Shown in pieces: positions 1-64,000 of a stretch of 64,000 nt of DNA (the stretch's first letter is position 1; each line of letters begins with the position of its first letter). The notes under the pieces were generated by a model. That model had not been told where the DNA came from. It saw only the letters and a program-made list of their open reading frames with translations, and made no database searches. The translations under genes and the position numbers were made by a program. Source of the stretch: Dyella acidiphila (GTDB lineage: Bacteria > Pseudomonadota > Gammaproteobacteria > Xanthomonadales > Rhodanobacteraceae); NCBI RefSeq assembly GCF_014863405.1, contig NZ_JACZZA010000006.1, positions 124,001 through 188,000 of the forward strand, read 5' to 3'.

Positions 1-399
1 GACAAGCTGATGGTGGCGGTCACGCTGTTCATGCTGGTGGAAACCCATCGCGGCGGCTGGCCCGGCATCGTGATGGCGGTGACCTCGGCGATCATCGTGG
101 GACGCGAGATCAGCATTTCGGCCTTGCGCGAATGGATGGCCGAGATCGGCATGCGCGCCACGGTGCGGGTGGCGTTCCTGGGCAAGCTGAAAACCGTCAT
201 GCAGATCGTGGCCCTGATCGTACTGATCCTGCAGCACGAAAAAGATGCCGAAGCGCTGCGCCTGTACCACATCGGCGAGGGGCTGCTGGTGATCGCCGGC
301 GTGCTCACCATCTGGTCCGGCCTGTATTACTTGCGCGCGGCATGGCCCGCCTTGCACGACGATCCGTTGCTGCCGGTCGAGCAGGATAAAAACCCTTGA
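1..399 (+). CDS. pgsA: CDP-diacylglycerol--glycerol-3-phosphate 3-phosphatidyltransferase, C-terminal part
   Basis: Inner-membrane enzyme making phosphatidylglycerophosphate, the first committed step of phosphatidylglycerol and cardiolipin synthesis. Only the last 132 residues are inside the window; the frame is open at the left edge. The first codon is the Asp of the ADKLM segment, which is normally the last Asp of the CDP-alcohol phosphotransferase signature, so most of the catalytic motif lies outside. Seen here: AIIVGREISISALREWMAE, very close to the E. coli PgsA segment, then hydrophobic helices around residues 60-80 and 95-115. The stop overlaps the -35 box of the following tRNA promoter. 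Identity is firm; the start is not visible. Confidence 0.93.
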   Translation, partial: DKLMVAVTLFMLVETHRGGWPGIVMAVTSAIIVGREISISALREWMAEIGMRATVRVAFLGKLKTVMQIVALIVLILQHEKDAEALRLYHIGEGLLVIAGVLTIWSGLYYLRAAWPALHDDPLLPVEQDKNP

Positions 400-423
400 C
401 GGTTTCGTTTCAGCCGCTAAAAT
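396..423 (+). promoter_or_regulatory. sigma-70 type promoter of the first tRNA-Gly
   Basis: TTGACG at 396-401 and TAAAAT at 418-423 are separated by 16 bases and lie 13 bases before the mature tRNA end. The -35 box overlaps the stop codon of pgsA, so the tRNA has its own promoter directly at the end of that gene. Confidence 0.75.
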
Positions 424-436
424 GCGCGGCTCCGAT

Positions 437-512
<76 letters not shown>

Positions 513-524
513 AGTTTCCAGACC

Positions 525-550
525 AGGCCCCAGGTGAAAGCCCGGGGCCT
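525..550 (+). terminator. hairpin after tRNA-Gly copy 1
   Basis: AGGCCCC at 525-531 pairs with GGGGCCT at 544-550, followed by a T-rich but interrupted stretch. It probably ends or processes the first tRNA transcript. The lack of a clean T-run makes termination strength uncertain. Confidence 0.5.
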
Positions 551-616
551 TGTTGTATCTGTACTTCAAGCATGTGCGGCAAGTTGCTTGAATTACTGAA
601 AAAAAGCGGGGCCGCC

Positions 617-646
617 TATTCACATCCAGGCGGATTCTGCTATAGT
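617..646 (+). promoter_or_regulatory. probable promoter of the second tRNA-Gly
   Basis: TATAGT at 641-646 sits 13 bases before the tRNA, the same spacing as in copy 1. The -35 candidate TATTCA at 617-622 is weak, with an 18-base spacer. The eight bases just before the tRNA (GCTCCGAT) are shared with copy 1, which suggests a conserved discriminator and start region. Confidence 0.45.
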
Positions 647-659
647 TGCACGCTCCGAT

Positions 660-735
<76 letters not shown>

Positions 736-744
736 GTTTCATGC

Positions 745-775
745 AAAACCTCGGTGAGCCGGGGTTTTGTTTTTT
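745..775 (+). terminator. Rho-independent terminator after tRNA-Gly copy 2
   Basis: Ten-pair stem AAAACCTCGG/CCGGGGTTTT (one G-T pair) with a four-base loop, followed by GTTTTTT. This is a textbook intrinsic terminator directly downstream of the tRNA. Confidence 0.85.
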
Positions 776-815
776 AAGGCGAGCCTCGATGCAACATGTC
801 GCGGTTCGGCGCATT

Positions 816-889
816 GGCCAGGTGGCAGAGTGGTCATGCAGCGGCCTGCAAAGCCGTGTACGCCGGTTCGATTCCGACCCTGGCCTCCA
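816..889 (+). tRNA. tRNA-Cys (anticodon GCA)
   Basis: A 74-nt cloverleaf: acceptor GGCCAGG pairs with CCTGGCC, the anticodon loop CTGCAAA carries GCA, the T-arm contains GGTTCGATTCC, and CCA is encoded. It reads UGC and UGU. It is followed by a strong terminator. Confidence 0.96.
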
Positions 890-900
890 ATGCGAATACA

Positions 901-928
901 AAAAAAGCGCCTCAAGGGCGCTTTTTTC
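901..928 (+). terminator. Rho-independent terminator after tRNA-Cys
   Basis: Eleven-pair stem AAAAAAGCGCC/GGCGCTTTTTT with a five-base loop and continuing T residues. The A-tract/T-tract symmetry could let it work from both sides, also serving the minus-strand gene ending at 971. Confidence 0.88.
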
Positions 929-970
929 TTTGCCGGTGCAGAGCATCTGCCATGCGCGGCGTGCACGTAT

Positions 971-1462
971 TCATTGCGGGATGGGGCGATGTGCGTAGCT
1001 GACTATCCGGGTCAACTGCCAGGTTCCGCCCTTGTTCTGCCAGATCATCAGGAATTTGGCGATGCCATCGCACTTGCCGGTGTCGAGCTCGCAGAAGCGA
1101 TGCACGCCTTCCTCAATGGCGCCGTAATCCTTGATCGGATAAATCTCGAGCGTGCCCGCCACGAGTTCGCGGCGCAGTTTGTGGCAAATGTTTCTGCGAG
1201 TGGTGTCCACCAACGTCTGGCGGTCCTTGGTCACGCCGCCTTTGTCGTGATAGAACTCCACGTCCGGCGCGAAGAACGTGCTGAACTTCTCCATGTCGCA
1301 ACGGTTGTAGGCGTCGAAAACCTGCGTATCCAGCGCCGAGACGGTACGCGTCAATGCCGCGTCGTCATCAGCCGCAAAAGCCGACGTCGCAAGGAATGCG
1401 CTGGCCATGACCGCCAGCCAGCAGGCCGCGGTGCTCCAAGAATGAATTCGTGCTGATGCCAT
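971..1462 (-). CDS. secreted NTF2/SnoaL-like protein (DUF4440 type)
   Basis: Predicted 163-residue exported protein of the nuclear-transport-factor-2 fold. The first 30 residues form a signal peptide ending in AFA, followed by the helix-rich start typical of these small cone-shaped proteins (LDTQVFDAYNRCDMEKFSTF), the FAPDVEFYHD turn, and a final strand pair WQNKGGTWQLTRIVSYAHRP. The start at 1462 is preferred over the ATG five codons upstream because AGGAG lies seven bases before it. The family includes catalytic and purely ligand-binding members; no active-site set can be assigned here. It stands alone, ending near the tRNA-Cys terminator. Confidence 0.75.
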   Translation of the reverse strand: MASARIHSWSTAACWLAVMASAFLATSAFAADDDAALTRTVSALDTQVFDAYNRCDMEKFSTFFAPDVEFYHDKGGVTKDRQTLVDTTRRNICHKLRRELVAGTLEIYPIKDYGAIEEGVHRFCELDTGKCDGIAKFLMIWQNKGGTWQLTRIVSYAHRPIPQ

Positions 1463-1605
1463 GCCGATGCTCCTCATAGGTCAAGTCCATGTCCGCGTTA
1501 TTGAGCAGGCGAACGTGCGATCGGATCGCCTGGCTTTGCGTATTGATACGCGCGGATGGCCGCCGGTTGCAGTGCGGTTTCGATCTTGAGCGTTTCGATG
1601 CAGGG

Positions 1606-2076
1606 CTAAGCGTCTTGGTCGATGGTTGTGCGGGCTTCCCGCATCGCATCGGCAAGCTTCTGCATCAGCCGGGGCAGGTTGCGGCGATCCTCTTCCGTCC
1701 AGTCTTCCAGCAATTGCCCCAGCAATCGGCGGCGTGCATGGACGATGGCCTCGATGGTGCGGCTGCCGGCCTTGGTGATGGCAGCGGCTTTGACGCGCAG
1801 ATCTTCTTTGCTGGATTTGCGCTTTACCAGGCCGAGTTCTTCGAGCCTGGCGATCTGGCGGCTGACCGTCGATGCATCGCGCCCGACCAACTCGGCCAGT
1901 TCCGCCACGCCCAGCGCGGAGCTGCGGCTAAGCCCGACCAGCAGGGGAAACAGCGCGCGATCCAACGCGACACCGGCTTCCTTCAACAGCACATCGTCCT
2001 GGCGCGGGCTGTTCATGCAGCTCATCAAGGCGAGCAGGGCGGCCGCTAGCTCATCGATATTGCGTGTATCGTACAT
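1606..2076 (-). CDS. MarR-family transcriptional regulator
   Basis: Small dimeric winged-helix regulator of 156 residues. The DNA-binding part is around residues 50-115 (VAELAELVGRDASTVSRQIARLEELGLVKRK, then the basic wing SSKEDLRVKA), flanked by dimerisation helices at both ends. It starts 64 bases from the divergent FMN reductase gene. Two 21-bp palindromic sites lie in the shared region, one across its own start codon, so autorepression and control of the reductase are likely. A GGAAG sequence stands six bases before the ATG. The ligand is unknown; such pairs often sense quinones, phenolics or electrophiles. Confidence 0.88.
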   Translation of the reverse strand: MYDTRNIDELAAALLALMSCMNSPRQDDVLLKEAGVALDRALFPLLVGLSRSSALGVAELAELVGRDASTVSRQIARLEELGLVKRKSSKEDLRVKAAAITKAGSRTIEAIVHARRRLLGQLLEDWTEEDRRNLPRLMQKLADAMREARTTIDQDA

Positions 2077-2080
2077 GCTT
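2060..2080. promoter_or_regulatory. candidate MarR operator over the regulator's start codon
   Basis: TTGCGTGTA-TCG-TACATGCTT is an imperfect inverted repeat with the same nine-three-nine layout as the site at 2106-2126. It covers the ATG of the MarR gene (2074-2076), which would make it an autorepression site. Assignment rests on symmetry and resemblance to the second site. Confidence 0.6.
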
Positions 2081-2105
2081 TACTTCCGGGCGGGTGCTGG
2101 GTATA

Positions 2106-2126
2106 TTGCATGTATGGTACATGCAA
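2106..2126. promoter_or_regulatory. candidate MarR operator before the FMN reductase
   Basis: TTGCATGTA-TGG-TACATGCAA is a perfect nine-base inverted repeat with a three-base spacer. Its centre is 46 bases from the centre of the weaker copy at 2060-2080. It overlaps an in-frame ATG at 2114, one reason to prefer the reductase start at 2141. Confidence 0.7.
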
Positions 2127-2140
2127 ATGGTGATTGCCCG

Positions 2141-2713
2141 ATGGACGCTGCCGCCAGGCCGAACGTGTTGTTGATCATGGGAAGTATCCGCCCCGGGCGG
2201 AATAGCCTGTTGATTGCCGATTGGATTGCCACGCTAGGGCGCTCCTGCAGCGGACTGGCTTGCGAAGTGCTCGATCTCGCCGATTGGCCGCTGCCGATGG
2301 ATGACGAACCGGGCCTTCCGCATGCCGGCCAGTATGTCCAGCCGCATACGCGCGCCTGGAGCGAAAAGATCGTTGGCGCCGATGCCGTGGTATTTGTCAC
2401 GCCGCAGTACAACTGGGGCTATCCGGCGCCGCTCAAGAACGCGATCGATCATCTTTATCAGGAATGGCGCGGCAAGCCGGCGGCAATCATCAGCTATGGC
2501 GGCCATGGCGGCACCAAGTGCGCCGAGCAACTGCGCCAAGTGGGCGCCGGATTGAAGATGCGCATGGTGGCTACCGCGCCGGCATTGACGCTGCCGGAGG
2601 AGGTGATCCGGCAGCACGTGGCGCTCGATCCGGCGAAGGATCTGGCCGTGCATGTCGACAGCATCAAACAGGCTTTCGCCGAATTGGCGATCGAACTCGC
2701 CGCGGCCGCCTGA
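2141..2713 (+). CDS. NADPH-dependent FMN reductase (flavodoxin-like)
   Basis: A 190-residue protein of the NADPH-dependent FMN reductase / azoreductase family (flavodoxin-like fold). Seen: PNVLLIMGSIRPGRNS near the N-terminus, the phosphate-binding loop for FMN; VFVTPQYNWGYPAPLKNAIDHL around residues 85-105, the second flavin loop; and SYGGHGG around residue 120. Such enzymes reduce FMN, quinones or azo and nitro compounds in the cytosol. The start at 2141 is chosen because the upstream in-frame ATG at 2114 lies inside the palindromic operator. The gene diverges from the MarR regulator, which probably represses it. Its substrate cannot be told from sequence. Confidence 0.85.
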   Translation: MDAAARPNVLLIMGSIRPGRNSLLIADWIATLGRSCSGLACEVLDLADWPLPMDDEPGLPHAGQYVQPHTRAWSEKIVGADAVVFVTPQYNWGYPAPLKNAIDHLYQEWRGKPAAIISYGGHGGTKCAEQLRQVGAGLKMRMVATAPALTLPEEVIRQHVALDPAKDLAVHVDSIKQAFAELAIELAAAA

Positions 2714-3568
2714 TCAGGCGCCGGTAAGACTCTTAAATGCCGTAGCCAGCGTGCGCATGGCGTTGCGCGAGCGTTGATCGCGCAAGGCGGTATACAGCAC
2801 CACGTCCTGGCTGGGCAGCGCCGGCAGCGCCATGGCCGGGCCGATATCGATGGTGCCGCTGGGCGCGGTGCGCCGTGCAAGCACGGCAACCGCAAGGCCG
2901 GCTGCCGCCGCTGCGCCGACCACGGCGGCGCCTTTGCCGATAAACACTTCCGTCCATGCGATGCCGACCTGATCCAGCGCACGCACGGCGGCAGCGCGAA
3001 TGCTGCACGACTCGCCCTGGGTCGATAGCGGTAGCGGCTGGCCCGGGCGCAGCTCCCAGTGGGCGGCGCCGATCCAGGCGAAGTTCTCGGTGAACACGAT
3101 GTCGCCCTGGCCGCGGCGATTTTCCGGCTGCAGCACCAGGGCCGCGTCCAGCGTACCTTCGTCATAGGCCTGCATCACTTCGCGCGAGCCGGCCACGCGC
3201 ATTTCGATCAAGAGCTGCGGATCGTGCTCGTTCATACGCCGCAGCAAGCTGGGCAGTTCGCTGCCGACGAGTTGGTGGCTGATGCCGATCGTCAGTCGGC
3301 GTTGCTCGGCCTGGAAGGAGGACACCGCACGCTCATGGGCGCCGACCAGCGAGCGCGCTGCTTCGAGAAATACGGCGCCTTCGGCCGAAAGCCGCACCTG
3401 CCGTGGCGTGCGTTCGAGCAGGCGCCGGCCAAGATGGGTCTCTAGCCGCCGCACTTTCAGGCTGATGGCCGATTGCGTGGAATCCAATACCTCCGCTGCG
3501 CGGGTGAAGCTCTGCAGATCGGCGATGAAGACGAAGGCTTTGACGGCGTCGAGGTCCAGCGCTTTCAT
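2714..3568 (-). CDS. LysR-family transcriptional regulator
   Basis: A 284-residue LysR-type regulator. An N-terminal winged helix-turn-helix (FVFIADLQSFTRAAEVLDST, then QSAISLKVRRLETHLGRRLL) covers residues 10-65, followed by the linker helix and a periplasmic-binding-protein-like effector domain from about residue 90. It ends one base after the FMN reductase stop on the opposite strand (tail to tail) and diverges from the lipocalin-like gene at 3678. By the usual LysR habit it may control that neighbour. The effector is unknown. Family assignment is firm. Confidence 0.9.
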   Translation of the reverse strand: MKALDLDAVKAFVFIADLQSFTRAAEVLDSTQSAISLKVRRLETHLGRRLLERTPRQVRLSAEGAVFLEAARSLVGAHERAVSSFQAEQRRLTIGISHQLVGSELPSLLRRMNEHDPQLLIEMRVAGSREVMQAYDEGTLDAALVLQPENRRGQGDIVFTENFAWIGAAHWELRPGQPLPLSTQGESCSIRAAAVRALDQVGIAWTEVFIGKGAAVVGAAAAAGLAVAVLARRTAPSGTIDIGPAMALPALPSQDVVLYTALRDQRSRNAMRTLATAFKSLTGA

Positions 3569-3677
3569 AGGCTTATCATGTCAATTTGCAATGATTGAAA
3601 TATATAGTAATTCGATTTACCAATATATGGCCGGTGGCTAGGCTTGCTGCATCCCCGCTCCCACCAGGTGTTCCGCC
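3569..3677. promoter_or_regulatory. AT-rich divergent control region between LysR gene and lipocalin-like gene
   Basis: This 109-bp gap holds a stretch around 3580-3632 that is far richer in A and T than its surroundings, including ATATATAGTA and CCAATATATGG. Such a segment fits overlapping divergent promoters with a LysR site. No exact T-N11-A box can be singled out with confidence. Confidence 0.4.
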
Positions 3678-4196
3678 ATGTCTCGGTTATCGGCCCTGTA
3701 TGCCGGTTTCGCCTTGCTTGCCGCCTTTGTTCTCAGCCAGGCGGTGGTTGCGGACAGCACGCCCTCGCTGGAGGGAACCTGGGTGCTGAAATCCGCCTAC
3801 GATCTGCACCAGGATGGCAGCAAGACCTTCGGCTTTGGTCCTGCGCCCGGCGGTTTGTTGATGGTTGACCACGAAGGCCGCTATTCGTTGCAGATCTACC
3901 GCAGCAACCAGCCCACCTATGCGGTTGATGCGCAGGGGCGACGAAACGAGTTCAAGCCGGCTGAGATCGCCAGCACGCACTACGGCGAAGTCAGCTTCGA
4001 TACGTCGGCGCACACGGTTACTTTCCGCATCGAGCGGGCCTATAACCTGCGCTGGGACGGCGCGGTGCAAGTACGTCCTTACCAGCTATCCGGCGACGAA
4101 CTGAGCTACCAGGTGCCGCCCCAGCCGGGCAGCGATACGGTGGCGGTCTCGGTATGGCGGCGGGTGCAGCCGATGCTGCATTCGGGCGATCCCTGA
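3678..4196 (+). CDS. exported lipocalin-like domain protein
   Basis: A 172-residue protein with an N-terminal signal peptide (hydrophobic residues 5-23, then VVADS). The mature part begins LEGTWVLKSAYDLHQDG, the signature opening of the bacterial lipocalin-like domain, followed by beta-strand segments GGLLMVDHEGRYSLQIYRS and HTVTFRIERAYNLRWDG and a closing VSVWRRV strand. The domain is a small beta-barrel that probably binds a hydrophobic ligand or acts as a chaperone in the periplasm. The Shine-Dalgarno sequence is weak (AGGTG). It diverges from a LysR regulator, its likely controller. Function beyond the fold is unknown. Confidence 0.7.
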   Translation: MSRLSALYAGFALLAAFVLSQAVVADSTPSLEGTWVLKSAYDLHQDGSKTFGFGPAPGGLLMVDHEGRYSLQIYRSNQPTYAVDAQGRRNEFKPAEIASTHYGEVSFDTSAHTVTFRIERAYNLRWDGAVQVRPYQLSGDELSYQVPPQPGSDTVAVSVWRRVQPMLHSGDP

Positions 4197-4306
4197 GCGC
4201 CGCACTGCAAAGTATCCGCTAAGGCAAAACCGCTAATCTCACGCTTTCGTGGACATGGGGCAGAGGCGTGCGGGTGCGGTTTTTCAAAAATCGGTCATAT
4301 GACGGA

Positions 4307-5683
4307 ATGCGGTATGGCATGCGCATGCGGCATCTGGGCGCGTGGATATGTCTGTCGCTGTGCGCAGGTTGTGCGACGTATTCGCCGCTGCCGCTGGGCG
4401 ACGGGCAGGGTGCGCGCGATGCATCGCAACTTTCCGTCAGCACCGCGCAGATGCCGCTGCCGGCACTGCGCGAACATCGTTTCGATCCCTCGCATGGCCT
4501 GGATGTCACCGATGTGGCGATGGTCGCGGTGGCCAACAATCCAGACCTGAAGCTGCTGCGCGATCAGCTCGGCATTGCCCGGGCGCAAGCGTTTGCCGCT
4601 GGCCTGCTGCCCGATCCGCAGATCACGCTCAACCAGGAATTCCTGGATCATGCCGCGCCCGGATACACCACTTCTTACGCTTACGGCATCAGCGAAGACA
4701 TCAGCAGCCTGCTGCTGCGCTCGTTGCGCAAGTCCGCTGCGAACAGCCAGGCCGAGCAAGTCAATCTGGATTTGCTGTGGGCCGAGTGGCAGACCATTGC
4801 GCAGGCGCGCCTGCTGTTCAACCAGGTCACCTCGCTGCGCGCGCAACAGCACGAACTGGCGGCCGAGCAAAATGCACTGGCCGTGGTCGATGGCGAAGTA
4901 AGCAAGGCGCTGCAGCGAGGCAATCTGACCTATGACGGCGCCAGCGCCGGTTTGATGGCCTATGCCGATGCCGGCAAACGCCTGGCCGACTGCACCACTC
5001 AACTGCACCAGGCCGAACACGATCTGCGCGTGCTGCTGGGTTTTGCTCCCGATGCGCCGTTGCCGTTGCTTGGCGAGCCATTCGAGGTTGCGCCTACGCC
5101 CGGGCAGGTACAGGCCGCCTTGGACGAGCTGCCGCGGCGACGTCCGGACCTGCTCGCCCTGCAAGCCGGCTACAAGGCGCAGGAGGCAACGTTGCGCGGC
5201 GCCATCCGCGCCCAGTTCCCCGCGCTGAATTTCGGCCTGGACCGGCAGACCGACAACACCGGCGTGCGCTCGCGCGGCATCAATATCGGCCTGACCTTGC
5301 CCTTGTTCGATCGCAACCGCGGCAATATCGCCATTGAGCAAGCTACCCGGCAGCAGCTGAAGGACGACTACGAGAATCGGCTGCTCGCCACGCGCAACGA
5401 TATCCGCGAACTGCTGCTCGACCAGGACACCCTTGCGCAGCAGCGCGAGCGCCAACAGCAACAGGCGACCCGGCTCGACCAGGCCCGCGATGCAGCCGAA
5501 CACGCATGGCAGCACGGCTTGCTCGATTGGCCCACGTATCTGTCCATCCGTGCCAATGCACTCAACGCGGATCTGGATGCGATTGCCGCACGCGACCAGC
5601 AATCGCAGCAAGCGATTGCGCTGGAAACCCTGCTTGGCAGTACCGATCTTCAACCGTCTTCCGTAGCGGCAGCCACACCATGA
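4307..5683 (+). CDS. TolC-family outer membrane efflux lipoprotein
   Basis: Outer membrane channel of a tripartite RND pump, about 458 residues. The signal sequence ends in the lipobox LSLCAGC, so the mature protein is probably a lipoprotein like CusC or OprM. Two homologous halves are visible: the first around residues 60-250 (VANNPDLKLLRDQLGIARA, then long helices with LLFNQVTSLRAQQ), the second from about 265 (RRRPDLLALQAGYKAQEATLRGA, then FPALNFGL and GLTLPLFDRNRGNI). Several starts are possible (GTG 4268; ATG 4307, 4319, 4325), and none has a strong Shine-Dalgarno sequence. The stop overlaps the adaptor start (ATGA), marking one operon. Confidence 0.88.
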   Translation: MRYGMRMRHLGAWICLSLCAGCATYSPLPLGDGQGARDASQLSVSTAQMPLPALREHRFDPSHGLDVTDVAMVAVANNPDLKLLRDQLGIARAQAFAAGLLPDPQITLNQEFLDHAAPGYTTSYAYGISEDISSLLLRSLRKSAANSQAEQVNLDLLWAEWQTIAQARLLFNQVTSLRAQQHELAAEQNALAVVDGEVSKALQRGNLTYDGASAGLMAYADAGKRLADCTTQLHQAEHDLRVLLGFAPDAPLPLLGEPFEVAPTPGQVQAALDELPRRRPDLLALQAGYKAQEATLRGAIRAQFPALNFGLDRQTDNTGVRSRGINIGLTLPLFDRNRGNIAIEQATRQQLKDDYENRLLATRNDIRELLLDQDTLAQQRERQQQQATRLDQARDAAEHAWQHGLLDWPTYLSIRANALNADLDAIAARDQQSQQAIALETLLGSTDLQPSSVAAATP

Positions 5684-6756
5684 ACCGATTGCTCCTGACC
5701 TGCGCCATGTCGATGGCGCTGCTTGCCTTGCTGGCTGGGTGCAGCGCTGGCGGTGCAGCCGACGATGACGACAAGCCGGACGTGAGTGGCCAGGTGCTGG
5801 TGAGCACGACCTCGCCCGTCAACCAGACTTTCCACGATACGGTGCAGGCCTGGGGTGCCGCGGTGGGAGATCCGCATCGCAGCAGCGTCATCAGCCTGGG
5901 CCATGGCGGACAGGTCACCGGCATCGACGTGGCCGCCGGCCAGGTGGTGAAACGCGGACAGGTGCTGCTGCGCATTGCCCCCGATCCGGCGGCGCGCAAC
6001 ACCTACCTGCAAGCGCAAAGCGGGTTGTCGCTGGCGACTGGCGAACTGCAACGCACCGAGCAGATGGCTGCGCAGCATCTGGCAACGCAGTCGCAACTGG
6101 CGGCGGCACGCAAGGCGCTGGACGATGCGCGCACCGCACTGGATGCGCAACGTGCACTGGGCGGCGGCGATGCCGAGGAAACCATCGCCGCGCCCGCCGA
6201 CGGCGTAGTCACCACACTCGGCGTGAATCTGGGCGACCGCTTCCAGGCCGCCGCATCTTTGCTGACCTTTACCCCGGCGCACGGCTTGATTGCGCGCCTG
6301 GGTGCGCAGCCTGAAGACGCCGCGCGTCTGCAGGCCGGCATGCCGGTGCAGGTGAAAAGCGTGTACGGCGATGGCAAGACCTATGACGGCCGGGTCGAGA
6401 TGGTTGGCCAGGCGGTCGATGCGCAAACGCATTTGCTGCCAGTGCAGGTGACGTTGCCGCCGCAGGCCAGCGCGTCATGGGTGGCAGGTGCCGCGGTGCA
6501 GGCCAGCATCGAAACCGCCGGCTATACCGCGTGGGCGTTGCCGCGCGATGCCGTGCTGCACGATGACCAGGGCGATTACGTATACGCGGTGGATCATGCG
6601 CATGCCAGGCGGATCGCGGTCAGTCTGAAACACCCCGAGGGCGATACGGTCGGCGTGCAAGGTCCGCTCGACGGCAAGACGCGCATCATCGTGCTCGGCA
6701 GTTACGAATTGAACGACGGCGACGCCGTGCGCGAGCAGCAGGAGCCGGCCAAGTGA
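5680..6756 (+). CDS. RND efflux periplasmic adaptor (membrane fusion lipoprotein)
   Basis: Adaptor of 358 residues linking the permease to the outer membrane channel. It starts with a lipoprotein signal (ALLALLAGC, Cys at 21). Domains in order: lipoyl half GQVTGIDVAAGQVVKRGQVLL near 70-95, a short helical hairpin near 105-155 (LQAQSGLSLATGELQRTEQM), the second lipoyl half (AAPADGVVTTLGVNLGDRF) and beta-barrel segments to the end. The start is the ATG overlapping the TolC-family stop. The coding frame is open much further upstream, but that part shadows the TolC gene. It overlaps the permease by GTGA. Substrate cannot be read from it. Confidence 0.88.
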   Translation: MNRLLLTCAMSMALLALLAGCSAGGAADDDDKPDVSGQVLVSTTSPVNQTFHDTVQAWGAAVGDPHRSSVISLGHGGQVTGIDVAAGQVVKRGQVLLRIAPDPAARNTYLQAQSGLSLATGELQRTEQMAAQHLATQSQLAAARKALDDARTALDAQRALGGGDAEETIAAPADGVVTTLGVNLGDRFQAAASLLTFTPAHGLIARLGAQPEDAARLQAGMPVQVKSVYGDGKTYDGRVEMVGQAVDAQTHLLPVQVTLPPQASASWVAGAAVQASIETAGYTAWALPRDAVLHDDQGDYVYAVDHAHARRIAVSLKHPEGDTVGVQGPLDGKTRIIVLGSYELNDGDAVREQQEPAK

Positions 6757-9700
6757 GCATCACCGCATGGATGCAGCGCCATCGGCGCTCGCTGTTGTTC
6801 CTGGTGTTGATGCTGGCGCTCGGCGGTGTGGCCAGTGCCGTATTCATGCCGGTGGCGTTGTTTCCGAATGTGCAGTTTCCGCGTGTGCAGCTGGCGCTGG
6901 ATGCCGGCGATCGTCCGGCCGACCAGATGGCCATTGCCGTCACCACGCCGATCGAAGATGCACTGCGCCGCGTGCCGGGTGTGCGCGAGGTGCGTTCCAC
7001 GACCAGCCGCGGCAGCGCCGATATCGAGGTCAGCTTCGATTGGGGTACGGATATGAGCCGCGCCCTGGGCGATATCAATGCCGCAGCGAGCCAGGTATTG
7101 CCGGAACTGCCGCCGGAAACCAAGCTCACCAGCCGGCGCATGGATCCCACCAGCTATCCCATGCTGGCTTACAGCCTGCGCTCGCATAGCTTGTCGCCAA
7201 GCGCGCTGTATGACCTGGCGCAATATCAGCTGCGCCCCTTGCTCAGCAGCATTCCCGGCATCGCGCATGTCGGCGTGCAGGGCGGTGAAGTGGCCGAATT
7301 CCACGCCGACGTCGACCCAGCGCGCCTGCGCGCGCAGGATCTGAGCCTGGTCGACGTGGCCACGGCCGTCAGCCATGCCGCCACCATCCAGGCGATGGGG
7401 CATGTTTCCGATCACTACAAGCTGTACTTGTTGCTGGCCGACAATCAGCCGGCCACGGTCGCAGCCCTGCGCAATATCGTGCTGCGTGCCGACAGTCATG
7501 GAGTGGTGCGCCTGGGCGACATTGCTACGGTGACGCTCGATCACGTGCCGCAATGGATCCGCGTTACCGCCGATGGCCAGGACGCGGTGCTGATGCAGAT
7601 TTTCCAGCAGCCCGACGGTAACAGCGTGCAGATTGCGCGCGATGTGAAGCAGCGGCTGCAGGACTACGCCGCGCAGATGCCGGCCGGGGTGAAGCTCGCC
7701 AACTGGTACGACCAGTCGCAACTGGTGACCGGAGCGGCGGGCAGCGTGCGCGATGCGATCCTGGTCGGTATTGTGCTGGCCGGACTGGTGCTGTTCGTAT
7801 TTCTGCGCAATACACGGGTGATCCTGGTTGCCTTGCTGGTGGTGCCGGCGGTGCTGGCCATTACCGTGCTGCTGCTGCGCGTGCTGGGCATGAGTTTCAA
7901 CATGATGACCCTGGGCGGCATGGCTGCCGCCGTAGGCCTGATCATCGACGATGTGATCGTGATGCTGGAGCACATCGTGCGGCGCGTGCAGGGCGTGCAG
8001 GGTGAAGCCAGCGCGCGCATTGCCGGCGCGGCGCGGGAATTTACCCGGCCGCTGACCGGTTCGAGCGCGGCGACCGTGGTGATCTTCCTGCCGCTGGCTT
8101 TTCTTACCGGCGTTACCGGCGCGTTCTTCAAGGCCTTGTCGCTGACCATGGCCAGCGCGCTGGTGATTTCCTATCTGCTGACCTGGATTGTGGTGCCGTT
8201 GTTATCCGAGCGCCTGCTGGATCGGCAGCATCGCACCGAGCACACGCCAGGCCGATTTTCGCAGCGCGTTACGCACGTCTACGCCAGCGTGCTGCAGCGC
8301 TGGCTACGCCGTCCGCTCTGGCTGTTGCTGCTGGTCCTGCCGCTGGTCGGGCTGGGCGCGCTGGCCTACAGCCATGTCGGCACGGGCTTTATGCCGGTGA
8401 TGGACGAAGGCGGTTTTACTTTCGATTACATTTCCAAGCCCGGCACCTCGCTGGAAGAAACCGGGCGGCTGCTCAATCAGGTGGAGGCGATCATCCGCGC
8501 CAATCCCTATGTGGATACCTATTCGCGCCGTACCGGCCTGCAATTGGGCGATGGTCTTACCGAAGCAAATACCGGCGATATCTTCGTGCGCCTGAAAAAC
8601 GGCGCACGCCCGTCCACCGAAGAAGTGATGAACGATATCCGCGAGCAGGCGCAGGCCAAGGTGCCGGGCCTGGATGTGGATGTCTCGCAGCTGATGGAAG
8701 ACATGATCGGCGACCTGGTGGCGGTGCCGCAGCCGATCGAGATCCAGCTCTACAGCGACGATGCGGAGCAGCTCAACAGCACCGCGCAGAACGTGGCCGA
8801 TGCACTGGCCAAGATCAAGGGCGTCAACGGCGTGCTCAATGGCATCAATCCTGCCGGCGATGCGCTGACCATGAGCGTGGATCCGGCCAAGGCGGCGCTG
8901 CAGGGGCTCGATCCCGCCGGTATCACCGACCAGGTGACCGCGGCGATCGACGGCACGGTCGCCGCACAGCTGCCGGCACAGGGCAAGGTGATCGGTGTGC
9001 GCGTACGTTTGCCGGCTTCCTCATATCGGCAGCTGGAGCAGGTGGCGGCGTTGCCGATCCGCGCGGCGGACGGTCATCTATTGCCGCTTTCGCAAGTGGC
9101 CAACCTGCAGATCGTACAGGGCCAGCCGGAAATCACCCGCAACAACCTCAAGCGCATGGTGGCGGTGACCGGGCGCATCAGCGGGCGCAGCATGGGCGCC
9201 ACCATTGCCGACGTGAAAGCGATGCTGGCCAAGCCTGGGCTGCTGCCCAAGGGTATGTATTACCAGCTCGGCGGCTTGTATCAGCAGCAGCAGGAGGCTT
9301 TCCGCGGCCTTAGCGTGGTGCTGCTGGCGGCGATCGCCCTGATCTTCGCCTTGTTGCTGTTCCTGTATGAGAGCTTCCGCGTGGCGCTGGCCATTCTGGC
9401 GATGCCGCTGCTGGCGATGGGGGCGGTGTTTATCGGCCTGTGGCTCACCGGTATCGAGCTGAATATCTCGGCCATGATGGGCATGACCATGATCGTCGGC
9501 ATCGTGACCGAGGTGGCCATCTTCTATTTTTCCGAACTGGAGGGTGTGGCGGCCGAATTGCCGTTGCATCAGGCCCTGCTGGCGGCAGCGCAGCATCGTG
9601 CGCGGCCGATCCTGATGTCCACGCTGGCGGCGATCCTGACCTTGTCGCCGCTGGCGCTCGCACTGGGCAGCGGCTCGCAGATGCAACAGCCGCTGGCGGT

Positions 9701-9794
9701 GGCGATCATCGCCGGCCTGCTGGTGCAGGTACCGCTGGTGCTGTTGGTGATGCCGGTGCTGTATGCGGGCCTGATGCGCGCGCGCAGCAGCTGA
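6753..9794 (+). CDS. RND-family efflux permease
   Basis: Inner-membrane proton-driven pump of 1013 residues with the usual duplicated layout: one helix (10-30), a large periplasmic loop, helices 2-6 from about 335, helix 7, a second loop, and helices 8-12 to the end. In helix 4 the proton-relay pair is Asp399-Asp400 (GLIIDDVIVMLEH). In helix 10, where AcrB has a Lys, there is Glu920 (GIVTEVAIFYFSE), which resembles heavy-metal RND pumps. It is therefore not a plain AcrB or CusA copy and the substrate is open. GTG start overlaps the adaptor stop. It is the third gene of the operon. Confidence 0.9.
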   Translation: MSITAWMQRHRRSLLFLVLMLALGGVASAVFMPVALFPNVQFPRVQLALDAGDRPADQMAIAVTTPIEDALRRVPGVREVRSTTSRGSADIEVSFDWGTDMSRALGDINAAASQVLPELPPETKLTSRRMDPTSYPMLAYSLRSHSLSPSALYDLAQYQLRPLLSSIPGIAHVGVQGGEVAEFHADVDPARLRAQDLSLVDVATAVSHAATIQAMGHVSDHYKLYLLLADNQPATVAALRNIVLRADSHGVVRLGDIATVTLDHVPQWIRVTADGQDAVLMQIFQQPDGNSVQIARDVKQRLQDYAAQMPAGVKLANWYDQSQLVTGAAGSVRDAILVGIVLAGLVLFVFLRNTRVILVALLVVPAVLAITVLLLRVLGMSFNMMTLGGMAAAVGLIIDDVIVMLEHIVRRVQGVQGEASARIAGAAREFTRPLTGSSAATVVIFLPLAFLTGVTGAFFKALSLTMASALVISYLLTWIVVPLLSERLLDRQHRTEHTPGRFSQRVTHVYASVLQRWLRRPLWLLLLVLPLVGLGALAYSHVGTGFMPVMDEGGFTFDYISKPGTSLEETGRLLNQVEAIIRANPYVDTYSRRTGLQLGDGLTEANTGDIFVRLKNGARPSTEEVMNDIREQAQAKVPGLDVDVSQLMEDMIGDLVAVPQPIEIQLYSDDAEQLNSTAQNVADALAKIKGVNGVLNGINPAGDALTMSVDPAKAALQGLDPAGITDQVTAAIDGTVAAQLPAQGKVIGVRVRLPASSYRQLEQVAALPIRAADGHLLPLSQVANLQIVQGQPEITRNNLKRMVAVTGRISGRSMGATIADVKAMLAKPGLLPKGMYYQLGGLYQQQQEAFRGLSVVLLAAIALIFALLLFLYESFRVALAILAMPLLAMGAVFIGLWLTGIELNISAMMGMTMIVGIVTEVAIFYFSELEGVAAELPLHQALLAAAQHRARPILMSTLAAILTLSPLALALGSGSQMQQPLAVAIIAGLLVQVPLVLLVMPVLYAGLMRARSS

Positions 9795-9797
9795 TCC

Positions 9798-9818
9798 GCT
9801 TTGCCTGGGCGGCAAAGC
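9798..9818 (+). terminator. hairpin between the efflux operon and the photolyase gene
   Basis: GCTTTGCC at 9798-9805 pairs with GGCAAAGC at 9811-9818 around a five-base loop. It lies three bases after the permease stop. No T-run follows, so it may attenuate or stabilise the transcript rather than terminate it. Confidence 0.4.
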
Positions 9819-9834
9819 CGGTCACACTGCCGGC

Positions 9835-11247
9835 ATGAGTCACGCCATCGTCTGGTTTCGCCGAGATCTTCGCCTTGCCGATAACGCGGCGCTGCATCAT
9901 GCAAGCGCCGCGCACCACGGCATCGTGCCGTTGTACATCCATGCGCCGCAGGAGGAGGGCGAGTGGACGCCGGGTGCGGCCAGTCGATGGTGGCTGCATC
10001 ACAGCCTGCAAGCGCTGGATAAATCCTTGCGGCGGCATCACGGCGCGCTGCAGATCCGCCAGGGCGAGAGCCTGCCGGTACTGCTCGATGTGCTGCAGCA
10101 GAGCGGCGCCGATACCGTCTACTGGAACCGCCTCTACGAACCCGCTGCGATTGCGCGCGATACGCAGATCAAGGCGGCGCTGCGCGAGCGCGGCATCACC
10201 GTGCACAGCTGCGGTGGTGCGCTATGGCAGGAGCCCTGGCAGCTGGCCACCCAGGAAGGGCAGCCGTATCGCGTGTTCACGCCGTATTGGCGCAAACTGC
10301 GCACGCTGGTCGAAGCCGCGCCACCACTGGCGACGCCGGCCTTGTCGCTGCTGCCGGCTGCAGGCAGCGTTGCGCTGGATACGCTGCAACTGCTGCCGCG
10401 CATTGCCTGGGATGCCGGCATGCGCGAAGCCTGGACCCCTGGCGAGCAGGGGGCCGAAGCCATGCTGGATCTGTTCGCCGACGATGCTCTTGGCGACTAC
10501 GCTGCCGCGCGCGATCTGCCAGCCCGGCATGGAACCTCGCGCCTGTCGCCGCATCTTCATTTCGGCGAAATTACGCCGGGGCAGATTCATCACGGATTGG
10601 TCGAACGACTGCGCCGACGCGATGCGAAACGCCGTCCGGATCTGGAGCCCTATCTGCGCGAACTGGGCTGGCGCGAGTTCGCGCATTATTTGCTGTATCA
10701 CTTTCCCAAAACGCCTGCCGACAACTTCAATCCGCGCTTTGACGGTTTCAAGTGGTCGAAGGACAGCGATGCATGGCTGCAGCGCTGGCAGCAGGGCCGC
10801 ACGGGTATCCCGCTGGTCGATGCCGGCATGCGCGAGTTGTGGCATACCGGCTGGATGCATAACCGCGTGCGCATGATCGTGGCCAGCTTCCTCACCAAGA
10901 ATCTGCGCCAGCACTGGCTGCACGGTGCGCGCTGGTTCTGGGACACACTTGTGGATGCGGATCTGGCCAACAACACGCTGGGCTGGCAATGGGTGGCGGG
11001 TTGCGGAGCCGATGCGGCGCCATACTTCCGTGTTTTCAATCCGGTGACGCAGGCGCAGAAGTTCGATCCGAAGGGTGTTTATCTGCGGCGCTGGCTACCG
11101 GAGCTGAGCAAGGCACCCGACGCCTTGCTGCACGAACCGTGGAAGGATGAGAGCCTGCTCAAGCGCAGCGCGTATCCGGCGCCCATGATCGATCTGGGCC
11201 AATCGCGCCAGGCCGCACTGGCGGCCTATCAGGCGATGCGCCGCTAA
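9835..11247 (+). CDS. phrB: deoxyribodipyrimidine photolyase
   Basis: Light-driven repair of cyclobutane pyrimidine dimers, 470 residues, matching class I photolyases. The N-terminal alpha/beta antenna domain begins IVWFRRDLRLADNAAL. The C-terminal FAD domain shows SRLSPHLHFGEITPGQI near 235-250, LRELGWREFAHYLLYHFP near 275, then DAGMRELWHTGWMHNRVRMIVASF and DADLANNTLGWQWVAGCG, the segments that hold FAD and the electron-transfer Trp residues. NPVTQAQKFDPKG is also typical. The gene overlaps the convergent antiporter gene by four bases. An (6-4) photolyase or cryptochrome is less likely given these motifs. Confidence 0.93.
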   Translation: MSHAIVWFRRDLRLADNAALHHASAAHHGIVPLYIHAPQEEGEWTPGAASRWWLHHSLQALDKSLRRHHGALQIRQGESLPVLLDVLQQSGADTVYWNRLYEPAAIARDTQIKAALRERGITVHSCGGALWQEPWQLATQEGQPYRVFTPYWRKLRTLVEAAPPLATPALSLLPAAGSVALDTLQLLPRIAWDAGMREAWTPGEQGAEAMLDLFADDALGDYAAARDLPARHGTSRLSPHLHFGEITPGQIHHGLVERLRRRDAKRRPDLEPYLRELGWREFAHYLLYHFPKTPADNFNPRFDGFKWSKDSDAWLQRWQQGRTGIPLVDAGMRELWHTGWMHNRVRMIVASFLTKNLRQHWLHGARWFWDTLVDADLANNTLGWQWVAGCGADAAPYFRVFNPVTQAQKFDPKGVYLRRWLPELSKAPDALLHEPWKDESLLKRSAYPAPMIDLGQSRQAALAAYQAMRR

Positions 11248-12428
11248 GCGTCGGCGTGGCTTGCGCCACGACGCAGCAGCCAGGCCAGGATCGGCGGCGT
11301 CACCATCGCCGTCAGCAGCGACATCGTCACGATGATTGCGTACATCCGGTCGCTGAACACCCCGGCAGCCAGGCCCAGGCTGGCAATCACCACGCCGACT
11401 TCACCGCGCGGCACCATGCCGAAGCCCACGATGGTCGCGCCGGCGCGGCCGAGCGAAAGCGCACCCAGAAAGCCGCCCAGCAGCTTCGACACGATCGCAA
11501 TCACGGTGACCACTCCGAGCATGATCAGCGCATCGCCATTGGCCAGCTGATGCAGGTCGATCTTGCTGCCGGTAAGCACGAAGAAGAACGGCGTCAGCAA
11601 GGACAGCAAGGGTTGGATCTGCTGCTCCAGCGTGTGCTGCTGGCGTGTTTCCGACGCGATCATGCCGGCCAGGAAGGCGCCGATGATCGCGGCCAGGCCG
11701 AACAGCGTCGACACATAGGCCAACCCCAGGCACAGCGCCAGCACGATCAGCAGCGGCGAATGCACATGGCGCGGCTTTTCCAGCCAGTTGGAATTCCAGC
11801 GCATCACGCGCGTACCGCCCCAACCGATGACCGCGATAAAACCGATCGCCCCGGCCAGCACCATCACCAGATGCGAAAGATTGAAACCGCCGCCACCCTG
11901 CAGCGATACCACCACGCCGAGCAGCAGCATGGCCAGGATGTCGTCGATCACCGCCGCACCGAGGATCACCTTGCTTTCCACCCGCTGCAGCACACCCAGT
12001 TCCTGCAATACCCGCGCAGTGATGCCGGCCGAGGTGGCCACGAACGCGGCGGCGACAAACAGCGACTTGCTCCAGTCGAAGCCGCTCGCATGCGCCCAGG
12101 CGGCACCCAGGGCGAACGGCAGCAGCACCCCCAGCACGCCGACCAGGAAGGCGGAACGGCCGACTTTTTTGAGGTCTTCCAGCCGTGTTTCCAGGCCGAC
12201 CGAAAACAGCAGCAGCACCACGCCGATTTCCGCCAGCACATCGAGCGGCGTGCCGGTGACGATCTGTTCGGGCGTAATCCAGCCGAGCAGCGATGGACCG
12301 ATCGCGCAGCCGGCGGCGATCTCGCCGACCACGCCGGGCAGCTTCAGTCGCTGTGCGATCTCCGCGCCGATCTGCGCGGCGACGAACACGATAAACAGCG
12401 AGAGCAGAATGTCGTTGGCATGGTGCAT
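11244..12428 (-). CDS. CPA2-family monovalent cation/proton antiporter
   Basis: Integral membrane antiporter of 394 residues, the membrane half of KefB/NapA-type exchangers, with about twelve hydrophobic helices. Seen: VVGEIAAGCAIGPSLLGW near residue 35, AEIGVVLLLFSVGLETRLEDL near 65-85 and AAIIGAFLAGMIASETRQ near 235, all conserved in CPA2 proteins. There is no C-terminal RCK/TrkA domain, so it is the short form without nucleotide gating. It probably exchanges Na+ or K+ for H+ across the inner membrane. It is convergent with the photolyase gene (four-base overlap). The cation cannot be decided from sequence. Confidence 0.87.
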   Translation of the reverse strand: MHHANDILLSLFIVFVAAQIGAEIAQRLKLPGVVGEIAAGCAIGPSLLGWITPEQIVTGTPLDVLAEIGVVLLLFSVGLETRLEDLKKVGRSAFLVGVLGVLLPFALGAAWAHASGFDWSKSLFVAAAFVATSAGITARVLQELGVLQRVESKVILGAAVIDDILAMLLLGVVVSLQGGGGFNLSHLVMVLAGAIGFIAVIGWGGTRVMRWNSNWLEKPRHVHSPLLIVLALCLGLAYVSTLFGLAAIIGAFLAGMIASETRQQHTLEQQIQPLLSLLTPFFFVLTGSKIDLHQLANGDALIMLGVVTVIAIVSKLLGGFLGALSLGRAGATIVGFGMVPRGEVGVVIASLGLAAGVFSDRMYAIIVTMSLLTAMVTPPILAWLLRRGASHADA

Positions 12429-12472
12429 GGTCGGCGTCCATCGATCATAAGCAGCCCGGCCATGCTACTTGC

Positions 12473-13927
12473 TCAGGATGGCGAAGACACCGCTACCGCC
12501 GCCGGAATTTTCTCAAGTCGCGCGAACACGCGGCTGGCCACCGCGGTGATCACCGCCAGCACGATCACGGTCCAGCGGAAGGCCACCACATAGGCGCCGC
12601 TGCCCTGGCCGTGCAGCAAGGTCTGCATCAGGAGGGTGGCCAGGGCGATGCCGAAACTCATCGACAGGTACTGCGTAGTGGATGCCATCGACGAGGCCAT
12701 CGACGCGTATTTCACGTCCAGGTCGGTGTACACCAGCGTGTTCATCACCGTGTACTGCATGCCCATGAAGCCGCCGTAGACGAATACCAGCAGGGCGATC
12801 AGCAGCATCGGCGTATGCGGACCGAGCAGGGCGAACATGGCCAGCAGCACGGCCACGATCAAGGTGTTGCCGAACAGCAGCCGGCGATAGCCCAGCCGGA
12901 TCAACGTGCGGTTCACCAGCCACTTGGCGCTGATCGAGCCCAGTGCCTGCGGCACCATCATCAGGCCGGCCATCAGCGGCGACCAGCCGCAGCCGACCTG
13001 CAGAAACAGCACAATCAGCAGGAACATGCCGCTCACGCCCAGCCGCGTCAGCAGGTTGCCCGACAGCGCCACCCACACGCTGCGCACGCGCAGCAGGCTC
13101 AGGTCGGCCACCGGATAAGCGGTGCGCCGGCTGTGCCACACATAGGCACTGCCGAATACCAGCGCCATCGCCACCAGCGAACCCATCCAGCTCCAGCGGA
13201 TGTTCTGGTCGGAAGCGAATTCGGAAGCGGCCAGCAGCAGTGCCGATGCTGCGGCAAACAGCAGGAAGCCGAGCAGGTCGAAGCGGTTGGCGGTGGCGAG
13301 GCGGTATTCGGGCATTTCGCGTTGGTTGAGCCAGAGCCCCACGATGCCCACCGGCACGTTGAGCAGGAAGATCAGCCGCCAATTGGTGTATTCCACCAGC
13401 GCGCCGCCCAGCAGCGGTCCCAGCACCGAGCCCAGCAGGCCGAAGGTGGCCACCGTACTCATCACCTGCACGAAATCGCGCTTGTCGATCGTGCGCACGA
13501 GTACATACCGGCCCACCGGCATCAGCGCCGCGCCGCCGCAGCCCTGCAGCACGCGTGCAAGCACCAGTTCGGTCAGCGTGTGGGAGATGCCGCAGAGCAG
13601 GGAGCCGATGGCGAATACGCTGATCGCCATGCCGAACACCCGGCGCGTGCCGAAACGGTCGCACAGCCAGGGGCTGGCCGGGATCAGGATCGCCAGGGTG
13701 AGCACATAGCTGGTCAAGGCGCTGCGCATGTTCAGCGGCGTCTCGCCCAGCGCAGAGGCAATCGCCGGCACCGCCGTATTGACGATGGTGGAATCCAGCG
13801 ACTGCATGAAAAAGGCCGCTGAAACCAGCCAGATCAGCCCGCGAAAGCGCACGCGCGACGGGCTGCCGCCTCCCGCCGCGACGGCCGCATCAGCGGCGGC
13901 GGTGGTGACGGGAGGGGACGAAGACAT
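12473..13927 (-). CDS. DHA2-family (EmrB/QacA-like) MFS exporter, copy 1
   Basis: Drug/proton antiporter of the major facilitator superfamily, 484 residues, with about 14 hydrophobic helices. Seen: SAAFFMQSLDSTIVNTAVPA in helix 1 (motif D1 of the family), the loop 2-3 motif LCDRFGTRRVFG, RVLQGCGGAALMPVGRYVL in helix 4 and GLLGSVLGPLLGGALVEY in helix 5 (motif C of antiporters). There is no neighbouring EmrA-type adaptor, so it probably works alone in the inner membrane. It is the same length as the second exporter at 21316-22770 and clearly related. Substrate unknown. Confidence 0.87.
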   Translation of the reverse strand: MSSSPPVTTAAADAAVAAGGGSPSRVRFRGLIWLVSAAFFMQSLDSTIVNTAVPAIASALGETPLNMRSALTSYVLTLAILIPASPWLCDRFGTRRVFGMAISVFAIGSLLCGISHTLTELVLARVLQGCGGAALMPVGRYVLVRTIDKRDFVQVMSTVATFGLLGSVLGPLLGGALVEYTNWRLIFLLNVPVGIVGLWLNQREMPEYRLATANRFDLLGFLLFAAASALLLAASEFASDQNIRWSWMGSLVAMALVFGSAYVWHSRRTAYPVADLSLLRVRSVWVALSGNLLTRLGVSGMFLLIVLFLQVGCGWSPLMAGLMMVPQALGSISAKWLVNRTLIRLGYRRLLFGNTLIVAVLLAMFALLGPHTPMLLIALLVFVYGGFMGMQYTVMNTLVYTDLDVKYASMASSMASTTQYLSMSFGIALATLLMQTLLHGQGSGAYVVAFRWTVIVLAVITAVASRVFARLEKIPAAVAVSSPS

Positions 13928-14065
13928 GACGTTATGATACCTGTTATGGCAGTTATTTGCCCGGAACAGTCCGTGCCCAAGTCAGCCCGATTTCACGCAG
14001 CGCAGACGAGGCCGTCAATAACGGTGGGGCGTGGGAGCAGGTCTCCGTGCCACCTGTCCTCTTAA

Positions 14066-16483
<2,418 letters not shown>

Positions 16484-16489
16484 TTCGCC

Positions 16490-17455
16490 ATGGACAGCAT
16501 CGTCAAGCCGTTCCGTCAGCGTCTGCAGGCAAGGGCGCAGCTGTATGCGCTGATCCGCGCGTTCTTTGCCGAGCGTGGCGTGCTGGAAGTGGAAACCCCG
16601 ATCCTCTCCGCGGCCGGTAATACCGATCCGAATATCGAGAGCTTCAGCGCCCCCTTCCATGGGCACGTGGACGCCGGTGCCCGCGAACGCTGGCTACGCA
16701 CCTCGCCGGAGCATCCGCTCAAGCGCCTGCTGGCCGATGGCGTGGGCGATTGCTACGAGCTTGGGCGCGTATTTCGCAATGGCGAAGCAGGGGAGCGGCA
16801 CAATCCCGAATTCACCATGCTGGAGTGGTACCGGGTCGGCTGGACCCATCGGCAGCTGATGGAAGAAACCATTGCGCTGGTCGAGTCGGCGCTGGCGATG
16901 GTCAGCCGCCGGGCGGAAGTATTGATCGAGGGCTACCGGCAGTTTTTCCTCGATGAACTGGGCCTCGATCCGCTGCATGCCCCGGTCGATGCCTTGCGCG
17001 CGCCGCTGGCGCAGTACCACATCGATCCGGTAGGACTCACGCGCGACGACTGGCTCGATCTGCTGATTACCCACAAGCTGCAGCCGAATTTTCCGCGCGA
17101 CCGGATTACCGTGATCCATGATTATCCGGCCAGTCAGGCTGCCTTGGCGCGGATCCGACCGGGCGCCCCGCCGCTGGCGGAACGCTTCGAGCTTTATCTA
17201 GGTCCGCACGAGCTGGCCAATGGCTATCACGAGCTCAATGACGCGCAGGAACAGCGCAGCCGTTTCGAGCGCGACAATGCGCGGCGGCGCGAGCGCGGCC
17301 TGCGCGAAATGCCCATCGACGAGCAACTGCTGGCCGTGCTCGGCAAAATGCCCGATTGCGCGGGTGTGGCGGTGGGAATCGAACGGCTGCTGATGTGCCT
17401 GTCCGGCACGGACCGCATCGGCGATGTACTGGCGTTTCCGTTCGCCCAGGCCTGA
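16490..17455 (+). CDS. epmA: elongation factor P--(R)-beta-lysine ligase
   Basis: Lysyl-tRNA-synthetase paralogue lacking the anticodon-binding domain. It attaches beta-lysine to a conserved Lys of elongation factor P, which helps ribosomes through proline stretches. Its 321 residues fit EpmA. Class II synthetase motifs: ERGVLEVETPILS (motif 1), RNGEAGERHNPEFTMLEWY (motif 2, residues 97-115) and GVAVGIERLLMCLSG (motif 3, near 295-310). It is closely linked to ligA (six-base gap), so probably co-transcribed. The partner lysine aminomutase EpmB and EF-P itself are not in this window. Confidence 0.93.
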   Translation: MDSIVKPFRQRLQARAQLYALIRAFFAERGVLEVETPILSAAGNTDPNIESFSAPFHGHVDAGARERWLRTSPEHPLKRLLADGVGDCYELGRVFRNGEAGERHNPEFTMLEWYRVGWTHRQLMEETIALVESALAMVSRRAEVLIEGYRQFFLDELGLDPLHAPVDALRAPLAQYHIDPVGLTRDDWLDLLITHKLQPNFPRDRITVIHDYPASQAALARIRPGAPPLAERFELYLGPHELANGYHELNDAQEQRSRFERDNARRRERGLREMPIDEQLLAVLGKMPDCAGVAVGIERLLMCLSGTDRIGDVLAFPFAQA

Positions 17456-17463
17456 TGCCGGGC

Positions 17464-18108
17464 TCAGTCCACCTTGTGGATCAGGCCCAGCTCAAGCGCG
17501 TACTTGAACAGCTCCGCATCCGTCTCGATGCCGAGCTTGCGCATGGCGTTGACCTTCTGCGTGCTGATGGTCTGTTTGCTGCGCTCGAGTTTTTCCGCAA
17601 TGGTGTTGATCGGGGTGCCGCTGACATACAGCTTGATCACTTCCAGCTCGCGCGGCGACAGATGTGAAGAGCCCGTGGACGACAGCGTCTTCACCACCTT
17701 GGCCACGCGCGGCGAGAAGTATTTGCGCTTGCTGTGCACCGCCTGCACGGCGCTGCGCAGATGCGCCATGTCATCGCCCTTGCTGAGAATGGCGTCGACG
17801 CCGCAGGCCTGCAGGCTGCGGATCAGCACGGTATGGTCCATGCCGGTGATCACGATGATGCCCAGCTGCGGATAACGCTCGCGCAGGAAGCCCATCAGCT
17901 CCAGGCCGTCGCCGTAATGGCCGCCGGGCATGGCGTAGTCGGTGATGAGAATGTCACAGGCTTGTGAATCGAGCAGGGCGATCAGCTCGGTGGAGTCGAC
18001 GGCCGAGCCGATCCGCTGCACGGTGGGAGTGTCGTCGAGAGTGGCCTCGATGCCCAGCCGGATCACCGGATGATCATCGGCCAAGGCAACGCGAATACGG
18101 TTGTCCAT
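17464..18108 (-). CDS. RcsB-like LuxR-type response regulator 1
   Basis: A 214-residue two-domain response regulator. The receiver domain (1-125) has the full acidic pocket: Asp11-Asp12, phosphoacceptor Asp57 in LITDYAMPGG, Thr88 and Lys110. A LuxR/NarL helix-turn-helix follows from about 145 (LSPRELEVIKLYVSGTPINTIAEKLERSKQTIS). The sequence around the Asp (TDYAMPGGHYGDGLEL) resembles RcsB more than NarL. It diverges from a related regulator at 18245. No histidine kinase or phosphotransfer protein is in the window, so the input is unknown. It ends tail to tail with epmA, eight bases apart. Confidence 0.88.
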   Translation of the reverse strand: MDNRIRVALADDHPVIRLGIEATLDDTPTVQRIGSAVDSTELIALLDSQACDILITDYAMPGGHYGDGLELMGFLRERYPQLGIIVITGMDHTVLIRSLQACGVDAILSKGDDMAHLRSAVQAVHSKRKYFSPRVAKVVKTLSSTGSSHLSPRELEVIKLYVSGTPINTIAEKLERSKQTISTQKVNAMRKLGIETDAELFKYALELGLIHKVD

Positions 18109-18244
18109 CCTGGTCGTGCCCGTTTACAAAGTGGCGAAGAAACGCTTGGAAGCGGTGGTTTATCGTAGTACAGCGCTCAGGCCGAATATCGAGGCCTATG
18201 TTAGTTTAAGCACCGCAAAAGGGTTTGGATCCAAGGAGCCTGGA

Positions 18245-18940
18245 TTGAACATAAGGGTAGCCGTAGCGGATGACCACCCTACCATGCTGGCGGGGATGGG
18301 CCTGTTGTTATCCAGGGCCGCAGGTATCACGGTGGTCGGCATGGTCACCGATTCCACGCAATTGGTCGATCTGCTCGGCAAATCGGCCTGCGATGTGGTC
18401 GTGACTGATTTTTCGATGCCGGGAGGGCGTTATGGCGATGGCCTGGCCCTGCTGCGTTTCCTGAAACGACGTTTTCCCCACATCAAGCTGGTGGTGTTCA
18501 CCGGTATCGAAAACAGTGAAGTCATCAAGGGCATCATGGACGTAGGTGCCAGCGGTGTAGTCAGCAAGGCGGATGATCTGGGACAAGTTGAAACCGCCAT
18601 TCGCATGGCGCAGCTGGGCGGTCGCTATCTATCTCCGTTGAAGAACAGCCAACTGGCCGCGCCGGCGCCGGCAGCACCGGGAAACACCGAGCAAGCGGTC
18701 AAGCTCAGCAAGCGCGAAGCCGAAGTGCTGCGCATGTACGCCGAGGGCTTGACCATCTCCGAGATCGGCGCCCGCGCCGGGCGCAGCAATAAAACCATCA
18801 GCGCACAGAAAGTGGCGGCGATGAAGAAGCTCGGCTTGAAGCACGATGCCGATATCTTCCGCTATGCGCAGGCCAAGGGGCTGGTGCAGGCATCGCAGAT
18901 AGCGCGCAGAAATGCCAGTCGCGATGACAGCGATGTGTGA
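18245..18940 (+). CDS. RcsB-like LuxR-type response regulator 2 (TTG start)
   Basis: Paralogue of the divergent regulator, 231 residues. Receiver pocket: Asp9-Asp10, Asp55 in VVTDFSMPGGRYGDGL, Thr86 and Lys108. After an Ala/Pro-rich linker (145-157) comes the helix-turn-helix LSKREAEVLRMYAEGLTISEIGARAGRSNKTIS. The start is read as TTG at 18245 because AAGGAG stands six bases before it and the RcsB-like N-terminus begins exactly there. The open frame upstream would overlap the divergent gene's start and has no such homology. The weak initiation codon hints at low expression. The two share about half their residues in the receiver, by eye. Confidence 0.87.
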   Translation: MNIRVAVADDHPTMLAGMGLLLSRAAGITVVGMVTDSTQLVDLLGKSACDVVVTDFSMPGGRYGDGLALLRFLKRRFPHIKLVVFTGIENSEVIKGIMDVGASGVVSKADDLGQVETAIRMAQLGGRYLSPLKNSQLAAPAPAAPGNTEQAVKLSKREAEVLRMYAEGLTISEIGARAGRSNKTISAQKVAAMKKLGLKHDADIFRYAQAKGLVQASQIARRNASRDDSDV

Positions 18941-18957
18941 ATTCGCTTACATAACAT

Positions 18958-18971
18958 CGGCACATGTGCCG
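18958..18971. repeat. 14-bp perfect palindrome after response regulator 2
   Basis: CGGCACATGTGCCG is fully self-complementary and lies 17 bases after the regulator stop, 105 bases before the next gene. It could be a protein-binding site for the following small gene or a simple hairpin. There is no T-run, so a terminator is less likely. Confidence 0.4.
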
Positions 18972-19075
18972 TGCCCAATCCGCGTATTCCGAGAATAGCT
19001 AGGAGTGGTGTCCACGGGTAGCCTTGTATTCGTTCAAGGCCGATTTTCGCGGGCCTTCCATGCACCAAGGGCCTT

Positions 19076-19417
19076 ATGGATTACCCGTACGACGATGCCG
19101 TTTCGGCGGCGCTGCTTGATTTCAGCGCGCTGCCCGAGAAGAAGCGCGATGCCTTCATCGATAGCTTCAACAAATATGACGACCGCGCTTTTGCCGTGCT
19201 GTCGCGCTTCAATGCCCTCGACCAGGCTCAGCGCGAAGCATTCCGGAAAAGCTTCAACGCCTTCATCTACGTTTCTCCGCAGCGACAGAAAGGCATTGCT
19301 GATGAGTTGATGCGGCGATGCCGGGATTCAGCGGATCCTTGCGTGCGGCAGGTTGCCGAGTCGGCCGCGGCCTACATGGCGCAGAACAAGAAAAAGGGAC
19401 GGCCACGCAAGCAGTAG
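19076..19417 (+). CDS. small protein of unknown function with basic AT-hook-like tail
   Basis: A 113-residue protein I do not recognise. It is strongly amphipathic and helical: two repeats of the pattern acidic-hydrophobic-Phe can be seen in PEKKRDAFIDSFNKYDDRAF and DQAQREAFRKSFNAF, with two Cys residues at about 82 and 89. It ends in NKKKGRPRKQ, whose KGRPRK core is the minor-groove-binding AT-hook pattern. A CAAGGG sequence five bases before the ATG supports the start. It follows the RcsB-like regulator on the same strand at 135 bases and might be its target or an architectural DNA-binding partner. That is inference only. Confidence 0.6.
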   Translation: MDYPYDDAVSAALLDFSALPEKKRDAFIDSFNKYDDRAFAVLSRFNALDQAQREAFRKSFNAFIYVSPQRQKGIADELMRRCRDSADPCVRQVAESAAAYMAQNKKKGRPRKQ

Positions 19418-19481
19418 GGTCTGTATGTATTGACGTGCGGTGGCTGCCTTGGCAGCGAAAGGGCATTTATTCGAACTTGTA

Positions 19482-20489
19482 TTACCAGCACAGGACCAGC
19501 TTTCCAACGTGCGCGCTGCTTTCCATCACGGCATGGGCACGCCCGGCATCTTCTGGCGCAAATACTTCGTGGATTACCGGCCGCAGGCGACGTTCGGCGA
19601 ACAGCGGCCATACATGCTGATGAAGCTGGCTGGCGATGGCGGCCTTGAATGCCACGGAGCGGGCGCGCAAGGTCGATCCGGTGATGTGCAGCCGGCGCCG
19701 CATCACCATGTGCGCATCGATGCGCGACTGGTTGCCGCCCAGCGTGGCGATGATGACCAGCCGTCCATCTTCGGCCAGAGCGTCGAGTTCGCGCGCCACA
19801 TAGTCGCCGGCGACCATATCCAGGATCACATCGGTGCCGCGGCCGTCGGTCCATGCTTTGGCCCGTTCGACAAAGTCTTCCGTCCTGTAGTTGATGGCGC
19901 GGGCACCGAGTGCTTCGCAGGCGCGGCATTTTTCATCGTTGCCGGCGGTGGCGAACACGGGATGGCCCAGTGCGTGCGCCAGCTGGATCGCGGTGACGCC
20001 GATGCCGCTGGAGCCGCCTTGCACCAACAGGCTTTCCGGCGTGCCATCGTCGTGCTGCCCCAGCCGGCCGCGATCGAACACATTGCTCCACACGGTGAAG
20101 TAGTTTTCCGGCAACGAAGCGGCTTCGATCAGACTCAAGCCTTCGGGTACGGGCAGACACTGCGATAGCGGCGCTACCGCGTATTCGGCATAGCCGCCGC
20201 CGGTCAGCAAGGCACAGACCTGGCCGCCACGTTGCAGGCCCAGCGGGTTCTGGCTGCTGAAATCGCCGTCTACCAGTTCGCCCGCCACCTCCAGTCCCGG
20301 CAGGTCGGAAGCGCCGGGCGGCGGTGCGTAGTTGCCCATGCGCTGGAACACGTCGGGACGATTGACGCCCGACGCGGCCACCTTGATCAACACTTCGCCC
20401 GGCCCTGGTTGCGGTATCTCGCGTTCGACCAGGCGCAACACGTCGGGACCGCCAGGATGACTGATTTCAATCGCTCGCATGCCGGTCAT
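19482..20489 (-). CDS. NAD(P)H:quinone oxidoreductase, PIG3-type zinc-free MDR protein
   Basis: Cytosolic medium-chain dehydrogenase/reductase of 335 residues, close to the human PIG3 (TP53I3) and bacterial quinone oxidoreductase group. The N-terminal GroES-like domain shows PGPGEVLIKVAASGVNRPDVFQR. The Rossmann part carries VQGGSSGIGVTAIQLAHALG near 150-170 for NADPH, then FATAGNDEKCRACEALGA. The zinc ligands of alcohol dehydrogenases are absent. Substrates of the group are small quinones. It lies 21 bases after the pirin gene on the same strand, so the pair is probably co-transcribed. The start could also be the ATG three codons in. Confidence 0.87.
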   Translation of the reverse strand: MTGMRAIEISHPGGPDVLRLVEREIPQPGPGEVLIKVAASGVNRPDVFQRMGNYAPPPGASDLPGLEVAGELVDGDFSSQNPLGLQRGGQVCALLTGGGYAEYAVAPLSQCLPVPEGLSLIEAASLPENYFTVWSNVFDRGRLGQHDDGTPESLLVQGGSSGIGVTAIQLAHALGHPVFATAGNDEKCRACEALGARAINYRTEDFVERAKAWTDGRGTDVILDMVAGDYVARELDALAEDGRLVIIATLGGNQSRIDAHMVMRRRLHITGSTLRARSVAFKAAIASQLHQHVWPLFAERRLRPVIHEVFAPEDAGRAHAVMESSAHVGKLVLCW

Positions 20490-20510
20490 GCTGGCGGTTC
20501 CCGTGTTACC

Positions 20511-21212
20511 TCAGCGTGCAGAGTCCACCAGCACCAGCTCGGCGTCTTCCAGCGCTTTCACTTCCAGCACTGTCTCGTCGCGAATGGCTGCGCCGTCGCG
20601 CGCATCCAGATGCACACCGTTGATCTCCACGCTGCCTTTGGCGGGCACCAAATAGGCGTAGCGATCTTTTTCCATCGTGTAGCGGGCGCTTTCGCCGGCC
20701 TTGAGTGTGGCGCCCAGTACGCGCGCATTCGTGCGCAGGGGCAGGGCATCGCTGTCTTCCTGAAAGCCGCTGGCCAGTGCGATAAAGCGCCCCGAGCGTT
20801 CGCCGGCGGGGAACGGCTTGGCGCCCCAGGACGGGGCACCGCCGCGCGCGTCGGGAATGATCCAGATCTGGAAGATGCGCGTGTTGCCCGCTTCGAGGTT
20901 GTATTCGCTATGCGTGATGCCGCTGCCTGCGCTCATCACCTGTACGTCGCCCGCTTCGGTACGTCCCTGGTTGCCAAGGCTGTCGCGATGCGTGATGGCG
21001 CCTTCGCGCACATAGGTGATGATTTCCATATCCGCGTGCGGATGCGGCGGGAAACCGGTCTGGGCGGCGATGGTGTCGTCGTTCCACACGCGCAGCGCGC
21101 CCCAGCCCATGCGCCCGCTGTCGTTGTAGCCGGCAAAGGAAAAGTGATGCTTGGCCTTGAGCCAGCCGTGGTCGGCTCCACCCAAGCTGTCGAAAGCACG
21201 CCGTTCGATCAT
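20511..21212 (-). CDS. pirin-family protein (YhhW-like)
   Basis: A bicupin of 233 residues. The N-terminal cupin has the metal-site motif FPPHPHADMEIITYVREG (His residues near 56 and 58) with further ligand candidates in GDVQVMSAGSGITHSEYN near 90-105. YhhW-type pirins oxidise quercetin, others act as redox-sensing cofactors; which applies here cannot be seen. The C-terminal cupin is shorter and lacks obvious ligands. Upstream of the quinone oxidoreductase gene by 21 bases, suggesting a small redox operon handling quinones or flavonoids. Confidence 0.88.
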   Translation of the reverse strand: MIERRAFDSLGGADHGWLKAKHHFSFAGYNDSGRMGWGALRVWNDDTIAAQTGFPPHPHADMEIITYVREGAITHRDSLGNQGRTEAGDVQVMSAGSGITHSEYNLEAGNTRIFQIWIIPDARGGAPSWGAKPFPAGERSGRFIALASGFQEDSDALPLRTNARVLGATLKAGESARYTMEKDRYAYLVPAKGSVEINGVHLDARDGAAIRDETVLEVKALEDAELVLVDSAR

Positions 21213-21315
21213 GGAAGCACCTGATGGGAAGTTCGGATGGCGCCCAAGATAAGACCGCTGCCTGGGTTAGAGAACTGTCATCAGAGAAACAGTGTGTCCC
21301 TGAGGTTCGCTCGCT

Positions 21316-22770
21316 TCAGTGGTCGCCGACGCGGCGCTGGTGCCCGCTCATCTCATGCCCCGCATCGTGCGCAAAGGCACGGTGCCAGCGGGTGGAGCTA
21401 AGCGAAATCAGCGTAACGATCAGGAAGGCTGCCGAGAAATTGAGCCGGCTGGGCTCGCTGTTGTGGCTTGCCGCCATGGCGACTTTGAGGATCAAGGCCC
21501 CGCAGCACACGCCTATCGACAGCATCAGCTGCTGCAAGGTGGAATAGAAGCTGTTGGCCGCGCTCATCCGATCGGTCGGCACCGCCTCGTAGGCAATCGT
21601 GTTGTAGGCGGTGAACTGGATCGACATCACGATGCCGCACGCCATCAGCAGTCCGAACATCAGCCAGAACGGCCAGTCCGCCTGGAAAAATGCGCATACC
21701 GCATAGCTCAGGCTGGCCAGCACGCCGTTGTAGACCATGACTCGACGAAAGCCGATCCAGCGCAGCAGGCGCGTGGTAAGCGCGCGGGCCAGCAACGCGC
21801 CAAGCGAGATCGCCAGAATGAGCTGTCCGCTATGCAGGGCTGAAAAGCCCAGGCCGATCTGCAGCAGCAGCGGCAGCAGGAACGGCTGCGCCCCCTGGGT
21901 GATGCGCATCAGCGCTCCGGAGATCACCGACAGGCGAAACGAGTCGATGCGCAGCAGGGTCAGGTCCACCGCCGGATGGGTGCGTCGTTTGGCATGCCTG
22001 ACGTAAGCCAGGCATGCCGCCGCGCCCACCGCCACCAGCAGGAAGGCGTTACGCAGATCGGTGTTTTCGCCAAAGCTTTCCAGCCCGAACAACAGGCAGC
22101 CCAGGCCGATACTGCATAACGCAAAACCCAGCCAGTCGAACGGCGCGGGCTTGCACGAACTCGGGATGACGGGAACATACCTGCGTACCAGCCAGTACCC
22201 GATCACGCCGATCGGCAAGTTGATATAGAAGATCCAGCGCCAGTCGAGGTATTGCACGATAAAACCGCCCAGGGGCGGCCCGGCCATGGTGCCCAGCACG
22301 GCTGGGATCAGGGTCCACATCATGGACGACACCAGGTGGCGGCGTTCCACCGTGCGCAAGATGATCAGGCGTCCCACCGGCCCCATCATGGCGCCGCCGG
22401 TGCCTTGCAACAGCCGTGCGGCGACCATCGCCGGCAGGCTGTGGGTGAGCGAGCACAGGATCGAGCCGATGATGAACACCACCATCGAACTGTTGAACAC
22501 GCGTTTGGTGCCGAAGCGATCGGAGATGGTGCCGCTGACCGGAATCAGGATCGCCAGCGCGAGCAGGTAGCTGGTCACCGCCACGCTCATCGCCGGTGCG
22601 GTGACGCCGAAATCGCGGGCCATGGTCGGCAGCGCGGTGGCCAGCACGGTGCCGTCCATCTGTTCGAGGAAGATGGCGCAACCGACGATCAGGGAAATAG
22701 TGCGGTAATCGGGCGCCGCCGGTTGGGATGCCACCGGAGCGTCCACCTTTTCCTCGATCGGCACAGACAC
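21316..22770 (-). CDS. DHA2-family (EmrB/QacA-like) MFS exporter, copy 2
   Basis: A 484-residue multidrug exporter of the major facilitator superfamily, paralogous to the protein at 12473-13927 with equal length. Seen: VGCAIFLEQMDGTVLATALP in helix 1, SDRFGTKRVFNSSMVV in the second loop, ARLLQGTGGAMMGPVGRLII in helix 4 and LGTMAGPPLGGFIVQYLDWR in helix 5 (antiporter motif C). It probably expels small organic compounds using the proton gradient. The gene lies upstream of pirin and quinone oxidoreductase on the same strand (103-bp gap), so coordinated response to aromatic compounds is possible but unproven. Confidence 0.87.
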   Translation of the reverse strand: MSVPIEEKVDAPVASQPAAPDYRTISLIVGCAIFLEQMDGTVLATALPTMARDFGVTAPAMSVAVTSYLLALAILIPVSGTISDRFGTKRVFNSSMVVFIIGSILCSLTHSLPAMVAARLLQGTGGAMMGPVGRLIILRTVERRHLVSSMMWTLIPAVLGTMAGPPLGGFIVQYLDWRWIFYINLPIGVIGYWLVRRYVPVIPSSCKPAPFDWLGFALCSIGLGCLLFGLESFGENTDLRNAFLLVAVGAAACLAYVRHAKRRTHPAVDLTLLRIDSFRLSVISGALMRITQGAQPFLLPLLLQIGLGFSALHSGQLILAISLGALLARALTTRLLRWIGFRRVMVYNGVLASLSYAVCAFFQADWPFWLMFGLLMACGIVMSIQFTAYNTIAYEAVPTDRMSAANSFYSTLQQLMLSIGVCCGALILKVAMAASHNSEPSRLNFSAAFLIVTLISLSSTRWHRAFAHDAGHEMSGHQRRVGDH

Positions 22771-22971
22771 GAAAGTTTCCTGGGCGAGCGCAACTTCGCC
22801 TGCGTCAGGGCCGACGCCAGGATCAACGAGAACGCTCGAAACGGCGATGCACCAGGGTTGTGCGTCGCAGCAACGTTATTATTCGCCTGTTAGAAAGTTG
22901 TTACAAGGGCGAGTCGTCACGTTTGTTCCCGTTGATTCATGCGTAGCGATTCCGGCGATGAACGCTGCACG

Positions 22972-23003
22972 AAAAACGGCGCCTGCTGGCAGGCGCCGTT
23001 TTT
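22972..23003. terminator. strong bidirectional terminator after fadA
   Basis: AAAAACGGCGCCTG pairs perfectly with CAGGCGCCGTTTTT around the loop CTGG. A-tract and T-tract flank the stem, so it can end the minus-strand fatty-acid operon (fadA stop at 23027) and stop plus-strand read-through. Confidence 0.9.
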
Positions 23004-23026
23004 CACGCGGAACAATGACGCGGAAC

Positions 23027-24232
23027 TTAGAGCGCTTCGAAAATACCTGCCGCGCCCATGCCGGTGCCGATGCACATGGTCACCATGCCGTACTTCTGCT
23101 TGCGGCGGCGCAGGCCGTGCAGCAGGGTGGCGACGCGAACCGCGCCGGTGGCGCCCAGCGGATGGCCAAGCGCGATGGCGCCGCCCAGCGGATTCACCTT
23201 GGACGGATCCAGGCCCAGATCGCCGATCACCGCCAGCGCCTGCGCGGCGAAGGCTTCGTTGAGTTCGATCCAGTCCAGTTGATCTTGGGTGATGCCGGTC
23301 TGCTTGAGCACCTTCGGAATCGCTTCCTTGGGGCCGATGCCCATGATGTCCGGACGCACTCCGGCCACCGAATAGCCGACGAAACGCGCCAGCGGCGTGA
23401 GACCGTAATCCTTGATCGCTTGCTCGCTGGCCAGCAGCACGGCGCCGGCGCCGTCGGAGGTCTGCGAAGAGTTGCCGGCGGTGACGCTGCCGCCGAACTG
23501 GCCGTTGCGGAACACCGTCTTGAGCTTGCCCAGTACGTCGGGCGTGCTGCCGGCGCGCGGGCCTTCGTCGGTATCGATCAGGCGGCTGTCGGTCTTGATG
23601 CCGCGCGAGGCGAGGTCGGGGTAATGGTCGTCGAGCTTGAACGGGCTGATTTCATCCTTGAATTCGCCGGCCTTGATCGCGGCGAGGGCGCGCTCGTGGC
23701 TTTGCGCGGCAAAGGCATCCTGTGCTTCGCGCGACACCTTCCACTGCTTGGCCACGTTCTCGGCGGTAATGCCCATGCCGTAGGCGATGCCGATGTGTTC
23801 GTTGTCGAAGATGGCCGGGTTCATGGCCACCTTGTGGCCCATCATCGGCACCATGCTCATGCTCTCGGTGCCGCCGGCCAGCATCAGGTCGGCCTCGCCC
23901 AGGCGGATGCGGTCGGCCGCCATCGCCACGGCCTGCAGGCCGGAGGAGCAGAAGCGGTTGATGGTCACGCCCGGCACGGTGTCGGGCAGGCCGGCCAGCA
24001 GCACGCCGATGCGCGCCACGTTCATGCCTTGCTCGGCCTCGGGCATGGCGCAGCCGATGATGGCGTCGCCGATGCGGTGCGGGTCGATGCCCGGCGCCTG
24101 CGCCATCACGGCGCGGATCACGTGGGCGAGCAGGTCGTCCGGACGGGTATTGCGGAATACGCCGCGCGGCGCTTTGCCCACCGGGGTGCGGGTGGCGGCG
24201 ACGATGTAGGCGTCTTGCACTTGCTTGGTCAT
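23027..24232 (-). CDS. fadA: acetyl-CoA acyltransferase (3-ketoacyl-CoA thiolase)
   Basis: Last enzyme of the beta-oxidation cycle: cleaves 3-ketoacyl-CoA with CoA to acetyl-CoA and a shortened acyl-CoA. The 401 residues match thiolases. Nucleophile Cys95 lies in TINRFCSSGLQAVAMA, with the later His in GGAIALGHPLGATGA and the second Cys in MCIGTGMGAAGIFE at the C-terminus. It follows the dehydrogenase/hydratase gene by 78 bases in the psrA-fadN-fadA order on the minus strand and is closed by a strong terminator. Biosynthetic thiolase (PhaA-like) is an alternative, but the neighbour favours degradation. Confidence 0.93.
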   Translation of the reverse strand: MTKQVQDAYIVAATRTPVGKAPRGVFRNTRPDDLLAHVIRAVMAQAPGIDPHRIGDAIIGCAMPEAEQGMNVARIGVLLAGLPDTVPGVTINRFCSSGLQAVAMAADRIRLGEADLMLAGGTESMSMVPMMGHKVAMNPAIFDNEHIGIAYGMGITAENVAKQWKVSREAQDAFAAQSHERALAAIKAGEFKDEISPFKLDDHYPDLASRGIKTDSRLIDTDEGPRAGSTPDVLGKLKTVFRNGQFGGSVTAGNSSQTSDGAGAVLLASEQAIKDYGLTPLARFVGYSVAGVRPDIMGIGPKEAIPKVLKQTGITQDQLDWIELNEAFAAQALAVIGDLGLDPSKVNPLGGAIALGHPLGATGAVRVATLLHGLRRRKQKYGMVTMCIGTGMGAAGIFEAL

Positions 24233-24310
24233 GGTCTTGGCTCCGTGGCGTCGCGCGATGCGCAGCGACGCCGCTTGATGTTGGTTAGGTCAGTGGCCGG
24301 CTGGCGGGCA

Positions 24311-26698
24311 TCAATTGCGCAGCGGCTTGCCGGTGGTCATCGTGTGCGCGATGCGTGCCTGGGTCTTTTCGGTCTGCGCCAGCTCCACGAAATGCTTGCG
24401 CTCCAGTTCCAGCAGCCACTCTTCGTCGACCAGCGAACCGCGCTCGATCGCGCCGCCGCACAGCGTGTCGGCGATGCGCGTGGCGATCGCCACATCGTGC
24501 TCGGAGGCGAAATAGCCGGCCTGCAGATTGGCCAGGGAGGCCTTGAACGTGGCCGTGCCCACATCGCCGGCGACCGGCACATTGCGGTTGTACAGCGGCG
24601 GGCGATAACCGCTATCGGCCAGCGACAGCGCCACCTTCTTGGCCACGTAAAGCAGTTCGTACGGGTTGAACACCACCACGTCGCTGTCGCGCAGCAGGCC
24701 CAGTTGCTTGGCGTCCAGCGCGCTGGCGGAAACCTTGGCCATCGCCACCGTCTCGAACACCTTCTTCAACGCCTCGAACGGATCGGCCGGATTGGCCTGC
24801 GCCGCGCGCACCGCCAACTCATGCAGGCCGCCGCCGGCCGGCAGCAGGCCCACACCGGCCTCGACCAGGCCGATATAGCTTTCCAGCGCGGCCACCGTGC
24901 GGGCCGAATGCATCTGGAATTCGCAGCCGCCGCCCAGCGCGAGACCGCGCACCGCCGACACCACCGGCACCAGCGCATGCTTGATGCGCATGCTGGTGCG
25001 CTGGAAGTTGGCGACCATGGCGCGGAAGTCGTCGAACTTGCCCGCCTGCAGCAGGCCCAGCGCGCCCTTCAAATCGGCGCCGGCGGAGAACGGTTCGCCG
25101 GTCTGCCAGATCACCACCGCCTTGAGTTGCTCCTCGGCCACGCCGATGGCGTGCTGGATGCCGTCGAGCACCTGGTCGTTGACCGTATGCATCTTGGTCT
25201 TGAACGAGATGATGCCGACGCCGTCATCGCCCAGCGTCCACAGGCGGATGCCATCGTTTTCCCATACCGTGCTGCCCTGGTCGAACTTCTCGCCCAGGAT
25301 CGGATCGGGGAACAGCTGGCGCTGGTAGACCGGGTGCTGCGAGCGCGGCTTGTCGGTCTTGTCGGCGGCGGAGTAGGAGCCGCTCTTGCCATGCACGCCG
25401 TTGCGGCCGTCGGTAACCCACGCCGGCAGCGGCGCCTTGCTCATGGCCTTGCCGGCGGCGATGTCTTCGGCGATCCAGCCGGCCACCTGCTGCCAGCCGG
25501 CAGCCTGCCAGGTCTCGAACGGGCCGAGCTTCCAGCCGTAGCCCCAGCGGATGGCGAAGTCGACGTCGCGGGCGGTGTCGGCGATATCGGCCAGGTGATA
25601 GGCGGTGTAATGGAACAGGTCACGGAAGGTGGCCCACAGGAACTGCGCCTGCGGATCGCTGGAGGCGCGCAGCTTGCCGAACTTCTCGGCCGGGTCCTTG
25701 ATGGCGAGAATCGCGGACACCTCATCGGAGGCCTTCTGCTCGGACGGGCGGTAGTCGCGCTTGGCCACGTCCAGCACCACGATGTCCTTGCCGGCCTTGC
25801 GATAGAAGCCGGCGCCGGTCTTCTGGCCCAGTGCGCCCTGTTCGATCAGGCCGCTCAGCCACGCCGGCGCCTTGAAGTATGCGTGCCAGGGATCGTCGGC
25901 CAGGGTGTCGGCCATGGTCTTGATCACGTGCGCCATGGTGTCCAGGCCCACCACGTCGGCGGTGCGGTAGGTGGCGCTCTTGGGGCGGCCCACGGCCGGG
26001 CCGGTCAGGGCGTCGACGGTATCGAAGCCGAGCTTGAACTGCTCGGTGTGATGCATGGTGGCCAGCATCGAGAACACGCCGATGCGGTTGCCGATGAAGT
26101 TCGGGGTGTCCTTGGCATAGACCACGCCCTTGCCGACCGTGGTGGTCAGAAAGGCTTCCAGGCCTTCAAGCACGCCCGGATCGGTCAGCTTGGTCGGAAT
26201 CAGCTCGACCAGGTGCATATAGCGCGGCGGATTGAAGAAATGCACGCCGGTGAAGCGGTGGCGCAGCTGTTCGGGCAGGGCTTCGGCCAGGCCGTTGATC
26301 GACAGGCCCGAGGTATTGCTGGCCAGCACGGCGGTCTTGGACACATGCGGCGCGATCTTCTTGTACAGATCCAGCTTCCAGTCCATGCGTTCGGCGATCG
26401 CCTCGATCACCAGGTCCACGTCCTGCAGGTGCTGCAGATCGTCGTCGTAGTTGGCCGGGATGATGGCGGCGGCGCGGCTGCTGTCGGCCAGCGGGGCCGG
26501 CGACAGCTTCTTCAGGTTCTCGATCGCCTTCAGGGCAATGCCGCTCTTGGGGCCTTCCTTCGCCGGCAGGTCGAACAGCACGGTCTCGACGTTTGCGTTG
26601 GTCAGGTGCGCGGCGATCTGCGCGCCCATGACGCCGGCGCCCAGCACCGCGGCTTTGCGGATGCGTAGCGCTGGCTTCGATGAAGATGGAGCGGTCAT
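24311..26698 (-). CDS. fadN: 3-hydroxyacyl-CoA dehydrogenase/enoyl-CoA hydratase, FadN-type domain order
   Basis: Bifunctional beta-oxidation enzyme of 795 residues: hydrates trans-2-enoyl-CoA and oxidises 3-hydroxyacyl-CoA with NAD. The NAD-binding dehydrogenase part comes first (AAVLGAGVMGAQIAAHL at 14-30, then ASNTSGLSINGLAE and HFFNPPRYMHLVELI). The hydratase part comes last (VIWQTGEPFSAGADLKGALG and GLALGGGCEFQMHSARTV around 610-650). This order is opposite to E. coli FadB and matches Bacillus FadN, also about 790 residues. The start at 26698 is preferred, with GGAGAAG just upstream. The second gene of the psrA operon. Confidence 0.9.
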   Translation of the reverse strand: MTAPSSSKPALRIRKAAVLGAGVMGAQIAAHLTNANVETVLFDLPAKEGPKSGIALKAIENLKKLSPAPLADSSRAAAIIPANYDDDLQHLQDVDLVIEAIAERMDWKLDLYKKIAPHVSKTAVLASNTSGLSINGLAEALPEQLRHRFTGVHFFNPPRYMHLVELIPTKLTDPGVLEGLEAFLTTTVGKGVVYAKDTPNFIGNRIGVFSMLATMHHTEQFKLGFDTVDALTGPAVGRPKSATYRTADVVGLDTMAHVIKTMADTLADDPWHAYFKAPAWLSGLIEQGALGQKTGAGFYRKAGKDIVVLDVAKRDYRPSEQKASDEVSAILAIKDPAEKFGKLRASSDPQAQFLWATFRDLFHYTAYHLADIADTARDVDFAIRWGYGWKLGPFETWQAAGWQQVAGWIAEDIAAGKAMSKAPLPAWVTDGRNGVHGKSGSYSAADKTDKPRSQHPVYQRQLFPDPILGEKFDQGSTVWENDGIRLWTLGDDGVGIISFKTKMHTVNDQVLDGIQHAIGVAEEQLKAVVIWQTGEPFSAGADLKGALGLLQAGKFDDFRAMVANFQRTSMRIKHALVPVVSAVRGLALGGGCEFQMHSARTVAALESYIGLVEAGVGLLPAGGGLHELAVRAAQANPADPFEALKKVFETVAMAKVSASALDAKQLGLLRDSDVVVFNPYELLYVAKKVALSLADSGYRPPLYNRNVPVAGDVGTATFKASLANLQAGYFASEHDVAIATRIADTLCGGAIERGSLVDEEWLLELERKHFVELAQTEKTQARIAHTMTTGKPLRN

Positions 26699-26777
26699 TG
26701 GCTTCTCCGTGGGTACGAATGCAAACAGGGGGGGAACAAAAGATGAGGGGCGGCCATGGCCGCCCCATGACAGGAAA

Positions 26778-27404
26778 TCAGGGTGCGCGCAGGCCGGCGG
26801 CGGAAAAGCGGACCAGATGGGCAATGGTCTGCTCGCGATGGATGGTCTCGCTGACGTCGCTCTTGCGCTGGATGATGCCGAAGCCGGACATGGCGTGGGT
26901 GAGGGCGCCGGTGACCAGGTCGATCCGCCAGTACAGCTCCTCTTTGCTGAGCTGGGGCAGCAGGCGGGCGAATTCGGCGGTGAACTGGCGCATCACATGG
27001 CCGTAATTGTCCGAAAGGAACTTGCGCAGGCTGTCGTCATGCTCGGCGAAGGCGCGGGCCAGCACCCGCATGAACAGGCCGGCGCCGCCTTCGTGGGAGA
27101 GCTCCAGGGCGGGGCGGATAAAGGCGTCCAGCACGGCTTCCAGGTCCGTCTCGGCCTGTCCGGACGCCTGCTTCAGCGCGGCCAGCCGGCGCGCGTTGAG
27201 CTGGTCCAGGCGGCGCTTGAATACCTCTTCGACCAGGTTGTCCTTGGAGCCGAAGTGGTAGTTCACCGCGGCCAGGTTCACCCCGGCGGCGGCGGTCAGC
27301 TGGCGCAGCGAGGCACCTTCGAAACCGCGCTGGGCGAACAGTGCCTCGGCGGCGGTGAGGATGCGTTCCTTGGTGGATGCGGAGCTGTTCACGGTATCGC
27401 CCAT
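26778..27404 (-). CDS. psrA: TetR-family fatty-acid regulator, PsrA-like
   Basis: A 208-residue TetR-family repressor. The N-terminal helix-turn-helix [20 protein letters not shown], then [19 protein letters not shown], matches Pseudomonas PsrA closely. The resemblance continues through the ligand domain ([45 protein letters not shown]), where ordinary TetR proteins diverge. PsrA binds long-chain fatty acids and represses beta-oxidation genes. Here it heads the fadN-fadA operon, and two CAAAC-N4-GTTTG-type boxes precede it, so it probably represses itself and both enzymes until fatty acids arrive. By eye the family subgroup is strong, not proven. Confidence 0.85.
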
Positions 27405-27413
27405 CCCATCGAA

Positions 27414-27429
27414 TCAAACGATCGTTTGA
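27414..27429. promoter_or_regulatory. PsrA-type operator 1
   Basis: TCAAACGATCGTTTGA is a perfect 16-bp palindrome, ten bases before the psrA start. It fits the published PsrA consensus of (G/C)AAAC-N2-4-GTTT(G/C). Confidence 0.8.
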
Positions 27430-27454
27430 GCATACGCGGGGCGATCGGGACGAG

Positions 27455-27470
27455 TCAAACGATCGTTTTG
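27455..27470. promoter_or_regulatory. PsrA-type operator 2
   Basis: TCAAACGATCGTTTTG keeps the 12-bp perfect core AAACGATCGTTT of operator 1. Centres are 41 bases apart, close to four helical turns, which places both sites on the same face of the DNA. Confidence 0.75.
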
Positions 27471-27569
27471 TCCGGCCTGCCGGGGGTGGGGGTCCAGGTG
27501 GGGCGAACGGCGCTGCCAAGCCGTCAGGCGGGGTTGCTTATGGGCTAGAATCTGTCAAACTTTCGTGCG

Positions 27570-27597
27570 CTAAATCCGCATTTCGCGGCGTATTTAG
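27570..27597 (+). other. leader hairpin before ndk
   Basis: CTAAATCCGC at 27570-27579 can pair with GCGG and ATTTAG at 27585-27597, leaving a three-base bulge and a five-base loop. It lies 70 bases before ndk in its probable leader. It could be an attenuator, an end of the upstream unit, or chance. Confidence 0.3.
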
Positions 27598-27667
27598 TTC
27601 TACATTCCACTGGCGTCCATGCCAGGGCCGCCCACTAAAAATAATCCGCATACCCGGAGCAGACCGT

Positions 27668-28093
27668 ATGGCGCTGGAGCGCACCCTTTCCATCATCAAA
27701 CCCGATGCCGTCGCCAAGAACGTGGTCGGTGAAATCTATGCCCGCTTCGAGAAGGCCGGACTGAAGGTCGTGGCCGCCAAGATGAAGCATCTTTCGCGCA
27801 AAGAAGCGGAAGGCTTTTACGCGGTGCACAGCGAGCGTCCGTTCTTCAACGCGCTGGTTGAATTCATGATTTCCGGTCCGGTCATGATCCAGGCGCTGCA
27901 GGGCGAAAACGCGATCCTGAAGAATCGCGAGCTGATGGGCGCGACCAATCCGAAGGATGCCGCGCCGGGCACGATCCGCGCCGACTTTGCCGATTCGATC
28001 GATGCAAACGCCGTGCACGGTTCCGATGCCGCCGAAACGGCCGCAGTCGAAATCGCCTATTTCTTCGCCGCGACCGAAGTGTTTCCGCGCTGA
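27668..28093 (+). CDS. ndk: nucleoside diphosphate kinase
   Basis: Transfers the terminal phosphate of ATP to nucleoside diphosphates through a phosphohistidine, balancing NTP pools. At 141 residues it is full length for the bacterial enzyme. Seen: [15 protein letters not shown] at the N-terminus, [17 protein letters not shown] near 75-90 and the active-site segment [16 protein letters not shown] with catalytic His near 117, then IAYFF. The start at 27668 is the first ATG giving the standard [10 protein letters not shown]-terminus. It begins the ndk-rlmN-pilF-rodZ-yfgM-bamB-der string, 11 bases before rlmN. Confidence 0.97.
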
Positions 28094-28104
28094 GATGTGA
28101 TGCC

Positions 28105-29223
28105 GTGAGCCAGGTGGAAAAAGTCAATCTGCTCGATTTCGATCGCCAGGGGCTGCGCGAGTTTTTCGCGCAGCTCGGCGAGAAGCCGTACCGCGCCGAG
28201 CAGGTGATGAAGTGGATCTACCACCATCTGGAAGACAACTTCGAAAACATGACCGATGTGGGCAAGGCGCTGCGCGCCAAGCTCGAGGCCTCGTGCTACG
28301 TCGGTGCGCCCAAGACGATGTTCGACAAGGGCGCCGCCGACGGCACGCATAAGTGGCTGCTCGGCATGGACGGCGGCAACGCCGTCGAAGCGGTCTACAT
28401 CCCGGAGCCCACCCGCGGCACGCTATGCGTGTCCTCGCAGGTGGGTTGCGGTCTGAACTGCCAGTTCTGCTCCACCGCCACGCAGGGTTTCAACCGCAAC
28501 CTGGCCACCTCCGAAATCATCGGCCAGATGTGGGTTGCCGCCAAATACCTGGGCAACATCACGCACCAGAACCGCCGCATCACCAACGTGGTGATGATGG
28601 GCATGGGCGAGCCGCTGCTGAATTTCGACAACGTCGTCAAGGCGATGAGCCTGATGCGCGACGATCTGGGTTTCGGCCTCGCCTCCAAGCGCGTCACGCT
28701 GTCGACCGCCGGCCTGGTGCCGATGATCGACAAGCTTTCCGAAACCATCGACGTATCGCTGGCCGTGTCGCTGCATGCGGCCAACGACGAGCTGCGCACC
28801 GAACTGGTGCCGCTCAACAAGCGTTATCCGATCGCCGAACTGGTGGCCGCCTGCCAGCGCTGGATCGCGCGCAAGCCGCGCACCTCGATCACCTTCGAGT
28901 ACACGCTGATGAAGGGCGTGAACGACCAGCCCGAACATGCGCGCCAGCTGATCAAGTTCATGCGCCGGCTGCCCACCTGCAAGGTCAATCTGATTCCGTT
29001 CAACCCGTTCCCGGGTACGCGCTTCGAGCGTTCGGAGCCGGATGTGATCCGCGCCTTCCAGACGCAATTGCTCAACGCCAACATCCTGACCATGCTGCGC
29101 CGCACCCGCGGCGACGATATCGATGCTGCCTGCGGCCAGTTGAAAGGCCAGGTGCTCGATCGCACGCGTCGTCAGGCCGAATTCCAGAAACGCCTGGCCG
29201 AGGATGCAGCACATGCGGCGTGA
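28105..29223 (+). CDS. rlmN: dual-specificity 23S rRNA / tRNA adenine-C2 methyltransferase
   Basis: Radical-SAM enzyme methylating C2 of A2503 in 23S rRNA and of A37 in some tRNAs, which affects proofreading. The 372 residues fit RlmN. The [4Fe-4S]-binding CxxxCxxC is Cys115-Cys119-Cys122 in [16 protein letters not shown]. The second catalytic Cys, which forms the methyl-Cys adduct, is at 343 in [25 protein letters not shown] near 167-180 is also typical. It begins with GTG and overlaps pilF at its end, part of the ndk string. Confidence 0.97.
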
Positions 29224-30007
29224 TCGTTTCCTGCCGGGCCTTTGCGCGATGTTGCTGATTGCCGGCTGCCATCGCGGGCCGGTGATTCCGCCGCCACCGG
29301 CCGATCCCAAGCTGCCGCAGGAAACCAAGGCGCAGAAGGCGCAGAGTGCGGCGGACGTGCATACGCGCCTCGCGCAGCACTACATCGACATCAACAATCT
29401 CCAGGGCGCACTGGAGAAGGTGAAGCTCGCCGTCAACGAGGATCCGACCTACGTTCCGGCGCAGACGGTGATGGCCTATATCTACGAGCGCATCAACGAC
29501 CTGCCGAATGCGGAAATCCATTACCGCAAGGCGGTCGAACTGCAGCCGGACAAGGGCGATACCAACAACAACCTGGGCCAGTTCCTGTGCCACGAAGGCA
29601 AGGCGCAGGAGTCGCTGGGCTATTTCGCCAAGGCCGTGGCCGACCCGTTCTACCAGACGCCGGACGTCGCGCTCACCAACCAGGGCATCTGCCAGCTGCA
29701 GATGGGCGATCGCGCGAGTGCGCTGGGCAGCTTCCGCCAGGCGACGCAGCGCAATCCGGGCAACGCCACGGCCCTGTTGCAGCTGACCAACGCGCTGTAC
29801 CTCAATCACGACTACTTCCATGCCAGTGCCTTCATGCAGCGCTTCGATGCGCTGGGGCAGGCGAGTCCCGAATCGCTGAAGCTTGGCTATGAAATCGAAT
29901 CGCACATGGGCAACACGGACTCCGCCCAAAACTATGTCAAACGGCTAGTCAGCCAGTTCCCGGATTCGGAACAGGCGCAGGCCCTCAATCAAAACGCACG
30001 CCCATGA
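29213..30007 (+). CDS. pilF: type IV pilus biogenesis lipoprotein PilF/PilW (TPR)
   Basis: Outer-membrane lipoprotein (264 residues) that helps the PilQ secretin assemble in type IV pilus systems. It has a short signal ending in the lipobox LLIAGC (Cys19), a Pro-rich linker and then about six tetratricopeptide repeats, for example [33 protein letters not shown] and [16 protein letters not shown]. The start at 29213 is preferred over the ATG three codons upstream because GAGG lies nine bases before it. It overlaps the end of rlmN and the start of rodZ, hence translational coupling. Confidence 0.9.
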
Positions 30008-31038
30008 TTTCCGAGCAGTCCAATCCGGACGGGCAGGAGGAAGCAACCTCCGCCACACCCGTCAAGACCGCAGTGAACATGGAAGAGAACACTGCCGAAT
30101 TCCGTTTCAACGAGGCGCCCGGTTTCGGTTCGCGCCTGCGCGCCGTACGTGAGGCCCGCGGCCTGGACATCGAAGCCTGCGGCCACGCGCTGCGCCTGCC
30201 GGTGCGCGTGCTGCGCCAACTCGAGAACAGCGAGTTCCAGGCCATCGATTATCAGGTCTACCTCGGCGGTTACATCCGCAAGTACGCGCGCTATCTCGAT
30301 ATCGACGACGCGGAAACCGAGGCTGCCGTCGGCCGCCTCACGCCGAGCCAGCCGCCGCTGGTGGCAACCGGCGGCGTCTCGCATTCGCGCTATCTGCTGG
30401 ATCGCTACGCCACCGCAGCTACCTACGTAATCCTGACCCTGGTGATCGCCGTACCCACCGTATGGCTGGGCATGCGCGGCACGCTGACGCACGACATGAG
30501 CCACCTGGCTCCGCTGGACGCGGCACCGGTAGCGCAACAGGATGCGCCGCCGCCGGCATCGGCCAGTTCCAGCAGCATCGTGAAAATACCGGCGGCCAAC
30601 ACTGCCGCGCTGGCCCAGGCGTCGACGCCGGCGCCGGCTGCTTCTGCGCCGCGCGTGCTCGAACAGCAGCCGTTGCTTGCCTCGATGGTGCCGGTGCCGA
30701 GCCTGGATAGCGACACCAGCATCACGCCAGCTGCCAGCGCCACCAATGCGGGCACGATCGGCAGCGGCAGTCACAGCCTGACGCTCAGCCTGCCCAACAG
30801 CAGCTGGGTGGAAGTCATCGGCAAGGATGGTTCGCGCCTGGAATATGGCCTGCTGCCGGCCGGCACGTCCAAGACCTACCGCAGCGACCAGCCGCTCGAA
30901 GTACGCATTGGCAATGCCACCGGCGCGCAGGTAAACGTCGACGGCCAACCGCTGGGGCTGGATCCCTACCGGCACTCCAATGTGGCGCATTTCCGCGTCG
31001 ATATTCAGGACGGCAAGGCTGCCCCCACGGGTGCCTGA
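30004..31038 (+). CDS. rodZ: RodZ-like cytoskeletal helix-turn-helix membrane protein
   Basis: Bitopic protein (344 residues) that anchors MreB filaments and helps keep rod shape. Seen: a cytoplasmic Xre-like helix-turn-helix at about 38-105 (SRLRAVREARGLDIEACGHAL; LGGYIRKYARYLDID), one transmembrane helix near 140-160 (TYVILTLVIAVPTVWLGM), an Ala/Pro/Ser-rich periplasmic linker, and a C-terminal DUF4115 beta domain (LSLPNSSWVEVIGKDGSRLEYG; QPLEVRIGNATGAQVNVDG). It overlaps the pilF stop by four bases. The next gene is yfgM after a 166-bp gap; ispG and hisS, which often stand here, are absent. Confidence 0.9.
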   Translation: MISEQSNPDGQEEATSATPVKTAVNMEENTAEFRFNEAPGFGSRLRAVREARGLDIEACGHALRLPVRVLRQLENSEFQAIDYQVYLGGYIRKYARYLDIDDAETEAAVGRLTPSQPPLVATGGVSHSRYLLDRYATAATYVILTLVIAVPTVWLGMRGTLTHDMSHLAPLDAAPVAQQDAPPPASASSSSIVKIPAANTAALAQASTPAPAASAPRVLEQQPLLASMVPVPSLDSDTSITPAASATNAGTIGSGSHSLTLSLPNSSWVEVIGKDGSRLEYGLLPAGTSKTYRSDQPLEVRIGNATGAQVNVDGQPLGLDPYRHSNVAHFRVDIQDGKAAPTGA

Positions 31039-31204
31039 AGCGCGGGGGACGGGGCGGTCGGCGAGTCCCCTCGCTCATCCTTGATCGGTTATGCTTGCGC
31101 ATTGTCCGTCCCGCGGACGGGCAGCGCTGGCTGCCGCCGGATTGCGGCGGCTCGAAGAACACCCTTTTGGCGCCTTCCGGCGTCGCTTGCGATACGGTGA
31201 TTGC

Positions 31205-31855
31205 ATGGCATTTGATGCATACGACGACTACGAACAGAGCGAACGCGTACAAAAATGGCTGCGGCAGAACGGCCTGTCGATCGTCGTGGGTGTCGTCATC
31301 GGTTTGATTGCCATCTTCGCTTACCAGCAGTGGCGCAATCACCGCGCCGGTCACGAACTCGCCGCCGCAGCGCTGTATCAGCAGCTGCAGTCGGTGATTG
31401 ATACGGGCAACACCACCGCCTCGGATCTGTTCATTCAGCAGCTGATGAACGATTACGCCGAAACGCCTTATGCCATGTTCGCGGTCAGCGACCGCGCCCG
31501 CCGCCAAGTCGAGGCCAAGCAATTCGACAAGGCGCTGGAGTCGCTCTCCTGGGCTGAACAGCACGCACCGAGCCCGGAATTGAAGGCGCTGGTGGAACTG
31601 CGCATCGCGCACGTGCAACTGGCCAAGGGCGATGCCCAGAACGCACTCGCGGCGCTGGATCGCATGCCGGCCGACAGCTATGCCATCGATGGCGAGGAAC
31701 TACGCGGAGATGCGCTGGTCAAGCTAGGTCGGCGCGACGATGCCCGCAAGGCCTACGAGGCTGCCGTGAAAGCCATGGGGCCGCACGCGCAGGCGGGCAA
31801 TGAAGTGCAATTGAAAATCGACGATCTGGCCGTGGCCGGGAAGCAGGGTGCATGA
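31205..31855 (+). CDS. yfgM: YfgM-like periplasmic TPR ancillary protein of the SecYEG translocon
   Basis: A 216-residue membrane-anchored protein. A short cytoplasmic N-terminus (DDYEQSERVQKWLRQNG) and one transmembrane helix at about 23-42 (LSIVVGVVIGLIAIFAYQQW) precede a periplasmic tetratricopeptide domain. The start at 31205 (MAFDAYDDYEQSE) gives the family N-terminus; GGTGA stands upstream. In E. coli YfgM works with PpiD at the Sec translocon and modulates the RcsB response. That link is notable because two RcsB-like regulators occur in this window, though 12 kb away. It overlaps bamB by four bases. Confidence 0.9.
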   Translation: MAFDAYDDYEQSERVQKWLRQNGLSIVVGVVIGLIAIFAYQQWRNHRAGHELAAAALYQQLQSVIDTGNTTASDLFIQQLMNDYAETPYAMFAVSDRARRQVEAKQFDKALESLSWAEQHAPSPELKALVELRIAHVQLAKGDAQNALAALDRMPADSYAIDGEELRGDALVKLGRRDDARKAYEAAVKAMGPHAQAGNEVQLKIDDLAVAGKQGA

Positions 31856-33057
31856 AACGTTTTGGGCTGATCGTATTGACCGCTTCGCTGGTAGCCATCG
31901 CGGGCTGTCATTCCTTCAAGAAAGAAAACATCCAGCCGCCGACGCCGCTGGACAAGAATTTCAAACCCACGGTGCAAGTGACCGAGGTGTGGAAGACCCG
32001 CGTCGGCCATGGTGCCGGCATGAGCGGCGTGCGCATGCAGCCGACGGTGGTCGGCGGCGTGCTCTATGCGGCCAGCACCGATGGTGCGATCGGCGCGTAC
32101 GACGCGGCCAGCGGCAAGACCATCTGGGAAAACAAATCGCGCACCAAGAGCTGGTTCGGGCTCGGCTGGGGTGACAAAAACCGCAAGGACGCCCTCTACT
32201 CCGGCGGCCCGGCGGTGGCTGGCGACCTGCTGGTGATCGGCACGCTGGATGGCCACGTATACGGTTTGAACGTGAAGGACGGCAGCCAGCGCTGGGTAAG
32301 CGCACTGCCTTCCGAAGTGATCGATTCGCCGACGATTGCCAGCCAGCTCACCATCGTGCGCACCCAGGACGGCCGCGTGTACGGCCTGGACAGCAGCACC
32401 GGCGAGCGCCGTTGGGTGAACGATCAGGGCAACGTGCCCCTGCTTAGCCTGCGCGGCAATGGCTCGCTGCTGGTCGCCAATGGCGTGGTGTTTTTCGGCA
32501 GCGACGACGGCAAGCTCACCGCGCTGCGCCTGGATAACGGCGACAAGCTGTGGGAGCAGAAACTGTCCAGCGGTGAAGGCCGCACCGATATCGAACGCAT
32601 GAACGACGCCGATGGCGGCGTGCTGCTCGATGGCAGCACGCTGTACGCCGCGGCGTATCACGGCAGCCTCACCGCCGTCGACGGTCCGAGCGGACGTCCG
32701 ATGTGGGCGCGTCCGTTCTCCACCTACACCTCGCTGGCGCTCAGCGGCAACAGCCTGTTCGGCGCGAACACCGACTCGCAAGTCTGGGCGTTCGACAAGA
32801 GCAGCGGCGCCGACATGTGGAAGAACGACAACCTGAAGTATCGCTGGGTGACCGCGCCGGCCGTGCAGGGCAACTACGTGGTGGTCGGCGACATCGAAGG
32901 CTATGTGCACTGGCTGCAGGCGGCCGACGGTGCGCTGGCCGGGCGTGAGCGTCTTTCCAAGAAGGCCATTCGCGCGCAGCCGGTGGTCGATGGCGACCTG
33001 GTGTATGTCGAAGATGTGATGGGTCACATCGCGGCTTACCGCCTCGGCGCCAAGTAA
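31852..33057 (+). CDS. bamB: outer membrane protein assembly factor BamB
   Basis: Lipoprotein of the BAM complex that inserts beta-barrel proteins into the outer membrane. The 401 residues fit BamB. The signal ends in the lipobox AIAGC with Cys19. The rest is an eight-bladed propeller with repeated PQQ-like blades such as GVLYAASTDGAIGAYDAASG, LLVIGTLDGHVYGLNVKDGS and NYVVVGDIEGYVHWLQ. ATG overlaps the yfgM stop, and der follows by 18 bases, the standard neighbourhood. Nothing unusual. Confidence 0.95.
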   Translation: MKRFGLIVLTASLVAIAGCHSFKKENIQPPTPLDKNFKPTVQVTEVWKTRVGHGAGMSGVRMQPTVVGGVLYAASTDGAIGAYDAASGKTIWENKSRTKSWFGLGWGDKNRKDALYSGGPAVAGDLLVIGTLDGHVYGLNVKDGSQRWVSALPSEVIDSPTIASQLTIVRTQDGRVYGLDSSTGERRWVNDQGNVPLLSLRGNGSLLVANGVVFFGSDDGKLTALRLDNGDKLWEQKLSSGEGRTDIERMNDADGGVLLDGSTLYAAAYHGSLTAVDGPSGRPMWARPFSTYTSLALSGNSLFGANTDSQVWAFDKSSGADMWKNDNLKYRWVTAPAVQGNYVVVGDIEGYVHWLQAADGALAGRERLSKKAIRAQPVVDGDLVYVEDVMGHIAAYRLGAK

Positions 33058-33075
33058 TTCCGGGAACTATGATTC

Positions 33076-34476
33076 GTGCTGCCCGTCATCGCCCTGGTCG
33101 GTCGTCCCAACGTCGGTAAATCGACCCTTTTCAATGCGCTGACGCGTAGCCGCGACGCCCTGGTGGCTGACATGCCGGGCGTCACCCGTGATCGCCACTA
33201 CGGTGTCTGCCGTACTGGCGCACGGCCTTTCGTAGTAGTCGATACCGGCGGCTTGTCCGGTGTCGACGAAGGTCTCGACGCACTCACCGCGCAGCAGGTG
33301 CGGCTGGCCATCGAGGAAGCGCAGGCGCTGGTGTTCGTGCTCGATGCACGCGATGGCCTGCTGCCGCAGGATCGCAGCATCCTTGCCGAGCTGCGCCGCA
33401 GCGGCAAGCCGATCATCGCCGCGGTCAACAAGACCGACGGCCTGGACGCGCAGGATGCGCTGGCCGAGTTTGCCGCCTTCGGCATTTCCCGCACCTTGCC
33501 GCTTTCGGCGGCACACAATCGCGGCACGGAAGAACTGATCGCCGCGGCCTTGCCGCTGCTGCCGGAAGATGTGCACGAAGAGCTGGCGCCGGCAGAAGAC
33601 GGCAGCATCCGCGTCGCCATCGTCGGTCGCCCGAATGCCGGCAAGTCCACCCTGATCAATCGCCTGCTGGGCGAGGATCGCCTGATCGTTTCCGATGTGG
33701 CAGGCACCACGCGCGACCCGATCCGCGTGCCGCTCGAACGCGACGGCAAGCGCTACACCCTGATCGACACCGCCGGTGTACGCCGCAAGGCGCGCGTCGA
33801 AGAGGGCGTCGAGAAATTCAGCGTGATCAAGACGCTGCAATCGATGGCCGCGGCCCAGGTGGTCGTGGTGATGATTGATGCGCGCGAAAACCTCGCCGAC
33901 CAGGATCTCACCTTGATCGGTCATGCGATCGACGAGGGCAGGGCGCTGGTGATTGCCGTCAACAAGTGGGACGGCATGGATGCGTACCAGCGCGAACAAT
34001 GCCAGCGCGCCCTCGAGCGCAGACTGGTTTTTGTTGACTGGGCGAAGCAGGTATTTATTTCCGCCCTGCACGGTTCGGGCTTGCGCGAACTGATGCGCGC
34101 CATCGTGCGTGCGCATACGGCGGCCACGCACGAGCTGGGTACCTCCGACCTTACCCGCACGCTCGAACAGGCTTACGAAAGCTATCAGCCGCCGCTGGTG
34201 CGCGGGCATGCGCCGAAGCTGCGTTTTGCGCATCCTGGCGGCACCAATCCGCCGACCATCGTGATCCACGGCAGCCGTACCAAGCACATCGCGCCGGCCT
34301 ACCAGCGTTATCTGGAAAACTTCTTCCGCAAGCGCTACAAGCTGGAAGGCACGCCGGTCCGCATCGTGTTCCGCGAAGGCGAAAATCCCTACGCTGGCAA
34401 GAAGAACGTGCTGACCGAAGGGCAGCAGCGCAAGCGCCAGCGCATGATTCGCGAGATGAAGCGCCGCAAGCGCTGA
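33076..34476 (+). CDS. der: ribosome biogenesis GTPase Der (EngA)
   Basis: Essential double-GTPase acting in 50S subunit assembly, 466 residues. First G domain: GRPNVGKST near residue 9, DTGGL, NKTD. Second: GRPNAGKSTLINRLLG near 181, DTAGVRRK, NKWDGM. A KH-like domain follows from about 360 (RFAHPGGTNPPTIVIHGSR) with a Lys/Arg-rich end (MKRRKR). GTG start immediately before LPVIALVGRPNVGKS. Last gene of the bamB operon; a REP-type palindrome follows 32 bases downstream and may protect or end the message. Confidence 0.96.
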   Translation: MLPVIALVGRPNVGKSTLFNALTRSRDALVADMPGVTRDRHYGVCRTGARPFVVVDTGGLSGVDEGLDALTAQQVRLAIEEAQALVFVLDARDGLLPQDRSILAELRRSGKPIIAAVNKTDGLDAQDALAEFAAFGISRTLPLSAAHNRGTEELIAAALPLLPEDVHEELAPAEDGSIRVAIVGRPNAGKSTLINRLLGEDRLIVSDVAGTTRDPIRVPLERDGKRYTLIDTAGVRRKARVEEGVEKFSVIKTLQSMAAAQVVVVMIDARENLADQDLTLIGHAIDEGRALVIAVNKWDGMDAYQREQCQRALERRLVFVDWAKQVFISALHGSGLRELMRAIVRAHTAATHELGTSDLTRTLEQAYESYQPPLVRGHAPKLRFAHPGGTNPPTIVIHGSRTKHIAPAYQRYLENFFRKRYKLEGTPVRIVFREGENPYAGKKNVLTEGQQRKRQRMIREMKRRKR

Positions 34477-34508
34477 GCAACCTCTCGCTGCCTTAATTCG
34501 CATCCACG

Positions 34509-34576
34509 GTCATCCCGGCGTAGGCCGGGATCCATGCTTCGCACTCGCGATGGAATCCTGGCTACGCCGGGATGAC
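34509..34576. repeat. REP-like palindromic element 1
   Basis: GTCATCCCGGCGTAG at 34509-34523 pairs perfectly with CTACGCCGGGATGAC at 34562-34576. Inside each arm a smaller CCCGGC/GCCGGG hairpin is possible, and a near match GGATCCA / TGGAATCC extends the stem inward. This is the pattern of extragenic palindromes mobilised by RAYT transposases. It sits between der and the next gene. Confidence 0.85.
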
Positions 34577-34641
34577 GTTGGGCATAGGCACGCATCACGG
34601 CATTGCTCGAGAGCCCGCTTTCGGCGAGCTAGACTACCTGC

Positions 34642-35811
34642 ATGAGCAGCCCCATCGACCGCGATTCCTGGCTGGCCGCCCTGCGCGAGCAGGTGGCTGA
34701 AATTTCCCCCGCCGACGCTTTCGCCCAGCAAGCGCAAGGCGCGTTGCTGGTCGACGTACGCGAAGAAAACGAACGTGCCGGGGGCATGCCTGCCGGTGCG
34801 CTTGGCTTGTCGCGCGGCTTTCTGGAGCTGCGTATCGAAGACAGCGAGCCCGACCGCGATCGCCCGGTCCTGGCCATCTGCGCCAGCGGCCGACGCTCGC
34901 TGCTCGCTGCCGAAGCGCTGCAGCGCATGGGATATCGCCATGTTGCCTCCGTCGCCGGCGGCTATCAGCGCTGGAAAAGCGAAGGCCTGCCGATCACTGC
35001 CGGTGCCCTGGATACAGATGCCGCCGAACGCTACGCACGCCAACTGCGCCTGCCGCAGGTTGGTGAAGCGGGGCAGCTGAAGCTTGGTCACGCAAAGATA
35101 GTCTTGCTCGGTGCCGGCGGTCTCGGCGCTCCGGCAGCCTTGTATCTTGCTGCGGCCGGCGTCGGGCAGCTCACGCTGATCGATGACGATCGCGTCGAGC
35201 GCTCCAATCTGCACCGGCAAGTGATTCATGCCGATGCCCGGGTCGGCATGGCCAAGACCGAGTCGGCACGTATGACGCTGGCTGCGCTCAATCCGCGCAT
35301 CCAGGTGGAGCTGCGCAACGAGCGTCTGCGCGCGGACAACGTGGAACAGTTGTTGCGCGGGCACGATCTGGTGATCGACGGTGCCGACAATTTTCCGGCC
35401 CGCTATCTGCTTGCGGCGGCCAGCCGTCGGCTGGGTATGCCGATGGTTTATGGTGCTGTCGAACGGTTTAGCGGACAGGTCAGCCTGTTCGATCCGCGCC
35501 GTGAAGAATCTCCCTGCTATCGCTGCCTGTTTCCCGAGCCGCCCGACGCCGCGGACGCGCCCAATTGCAGCGAAGCCGGAGTGCTCGGCGTATTGCCGGG
35601 TATCGTAGGTTTGCTGCAAGCCACGGAAGCTCTGAAGCTGGTGCTGGGGATCGGCGAACCGCTGATCGGCCGCTTGCTGTCGTTCGATGCGCTGGGCATG
35701 CATTTCCGTGAAACGCGGCTGCCGCGCGATCCGGGTTGCCCCGGCTGCGGGCCGCAGGCCGTGTTCAACGGCTACGAGGACATCGCGCGCTGGTGCGCCG
35801 CCGCGGGTTAG
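34642..35811 (+). CDS. rhodanese--ThiF/MoeB-type adenylyltransferase fusion
   Basis: A 389-residue E1-like protein that probably adenylates the C-terminal Gly of a sulfur carrier (ThiS or MoaD type) and may deliver sulfur. A rhodanese domain comes first (1-115: ALLVDVREENERAGGMPAGA; active Cys80 in AICASGRRS). The adenylating domain follows (LLGAGGLGAPAALYLAAAGVG from 155; NLHRQVIHADARVGMAKTESA; DGADNFPARYLL), with zinc pairs Cys292/Cys295 and Cys366/Cys369 and the conserved Cys in PNCSEAGVLGVLPG. In MOCS3-type fusions the rhodanese lies at the C-terminus, so this order is reversed. Symbol left open (moeB or thiF). Confidence 0.88.
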   Translation: MSSPIDRDSWLAALREQVAEISPADAFAQQAQGALLVDVREENERAGGMPAGALGLSRGFLELRIEDSEPDRDRPVLAICASGRRSLLAAEALQRMGYRHVASVAGGYQRWKSEGLPITAGALDTDAAERYARQLRLPQVGEAGQLKLGHAKIVLLGAGGLGAPAALYLAAAGVGQLTLIDDDRVERSNLHRQVIHADARVGMAKTESARMTLAALNPRIQVELRNERLRADNVEQLLRGHDLVIDGADNFPARYLLAAASRRLGMPMVYGAVERFSGQVSLFDPRREESPCYRCLFPEPPDAADAPNCSEAGVLGVLPGIVGLLQATEALKLVLGIGEPLIGRLLSFDALGMHFRETRLPRDPGCPGCGPQAVFNGYEDIARWCAAAG

Positions 35812-36371
35812 GTGAGATCGCCGGGAAGCAGCCCGTAGACCACGGCATCTTCCGACTGGCCGTGTAAAAGAATGCGTTGTCGCGCGATGCCCTCGCGCTG
35901 TGCGCCGATGCGTTCGGCGCAGCGCTGGCTGGCGAGGTTGCCTACGGCGGCAACGATTTCCACCCGCCGCAACGCCAATGCTTCGAAACCGAACATGGCG
36001 GCGGTGCGCCCGGCTTGCGTTGCGTAGCCCTGGCCTACGGCCGAGGTGCGCAGCCAGTAGCCGAGATTGGCGCGCAGGTCGCGTCCATCCAGCTGATTCA
36101 GGCCCACACCGCCGAGCAGCCGGTCTTGTGTGTCGAAGATGGCGAAGTCGTAGTGCTCGCCTTCGTGCCAGGCCTGCTGGCAGATGGCGATCCACTGCAG
36201 CGATTCCTGCAGGTCGTAGCCGGCATGGCACCACGGCAGCCAGCGGCCCACGCCGGCGACGGACTCCTGCACGGCCTGATGCAGCGCGGGCGCATGACTT
36301 GCCGCCCAGGGGCGCAGCGATAGCGGAGGGGTGTCGAGCGTCAATGGCGCGGGGCGGTACTGAACGGACAT
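35808..36371 (-). CDS. GNAT-family N-acetyltransferase (RimJ/RimL type)
   Basis: A 187-residue acetyl-CoA-dependent N-acetyltransferase. Features: LSLRPWAASHAPALHQAVQES at the start, FAIFDTQDRLLGGVGLNQLD in the central sheet, LGYWLRTSAVGQGYATQAGR near 105-125 where the pyrophosphate-binding QGYAT loop stands, and RRVEIVAAVGNLASQRCAERIG near 138-158, typical of RimJ/RimL proteins. The acceptor could be a ribosomal protein N-terminus, an amino acid or an antibiotic; sequence does not say. It overlaps the end of the rhodanese-ThiF gene by four bases tail to tail. Confidence 0.85.
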   Translation of the reverse strand: MSVQYRPAPLTLDTPPLSLRPWAASHAPALHQAVQESVAGVGRWLPWCHAGYDLQESLQWIAICQQAWHEGEHYDFAIFDTQDRLLGGVGLNQLDGRDLRANLGYWLRTSAVGQGYATQAGRTAAMFGFEALALRRVEIVAAVGNLASQRCAERIGAQREGIARQRILLHGQSEDAVVYGLLPGDLT

Positions 36372-36439
36372 GTTTGCAAGGTTTGTGCGGCCGGTAGGGA
36401 GTCAGGATAATGTCGCGCTTCGCGGGACGGGAAAACACC

Positions 36440-37291
36440 ATGAGCGCACGCATCCTCGACGGTAAACGCATCGCCCAGGAATTGTTGGAGCGGATCGGTA
36501 AGCGCGTCAGCGAGCGCCGGGCGCAGGGCAAGGTCGAGCCGGGTCTGGCGGTAGTGCTGGTGGGCGACGATGCGGCCTCGTCGGTCTATGTGCGCAACAA
36601 GCGCAAAGCCTGCCATCAGGTGGGTTTCCGTTCCTTCGATTACGACTTGCCCACCAGCACCAGCCAGGACGAACTGTTCGCGCTGATCGACCGGCTCAAT
36701 GCCGATCCGGCCGTGCACGGCATCCTGGTGCAGTCGCCGCTGCCCGACCATATCAATGAAGACGCCCTGGTCGACCGCATCGATCCCAACAAGGACGTGG
36801 ACGGCTTCCAGGCCGTCAACGTGGGGCGCTTGGCCTTGCGCCGCTTCGGACTGCGTCCGTGCACGCCGAAGGGCGTGATGACCTTGCTTGGCCATACCGA
36901 TCGCCCAGTGCGCGGCCAGCATGCGGTGGTAGTGGGTGTTTCCAATCATGTGGGCCGGCCGCTGGCGCTGGAATTGCTGATTGCCGGCTGCACTGTCACG
37001 TGCTGCCATCGTTTTACCCGCGACCTGGAAAGCTATGTGCGGCAGGCCGATATCCTGGTGGTTGCAGTAGGCAAGCCCGGACTAGTCAAGGGCGAATGGA
37101 TCAAGCGCGGCGCGGTGGTGGTGGATGTAGGCATCAATCGTCTGGACGACGGGCGACTGGTCGGCGATGTGGATTTCGACGTGGCCTCGCAGCAGGCGAG
37201 CTGGATTACGCCGGTGCCGGGTGGCGTGGGTCCGATGACCGTGGCCACGCTGATGGAAAACACCTTGGAAGCCGCCGAAGCGCGCGCCTGA
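36440..37291 (+). CDS. folD: bifunctional methylenetetrahydrofolate dehydrogenase/cyclohydrolase
   Basis: Interconverts 5,10-methylene-, methenyl- and 10-formyl-tetrahydrofolate, supplying one-carbon units for purines and formylmethionine. The 283 residues match FolD. Seen: [21 protein letters not shown] with the catalytic Lys-containing K-R-K following, [25 protein letters not shown] and [11 protein letters not shown], and the NADP-binding segment [18 protein letters not shown] near 162-178, then [18 protein letters not shown]. The start at 36440 is preferred (GACGGG upstream) over the in-frame ATG at 36410. It stands before guaB, fitting a purine-supply neighbourhood. Confidence 0.95.
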
Positions 37292-37415
37292 TCCGCCCTT
37301 GGATAGTGCGGCGCGAAGCCGCATCTTGCCCGCTCGCCCGGTATCTGGCCGGTTGTCTTCGCGCGGGACAGCCTGACATTCATCATCGGCAGTCGCCTTA
37401 AGGACCGCTCCCGCG

Positions 37416-38905
<1,490 letters not shown>

Positions 38906-38920
38906 TCGGTGCGTGCGCAA

Positions 38921-38966
38921 GCGGCAGCGGCACGTTGCAACGACGCTCTCGTTGCCACGCTGCCGC
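38921..38966 (+). other. hairpin between guaB and guaA
   Basis: GCGGCAGCG at 38921-38929 pairs with CGCTGCCGC at 38958-38966. An inner stem GCAACG/CGTTGC (38937-38942 with 38950-38955) continues it. The structure could lower read-through into guaA or stabilise the guaB message. There is no T-run. Confidence 0.45.
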
Positions 38967-39023
38967 TGCTTCGTTTCCGCGTGATGCCATCCACGATTTC
39001 CGTTTCTTCCTTGCCCGGCCGCC

Positions 39024-40604
39024 ATGACCAACATCCATAGCGACAAGATCCTCATCCTCGACTTCGGCGCGCAGTACACCCAGTTGATTGCGCGGCGCAT
39101 CCGCGAGATCGGCGTGTACTGCGAAATCTGGGCCTGGGACCACAACCCGGCGGAGATCGCCGCGTTTGGCGCCAAGGGCATCATCCTGTCCGGCGGTCCG
39201 GAATCGACCACCGTGCACGGCGCGCCCAAGGCACCGCAGGAAGTGTTCGACGCAGGCTTGCCGATCCTGGGCATCTGCTACGGCATGCAGACCCTGGCCG
39301 CGCAGCTGGGCGGCGCCACCGAAGCGGCCGATGCACGCGAGTTCGGACATGCAAAGGTCGATGTGATCGCATCGGACAAGCTGTTCGCCGGGCTCAGCGA
39401 CCACCCCTCCAGCCACGCGCTGGATGTCTGGATGAGTCATGGCGACCACGTTGCCAAGGCGCCGCCAGGCTTCACCGTCACCGCCGTCACCGAGCGCATT
39501 CCGGTGGCCGCCATGTCCAACGAAGCCAAGCGCTGGTACGGCGTGCAGTTTCATCCGGAAGTGACGCATACCAAGCAGGGCAATGCCTTGCTCAAGCGCT
39601 TCATCGCCGAGATCTGCGGCTGCCAGACGTTGTGGACTGCCGCGCACATCATCGACGACCAGATCGCCCGCGTGCGCGAACAGGTCGGCCAGGATCACGT
39701 GCTGCTGGGCCTTTCCGGCGGCGTGGATTCGTCGGTGGTCGCTGCACTGCTGCATCGTGCGATCGGCAAGCAGCTCACCTGCGTCTTCGTCGACACCGGC
39801 CTGCTGCGCTGGCAGGAAGGCGACCAGGTCATGGCCACCATGGCCGAGCACATGGGCGTGAAGGTGATCCGCGTCAACGCTGCCGAGCGCTATTTCAAGG
39901 CGCTCGAAGGCGTGGCCGATCCGGAAGCCAAGCGCAAGATCATCGGTCGCCTGTTCGTGGAAATCTTCGACGAGGAATCGACCAAGGTCACCGCCGCCGG
40001 CAACGGCCATGTGAAGTGGCTGGCGCAGGGCACCATCTATCCGGACGTAATCGAATCGGCCGGCAGCAAGACCGGCAAGGCGCATGTGATCAAAAGCCAC
40101 CACAACGTGGGCGGCCTGCCGGAACACATGAAGCTCAAGCTGGTCGAGCCGCTGCGCGAGCTGTTCAAGGACGAAGTGCGCCGCATCGGCGTGGAACTGG
40201 GCCTGCCGCGCGAGATGGTCTATCGCCATCCGTTCCCCGGCCCCGGCCTGGGCGTGCGCATCCTGGGCGAAGTGAAGGCCGAATACGCCGAGCTGCTGGC
40301 GCGCGCCGACGCGATCTTTATCGAGGAGCTGCGCAAAGCCGATCTGTACGACAGCGTCAGCCAAGCCTTCGCCGTGTTCCTGCCGGTGAAGTCGGTAGGC
40401 GTGGTCGGCGATGCCCGGGCCTATGAGTGGGTGATCGCCCTGCGCGCCGTTGAGACCATCGACTTCATGACCGCCCATTGGGCGCACCTGCCGTACGATT
40501 TCCTTGGCACGGTTTCCAATCGTATTATCAATGAGTTGCGCGGTGTTTCTCGTGTGGTCTATGACATCAGTGGCAAGCCGCCGGCCACGATTGAGTGGGA
40601 ATGA
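39024..40604 (+). CDS. guaA: GMP synthase (glutamine-hydrolysing)
   Basis: Converts XMP to GMP using ATP and glutamine, 526 residues. The class I glutamine amidotransferase domain (1-200) shows ILSGGPEST, the nucleophile Cys in [12 protein letters not shown] near 82-92 and His-x-Glu in FHPEVTH near 178. The ATP-pyrophosphatase domain starts [16 protein letters not shown] near 227-242. The C-terminal dimerisation part ([33 protein letters not shown]) completes it. It ends in a long perfect hairpin at 40609. Confidence 0.97.
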
Positions 40605-40608
40605 GCAA

Positions 40609-40655
40609 ATCATGTGCTTGGCGCATGAGCTGCGCCAAGCACATGATAAGTTTTC
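40609..40655 (+). terminator. terminator after guaA with 17-pair perfect stem
   Basis: ATCATGTGCTTGGCGCA (40609-40625) pairs without mismatch with TGCGCCAAGCACATGAT (40631-40647) around the loop TGAGC, followed by AAGTTTTCTT. It begins five bases after the guaA stop. The stem is longer than most intrinsic terminators. Confidence 0.8.
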
Positions 40656-40697
40656 TTAGAAAGTAGCGCTAAGTCACTGAAATAAAAAGAACCGTTC

Positions 40698-41330
40698 TCA
40701 GCGAGGGCGCCGCACGGCGCGAAGCTTGCCGCTGCTGCCCCCGCCGCAGAAGAACCGGTCGCCGCCATCGGACTCCAGGCCGGACACGAAGGTGCCCGCC
40801 GGCAGGTCGAGCTGTTCCAGCACTTCTCCGGTTTCCGGATCCACCCGCCGCAAATCGCTTTCGTCCCCCTCCCAGCTGCCATGCCACAGCTCGCCGTCGA
40901 CCCAGGTGACGCCGGTGACGAAGCGGCTGCATGGGATGGTGCGCAGGATCGCGCCGGTGTCGGGATCGATCTGGTGGATCTTGCGCTCCCGGTATTGCCC
41001 CACCCATAGCGAACCTTCGGCCCAGGCCAGGCCCGAATCGGCACCGCCGCCGGGAGATGGAATGGTGGCCAGCACCTGGCCGGTTGCGGGGTCGATCTTC
41101 TGGATGCGCGTTTCGGCGAGTTGGTACAGGTGCCGGCCGTCGAAAGCGGTGCCGGCATGGGCGAAGACATCGATCGCGCGCACCGTTTTACCACTGGAGG
41201 GGTCCAGTTGCTGCAGCGAGTCGCCGGTGGCGAACCAGACATGGCGGCCATCGAAGCTGACGCCGTGGATATGGTCGATGCCGGGGAACGGGCCGTATTC
41301 CTGCACGATGTCAGCGGTGGAGCGTTTCAT
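40698..41330 (-). CDS. beta-propeller repeat protein (YncE/glutamine cyclotransferase-like)
   Basis: A 210-residue protein of four to five short propeller repeats, each with the pattern x-V/L-D-P-x-T/S-G-x-V/I: LQQLDPSSGKTVRAIDVF, IQKIDPATGQVLATIPSP, IHQIDPDTGAILRTIPCS and LRRVDPETGEVLEQLDLP, alternating with WxA/G strands such as GLAWAEGSLWVGQY. No signal peptide, so probably cytosolic. The catalytic Glu of plant-type glutaminyl cyclases cannot be confirmed. The start at 41330 begins MKRSTADIVQEYGPFPGIDHIHG. It follows the TPR/wHTH regulator by 29 bases on the same strand. Role unknown. Confidence 0.65.
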   Translation of the reverse strand: MKRSTADIVQEYGPFPGIDHIHGVSFDGRHVWFATGDSLQQLDPSSGKTVRAIDVFAHAGTAFDGRHLYQLAETRIQKIDPATGQVLATIPSPGGGADSGLAWAEGSLWVGQYRERKIHQIDPDTGAILRTIPCSRFVTGVTWVDGELWHGSWEGDESDLRRVDPETGEVLEQLDLPAGTFVSGLESDGGDRFFCGGGSSGKLRAVRRPR

Positions 41331-41359
41331 GGTGTGATCCTCGATTGGACGGCGTGATG

Positions 41360-42580
41360 CTAGTCGTCCGGCCATGGAGCAGTGAGTAACAAGGCCGTCG
41401 CGAATCCGGGCATGGGCGGTGTCATCCAGCGGCGTGCGCGGCCATGGCCGAACGATTGCACCTTGCCGGCGCCGGCCAGTGCATCGAGCGCGCGCTGCAC
41501 GGAGCGCTGGCTGGTGCCGAGCGCCAGGGCCAGGGCGGAGCTGGACCATGTTTCGCCGTCGGCCAGAAACGCCAGCACGGCGGCGTGCGCTTCCTCCACG
41601 GGACGCGCCAGCACCATCACCTCGTGCGCATGCCTGGGCGCGATGGTGAAACCTCGGCTGGTGGCATGCACGCCAGCCAATCCGCGCAGGGCAATACGTA
41701 GGCGGCCGATTTCCACGCGCAAGCGGGCGCGGTGTGTTTCATCGAGCTGCCTGGCGCGGAATGCCGACCTGATCAGCGCATCGCGCGGGACGTCATCCGG
41801 CCATGCTTCGGCCAGTGCACGCGCCAGCGAAAACAGCACCGGCCGCCTGGCCAGCGAGACGCTTGCCTGGGCGTGGCGCACGGCATGGCGGCAGGCGTCC
41901 ACGATCAGCGCTTTCGAGGTCTGCAGGGCTTCGAGATCGGCGAGTCGTTGCGGGCTCACCTGGCCTGCCGCGATCAGCCGTGCGACGGGTGTCTGCAGCA
42001 ATTGGGAAGCGCTTTCCACTTCGGCGCTGAGGGCCGGAATGCCGGCCTCGCGCGCTGCGCGCCGGGCGCGGGCAAGCGCCTCGTCCGCGGCCTTGGTGTG
42101 CAGCCGGCGCATGGCGATGCCGGCGCTGACCAGCTCATGCGTGGTTCTCAACGTGGGCGGCAGGGGCGCCGGGTCGAGCGCGGCAAGGATGCGTTCGGCA
42201 TCGTCGAGCCGGCCGATCAGTAGCAGGCGCCGCACTTCCAGATAGCGTGCATGCGCCGCATTGGAGCTGTCGCCGTGCGCCTGCAGCGTTTCGCGCGCGG
42301 CATCGAGGGCTTTCGGCGCCCAGCCCAGATCGCGCGAAACAAAGGCAATTTCCGCTTCGGCGACGATGCAGCGTGCGCGCGCCAGCGCTTCGTTGGGGCC
42401 GAAGGCACGCGCTGCGGCACGGATCAGTTCTCGCGCTCGGGGCAGATCGCCGAGCTGCGCCATGGCGATGCCGCGCAGTGCCAGGGCCGGCAGATCTTCG
42501 CGCAACGCCACCCGGTTCAGCGCGCCGAGCGGATCACCCTTGGCCAGTGCGCGGGCGGCGGCCGTGATCAGCGAATCCAT
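41360..42580 (-). CDS. TPR-like helical protein with C-terminal winged helix (putative regulator)
   Basis: A 406-residue protein not matched to a named family. Residues 1-215 form Ala/Leu/Arg-rich paired helices like degenerate tetratricopeptide repeats (ALRGIAMAQLGDLPRARELI; RYLEVRRLLLIGRLDDAERI). A middle part around 270-300 has RLRVEIGRLRIALRGLAGV, which resembles the arm of OmpR-type domains. The end, 345-390, is a clear winged helix (WSSSALALALGTSQRSVQRA, then LDALAGAGKVQSFGHGRARRW). It diverges from the DUF899/DUF2182 pair 108 bases away and may regulate it. Start at 42580 has GGGA upstream. Confidence 0.65.
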   Translation of the reverse strand: MDSLITAAARALAKGDPLGALNRVALREDLPALALRGIAMAQLGDLPRARELIRAAARAFGPNEALARARCIVAEAEIAFVSRDLGWAPKALDAARETLQAHGDSSNAAHARYLEVRRLLLIGRLDDAERILAALDPAPLPPTLRTTHELVSAGIAMRRLHTKAADEALARARRAAREAGIPALSAEVESASQLLQTPVARLIAAGQVSPQRLADLEALQTSKALIVDACRHAVRHAQASVSLARRPVLFSLARALAEAWPDDVPRDALIRSAFRARQLDETHRARLRVEIGRLRIALRGLAGVHATSRGFTIAPRHAHEVMVLARPVEEAHAAVLAFLADGETWSSSALALALGTSQRSVQRALDALAGAGKVQSFGHGRARRWMTPPMPGFATALLLTAPWPDD

Positions 42581-42688
42581 CGGAATCCCGCCACACTTGT
42601 CACTCCCAGCCCCAGGCAACGGCTGCCTAATCTAGCTCATGTCGAATCGGGAACCGCCCGAGCGTCGTTTTCATCAGAGGACTGAGCG

Positions 42689-43465
42689 ATGACCAAGCAC
42701 ACCGTTGGAACACGCAAGGAATGGCTGGCCGCCAGGCTGGACCTGCTGCAGGCCGAAAAGGACCTGACCCGGCGCAGCGACGAGCTGGCCCGGCAGCGGC
42801 AGCAACTGCCATGGGTAAGGATCGACAAGCCTTACCGTTTCGATACTGACGAAGGCAGTGCCACGCTGGCGGAGCTGTTTCGCGGCCGTTCGCAGCTGCT
42901 GGTTTACCACTTCATGTTCGGGCCGGATTTCGAGGCCGGCTGCCCGTCCTGTTCGATGATCGCCGACGGCTTCAATGGCTTTGCCGCGCACCTGGCCCAG
43001 CACGATGTGATGCTGTGGGCGATTTCGCGCGCGCCGTTGCCCACATTGCAGGCGTTCAAGCAGCGCATGGGCTGGAGCTTTCCGTGGGCTTCATCGAACG
43101 CAAGCGACTTCAATGCCGATTTCAGCGTGTGGTTCAGCGCGGAAGAAGAGCGCGCCGGCCGCGTGGAATACAACTACCGGCACGAGCCCGCCCGCAGTTG
43201 CGAGCATGCCGCAAGCAGCGATGAAGGACCGGTGGCCAGCTTTGCCGCCATGTGCGGCACCGACCGCGCCACCTATGTGCGCGATCGTCCGGGCATGAGC
43301 GCCTTCGTGCAGGAGCACGGGGCCGTGTACCACAGCTATTCCACCTATGCGCGCGGACTGGACGTGTTGTGGGGCTCGTACCAATGGCTCGATCGCGCGC
43401 CCAAGGGACGCAACGAGGAAGCAGGCTTGTGGTGGCGCCACCATGACGACTACGGCAAGCGCTGA
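42689..43465 (+). CDS. DUF899 thioredoxin-fold protein
   Basis: A 258-residue member of the DUF899 family, predicted thioredoxin-like. Seen: N-terminal helices (RKEWLAARLDLLQAEKDLTR, then RSDELARQRQQLPWV), the family motif YRFDTDEGSATLAELFRGRS, then LLVYHFMFGPDFEAGCPSCSM with a CxxC pair at Cys85 and Cys88, and AVYHSYSTYARGLDVLWGSY toward the end. Cytosolic; no signal. DUF899 proteins often sit beside regulators and DUF2182 or DoxX-type membrane proteins; here DUF2182 follows by 15 bases. Enzymatic role is not established; a thiol redox function is inferred. Confidence 0.85.
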   Translation: MTKHTVGTRKEWLAARLDLLQAEKDLTRRSDELARQRQQLPWVRIDKPYRFDTDEGSATLAELFRGRSQLLVYHFMFGPDFEAGCPSCSMIADGFNGFAAHLAQHDVMLWAISRAPLPTLQAFKQRMGWSFPWASSNASDFNADFSVWFSAEEERAGRVEYNYRHEPARSCEHAASSDEGPVASFAAMCGTDRATYVRDRPGMSAFVQEHGAVYHSYSTYARGLDVLWGSYQWLDRAPKGRNEEAGLWWRHHDDYGKR

Positions 43466-43480
43466 GCGAGGTGGCCGTTG

Positions 43481-44266
43481 ATGTCCGGGCGCACGTCGCG
43501 GTTATGCTTTCTGGCTGCTTCGGCACTGGCCGTTGCTGCTTGTACGGCGGCGGCGATCGCCGAATGCATCGGCATGTCGTCGATGGGCAGCATGCCGATG
43601 CCCGGCGGATGGCACATGTCGATGATCTGGATGCGCATGCCGACGCAGACGTGGCCGGGCGCGGCGGCATCTTTCCTGAGCATGTGGCTGGTGATGATGG
43701 CGGCGATGATGCTGCCATCGCTGCTGCCGGTGTTGCGGCGTTATCACCGGCAGATCCAGCACGGCGACGCACGGCATGCCGGTGCGCGAACCCTGCTGAT
43801 GGCGGCAGGATATTTCTTGGTCTGGGCCGTGCTTGGTGCGTTGATCTATGGCATGGGCATCGCGCTGGCCACTGTCGCGATGCGCTGGCCGATGCTTGCA
43901 CGCATCGCTCCCCTGGCGGCCGGCATGATCGTGCTTGGCGCAGGCGCGCTGCAGTTTACGCGTTGGAAAGCACATCATCTCGCTGGCTGCCGCGCGCTGC
44001 CGGACTGTTGCCAGCGCTTGCGGGCGAACACCGCTGCGGTCTGGCGCTATGGCGTGCAGCACGGCATTCGCTGCTGTCATTGCTGCGCGGGGCTTACGGC
44101 GATCTTGCTGGTGGCTGGCGTGATGGACCTGCGCGCGATGGCCCTGGTCACGGCTGCGATTACCGCCGAACGCCTGGCGCCGGCGGCCAGGCCGGTCGCA
44201 TGGCTTATCGGTATTGCGGCGATGGGGGCAGGCATCGGCTTGCTTGCGCAAGCCGCATGGGCGTGA
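43481..44266 (+). CDS. DUF2182 integral membrane protein (predicted metal-binding)
   Basis: A 261-residue protein with about seven hydrophobic segments. Seen: Met-rich region MSSMGSMPMPGGWHMSMIWM near 30-55, AASFLSMWLVMMAAMMLPSLL near 62-85, and a His/Cys cluster QHGIRCCHCCAGL near 192-205, which corresponds to the conserved HGxxCxxCC region of DUF2182. These residues could hold copper or another soft metal in the inner membrane. Start 43481 has GAGGTGG six bases upstream. It is co-directional with the DUF899 gene (15-bp gap), so the two probably work together. Function unknown. Confidence 0.82.
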   Translation: MSGRTSRLCFLAASALAVAACTAAAIAECIGMSSMGSMPMPGGWHMSMIWMRMPTQTWPGAAASFLSMWLVMMAAMMLPSLLPVLRRYHRQIQHGDARHAGARTLLMAAGYFLVWAVLGALIYGMGIALATVAMRWPMLARIAPLAAGMIVLGAGALQFTRWKAHHLAGCRALPDCCQRLRANTAAVWRYGVQHGIRCCHCCAGLTAILLVAGVMDLRAMALVTAAITAERLAPAARPVAWLIGIAAMGAGIGLLAQAAWA

Positions 44267-44845
<579 letters not shown>

Positions 44846-44908
44846 GTTTGAACGGCAGATGGGTTTTTACCCAATCGAACCGGCAACGCCAGCCCTGATC
44901 TTCAAAAC

Positions 44909-44952
44909 CTCCTCACCGTCATTCCGGCGCAGGCCGGAATGACGGTGAGGAG
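44909..44952. repeat. REP-like palindrome 2, 20-pair perfect stem
   Basis: The arms CTCCTCACCGTCATTCCGGC-type half (44909-44928) and its complement (44933-44952) pair without mismatch around GCAG. The inner GTCATTCCGGC/GCCGGAATGAC unit is the same REP core as at 34509. It lies between the convergent tadA and sirtuin stops, so it may also terminate both. Confidence 0.88.
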
Positions 44953-44961
44953 CGCAGTACC

Positions 44962-45816
44962 TCAGGCTTCAAGCAAAAAGCCCAGCGCCTCCGCGCACGG
45001 CTGCTCCACTTTCAAGCTGAGCAGCGGATCGGCGCGCGTGCGTCCGAGATTCACCGCCGCAATCGGCTTGCCCGCCTTGGCCGCCGCATGCGCAAAGCGG
45101 TAGCCGGAAAACACCATCAGCGACGAACCGACCACCAGCATGGCGTCGGCCTCGTCCAACGCCTGCATCGCCATCGTCACGCGATCGCGTGGCACGTTTT
45201 CGCCGAAAAACACTACGTCCGGTTTCAACACGCCGCCGCAGTGCGGGCAGGGAGGCACGTTGAAGCGGCTGAAATCGTGGCCGTCCAGATCTGCATCGCC
45301 GTCCGGCGCATCGGCGGCATCGAGCGTGGCCCAGTCCGGATTGTGTTCCAGCAGCGCTTGTTGCAAGGCGTGCCGCGGTGAGCGCTGTTCGCAGCCCATG
45401 CAGCGCACGGTGTCCAGCCGGCCGTGCATATCCACTACCTGCCGGCTGCCGGCGCGCTGATGCAGGCCATCCACGTTCTGGGTCAGCAACAACTGCGATT
45501 TACCCAGTTGCTCCAGTTGCACCAGCGCACGATGGGTACCGTTGGGCAGCGCATGCCCGAAGCGGCGCCAGCCGACCAGGCTACGCGCCCAGTAGCGCTT
45601 GCGAGTGAGCTCCTCGCCCATAAAGGCCTGGTAAGTGACCGGCTGGGCACGCTTCCAGCTGCCATCGGCATCGCGATAATCGGGAATGCCCGAATCGGTG
45701 CTGCAGCCGGCACCGGTCAGCACAAACAGCCGGCGATGACGGCCGATAAAGGCCTTGAGCGCCTCGCTGCCGGTTTCGGCCGGCGGGCTGGTCGCTGGAG
45801 CAGGGATAGACGCCAC
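44962..45816 (-). CDS. NAD-dependent protein deacylase (sirtuin)
   Basis: Removes acetyl or related groups from lysines, consuming NAD. 284 residues. Seen: FVLTGAGCSTDSGIPDYRD at 31-49, TQNVDGLHQRAGS at 112-124, the catalytic His131 in VVDMHGRLDT, zinc pairs Cys139/Cys142 and Cys190/Cys193, then VVFFGENVPRD and VVGSSLMVFSGYRFAHAA. Spacing between the zinc pairs (48 residues) is long, as in SIRT4-like bacterial members. The start is read as GTG at 45816 because GAGG precedes it and the longer frame would run under the divergent gene. Ends ten bases from the palindrome at 44909-44952. Confidence 0.9.
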   Translation of the reverse strand: MASIPAPATSPPAETGSEALKAFIGRHRRLFVLTGAGCSTDSGIPDYRDADGSWKRAQPVTYQAFMGEELTRKRYWARSLVGWRRFGHALPNGTHRALVQLEQLGKSQLLLTQNVDGLHQRAGSRQVVDMHGRLDTVRCMGCEQRSPRHALQQALLEHNPDWATLDAADAPDGDADLDGHDFSRFNVPPCPHCGGVLKPDVVFFGENVPRDRVTMAMQALDEADAMLVVGSSLMVFSGYRFAHAAAKAGKPIAAVNLGRTRADPLLSLKVEQPCAEALGFLLEA

Positions 45817-45922
45817 GTTTTGCCTCGCGCGTAAAACGGCCCGATGATGGCAGGGTGGCATTGAATTGCCCGCGGAAGCCACCAGCAGGTGGTTTCCACC
45901 CCATCGCAGATCGGGAGCCGCC

Positions 45923-46600
45923 ATGAATGTCCTGCTATTTGGTGCCACCGGCATGGTTGGACAAGGTGTGCTGCGCGAGTGCCTGCTGGCGCCGGACGTC
46001 GCCCTGGTGCAAACCGTGGGACGTACGGCAACGGGCCAGTCGCATCCCAGGCTGCGGGAGCTCAGCGTGGCGGACCTGCTCCGCTGCGACACCGTCGCCG
46101 ATCAGCTGAATGGCTTCGACGCCTGCTTTTTTTGCCTGGGCGTGTCCTCGGCCGGCATGCAGGAAAACGCGTATTCGCATCTGACCTACGAGTTGACCGT
46201 ATCGATTGCCCAGTTGCTGGCGTCGCGCAATCCGGGCATGACCTTCACCTACGTCTCCGGTGCCGGCACCGACAGTTCCGAGCAGGGGCGCAGCATGTGG
46301 GCGCGGGTCAAGGGACGCATCGAAAACGCCTTGCAGCGGCTGCCGTTCAAGGCGGTGTATCTGTTCCGCCCGGGCATTATCCAGCCGCTGGATGGCATCC
46401 GTTCCAAAACCTCGTCCTACCAATTCTTCTACAGCCTCAGCCGGCCGCTGCTGACGCCGCTGCGCAAGCTGTTTCCCAACGCAATACTCAGCACGCGGAT
46501 GATGGGGCAGGCGATGTTGAATGCCGTTCGCTATGGCGCGCCGAAAGCGGTACTGGAAACCGCGGATATCCGCGCCTTGGCGGAACGCACAGCGACGTGA
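45923..46600 (+). CDS. NAD(P)-binding Rossmann protein (YbjT/HTATIP2-like)
   Basis: A 225-residue atypical short-chain dehydrogenase-like protein. Seen: MNVLLFGATGMVGQGVLREC at the N-terminus (the GxxGxxG dinucleotide loop), ACFFCLGVSSAGM near 70-80, TFTYVSGAGTDSSEQGRSMW near 110-130, ARVKGRIENALQRLPFKAVYLFRPG near 130-155. The catalytic Tyr-x-x-x-Lys of true dehydrogenases is replaced, as in HTATIP2-like reductases where WARVKGR takes its place. GGGAG precedes the start. It diverges from the sirtuin gene (106 bp). Substrate unknown. Confidence 0.8.
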   Translation: MNVLLFGATGMVGQGVLRECLLAPDVALVQTVGRTATGQSHPRLRELSVADLLRCDTVADQLNGFDACFFCLGVSSAGMQENAYSHLTYELTVSIAQLLASRNPGMTFTYVSGAGTDSSEQGRSMWARVKGRIENALQRLPFKAVYLFRPGIIQPLDGIRSKTSSYQFFYSLSRPLLTPLRKLFPNAILSTRMMGQAMLNAVRYGAPKAVLETADIRALAERTAT

Positions 46601-46678
46601 CGGGCAAGTAGTTCGACAGCACCGGCAACGGACTTGTCGCGATGGAACCGCATGCTGCGATATACCACTGCTGGTCTG

Positions 46679-47536
46679 TCACTGCGCTGCGGGTGGTTCG
46701 ATCCGGGGCGATGCCCGTCGAGTTCGCGTCGCCGAGGTTCGGGCCAGCGCGTGGCGCAGCTGCACCACTTCATCGGTGGCTGGCAATTGATCGATGGCCT
46801 GCAGAAAGACCTGGTAATCCTGGCGCCAGCCGAGCCGGTCGATGATCGAGCGCAGTCGCTTGATACGCATACCGTAGCGCTGGATGCGCTTTTTCTTCAT
46901 GCCGGCGTCGTGGCCTGCCTTGCGCAGGAATTCCAGCTGGTAGCGCAGCCAACGGGCACGCCGCCGCGAGCGATGGAACGCCTCGTTGGTGCGTTGTTCG
47001 AGCGCTTTGCGGCGCGCTTTTTTCACGCGCTTGCTGCTGCGTCGGAGCATGGCCTTGGTCATCGCCGGCGTGATGCTTGACCAGGGCAGGGTGTTGATCG
47101 TCTGGCCGATGCGTTCGGCCTGGTCCTGCCGCTTCATCCAGCCGGGATCCTGTTTCACGGCATCCTCAAGCAGTGCCGTGCTGCGTTGCTGCAACTGCTC
47201 GCCGAGTGCCGGTGTGATCTGCAGGTTGTGCGCACTGGCCAGTCGCTGTGCCGTGCGTATGACTATCTGCGCGTCGCGCAATGGGGAAAAGCCGTGGATC
47301 AGTTGCTTCAGTTGCTGGTCGATGCGCGCGACCTGTGGCGAGGGCGGCAGCGCGGTGAGCAGGCTGCGCAGTTTGCGGCCGCAGCGGCGCGCCTCATGGA
47401 TAAGATCGTGTGGATTCTTCGACGAGGCCAGCACCGCCTGCAGTGCATGGCACTCCTTGGCCGCCAGCGAACCCAGCGCCAGACCGAGGTGGTGCCTGCT
47501 GTGCTTGGCGTGGTTCATCCGGCCGAATGGCTCCAC
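46679..47536 (-). CDS. CHAD-domain protein
   Basis: A 285-residue, all-helical, very basic protein of the CHAD family (conserved histidine alpha-helical domain), proposed to bind polyphosphate. Characteristic segments: NPHDLIHEARRCGRKLRSLL near 41-60 with the conserved His and basic residues, FSPLRDAQIVIRTAQRL near 84-100, and the second half EAFHRSRRRARWLRYQLEFLR near 185-205, AGMKKKRIQRYGMRIKRLRSII. No CYTH triphosphatase domain is attached. The first codon is GTG at 47536; ATG at 47518 is an alternative. Tail-to-tail with the preceding gene, 32 bases after the start of the glycosyltransferase end. Confidence 0.85.
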   Translation of the reverse strand: MEPFGRMNHAKHSRHHLGLALGSLAAKECHALQAVLASSKNPHDLIHEARRCGRKLRSLLTALPPSPQVARIDQQLKQLIHGFSPLRDAQIVIRTAQRLASAHNLQITPALGEQLQQRSTALLEDAVKQDPGWMKRQDQAERIGQTINTLPWSSITPAMTKAMLRRSSKRVKKARRKALEQRTNEAFHRSRRRARWLRYQLEFLRKAGHDAGMKKKRIQRYGMRIKRLRSIIDRLGWRQDYQVFLQAIDQLPATDEVVQLRHALARTSATRTRRASPRIEPPAAQ

Positions 47537-47568
47537 TGACCTTCAGGACAGGCGTTGCCTTCAAGCCA

Positions 47569-49491
47569 TCATAGCTGCCCGTCAATGGCGCCGGCGTGGG
47601 TCGGCAAGGGGCGGCCGCTGCAGCCGGGAAGCTCCGGATCGGGCCAGACATCCCAATTGGCCTTGGTGGTCGGCGGGTCGCAGCTAAGGCGATGCACCGC
47701 CAGGAAATCCTCCTGCGGCTTCTTGTGCGCGACCCAGCGCTGGATGCCGTAGACATCGACCGTATACGCCGGTCCGCTGGTGCCGTTGTAGCTGCTGAGG
47801 TAATCGATGACCACGCGATCGCCCAGCGTTGCGGCATCGCCATGCGACAGTGGCACGGCAGGCAGCGCCGGCGGCTGCACATGTGCACCGGAAGCCGCCG
47901 GCACGGCCAGGTACACATAGCCTTCCGGCACCTGCTGCCAGCTCAGCGTATGCAGCTTGTAGGTCATGAATTCCAGCATCAGCACACGACGTGGCGCGAT
48001 GCCTGGCTGGCGTGCCAGGTCCAGCGCGATCTTCAGTGCGGCCGATTCATCCAGGTCGTGCACGCCCCAGGCCAGCAAGGTGCAGCCCGTGCCGGTTTCG
48101 GCATCTGCGGCACGTTCGGCCAGCAATTGCGGCAAACCGTCCACCGGATGCCGCGCGGCGATTTCGGCCGGCATATAGGCCTGCACGTGCGCATCCTGCG
48201 GCAGGTAGTAGCCGAAGAAATCGTGCTCGGACAGCGCGCGGAAATAGGGATTGGCATGGCCGAAGCGGTACGGCAGCATCACCGGCAGCGTCTGCCCGGC
48301 GCAGCCTGGCAACTGCTGCACAAAATGCGCGGTGGCGCGCCAGCTTTCCGTGCGCGGCAGCTCGCGTCCGCGCAGCTGGATCAGCTGCATGCACACGATC
48401 ACCATCACCAGTACGGCCAGTGTCTTGCTGCCGGCGCTGTACCCGCGCGGTCCCATCGCATCGTAGATGCGGCCGATCAGCAGCCACGCGAACGGTGCGC
48501 AGGTCAGCAGGTTGCGCTCCGAATACGACGGAGCTACCGCCAGCGATACGCCGATGCCGCACAACACCACGCCCAGCAGCACAAAGCTGGCCAGTGCGGT
48601 AGTCCAGCGGGTATCGAGTTCATCGAATGCGTAGAACGGATCGCGCGCGAATTTGCGCTGCAGCCCGAACAGCAGCATCAAGCCGAGTACCAGCGCAATG
48701 CGGGCGGGCAGCAGGTTGTAGAACGCCTCGCGGATCTGCAGTTTGAAAAAGCCGGCGCTGTTGGTGAACCACAGATTCTGCAGATCCTGCTGCGAGGCAT
48801 GCATCATCATCTTGTAGTACGCAGCATTGATGGCCAGCACTACCAGGCCGGTGCCGATCAGCGCCAGGCGCAGGCGCCAAAAGGACAGGCTCAGCAGCAG
48901 GTAGGCCAGGGTCATGCCCAGCGCCAGCAACAGATAGGCGTGGGTGAGGCTGGCGAACAAACCCAGCACGCTCAGCGCCAGCCAGTGCGCCAACGGAAAG
49001 GCTGGATTGGCACGTACGCGCCGCCGCATGGCGATGGCCAGCGACAACAGCCCGGCGGCGAAGGTCATGCACAAGGCATAGCTGCGCGCATTCTGCGATT
49101 GCTGGAACCAGAATTCCGACAGCGCGCCGGCAGCGCAGGCGAAGGCGATCGCCACCGGGCTGAGCACGCGCCGCGTGCCGGCGGCAAAGATCGCGACGGC
49201 CAGCACGGCGAAAACGGCACTGGGCAGGCGCAACGCCCATTCCGACAGCCCGGCCACACGCGTCCAGGCGTACAGCAAAAAATAGTAGAACGGCGGATGC
49301 GTATCGGTGAGTGCGCGGCGGAATACTTCGCCCAGGCCTTGATCGTGGTGAATCAGATGGACGGTAAACAGCTCGTCGATCCACAGACCGCTGGTCGACA
49401 AGCCCACGAAGGCGCCACCACAAGCCATCAATGCAACAACAGCAAAAACCGCAGTCTGCCAGCGGGCGGGCGCCCGGAGGGATGCATTCAC
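47569..49491 (-). CDS. GT39/ArnT-like membrane glycosyltransferase (GT-C fold)
   Basis: A 640-residue polytopic protein with about eleven hydrophobic helices up to residue 400, then a soluble periplasmic C-terminal domain. The first loop contains SGLWIDELFTVHLIHH with the Asp-Glu pair where GT-C enzymes keep their catalytic acid, then DTHPPFYYFLLYAW near 60-75, as in PMT/ArnT-type proteins. These transfer a sugar from a polyprenyl-phosphate donor on the periplasmic side. Start is GTG at 49491 with GGGAG seven bases upstream, overlapping the stop of the GT2 gene, which may make that donor. The acceptor is unknown. Confidence 0.8.
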   Translation of the reverse strand: MNASLRAPARWQTAVFAVVALMACGGAFVGLSTSGLWIDELFTVHLIHHDQGLGEVFRRALTDTHPPFYYFLLYAWTRVAGLSEWALRLPSAVFAVLAVAIFAAGTRRVLSPVAIAFACAAGALSEFWFQQSQNARSYALCMTFAAGLLSLAIAMRRRVRANPAFPLAHWLALSVLGLFASLTHAYLLLALGMTLAYLLLSLSFWRLRLALIGTGLVVLAINAAYYKMMMHASQQDLQNLWFTNSAGFFKLQIREAFYNLLPARIALVLGLMLLFGLQRKFARDPFYAFDELDTRWTTALASFVLLGVVLCGIGVSLAVAPSYSERNLLTCAPFAWLLIGRIYDAMGPRGYSAGSKTLAVLVMVIVCMQLIQLRGRELPRTESWRATAHFVQQLPGCAGQTLPVMLPYRFGHANPYFRALSEHDFFGYYLPQDAHVQAYMPAEIAARHPVDGLPQLLAERAADAETGTGCTLLAWGVHDLDESAALKIALDLARQPGIAPRRVLMLEFMTYKLHTLSWQQVPEGYVYLAVPAASGAHVQPPALPAVPLSHGDAATLGDRVVIDYLSSYNGTSGPAYTVDVYGIQRWVAHKKPQEDFLAVHRLSCDPPTTKANWDVWPDPELPGCSGRPLPTHAGAIDGQL

Positions 49492-50645
49492 GCAGTAACT
49501 CCCGTACGGGTGCCGGCAACATAGCGGGCTTCGGCCAGCAGCACACCGACCATCACGGCCAGCGGCCACGGGCAGTGCACTGCGCACAGCGCAATGGCGA
49601 TGCCTGCATTCAACGGCAAATCGGTCCAGCGATGCGCGCAGAACGCGAAACATTGCTGCACGAATTCGCGCCCCCTGCGCGGACGCAGCGAGCGCGGGGT
49701 CATCACGTAGCCTAACCACAGGCGTGCGGCCAGGCCGGCAACGCTGGCCAGCAACAGGGATTGCCAGAACGGCCGCCCGAACGCCAGCAGCGTACCGGCG
49801 CAAAGCCATTGCACCAGCAGGCTCGCCAGCACGGCCATGCCCTGCATGATGGTGCGCGCGCGCAAACGGCCTTGCGTGCGCTTTTCCATCAGCAGGGCGA
49901 TCAGGTCGATCACCACGCGGGTATCCAGCTTGGATGCGCCGCCTGCGCGCGGACGCAGCAGGGTGGCGACCTGGGCCGTGCGCGGGCGACGCTGTCCGGA
50001 GGCGACCACGTCGATCAGAATCTTGAAGCCCAGGCCGGAGAGACGATGGCGCACCTGGGCATACCATTCGTGCTTCATCGCAAAGCAGCCGCTGAGCGGA
50101 TCGGCCAGCGGCACGCCCAGGGCGGTGTCGGTCAGCCAGATGCCGGCACGGCTCAGGCCGTGGCGAAGTCCGTTCAGGCCGGAGCGTGCGTCGTCCAGAT
50201 AGCGGCTGGCCACGGCGACATCGACGTCCGGGTTGTTCACGTTATTCAGCAGCCGCTTCATGAGGGCGGGATCATGTTGTCCGTCGCCGTCCATCAGCGC
50301 GAGCACCTGGCCCTTGGCGGCGTCCCAGCCGATGATGGCCGCGGAAGACAGGCCGCTGGCGTTGTACCGGCGCAGCAGGCGGATGCGCGGATCGCCCGCT
50401 GCATAGGCATTGACGGCATCGCCGGTGCGTTCGTCGGCCGAATCGTCCACCACGATGATCTCGTGGTGAATGCCCTGCAGATGTTCGCCGAGTTCGCCCA
50501 GTACCTGGCCGATCGCTTCGTGTTCGTCCAGCGTGCAGATGACGATGGAAAGCGCAGGCGGCTGCGTGCCGGCTTCCGGACCTTCGGCAAGCCTTGGCGC
50601 TTCGACCACTTTGACTGCTGAAATTGGTGCTGGATGCACGCGCAT
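49488..50645 (-). CDS. DPM1-type GT2 glycosyltransferase with C-terminal GtrA-like helices
   Basis: A 385-residue polyprenyl-phosphate sugar synthase-like protein. The GT2 domain (32-255): LSIVICTLDEHEAIGQVLGE, EIIVVDDSADERTGDAV, the metal-binding DxD region in LALMDGDGQHDPALM near 118-132, and VADPLSGCFAMKHEWY-like LADPLSGCFAMKHEWY near 182. The C-terminal 120 residues are hydrophobic (LLVQWLCAGTLLAFG; LNAGIAIALCAVHCPWPLAV), like GtrA. Such proteins make dolichyl- or undecaprenyl-phosphate hexose. It precedes and overlaps the GT-C gene by four bases, so donor synthesis and transfer are probably coupled. The sugar is unknown. Confidence 0.85.
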   Translation of the reverse strand: MRVHPAPISAVKVVEAPRLAEGPEAGTQPPALSIVICTLDEHEAIGQVLGELGEHLQGIHHEIIVVDDSADERTGDAVNAYAAGDPRIRLLRRYNASGLSSAAIIGWDAAKGQVLALMDGDGQHDPALMKRLLNNVNNPDVDVAVASRYLDDARSGLNGLRHGLSRAGIWLTDTALGVPLADPLSGCFAMKHEWYAQVRHRLSGLGFKILIDVVASGQRRPRTAQVATLLRPRAGGASKLDTRVVIDLIALLMEKRTQGRLRARTIMQGMAVLASLLVQWLCAGTLLAFGRPFWQSLLLASVAGLAARLWLGYVMTPRSLRPRRGREFVQQCFAFCAHRWTDLPLNAGIAIALCAVHCPWPLAVMVGVLLAEARYVAGTRTGVTA

Positions 50646-50827
50646 TACGCCATGACCGAAGAACGTCCCCTATGGCCAACGCACGGATCAACACGCTGTT
50701 GACCACCGTGACGCGACCATGCCCTAACCGTGCGATCCATCGAAAGTCGATTGTGACGCGACCGAGCGCCGAAGAAGCCGGCGGGGGTCATTTTTCACAA
50801 AATATCCTAGATCTTGGCCAGGAAAGC

Positions 50828-50853
50828 CAACGGCCGGCTTTCGCCGGCCGTTG
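50828..50853. terminator. hairpin after the fucosidase gene
   Basis: CAACGGCCGGC at 50828-50838 pairs perfectly with GCCGGCCGTTG at 50843-50853 around TTTC. It lies 31 bases downstream of the alpha-L-fucosidase stop on the minus strand, in the 238-bp gap before the GT2 gene start. The T-run on the minus strand is poor. The rest of the gap shows nothing further apart from the upstream region of the GT2 gene. Confidence 0.55.
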
Positions 50854-50883
50854 TCAGGGCCTGGACGGGCTCCTTGCGGTGTG

Positions 50884-52263
50884 TCAGGGGGCGCCTGCCG
50901 GCTGGTCGCCCACGTTGAACAGCTGGAATTCGCGGATGCGTGCCGTGCAGGTGCTGGCCAGGATGTTCAGGCGCACCCGGGTGGTGGTGACCGGAGTGAA
51001 ACGGTCCAGCTTCATATGGCCGATCGCCTGGGCGCGGATCAGCGTTTTCCAGGGCTTGCCGGCACCGTCCCAGGCTTCGATCGCGTAGCTTTCCACGCAC
51101 TGGCCTTCGTTGAGCCATTCCATGCTCAAGGCATGGTCGAAGGTGACAGGCTGCGGAAAATCCACTTCGATCATGCCGCTGTGCGAACCATCCGGCGCGG
51201 ACCAGAAGGTATCGGGATTGCCGTCGATCGCCGAGGCGACCGCGCTGTTGTTGGCAAGATATTGGTGCGCCAGGTCCTTATCCAGGCCATAGCGCGCCTG
51301 CAGCGCCGCACCGAATTCCTGCAGTCGCGTCACATCCGCCTGCGGCAGCTGGCCGTGGCGATTGGGAGCCAGGCCCAGCATCAACTGGCCGCCGCGGCCG
51401 ACGCTGTTTTCCCAGATATCGAGTAGCTCGGCCACGCTCTTCAAGGTCTGGTCGCTGTTGGGATGCCAGAACCATTGCAGCTTGTGCAGCGGCGTATCCA
51501 CTTCCACCGGACGCCAGCGCAACTGCCCATGGCGATCGATCACGTTCCAGTTTTCCCAGCGGATGTGTCCGTCTTCCTGGCCTACCCAGCGGATATCGCC
51601 GTAGTCGAACAAGCCGACGTCGGCGAACACCATCGTATTGGATTGATAGGTGCGCAGTTCTTCCATGTACTTCTTGAAATCGTAGACGTGGCCACCGCTG
51701 CCGGCACCGTCCAGCCACCATTCGACCAGCGGGCCGTAACCCTGCACCAGTTCGTCCATTTCGGCCATGTAATATTTGTCGTACGCGGCCGGATCCTTGT
51801 AGCGCGGTTCGTGCCGGTCCCACGGCGACAGATAGATGCCGAATTCCAGGCCCTCCTTGCGCACGGCTTCTTCGGTCATGCGCACCAGGTCGCCCTTGCC
51901 GCCCATCCACGGGCTGCGCTTCAACGAATAGTCGGTTTGCTCGGTGGGCCACAGCGCAAAGCCGTCATGATGCTTGGCGACCAGCACCAGATAGTGCGCA
52001 CCGGCGGATTTGGCCGCACGCGCCCACTGATCCGGATCGACGTGATCGGGGTTGAACACCTTCGGATCGGCGGTGCCGTCGCCCCATTCGCGATCCAGGA
52101 AGGTATTGGTGCCGAAGTGCACGATGACGCCGAACTCCAGGTCCTGCCAATGCAGCTGCTGCGGCGACGGTTTCACATCGACGAAGTTTTGCGCGGACAC
52201 GGTGCCGGCGAGGGAAGCGGCCATAAGCATGGCAGTGCACAGAACACGTCGATAGAACCGCAT
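50884..52263 (-). CDS. secreted alpha-L-fucosidase (GH29) with C-terminal discoidin-like domain
   Basis: Exported glycosidase of 459 residues releasing alpha-linked L-fucose with retention. A signal peptide of about 24 residues ends in TVSA. The GH29 barrel shows LEFGVIVHFGTNTF at 43-56, AKHHDGFALWPTEQTDYS near 96-113, and the nucleophile Asp185 in LVEWWLDGAGSGG. The last 130 residues (ASAIDGNPDTFWSAPDGSHS; MIEVDFPQPVTFDHALSMEW; TTTRVRLNILASTCTARIREF) form an F5/8-type carbohydrate-binding fold. The start is ATG 52263. It lies 53 bases after the IclR gene on the same strand and 1 kb from fucP, so it feeds the catabolic genes nearby. Confidence 0.93.
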   Translation of the reverse strand: MRFYRRVLCTAMLMAASLAGTVSAQNFVDVKPSPQQLHWQDLEFGVIVHFGTNTFLDREWGDGTADPKVFNPDHVDPDQWARAAKSAGAHYLVLVAKHHDGFALWPTEQTDYSLKRSPWMGGKGDLVRMTEEAVRKEGLEFGIYLSPWDRHEPRYKDPAAYDKYYMAEMDELVQGYGPLVEWWLDGAGSGGHVYDFKKYMEELRTYQSNTMVFADVGLFDYGDIRWVGQEDGHIRWENWNVIDRHGQLRWRPVEVDTPLHKLQWFWHPNSDQTLKSVAELLDIWENSVGRGGQLMLGLAPNRHGQLPQADVTRLQEFGAALQARYGLDKDLAHQYLANNSAVASAIDGNPDTFWSAPDGSHSGMIEVDFPQPVTFDHALSMEWLNEGQCVESYAIEAWDGAGKPWKTLIRAQAIGHMKLDRFTPVTTTRVRLNILASTCTARIREFQLFNVGDQPAGAP

Positions 52264-52316
52264 TGCTTGGAAACCTTTGTGATGATTGGCAAGGACCACG
52301 CCGTGGCGTGGCGTAA

Positions 52317-53093
52317 TCAGCTGGAGCGTGCCGGACCGCCGAATTGCAGCGCTTCGGAAATTTCCCCGGTGGCGCGCAGCAGGGCGGCGATGACATCGTC
52401 CATGGTTTGCTTGGTGGTCTGCTGCTCGATGTATGGAATGGTCAGCGCACAGGTGGCATGGCCGTGCTCCAACACCGGCGCGGAAAGATCGGTCACCGCA
52501 TCCACCACATTGCTGGGCTCGCTGGAATAGCCGTGCGCGCGCAGCTGGGTCAGCAGCTTGGTCAGTTTCTTGCGGTCCAGCCCGGGCTCATGGCGTGCGA
52601 TCAGGTCCAGCCAGCGTTCGCGCACCTGTTCTTCCTGGAAGGCCAGCAGCACATGCCCGGACGTGGACTGCGACATCGGGCGGCGATGGCCTACGCGCAC
52701 CACCAGGGCGATCTCGCCGGGCGGATCCACCCGCGCGACCACCACGATCTGCTCGCCCGACGGCACCACCAGATGGCAGGCCTGGCCAAGCGCATCGGCC
52801 AGCCGGTGCATGACCGGCATGGCCGCTTCGATCGCGCTTTTTACCGGCGGCTGCTCCATGCCCAGCCGGAACAGCCGCGGTGTTACCGAATAGCCGCCAT
52901 CGCCTTCGCCGCGCGCGATGTAGTCGCGCTCTTCCAGTACCTGCAACATGCGAAAGATTTCGCCGCGCGAACGGCCCACGCCTTCGGAAATTTCGGCGAT
53001 GCTCAGGGGCCGCTTCGAACCGGCGAGCAGTTCGAGGATATCCAGCCCCTTGTCGAGCGCCGGGGCGCGGTATTTGGGAGTGGCAGTCGGCAT
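52317..53093 (-). CDS. IclR-family regulator, probable regulator of fucose genes
   Basis: A 258-residue IclR-type regulator. The winged helix-turn-helix is at 10-75 (ALDKGLDILELLAGSKRPLS; IAEISEGVGRSRGEIFRMLQ), followed by the ligand domain from about 85 (GQACHLVVPSGEQIVVVARV; PMSQSTSGHVLLAFQEE; GHATCALTIPYIEQQTTKQT). The start at 53093 has AGGGAAG four bases upstream; the longer open frame runs under the divergent fucP promoter. It diverges from fucP (185-bp gap) and precedes the fucosidase gene, so it very likely governs fucose uptake and breakdown. Whether it activates or represses, and the ligand, are inference. Confidence 0.88.
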   Translation of the reverse strand: MPTATPKYRAPALDKGLDILELLAGSKRPLSIAEISEGVGRSRGEIFRMLQVLEERDYIARGEGDGGYSVTPRLFRLGMEQPPVKSAIEAAMPVMHRLADALGQACHLVVPSGEQIVVVARVDPPGEIALVVRVGHRRPMSQSTSGHVLLAFQEEQVRERWLDLIARHEPGLDRKKLTKLLTQLRAHGYSSEPSNVVDAVTDLSAPVLEHGHATCALTIPYIEQQTTKQTMDDVIAALLRATGEISEALQFGGPARSS

Positions 53094-53195
53094 GTTTCTT
53101 CCCTGTCTGTAGGCGGATACCTGCGACAGTGGCACAGCTGGTGCGTCACGTGCCCCGGCGGACGCGCGGATGTTGCGGCGCGTCTTGTGGTATCC

Positions 53196-53228
53196 ATGAA
53201 TAACGGTTTCATATTTGCACAAATGAGG
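53196..53228. promoter_or_regulatory. candidate operator between IclR gene and fucP
   Basis: This AT-rich patch holds ATGAA-N7-TTCAT (53196-53212) and the adjoining GTTTCATATTTG-CA-CAAATGA, an imperfect inverted repeat. GTTTCATA at 53206-53213 recurs at 61258-61265 before the fucose operon. It is a plausible binding site for the divergent IclR protein. The exact boundaries are uncertain. Confidence 0.45.
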
Positions 53229-53278
53229 GGAGCCGTCACGTTCAGGACCGCTCCACAGCGGGCCATCGGGAGCAGAGG

Positions 53279-54583
53279 GTGAGTGTGCAATCCATAACTG
53301 AAGAACCATCCGCGACTGGTGCCGGCGAGCGCCGCACCGCATGGCTGCCGCTGGTACTGGTGGTCAGCCTGTTTTTCCTCTGGGGCGCGGCCAACAACCT
53401 CAATGACGTGCTGATCGCGCAGTTCAAAAAAGCGTTCGTACTCAGCGATTTCGGGGCGGGCCTGGTGCAGAGCGCGTTCTATCTGGGCTATTTCCTGGTG
53501 GCCATGCCGGCCGGCATGTACATGCGGCGCTTCGGCTACAAGAGCGCGGTGGTGTTGGGCCTGGTGCTTTACGCCGCCGGCGCGCTGCTGTTCTGGCCGG
53601 CCGCCTCGCTGGCTGCCTACGGGCTGTTCCTGTTCGCGCTGTTCGTGATCGCCAGCGGCCTGGCGTTTCTGGAGACCTCGGCCAATCCCTTCGTGACCTT
53701 GCTGGGGCCGCCCGAAAGTGGCACGCGCCGTCTCAACCTGGCGCAGGCCTTCAATCCGCTCGGCTCGATCGCCGGCATCCTGATCGGGCAGCATTTCATC
53801 TTTACCGGCATCGAGCGCACGCCTGGGCAGATTGCGGCGATGAGCGCGGTCGAGCGCACGGCCTACTTTCACGGCGAGACGCATGCCGTGCAGTGGCCGT
53901 ATCTGGTGATCGGCGTGGTCGTGCTGGCCTGGGCGGTGCTGATCATGTTCACGCGTTTTCCGCGTGCGGCCGCCGCGGAGACGGCGGCGGCGCCTAGTGG
54001 CGATGGCGTGCTGCGACGGCTGCTGGGCGATCCGCGCTTTATCGGCGCCATGCTGGCGCAGTTCTTCTACGTCGGCGCACAGGTGGGGGTGTGGAGCTAC
54101 ACCATCCGTTACGTGCAGGCGAACATGGGCGGCACGACCGCGAAGGAAGCTGCCAATTTCCTCACCGCCGAGCTGCTGTGCTTCATGCTCGGACGCTTTA
54201 CCGGCGCAGCCCTGATGAAATATGTGGCGCCGGTACGCCTGTTGCTGGTGTTTGCGGCGATCAATATCGCGTTGACCCTGTACGCGGTGATGTCGCCGGG
54301 CAGCAGCGGCGCCTACGCGCTAGTGGTATGCAGCTTCTTCATGTCGGTGATGTATCCGACCATCTTCGCGCTCGGCGTCGAAGGGCGTAACGATGACGAA
54401 CGCAAGCTGGGCGCCGCCTTGCTGGTGATGACCATCATCGGTGGCGCGGTACTCACCGCGCTGATGGGCGCGGTATCCGATCATTCCAGCATCGCTACCG
54501 CGATGAGCGTGCCGGCCTGCTGCTTCGCAGTGATCCTGCTGTTTGCCTGGCGGCGCGGCATACCGAGGGAGGTGAACGGCTGA
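53279..54583 (+). CDS. fucP: L-fucose:H+ symporter of the MFS (FucP family)
   Basis: Inner-membrane sugar/proton symporter, 434 residues, about twelve helices. The FucP-family opening is clear: LFFLWGAANNLNDVLIAQFKK at 26-46, then GLVQSAFYLGYFLVAMPAGMYMRRFGYK and FLETSANPFVTLLGPPESGTRRLNLAQAF-type segment near 130-155. The GTG start at 53279 follows GCAGAGG. It diverges from the IclR gene, and the mutarotase gene overlaps its stop by one base (TGATG). FucP proteins of this family also carry glucose/galactose or N-acetylglucosamine, but the surrounding fucose enzymes favour fucose. Confidence 0.9.
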   Translation: MSVQSITEEPSATGAGERRTAWLPLVLVVSLFFLWGAANNLNDVLIAQFKKAFVLSDFGAGLVQSAFYLGYFLVAMPAGMYMRRFGYKSAVVLGLVLYAAGALLFWPAASLAAYGLFLFALFVIASGLAFLETSANPFVTLLGPPESGTRRLNLAQAFNPLGSIAGILIGQHFIFTGIERTPGQIAAMSAVERTAYFHGETHAVQWPYLVIGVVVLAWAVLIMFTRFPRAAAAETAAAPSGDGVLRRLLGDPRFIGAMLAQFFYVGAQVGVWSYTIRYVQANMGGTTAKEAANFLTAELLCFMLGRFTGAALMKYVAPVRLLLVFAAINIALTLYAVMSPGSSGAYALVVCSFFMSVMYPTIFALGVEGRNDDERKLGAALLVMTIIGGAVLTALMGAVSDHSSIATAMSVPACCFAVILLFAWRRGIPREVNG

Positions 54584-54921
54584 TGCAACGTCATTACTAC
54601 GCGCTCGATCTGCGCGACGATGCCGAGGCCATTGCCGAATACGAGCGCTGGCACCAGCCAGGGCAAGTGTGGCCGGAGATCATCGCCTCGATCCGCGCCT
54701 CCGGCGTGCAGGAGATGGAGATATTCCGCACCGGTAACCGATTGGTGATGGTGGTGCAGATGGCCGCAGGGCAGGGCATATCGCGCGAGGCGGCCGAGCC
54801 GGATGCGAAGACGCTGGCGTGGGAGGCGCTGATGGATCGCTATCAGCAGCGCTTGCCGTGGGCGCAGGCCGGGCAGAAATGGGTGCCGATGCAGCGGATT
54901 TTTTCACTCGCTGATGCGTAG
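54583..54921 (+). CDS. L-fucose mutarotase of the RhaM-like (DUF718) family
   Basis: A 112-residue protein with the ferredoxin-like fold of L-rhamnose mutarotases: LDLRDDAEAIAEYERWHQPG with the characteristic His near 24, WPEIIASIRASGVQEMEIFRT, NRLVMVVQM, and the C-terminal LPWAQAGQKWVPMQRIFSL. It interconverts alpha and beta anomers of the imported 6-deoxysugar so that the dehydrogenase receives its preferred form. Overlap with fucP shows co-expression. It is not the FucU/RbsD fold. Its stop codon (54919-54921) lies inside a 31-bp inverted repeat. Confidence 0.85.
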   Translation: MQRHYYALDLRDDAEAIAEYERWHQPGQVWPEIIASIRASGVQEMEIFRTGNRLVMVVQMAAGQGISREAAEPDAKTLAWEALMDRYQQRLPWAQAGQKWVPMQRIFSLADA

Positions 54922-54994
54922 GTTGGGTTAGCGCAGCGTAACCCAACGATGCCGCACCGAACTGTTGGGTTACGCTGCGCTAACCCAACCTACG
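54917..54994. repeat. 31-bp perfect inverted repeat over the mutarotase stop codon
   Basis: Arms at 54917-54947 and 54964-54994 are exact complements with a 16-base spacer. Each arm alone contains GTTGGGTTA...TAACCCAAC, so each can also form a smaller hairpin. The core GGGTTAGCGCAGCGTAACCC is a type of short mobile palindrome found in many proteobacteria. The left arm includes the TAG of the mutarotase gene. It may terminate transcription between the convergent fucP and lldD units. Confidence 0.88.
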
Positions 54995-55026
54995 TGGCTG
55001 CCCGTGGGCCGCCTTCCTGGGCCACC

Positions 55027-55049
55027 ACTCCCGCTTTTGCGGGAATGAC
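55027..55049. repeat. short REP-like palindrome 3
   Basis: ACTCCCGCTTTTGCGGGAATGAC: the stem TCCCGC/GCGGGA with a four-base loop and the GAATGAC tail that mark REP units. It lies 30 bases before the lldD stop, next to the larger inverted repeat. A single unpaired copy. Confidence 0.65.
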
Positions 55050-55078
55050 GGCCATGAAGTTTGCGTCCCAGGGGGCAA

Positions 55079-56281
55079 TCAACGCCGGCACGGTACTCCG
55101 TCAAACTGCGTGCTGATGATGCTCAGCATGCCCTCCGGCGCCTTGCGCCAGATCAGGTCATCCGAAAGATTGCGCACATCGGTCTGCCCGGTCAGCGCCA
55201 TGCTCACGCTCAGCTCGCGCCGGATCAGCTCGATCGTCTGCGTCACGCCCGCTTCGCCCAGGGCGCCCAGGCCGTAGAGAAAGGCCTTGCCGATCAAGCC
55301 GGCATGCGCGCCGCAGGCCAGCGCCTTGAGCAGGTCCTGGCCGCTCTGGATGCCGCCGTCGAACAGCACCTGCATGCGTTCGCCCACGGCCTGCACGATC
55401 GACGGCAACACCTCGATGGTGGCCGGCGCACCATCCAGCTGGCGGCCGCCGTGGTTGGAAACCACGATCGCATCCACGCCGTGATCGGCGGCGATGCGCG
55501 CGTCGCGCGGATCGAGAATGCCCTTGATGATCAGCTTGCCGGGCCACAGCTCGCGGATCCATTCCAGATCCTTCCACTCCAGCGTGGGATCGAATTGCTT
55601 GGCGATCCACTGCGCCAGCGTGCTGAGGCTGTCGGTGTTGTCGATGCGGCCTTGCAGGTTGCCGAAGGAGCGGCTCGGTGCGCGCAGCATGCTCCAGGCC
55701 CAGCGTGGCTTGCTGGCCATGTCGAGCAGGTTGTGCAAGGTGAGCCGCGGCGGCACCGACAGGCCGTTCTTGATTTCGCGATGGCGCTGACCTTGTACGG
55801 TCAGGTCGGCGGTAAGCATCAAGGCGCTGCATTGCGCCGCCTTGGCGCGCTGAATCAGATCGCGCGTAAAGCCGCGATCGCGCATCACGTAAACCTGGAA
55901 CCAGAACGGCGTCTGCACCGCCTCGCGCACCTGCTCGATCGAGCAGATCGACATGGTGCTCAGGCAGAACGGAATGCCGGCCTTGGCCGCGGCCCGCGCG
56001 CCAAGGATCTCGCCGCCGCCATGCTGCAGCCCGGTGAGCCCGGTGGGCGCGATCGCCAGCGGCATCGACACCGGCTGCCCGACGATCTCGGTGGCCAGCG
56101 AGCGTTGATCCACATTGCACATCACGCGCTGGCGCAGGGCGATGCGCTCCAGCGCTGCGCGGTTTGCGCGCAGCGTGGTTTCGTCGTACGAGCCGCGGTC
56201 GGCATATTCGAAGAATGCGCGCGGCACGCGGCGCCTGGCCAGGGCGCGCAGATCGGCAACGTTGGTGATGGGAGTGCTCAT
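55079..56281 (-). CDS. lldD: FMN-dependent L-lactate dehydrogenase (alpha-hydroxy-acid oxidase family)
   Basis: A 400-residue flavoprotein oxidising L-lactate to pyruvate, electrons to the quinone pool in LldD-type enzymes. Seen: FFEYADRGSYDETTLRANRAAL at 23-44, PLAIAPTGLTGLQHGGGEILGA near 73-95, TADLTVQGQRHREIKNG near 172, and the catalytic His in VVSNHGGRQLDGAPATIEVL followed by the FMN phosphate loop FDGGIQSGQDLLKALACGA. The start is ATG 56281. It is the last gene of the fucose operon (ten bases after fuconate dehydratase), where L-lactate is expected as end product. Glycolate or mandelate oxidation is an alternative. Confidence 0.9.
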   Translation of the reverse strand: MSTPITNVADLRALARRRVPRAFFEYADRGSYDETTLRANRAALERIALRQRVMCNVDQRSLATEIVGQPVSMPLAIAPTGLTGLQHGGGEILGARAAAKAGIPFCLSTMSICSIEQVREAVQTPFWFQVYVMRDRGFTRDLIQRAKAAQCSALMLTADLTVQGQRHREIKNGLSVPPRLTLHNLLDMASKPRWAWSMLRAPSRSFGNLQGRIDNTDSLSTLAQWIAKQFDPTLEWKDLEWIRELWPGKLIIKGILDPRDARIAADHGVDAIVVSNHGGRQLDGAPATIEVLPSIVQAVGERMQVLFDGGIQSGQDLLKALACGAHAGLIGKAFLYGLGALGEAGVTQTIELIRRELSVSMALTGQTDVRNLSDDLIWRKAPEGMLSIISTQFDGVPCRR

Positions 56282-56291
56282 GGACGCCCCG

Positions 56292-57608
56292 TTATGCCTT
56301 CGCGGTGTCGACCGGCATACACCATGCCGGACCCTCCGGGTAAACATACTGCGCCACGCTGTCCGTGCGCATTTGCGCCGAAAAGCCCGGCGCGCTGGGC
56401 GCAATGTAGCAGCCGTTGGCAATCACCACCGGATCGACGAAATGCTCGTGCAGGTGGTCGACGAATTCAATCGCGCGATCGTCCTTATTGCCGCTGATCG
56501 CCACGAAATCGGCCATCGCCAGATGCTGCACCAGCTCGCACAGGCCCACGCCGCCGGCATGCGGGAACACGCGCACGCCGAACTTGGCGGCCAGCAGCAT
56601 GATCGCCAGGTTCTCGTTCACGCCGCCCACACGCGCCGCGTCGATCTGGATCAGGTCCACGGCATTGGCCTGGAACAACTGCTTGAACATCACCCGGTTC
56701 TGCGTGTGTTCGCCGGTGGAAATCGGCACCGGCGCCACCGCATGGCGGATCGCCGCATGGCCGAGCACGTCATCGGGGCTGGTGGGCTCTTCCACCCAGG
56801 CCAGGCGGAACTCCGCCAGGTGACGCAGCCAGGCGATCGCGTCGGGCACATCCCAGCGCTGGTTGGCATCGACCGCGATACCGATATCGGGACCGACCGT
56901 CGCGCGTGCCAGGCGGCAGCGGCGCACGTCGTCCTCCACATTCATGCCGACCTTCAGCTTGATGGTGCGAAAACCCGCGGCCACCGCTTCGCGCGCCAGG
57001 CGCTGCATTTTTTCGTCGCTATAGCCCAGCCAGCCCGGCGACGTGGTGTAGGCCGGGTAGCCTTCCTGCAGCAACTGCGCCAAGCGTCGCGCTTTGCCCG
57101 CCGCGGCAGCGTGCAGCATGGTCAGTGCTTCTTCCGGCGTCAGCGCATCGGTGAGATAGCGGAAGTCGATGGTGGCGACGATCTGTTCCGGCGTCATGTC
57201 GGCGATAAAGCGCCACAGCGGCTTGCCGGCGGCGCGCGCGGCAAGATCCCACGCGGCATTCACCACCGCGCCGATCGCCATGTGCATCACGCCTTTTTCG
57301 GGACCCAGCCAGCGCAGCTGCGAATCGCCGATCAGGCGGCGTGCAAAACCACCGAGATCGTCGATCACTTCATCCAGATCCAGTCCGGCGACGTGATGAT
57401 TCAACGCATCGATCGCTGCCTTCTGCACATCGTTGCCGCGGCCGATGGTGAAGGCCAGACCGTAGCCGGCCAGACTCGGTTGGTCGGTGCGCATCACCAC
57501 ATAGGCGGCGGAGTAATCCGGATCCGGATTCATCGCATCCGAACCATCCAGTTCGCGCGAGGTGGGAAAGCGGACATCGTAGGTGTCCAGCGCGGTGATC
57601 TTGCTCAT
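56292..57608 (-). CDS. L-fuconate dehydratase
   Basis: Enolase-superfamily enzyme (438 residues) removing water from L-fuconate to give 2-keto-3-deoxy-L-fuconate. Catalytic set: the KxK motif Lys217/Lys219 (TIKLKVGMN), metal ligands Asp247 (DANQRW), Glu273 (WVEEPTS) and Glu300 (STGEHTQN), and the base His350 (VFPHAGGVG). These positions are each one less than those I recall for the characterised Xanthomonas campestris enzyme (220, 248, 274, 301, 351), very strong support. [17 protein letters not shown] near the start is also typical. It overlaps the upstream hydrolase gene by four bases. Confidence 0.95.
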
Positions 57609-58465
57609 GCGCGCACGTTCTCCGGATGGGCGTGCACCTGTTGGCGCTGCTGGCCCAGGCCCTCAATGCCCAGTTCGATCACATCGCCGGCCTGCAGGTA
57701 CTTCGGCGGCTTTTGTCCCAGGCCTACGCCAGCCGGCGTGCCGGTGCTGATTACATCGCCCGGCAGCAGCGTCATGTAGCGGCTGATATGGCTGACCAGC
57801 TTGGCCACACTGAAGATCATCGTGCGCGTATGGCCGTTCTGATAGCGATGGCCATTCACTTCCAGCCACAGCGCCAGGTTCTGCGGATCGGGCACTTCGT
57901 CGGCCGTGACCAGCCACGGGCCCAGCGGGCCGAAGGTGTCGCAGCTCTTGCCCTTCACCCATTGGCCGCCGTGCTCGAACTGGAAATCGCGCTCGGACAG
58001 ATCGTTCACCACCAGGTAGCCGGCCACATGCGACAGCGCCTGTTCTTCGCTGACGCTGCGTGCGGTTTCGCCGATCACCACGCCCAGTTCCACTTCCCAG
58101 TCGGTCTTGATGGAATCTTTCGGAATGATCACGTTGTCGTTCGGTCCCATGATGGCGCTGGTCGCCTTCATGAAGATCACCGGCAGCTGCGGCACCGGTG
58201 CATTGGTTTCTGCGGCGTGCTCGGCGTAGTTCATGCCCACGCAGATCATCTTGCTGACGTGCGCGATGGGCGAGCCATAGCGCGGCTCGCCTGCCACTTG
58301 CGGCAGCTGCTGCGGATCGAGTTGGGCCAAGCGTGCGCGGCCGTCGCGGCCGAGCGCCTGCGCATCGATGTCACTGATTACGGCAGAGAGATCGCGCAGC
58401 GTGCCGGCGGTGTCGATCAGGCCGGGCCGTTCCTTGCCCACGGCGCCATAACGGACCAGTTTCAT
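57605..58465 (-). CDS. 2,4-diketo-3-deoxy-L-fuconate hydrolase (FAH family)
   Basis: A 286-residue fumarylacetoacetate-hydrolase-fold enzyme. The C-terminal catalytic part starts [19 protein letters not shown] near 74. Metal-binding Glu124 and Glu126 lie in [18 protein letters not shown], with Asp155 in [11 protein letters not shown] and later [19 protein letters not shown]. In the non-phosphorylating fucose route this family cleaves 2,4-diketo-3-deoxy-L-fuconate to pyruvate and L-lactate. Position between the SDR and dehydratase genes supports that. An ureidoglycolate lyase-like label would be the generic annotation; context makes the fucose role more likely. Confidence 0.88.
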
Positions 58466-58485
58466 GGAATACGTGCTCCTGCTGT

Positions 58486-59232
58486 TCAGTTGGACCAGCC
58501 GCCATCCACAACGTGGATGGTGCCGGTGGTAAAGGCGGATTCGTCGGAGGCGAGATACAACGCTAGTGCGGCGATTTCTGCGGGTTCGCCCAGCCGGCCC
58601 ATCGGCTGGCGCGCGACAAAGCTCTGCCAGTTGGCCGCCTCGTCACCGCCCAATGCGCGCACGCGTTCGCCCAGCGACGGCGTTTTCACCGTGCCGGGGC
58701 AGATCGCATTGCAGCGCACGCCGCGCGCGACAAAGTCGGCGGCAATGGAACGGGTGAGGCCGATCACCGCGGCTTTGGTGGTGCTGTAGGCAAAGCGGTT
58801 GGGTACGCCCTTCACGCTGGACGCCACCGACGACATGTTGATGATGCTGCCGCGGCCTTGTTCGAGCATGCCCGGCAGCACGGCCTTGCACAGCTGGAAC
58901 ATGCTGTCCACGTTGATGGCGAACGAACGCTGCCAGCTGGCGTCGTCGGTATCCAGAATGGTGCCCGCGTGCACAAAGCCGGCGCAGTTGAACAGCACAT
59001 CGAAGGGACCGGCGTGCTGGACCAGCTCGCGGATTTCCTCGGTGCGCGTCACGTCCAGCCGCTGCGTACTGATCGACGCATGTTCGGCCGCCAGCGTGGC
59101 CAGCGCCTGGCTATCGATATCGGTGGCCAGCACCTGTGCGCCGGCATTGGCGAAGGCGAGGGCGGTGGCACGGCCGATGCCTGCGCCTGCCGCAGTGATC
59201 AGGGCCTTTTTGCCGGAGAGGCGTCCGCTCAT
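58486..59232 (-). CDS. 2-keto-3-deoxy-L-fuconate dehydrogenase (SDR)
   Basis: A 248-residue short-chain dehydrogenase. NAD-binding TAAGAGIGRATALAF at 13-27 (TxxxGxG form), Asp38 in LATDIDSQ favouring NAD over NADP, catalytic Ser near 135-139 (NMSSVASSVKG) and Tyr149-x-x-x-Lys153 in AYSTTKAAV, then the end DGGWSN. In the pathway it oxidises 2-keto-3-deoxy-L-fuconate at C4. The gene stands between lactonase and hydrolase genes in the minus-strand operon, 20 bases before the latter. An alternative is L-fucose dehydrogenase, but the aldo-keto reductase gene fills that role. Confidence 0.88.
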   Translation of the reverse strand: MSGRLSGKKALITAAGAGIGRATALAFANAGAQVLATDIDSQALATLAAEHASISTQRLDVTRTEEIRELVQHAGPFDVLFNCAGFVHAGTILDTDDASWQRSFAINVDSMFQLCKAVLPGMLEQGRGSIINMSSVASSVKGVPNRFAYSTTKAAVIGLTRSIAADFVARGVRCNAICPGTVKTPSLGERVRALGGDEAANWQSFVARQPMGRLGEPAEIAALALYLASDESAFTTGTIHVVDGGWSN

Positions 59233-59278
59233 GGCGTGAATCCTTTGCGATCGGAATGGAAGAGGGTGGTGTTCATGG

Positions 59279-60130
59279 CTAGCTATGTGTATCCAGCTTC
59301 AGCGCATAGCAGCGCACGGCGTTGGCGGCGAATACATCAGCCTGCGTGCCGGGCGCGTAGCGTTCGGTATATGTCTGTGCAAGCCGGAGCCAGTGTTCGA
59401 ATGAGGCGCGCAAAGTGAGTACGGGCCAGTCGCTGCCCCAGATCAGCCGGGTGCTGCCGAAGCTGGCGAACAGGTGCTGGGCATAGGGCGCGATGGCTTC
59501 TTCGTGCGTCGTACCGCTCAATTGCGTCAGCAGGCCGGACAACTTGCAGTAAAGCTGTGGATGCGCGGAAAGCTGATCGATCCAGTTGGCCCACAGTGCG
59601 ATCGGCGCCTCGCCGATCGACGGCTTGCCGGCGTGGTCCAGCACTACGCGCAACGCCGGCTGCCGTTGCAGTCGGCGCAGCAATGCAGGCAGTTGCGGCA
59701 TGCCGACCAGCGCATCGAACGCCAGCCCGCGCGCCTGGATGCAGTCGAAAGCACGGTCGAGCGCCGGACTCGCCAGCCAGTCCGGATCGGCCAGGTCCTG
59801 CGCCATCGGCCGCAATCCGCAGAGCAGGCCGTTGCCGTCGCGGATCAGCGCGTCAATGCGCGCCTCGACATCGACGGCTTCCATATCTACCCAGCCGATC
59901 ACCCCGACAACACCGGCATCCTGCTGCGCCAGCTCGAACAGATACCGCGTTTCCGGTTCCGTAGGCGCCGCCTGCACCAGCACGCTGGCAGTTACGCCGG
60001 CGGCCTTGCGCTGCGCCTGCAGATCGGCCGGCAGAAAAGCGGCGCGCAATGCTTCCGGCGCATCGGCCAGCCAGCCGTAGTCGCCGCGCGAGGGCTGCCA
60101 ATAATGCTGGTGCGCATCGACGATGATCAT
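59279..60130 (-). CDS. L-fucono-lactonase (amidohydrolase-2 family)
   Basis: A 283-residue TIM-barrel hydrolase of the amidohydrolase 2 (COG3618) group. Metal-site His7 and His9 in IVDAHQHYWQPSRGDYGWL, WVDMEAVDVEARIDAL near 103, ALRVVLDHAGKPSIGE near 158-172 and the late Asp in LIWGSDWPVLTL near 230. These enzymes open L-fucono-1,5-lactone (and related sugar lactones) to the acid. It overlaps the aldo-keto reductase gene by four bases, so the lactone maker and opener are translated together. Rhamnonolactone is an alternative substrate. Confidence 0.88.
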   Translation of the reverse strand: MIIVDAHQHYWQPSRGDYGWLADAPEALRAAFLPADLQAQRKAAGVTASVLVQAAPTEPETRYLFELAQQDAGVVGVIGWVDMEAVDVEARIDALIRDGNGLLCGLRPMAQDLADPDWLASPALDRAFDCIQARGLAFDALVGMPQLPALLRRLQRQPALRVVLDHAGKPSIGEAPIALWANWIDQLSAHPQLYCKLSGLLTQLSGTTHEEAIAPYAQHLFASFGSTRLIWGSDWPVLTLRASFEHWLRLAQTYTERYAPGTQADVFAANAVRCYALKLDTHS

Positions 60131-61155
60131 GGCGTCGGCACGGCTTCCTGCAGCAGGCCGGCGTCACGCAGGGCCTGCCATGCGGCACGGGGAACCGGCA
60201 TCTGCATGCGCTCGCTGGCCGTGTCGACTTCGGCGGGCGAGCGCAGGCCGCAGACCACGCTGGCTACTGCCGGATGCGCCAGCGGAAATTGCAGGGCGGC
60301 CGCGCCGACATCCGTATGGCTGTGGCCGAGCACCTCATAAAAGCGCTGCGCACGTGCTTGCACCGCCGGTTCGGCCGGGGCGTAGTTGTAGAACTGGCCA
60401 GGCCCGCGGCTATCGCCGAGCAGGCCGGAGTTGTACGGGCCGGCCGCGAGGATGGCGATGCCGCGCTCTTGCGCCTGCGCCATCACGGCGGCGCTATGCG
60501 CCTGTTCGAACAAGGTGTAGCGGCCGGCCAGCATGATCGCGTCCAGGGCAAAACGCGGCATCACTTCCAGGCATACGGCTTCTTCGTTGACGCCCAGGCC
60601 GATCGCGTCGCATACGCCTTGTGCGCGCAGTTCTGCCATCGCCGGCAGCGCTTCGTCCAGCGCCTGCTGCAAGACGGCGGCATGGCGTTCGCCGTGAGTA
60701 AGTGCGCCGATATCGTGCAGCAACAGCAGCTCGACATGATCGGTGCGCAGGCGCCGCAGGCTGGCCTCGACCGAGCGCAGCACGCCGTCGCGGCTGTAGT
60801 CGAAGCGTGCGCGCTGCCCGTCGACGATAAAGCCGTCGGCGTGGCCGGTCTGCTGCGCATCGGCTTCGATCAGGCGGCCGACCTTGGTCGACAGGCTGTA
60901 GCTGTTGCGCGGCATGCCGGCCAGGGCGGCGCCGATACGGCTTTCGCTGAGGCCGTAGCCGTAATAGGGGGCGGTATCGACATGGCGGATGTTGCGCAGC
61001 CAGGCGCGGGCCAGCGTGTAGGCAGCAGCTTCGTCATCCACCGACGCATAGAGATTGCCGATCGGCGCGCCGCCGAAGGCCAGTCGAGAGCGCAGCCAGG
61101 GGCGTGGCGCCAGCTCGGGCTGGGGCGCGTCAGATGGGGTTGTCGCTTGTGTCAT
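60127..61155 (-). CDS. L-fucose dehydrogenase of the aldo/keto reductase family
   Basis: A 342-residue NAD(P)-dependent barrel enzyme, first gene of the operon. Aldo-keto catalytic tetrad visible: Asp60 and Tyr65 in HVDTAPYYGYGLSE, Lys91 in LSTKVGRLIE, and His in VELLLLHDIGALTHG. VCDAIGLGVNEEAVCLE and VASVVCGLRSPAEVDTA near the end match the D-threo-aldose / pyridoxal 4-dehydrogenase type. It oxidises L-fucose at C1 to the lactone, the pathway's first step. The start at 61155 faces the GH18 gene; the 249-bp divergent region holds AT-rich repeats that may be operators. Confidence 0.88.
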   Translation of the reverse strand: MTQATTPSDAPQPELAPRPWLRSRLAFGGAPIGNLYASVDDEAAAYTLARAWLRNIRHVDTAPYYGYGLSESRIGAALAGMPRNSYSLSTKVGRLIEADAQQTGHADGFIVDGQRARFDYSRDGVLRSVEASLRRLRTDHVELLLLHDIGALTHGERHAAVLQQALDEALPAMAELRAQGVCDAIGLGVNEEAVCLEVMPRFALDAIMLAGRYTLFEQAHSAAVMAQAQERGIAILAAGPYNSGLLGDSRGPGQFYNYAPAEPAVQARAQRFYEVLGHSHTDVGAAALQFPLAHPAVASVVCGLRSPAEVDTASERMQMPVPRAAWQALRDAGLLQEAVPTP

Positions 61156-61249
61156 GCAGCCTCGCGATAGCCCCGGCGTGCACGAGCGGAAATCCCCTCG
61201 CCGTGGCTTTGCGGCGGATCATCGCGCATCCGGAGTGCTGTGTATATAT

Positions 61250-61265
61250 AAACAAAAGTTTCATA
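61250..61265. promoter_or_regulatory. candidate operator element A in the fucose-operon control region
   Basis: AAACAAAAGTTTCATA lies 95 bases before the aldo-keto reductase start in an AT-rich stretch following TATATATA. A closely similar sequence in the opposite direction occurs at 61336-61351, and GTTTCATA also occurs before fucP. It is a candidate site for the IclR-type regulator. Confidence 0.45.
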
Positions 61266-61335
61266 GATGCTTCGCGATGACCTCCCGGCCGCCTCAAAAA
61301 GCACTTGCAATTCGATTTATCTCGATCTAAACATA

Positions 61336-61351
61336 TATGAACTTCTGTTTT
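61336..61351. promoter_or_regulatory. candidate operator element B in the fucose-operon control region
   Basis: TATGAACTTCTGTTTT is, read on the minus strand, AAAACAGAAGTTCATA, nearly the same as element A with one substitution and one base missing. It sits 53 bases before the GH18 start, so each divergent transcript has one element facing it. Confidence 0.4.
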
Positions 61352-61404
61352 GCCAATAAACGGATACTCGGCTGGTGGGGCCGCGTCCGGTCGGGGAATG
61401 TCTG

Positions 61405-62484
61405 ATGGCACGTTTGAAAGTCCGCGCTGGCGTCTGCAAGTGGCTGCTTGGCCTCACGGCGGGACTGATGGCTTGCGGCGCCGCCATGGCGCAGCAGCCT
61501 GAGGCGCTGTTCTATCTGATCGGCATGCAGAAGTCGGTCAATTCCTTCGTGGCGCACGTGGACAAGGTCGGTCTGCTGGTACCTACCTGGTATGGGGTGG
61601 ACAGCCAGGGCCTGGTCAACGGCGGTCCCAACCAGTACGTGCTGGATATCGCCACGCAACACCGGGTGCCGGTGGAGCCGATCATTTCCATGTCGTCCGG
61701 GCGCGACGGCTTCCATACGCTGCTGCACGACGAAGTCGCCAAGCAGCACATGATCGAATCGATGCTGCAGCAGGCGCAGCAATACCGCTATGCCGGTTTC
61801 CAGTTCGACTTCGAAAGCATCTCCTGGACTGACCGCGACGCGTTCACCTTGCTGGTCAAGCAAACCGCCGAGGCGCTGCACAAGCATGGCTTCAAGCTCT
61901 CCATCGCGATGGTGCCGAATGCGCCGGGGCATGCCGGGCAGGGGCGCTTTTCCAAATGGATGTGGCAGTACTGGCGCGGCGTCTACGATCTGGCGGCACT
62001 GGGCAAATACGCCGACCTGATCTGCCTGATGACCTATGACCAGCACACGCGCTGGACCGCGCCCGGTCCAGTAGACGGCCTGCCGTGGATGCTGGAGCAG
62101 CTCAAATACGCCTTGACGCTGGTACCCAGGCAGAAGCTCTCGCTGGGCATCGCGCTCTACGGCTATCACTGGTATACCGGCAATCCGGTGCGCGACGATG
62201 GCAGCGAGGCTTCCAATATCCAGGCCAGCTACATCGACGCCGACGAGTCCTTCCCGCTGGCGCAGGAACAGCATGCCGATGTGCAGTGGGATTCGGTCGA
62301 CCACGAGTCCTGGTATTACTTCTACCGCGACGACATGCGCGAATGGGTGTTCCGGCCCGATGCGCGCAGTTTCGCCGACCGCTATGCCTTGGTGAAGCAA
62401 TACGATCTGGAAGGTTTCTGCGCCTGGGTGATCGGCGCGGAAGATCCCAAGGTATGGGACGAGCTGCCGGTGGTGCAGCGTTGA
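61405..62484 (+). CDS. exported GH18-like glycoside hydrolase
   Basis: A 359-residue protein with a signal peptide (hydrophobic 12-30, ending AAMAQ). The body has the GH18 barrel pattern: a degenerate DxxDxDxE motif AGFQFDFES with Asp135 and the acid Glu137 retained, ICLMTYDQH near 208-216 (the MxYD strand), GIALYGYHWYT near 248, and AWVIGAEDPKVW near the end. It may be an endo-beta-N-acetylglucosaminidase or a chitobiose-active enzyme acting on N-glycans. Chitinase is less likely with this short form. It is 59 bases before the GH3 gene and divergent from the fucose operon. Confidence 0.82.
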   Translation: MARLKVRAGVCKWLLGLTAGLMACGAAMAQQPEALFYLIGMQKSVNSFVAHVDKVGLLVPTWYGVDSQGLVNGGPNQYVLDIATQHRVPVEPIISMSSGRDGFHTLLHDEVAKQHMIESMLQQAQQYRYAGFQFDFESISWTDRDAFTLLVKQTAEALHKHGFKLSIAMVPNAPGHAGQGRFSKWMWQYWRGVYDLAALGKYADLICLMTYDQHTRWTAPGPVDGLPWMLEQLKYALTLVPRQKLSLGIALYGYHWYTGNPVRDDGSEASNIQASYIDADESFPLAQEQHADVQWDSVDHESWYYFYRDDMREWVFRPDARSFADRYALVKQYDLEGFCAWVIGAEDPKVWDELPVVQR

Positions 62485-62543
62485 TCCGCACGCGCAAGGA
62501 TGCAGTGTCCATCGCCGTTGATAGAGGCCTGTAGCAGCGCATC

Positions 62544-64000
62544 ATGAAGCTTGTCGGCGCCATCGTTAAAAAGAGCACGCTGCTGGCGTTTGTCGCCGCG
62601 GCGGCAACTGTGCCGTTCACTGCGGCAAGCCAGGATGCGCAGAGCCAGGCCGCGGCGCTGGTGGCGCACATGACGCTGCCGGAAAAGGTCGCGCAGCTGC
62701 AGAGCAACGCACCGGCCATTCCGCGCCTGCATATCGCCGCCTATGACTGGTGGAACGAAGGCCTGCACGGGCATGCGCGCGACGGCGATGCCACCGTGTT
62801 TCCGCAGGCGATCGGCCTGGCGGCGAGCTGGGACACCGGCCTGCTTCATGATGTCGGCAGCGTGGTGTCGACCGAGGCGCGCGCCCGCTTCAATGCCGCC
62901 GGCGCGGGCCATAGCCATGCGCGTTATGAAGGGCTCAGCATCTGGTCGCCCAACATCAACATCTTTCGCGATCCGCGCTGGGGCCGCGGCCAGGAAACCT
63001 ACGGCGAAGACCCGTATCTCACCGGCCAGCTCGCCATCGGTTTCATCCGCGGTATCCAGGGCGACGATCCGGCGCACCCGCGCGCGATCGCCACGCCCAA
63101 GCATTTCGTGGTGCATAGCGGACCGGAATCGGGCCGTCACGGTTTCGACGTAGATGTGTCGCCGCACGATCTGGAAGCGACCTATCTGCCGGCCTTCCGC
63201 GCGGCGATCGTCGATGCGCACGCCGATTCCGTCATGTGCGCCTACAACGCGCTGCATGGCACGCCGGTATGTGCCGACGATGCCTTGCTGAGCACGCGGC
63301 TGCGGCATGACTGGGGCTTCAAGGGCTATGTCGTTTCCGATTGCGATGCGATCGACGACATGACCGAGTTCCATTATTTCAAGCCGGACAATGCCCAGTC
63401 TTCGGCTGCTGCGCTGAAGGCCGGCACCGACCTCGATTGCGGCGACGCCTATGCGGGCCTGCTCGATGCCGTGCACCAAGGCTACGTGACCGAAAAAGCG
63501 CTCGATACCGCGCTGACCCGCTTGTTTGCCGCACGCTACCGCTTCGGCGAATGGGGTGGCGGCAACGATCCCTATGCATCGATCGGCCTGGACCAGATCG
63601 ACACCGCTGCCCACCGTCAGTTTGCCTTGCAGGCTGCGCTGGAATCGATCGTTCTGTTAAAGAACGAACACGGTGCATTGCCGCTGTCGGCGGGTGCACG
63701 TGTGGCCGTGGTCGGGCCGAACGCCGATACGCTGGAAACGCTGGAAGCCAATTATCACGGCACCGCGCGCGCACCGGTGACGCCGTTGCAGGGTCTGCGC
63801 CAGCGCTTCGGCGCGCAGCAGATCAGCTATGCGCAGGGCGCGCCGATCGCCGGTGGCGTACCGGTGCCGATTCCCGAAACGGCCTTGCGCACGCCGGACG
63901 GCAGTCAGCCTGGCCTGACCGGCGAATATTTCGCCACGCCCGATTTCAACGGCAAGCCAGCCCTGGTGCGTACCGATCGCCGCATCGATTTCGATTGGGA
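62544..64000 (+). CDS. exported GH3 beta-glycosidase with PA14 insert, N-terminal part
   Basis: The frame is open at the right edge; 485 residues are visible. The signal peptide covers about 28 residues (LLAFVAAAATVPFTAAS). The GH3 barrel has YDWWNEGLHGHARDG near 71-85, the nucleophile Asp266 in GYVVSDCDAIDDM, and GTDLDCGDAYAGLL near 295, features shared with bacterial and plant beta-xylosidases. From about 455 the segment LTGEYFATPDFNGKPALVR begins a PA14 domain, which in GH3 enzymes shapes substrate choice. Likely activity is beta-xylosidase or beta-glucosidase; beta-1,2-xylose of plant N-glycans is an idea from the neighbours. Second gene after GH18. Confidence 0.88.
   Translation, partial: MKLVGAIVKKSTLLAFVAAAATVPFTAASQDAQSQAAALVAHMTLPEKVAQLQSNAPAIPRLHIAAYDWWNEGLHGHARDGDATVFPQAIGLAASWDTGLLHDVGSVVSTEARARFNAAGAGHSHARYEGLSIWSPNINIFRDPRWGRGQETYGEDPYLTGQLAIGFIRGIQGDDPAHPRAIATPKHFVVHSGPESGRHGFDVDVSPHDLEATYLPAFRAAIVDAHADSVMCAYNALHGTPVCADDALLSTRLRHDWGFKGYVVSDCDAIDDMTEFHYFKPDNAQSSAAALKAGTDLDCGDAYAGLLDAVHQGYVTEKALDTALTRLFAARYRFGEWGGGNDPYASIGLDQIDTAAHRQFALQAALESIVLLKNEHGALPLSAGARVAVVGPNADTLETLEANYHGTARAPVTPLQGLRQRFGAQQISYAQGAPIAGGVPVPIPETALRTPDGSQPGLTGEYFATPDFNGKPALVRTDRRIDFDW

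Follow-up and report, generated by a model that had tools for sequence, protein, structure and literature searches.

We ask why genes for the breakdown of L-fucose stand, in this Dyella DNA, beside glycosidase genes of an N-glycan cluster, and whether both sets answer to one regulator. We begin by considering the content of the locus, which occupies the right end of the window (the whole stretch analysed, 64,000 nucleotides). Each of the ten gene families that the original prediction had named between positions 50,884 and 64,000 is present there as an uninterrupted frame (Table 1), and the further glycosidases and TonB receptor that it proposed to look for to the right of 64000 are found: the GH3 gene continues and is followed by a glucokinase-family kinase, a second (outer) GH29, a TonB receptor and a GH20, up to window-equivalent 73773 (~73.8 kb). 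The sequences themselves show which genes are present, that FucD, NixF and NixI have their orthologs here, that the joining of the two sets recurs, and that a palindrome recurs. Combining these observations, we arrive at a probable working of the locus, to which we assign a probability of about 0.78: plant N-glycan trimming and fucose breakdown under a shared IclR switch.

Table 1. Genes and predicted operators of the locus, in order of window position.
Feature	Position	Strand	Evidence
GH29, alpha-1,3/4-fucosidase type, C-terminal F5/8 type C domain	50884..52263	-	PF01120 146 bits; PF00754 46.8 bits
IclR-family regulator, candidate fucose regulator	52317..53093	-	Pfam HTH_IclR and IclR_C above cut-off
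Predicted operator ATGAATAACGGTTTCAT, between iclR and fucP	53196..53212	.	21.2 bits, second-best place in 64 kb
FucP, L-fucose:H+ symporter	53279..54583	+	NCBIfam TIGR00885 429.5 bits (cut-off 280.4)
L-fucose mutarotase candidate, rhaM family PF05336	54583..54921	+	Pfam 88.4 bits (cut-off 23.4)
LldD, FMN L-lactate dehydrogenase, final operon gene	55079..56281	-	NCBIfam PRK11197 439 bits (cut-off 376)
FucD, L-fuconate dehydratase	56292..57608	-	phmmer E 1e-226 to 2hxt/1yey
2,4-diketo-3-deoxy-L-fuconate hydrolase candidate, FAH family	57605..58465	-	best solved relative 8gsr, E 9e-101
L-2-keto-3-deoxyfuconate 4-dehydrogenase, SDR type 1	58486..59232	-	best solved relative 8y11, E 1e-87
L-fucono-1,5-lactonase candidate, amidohydrolase	59279..60130	-	4dlf E 2e-34
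Aldo-keto reductase (AKR), L-fucose 1-dehydrogenase candidate	60127..61155	-	Pfam PF00248 126.5 bits
Predicted operator ATAAACAAAAGTTTCAT, AKR/GH18 divergent promoter, AKR-proximal	61248..61264	.	24.3 bits, best in 64 kb
Second, weaker predicted operator, AKR/GH18 promoter, GH18-proximal	61337..61353	.	13.7 bits, third-best in 64 kb
GH18, NixF ortholog, secreted as judged by eye	61405..62484	+	69-70% to Xanthomonas, 3/3 genomes
GH3, NixI ortholog, beta-1,2-xylosidase candidate, secreted as judged by eye	62544..64000, on to window-equivalent 65159	+	68% to X. arboricola nix GH3

The catabolic operon runs AKR - lactonase - SDR - FAH hydrolase - FucD - LldD, with 4-bp overlaps between FucD and the FAH hydrolase and between lactonase and AKR. 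As had been predicted, no step between L-fucose and the end products, pyruvate and L-lactate, lacks a candidate enzyme, the assignments being strongest at FucD and the SDR and weakest at the AKR and the lactonase. The expected likeness of the dehydratase to the Xanthomonas enzyme is borne out by an alignment over nearly the full length of the solved L-fuconate dehydratase 2hxt, in which the segments KLKVG, DANQ, EEPTS, GEHTQ and PHAGG, which we take to be the seats of catalytic residues, are identical; none of the 17 NCBIfam matches of FucD reaches its cut-off, and no fuconate model is among those 17. In the SDR, with a numbering shift of 10 that we infer, Arg148, Thr183, Arg192, Arg214, Trp252, Asp41-Ile42, Ser137 and Tyr151 are aligned to identical residues of 8y11, giving the type-1 pattern (R-T-R-R, a hydrophobic residue at 252, Asp-Ile at 41-42), with contact-residue roles as described in excerpts of PMC11199699; among the best 25 of its 232 NCBIfam matches no cut-off is reached.

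In place of an aldolase the operon holds a diketo acid hydrolase of the FAH family. Its nearest solved relative, 8gsr, is the L-2,4-diketo-3-deoxyrhamnonate hydrolase of the L-rhamnose pathway, and it scores 429 bits against the rhamnose-pathway model NF053535 (cut-off 500); by reasoning, the hydrolases of the two pathways would share the same diketo acid as substrate. The AKR is weakly like L-galactose dehydrogenases, its nearest solved relatives (97.6 bits), and reaches no NCBIfam cut-off, while the lactonase scores 206.7 bits against FuconLaconase (cut-off 400). Both assignments therefore rest on context. LldD falls under the cut-off of the narrower LldD model (390 bits against 550).

On the uptake side, FucP is narrowly under the cut-off of a second model, NF007524 (420.9 bits against 427), and the mutarotase gene overlaps fucP by 1 bp. 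The IclR gene adjoins FucP in the Dyella, Luteibacter and Xanthomonas loci. The GH29 beside it, predicted to be secreted from a signal peptide called by eye, has 3mo4 and 3ues, alpha-1,3/4-fucosidase, as best solved relatives (E 5e-84), and carries Asp and Glu, as does 3ues, at the two positions that read alanine in 3uet.

This fucose pathway is of a type already known, namely the non-phosphorylating route 3 of Xanthomonas campestris and Herbaspirillum huttiense (FucM-FucA-FucB-FucC-FucF-FucG), which Dyella resembles in having a candidate for each step, in the type-1 residues of the SDR, and in a FucD that is 76-78% identical to those of five Xanthomonas loci. In those five loci AKR-Lac-SDR-FAH-FucD, FucM, FucP and IclR also stand together, as in Dyella. 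Dyella differs in having LldD as the last operon gene, which has no match in the five Xanthomonas slices, and in two additions: a secreted GH29 next to the regulator gene, and the N-glycan operon that diverges from the catabolic one.

The next question is where the fucose would come from. The original prediction pointed to a likeness to the Xanthomonas N-glycan cluster (nixE-nixL), and for the two flanking hydrolases this holds. The GH18 is 62-83% identical to its counterparts in 32 other genomes of the family, D135 and E137 are invariant (5 sequences), and the Xanthomonas counterpart stands directly behind a NixE-type GH29 in 3/3 genomes. As orthologs of NixF and NixI, the GH18 and GH3 make a plant-type N-glycan the likely source; the animal N-glycan that had been offered alongside it is not favoured. 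NixE itself, which in Xanthomonas is tied to core alpha-1,3-fucose, is not found among the genome's three GH29 genes in a PF01120 search (57-58%, 28% and 25% identical). The outer GH29 falls outside the NixE clade (support 98/89), and its best solved relative is the exo-alpha-L-galactosidase 7ljj (E 4e-129), equalled in score by the sibling entry 7snk, named alpha-L-fucosidase. At 35% identity, the GH20 was rejected as a NixG ortholog. NixF has been assigned to the GlcNAc-GlcNAc bond in excerpts of PMC5700972; counter to this, the review PMC10154615 (2023), in the parts available, states that GH18 activity on plant N-glycans had yet to be described.

Compared with the Xanthomonas nix cluster, the Dyella set is alike in the GH18 (70%), the GH3 and a nearby TonB receptor and glucokinase-family gene, and unlike it in having the 57-58% paralog in place of NixE, a different GH20 within the locus, a division over at least two contigs, and the union with fucose catabolism, the nix and fucose clusters being on different contigs in all three Xanthomonas genomes compared. 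NixH (61%), NixJ (70%) and NixK (61%) orthologs lie outside the cluster with NixF and NixI, on contig C3, where NixK is ~10 kb from NixJ-NixH; two PNGase A-family genes are on contigs other than that of the locus. According to the extracts of PMC9522356, Bacteroides massiliensis has the same functional set (GH3 beta-1,2-xylosidase, GH29 core/antenna fucosidases, GH20, GH92, PNGase) in loci that, unlike those of Dyella, are of SusC/D type and in several places; a fucose catabolic operon does not appear in those extracts.

The fucose pathway could be real and its fucose come mainly from a xyloglucan- or pectin-like plant polymer, with the GH18, GH3 and GH20 as broad scavengers of GlcNAc and xylose. 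In excerpts of PMC11189522, GH29 SSN cluster 2 (NixE, BpGH29) is not isofunctional and xyloglucan fucose is released by fucosidases of clusters 2 and 3; the GH3 also scores under the Xyl3A cut-off (813 bits against 1250). We nevertheless consider this source improbable: the 17 locus proteins scanned give no Pfam match to xyloglucanase or GH95 families, the two flanking hydrolases are nix orthologs, and the rest of the genome supplies NixK, NixJ, NixH and the PNGase A-family genes. It is very improbable that the locus serves L-galactose equally, the outer GH29 freeing alpha-L-galactose and the dehydrogenase and dehydratase accepting L-galactose. The nearest solved relatives of the outer GH29 and of the AKR point in that direction, and Xanthomonas FucD accepts L-galactonate. 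However, with NixE and BpGH29 in one GH29 cluster, the nearest solved structure says little on sugar choice; FucP passes TIGR00885, and the SDR retains the Trp252 reported, in the available parts of PMC11199699, beside the C6 methyl of L-KDF.

The main reading gains support from the family at large. NixF-type GH18 occurs in 33 of 147 genomes, the window's included (two further matches at 38% identity are left out), and FucD in 49; all 33 genomes with the GH18 also have FucD, though they fall in 10 genera and the association statistic ignores kinship. GH18 and FucD share a contig, 3.8-10.0 kb apart, in 31 of the 33, and the joined arrangement is found across ten genera. Twenty-four of these 31 loci were read, and in every one, as in a 25th (L008), a nix-side gene on the opposite strand adjoins the AKR. 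Sixteen genomes have FucD without a GH18 of at least 62%; in the 12 such loci read (14 kb each) no GH18, GH3 or NixE-type GH29 above 50% is present. AKR, SDR, FAH and FucD occur as a set in all 37 family loci read, a grouping thus beyond chance, and the lactonase is in 32; in 21 kb of one MAG locus (L014) AKR and lactonase were not seen. LldD (at least 45% identity) is in 23 of the 24 NixF-bearing loci tallied. The novelty is the joining of the fucose and N-glycan sets, common in relatives and absent from the Xanthomonas genomes compared; the single parts are of known kinds.

For the working of the locus we infer the substrate of each enzyme, the cellular locations, the identity of the regulator, its inducer and the glycan specificities. 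PNGase A-type enzymes encoded elsewhere would release N-glycans from glycopeptides, and the TonB receptor would import the fragments into the periplasm. NixK, NixJ and NixH, the NixI-type GH3 and the GH20 would take off mannose, xylose and GlcNAc residues. Fucose would be freed by the two GH29 enzymes, and the NixF-type GH18 would cleave the chitobiose core. Fucose would enter via FucP and be taken by mutarotase, AKR, lactonase, FucD, SDR and FAH hydrolase to pyruvate and L-lactate, the latter converted to pyruvate by LldD. IclR, bound at ATGAA-N7-TTCAT, would switch fucP and the catabolic, GH18-GH3 and kinase-GH29-TonB-GH20 operons together, in response to fucose or an intermediate. The release and breakdown of a rare plant glycan sugar would thereby be tied in one recurrent locus that yields a testable fucose regulon, and a guilt-by-association case is made for NixF-type GH18 acting on fucosylated plant N-glycan cores. 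Plant N-glycan enzymes are useful as tools, and a Dyella PNGase has already been proposed as such (excerpts of PMC7348039).

We turn our attention to the predicted operators. The palindrome ATGAA-N7-TTCAT lies in both the iclR/fucP and the AKR/GH18 promoters and recurs in relatives: with at most two mismatches it is present in the AKR promoter of 31 loci out of 37 and, for FucP, in 16 of the 21 promoters that were usable. Among 7,400 random 280-bp stretches from the same loci the share is 8.4%, a background of mostly coding DNA that may understate chance in AT-richer promoters. The matrix used for scoring holds 37 sites from relatives, but its seed was a motif originally noticed in the window, which makes the top window scores partly circular; the score of ATAAACAAAAGTTTCAT is reached by none of 2000 mononucleotide shuffles of the AKR/GH18 promoter. 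Within 330 bp upstream of LldD or of the GH29 gene beside iclR there is no site with at most two mismatches; this GH29 could be transcribed from the iclR promoter. A genome-wide search with a variant palindrome gave 5 places, against 2 in a control, and none in the locus. Weaker sites precede the kinase operon (best 15.9 bits), and a similar score (15.6 bits) is found at one place that is not near glycan genes. Among eight relatives' outer kinase promoters, one has too little sequence and four have only weaker sites, with scores that 3 to 13 shuffles in 300 also reach. The best site outside the locus, 18.6 bits, lies ~206 bp upstream of NixK (L132:15071), among 163,680 own bases scanned, those outside the window having been chosen in good part for glycan genes.

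These sites suggest a single fucose regulon over the fucose and nix genes. It is a tentative step further, at somewhat less than even odds, that plant N-glycan harvest is signalled by fucose rather than GlcNAc, with one IclR commanding, through paired palindromes, fucose uptake and breakdown, nix glycosidases, the TonB operon and even, on its separate contig, the gating mannosidase NixK. The two sets could instead be neighbours by inherited synteny, with the palindrome serving the fucose genes alone or another regulator, which we regard as unlikely. In its favour, shared descent makes the genomes dependent samples, the second site is a weak one, the seed of the matrix came from the window, and the site pair is missing in 8 of 25 NixF-bearing relatives. 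Against this, the pair, 89 bp apart in the window, recurs at 80-100 bp in the other 17 and in 0 of 12 FucD-only loci (31 of 5,000 random stretches), and sites of 22.3 bits stand before the outer kinase operon in two relatives. Two Xanthomonas fucose loci outside the matrix set reach 24.0 bits, whereas the X. arboricola nix stretch L119 gives at most 9.0 bits, though L120 has a single 15.5-bit place beyond NixL. Neighbourhood without co-regulation is itself compatible with the gene-content part of the shared-switch reading.

We consider the locus at its full extent, in a genome of 5.07 Mb and 28 contigs in which the window is C25:124001-188000. Every gene family named in the original prediction is present in the window. 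On the minus strand the genes of an aldo-keto reductase (AKR, the L-fucose 1-dehydrogenase candidate), a lactonase, the L-KDF 4-dehydrogenase (SDR), the candidate diketo hydrolase (FAH), L-fuconate dehydratase (FucD) and LldD follow in this order, with 4-bp overlaps at two junctions. The FucP and mutarotase genes are convergent to lldD, those of IclR and a GH29 enzyme (GH29-B) are divergent from fucP, and those of GH18 and GH3 are divergent from the AKR gene. To the right of position 64000, where further glycosidases and a TonB receptor were to be looked for, both are found, the receptor standing with a glucokinase-family kinase, a second (outer) GH29 and a GH20 with an F5/8 domain. This gene content is assigned with high confidence. 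A perfect 31-nt inverted repeat with a 16-nt loop stands where the mutarotase gene and lldD converge, near a GCGGGAATGAC element; its 26-base core has no other copy within the window, and it looks like a dispersed repeat or a bidirectional terminator.

Locations of features in the window, in the rest of its genome and in loci of relatives (L numbers are fetched stretches, C numbers contigs of the window's genome)
Feature	Location	Remark
GH29-B gene	50884..52263, minus strand	beside iclR
Predicted operator, iclR/fucP	53196	21.2 bits
Inverted repeat	54917-54994	
GCGGGAATGAC element	55039	
Predicted operator, AKR/GH18	61248	AKR-proximal, 24.3 bits
Predicted operator, AKR/GH18	61337	GH18-proximal, 13.7 bits
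GH3 gene	end at C25:189159	past window edge
Kinase, outer GH29, TonB receptor, GH20	end at C25:197773	after GH3; window-equivalent 73773
Third GH29 gene	L087:8738-10738	contig C25, left of window
NixH ortholog	contig C3	61%
NixJ ortholog	contig C3	70%, GH125
NixK ortholog	contig C3	61%, one of five GH92 genes
Two PNGase A-family genes	contigs C2 and C21	
Luteibacter GH29-B gene	L118:1-1273; L011:1-693	within nix part
Long open frame	L005:13530-20000	right of N-glycan genes
Lactonase match of locus L165	L019:20329	41%

The fucose pathway, the nix enzymes (of the Xanthomonas cluster nixE-nixL) and their plant N-glycan role are already known; the finding here is the joining of the two gene sets. 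No joined nix-fucose locus in Dyella or its family is among the literature matches listed, these being titles and abstract starts from a thin open-access search. In X. arboricola the nix order is kinase (minus strand), TonB receptor, GH29, GH18, GH20, the 896-aa NixH, GH3, NixJ, NixK and NixL, with the letters assigned by gene order. Apart from three anchors, the letters follow what we take to be the scheme of Dupoiron 2015. The anchors are nixE (XAC3072), nixF (XAC3073) and nixI (XAC3076), as given in the accessible part of PMC5700972. The likeness to this cluster, proposed in the original prediction, holds on comparison for the two flanking hydrolases: the GH18 of the window is 70% identical to X. 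arboricola NixF and its GH3 68% identical to NixI. Further along, identity is 57% between the outer GH29 and NixE, and 35% between the GH20 and NixG. In three Xanthomonas genomes, however, the fucose and nix clusters lie on different contigs, whereas in the window they are joined. Luteibacter has homologs of the TonB receptor, NixE, NixF, NixL, NixI and NixG joined to its fucose operon; its GH29-B gene is within the nix part, while in Dyella it is beside the regulator. In the fetched stretch L005, to the right of the N-glycan genes, there is a very long repetitive open frame of 2157 aa or more, which by eye resembles an autotransporter.

How general is this joining? We survey 147 genomes of the family, the window's included. 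GH18 matches are found in 35. Two of these, at 38% identity, are not counted; the other 33 reach at least 62% and belong to 10 of the 26 genera. FucD is present in 49. All 33 GH18-bearing genomes have FucD (Fisher p 4e-21 before any correction for relatedness), with the two genes 3,797 to 9,960 bp apart on one contig in 31 and on different contigs in 2. Among these 31, 24 loci were read: 20 fetched ones and those of Dyella mobilis, D. flagellata, D. dinghuensis and Luteibacter jiangsuensis. In every one (24/24) the neighbour of the AKR gene is a nix-side gene on the opposite strand, namely the kinase (17), NixE (3), the TonB receptor (3) or GH18 (1). D. acidisoli (L008) provides a 25th locus with a nix-side gene adjoining AKR; its GH18 is on the next stretch, L114, so that it is counted as nix-bearing and the FucD-only loci number 12 rather than 13. 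The single LldD and the single glucokinase-family gene in the set of 13 both belong to L008. These 12, of 14 kb each, come from the 16 FucD genomes without a GH18 at 62% or more, and GH18, GH3 and a NixE-type GH29 over 50% are absent from all of them. LldD at 45% identity or more occurs in 23 of the 24 nix-bearing loci versus none of the 12. We hold the joining of the nix and fucose genes with high confidence. Within the FucD-only set, a divergent GH20 takes the nix place in four loci of one genus (g22), and the genome of L165 (G106) carries, on a different contig, a GH18 match of 38%. A distant GH29 (27-32%) directly follows FucD in L154-L158 and L160, where LldD would stand.

We turn to the source of the fucose, which had been predicted to be a plant-type or an animal N-glycan. 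A plant-type source is the likely one, while an animal N-glycan as main source is set aside, by inference, because orthologs of NixI and NixF speak for cores of the plant type. The AlphaFold model of the GH18, made from 5 sequences, is too weak (mean pLDDT 67.8) to decide its substrate: among the best 50 of 1,708 Foldseek matches the top ones are SleL-type and chitinase GH18 enzymes, rank 40 is a GH18 N-acetylglucosaminidase, and none is named as an N-glycan endoglycosidase. With the NixH, NixJ and NixK orthologs and the PNGase A-family genes listed in the table, the genome has candidate enzymes for the steps by which a plant N-glycan core would be taken apart, spread over at least four contigs. 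A search for the PNGase F family (PF09113) gave no match, nor a hit in any control, and carries no weight. A D. japonica PNGase removes glycans from horseradish peroxidase, according to the available excerpt of PMC7348039. The core alpha-1,3-fucosidase must then be the NixE paralog (the outer GH29) or GH29-B. The former is placed outside a NixE clade that includes Xanthomonas and other Dyella, in a tree read without row L138 (a far too long branch, probably from a wrong frame); the latter is of the alpha-1,3/4 type and keeps both residues mutated in 3uet. By PF01120 the genome has three GH29 genes, with 57-58%, 28% and 25% identity to NixE; the third gene, listed in the table, encodes a protein that shares 28% identity with NixE and 30% with the outer GH29. 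Our confidence in a plant N-glycan as source is moderate.

On the catabolic side, FucD is 86-88% identical to that of four Dyella species and aligns along almost its entire length with the Xanthomonas L-fuconate dehydratase of known structure (E 1e-226). The proposed correspondence of catalytic residues is supported, with the segments KLKVG, DANQ, EEPTS, GEHTQ and PHAGG, which we take to hold them, identical in the two enzymes. A plasmid search with FucD finds its family widespread. SDR matches the L-KDF 4-dehydrogenase 8y11. The residues around the substrate named in the accessible portion of PMC11199699 (Arg148, Thr183, Arg192, Arg214 and Trp252), the Asp41-Ile42 pair for NAD and the catalytic residues Ser137 and Tyr151 all fall on identical residues, with the chain numbering shifted by ten as inferred from the fit; judged from the sequence, this set is the type-1 pattern. 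FAH has as its nearest solved relative 8gsr, the diketo hydrolase of the L-rhamnose pathway, and scores 429 bits, below the NCBIfam cut-off of 500; by our reasoning, the L-fucose and L-rhamnose pathways lead to one and the same diketo acid, since carbon 5 alone retains its stereochemistry. FucP passes one NCBIfam FucP model and narrowly misses a second. Weaker assignments are the lactonase (206.7 bits against a cut-off of 400) and AKR, a distant relative of L-galactose dehydrogenases. AKR, SDR, FAH and FucD occur together in all 37 family loci read, and a lactonase match is missing from five, all of genus g24. These five (L161-L165) keep FucP as well, within the 14 kb read; for L165 a lactonase match lies further along. 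In the 21 kb of L014, a MAG locus, neither AKR nor lactonase is seen.

The two gene sets may also share their control. If one mismatch is allowed, the window has the palindrome ATGAA-N7-TTCAT in just two places, the iclR/fucP and AKR/GH18 promoters; a search of the whole 5.07 Mb for ATGAAN7TTCAT gives 5 hits, among them the iclR/fucP site, while the control gives 2. A variant, RTRAAYNNNNNRTTYAY, gave 5 against 2 with none in the locus and was not used. In relatives, the palindrome with at most two mismatches is found in 31/37 AKR promoters and 16/21 usable FucP promoters (background 8.4%), and with at most one in 6/37 and 14/21 (background 1.3%); the background is 7,400 random 280-bp stretches from the same loci, and six FucP promoters without usable sequence are excluded from the 21. 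A matrix built from 37 sites of the relatives, excluding the window though seeded with its motif, ranks the three operators of the table on top in the 64 kb, the next place having 10.3 bits. A pair of sites 80-100 bp apart upstream of AKR is present in 17/25 nix-bearing relatives, 0/12 FucD-only loci and 31/5,000 random stretches, as though the second predicted site were there for the divergent nix operon.

Upstream of the outer kinase operon, which was not among the matrix inputs, sites also come in pairs, spaced 113-114 bp, in the window's genome and in three relatives (best score 22.3 bits). Four further relatives with complete sequence there have weaker sites, which 3 to 13 of 300 shuffles equal; for one more the sequence was too short. 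Two Xanthomonas fucose loci, also outside the matrix, reach 24.0 bits, and the Xanthomonas nix stretches give at most 9.0 bits (L119) and one 15.5-bit place beyond NixL (L120). Across the 163,680 unique bases scanned in the window's genome, 16 bits or more are scored by three sites. Two are in the promoters named above; the third lies some 206 bp upstream of NixK, and 2/2000 shuffles of its 500-bp stretch score as high. A place in L133 that is not near glycan genes has 15.6 bits, an indication of what may arise by chance. We hold one fucose-nix regulon, and the putative membership of NixK in it, with lower confidence. In Xanthomonas the nix genes respond to GlcNAc. The GntR-family NagQ controls the GlcNAc genes of X. 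campestris (excerpt of PMC13055268), and a fucose-led nix operon would thus be a rewiring. An IclR-type regulator would fit the predicted sites, because the KdgR-like and group-2 IclR motifs, as described in the available part of PMC8222616, are palindromes with similar half-sites; the sites are in this way compatible with an IclR protein rather than proof of one. In genus g24, three of five loci carry a variant palindrome, ATGGA-N7-TCCAC, upstream of AKR.
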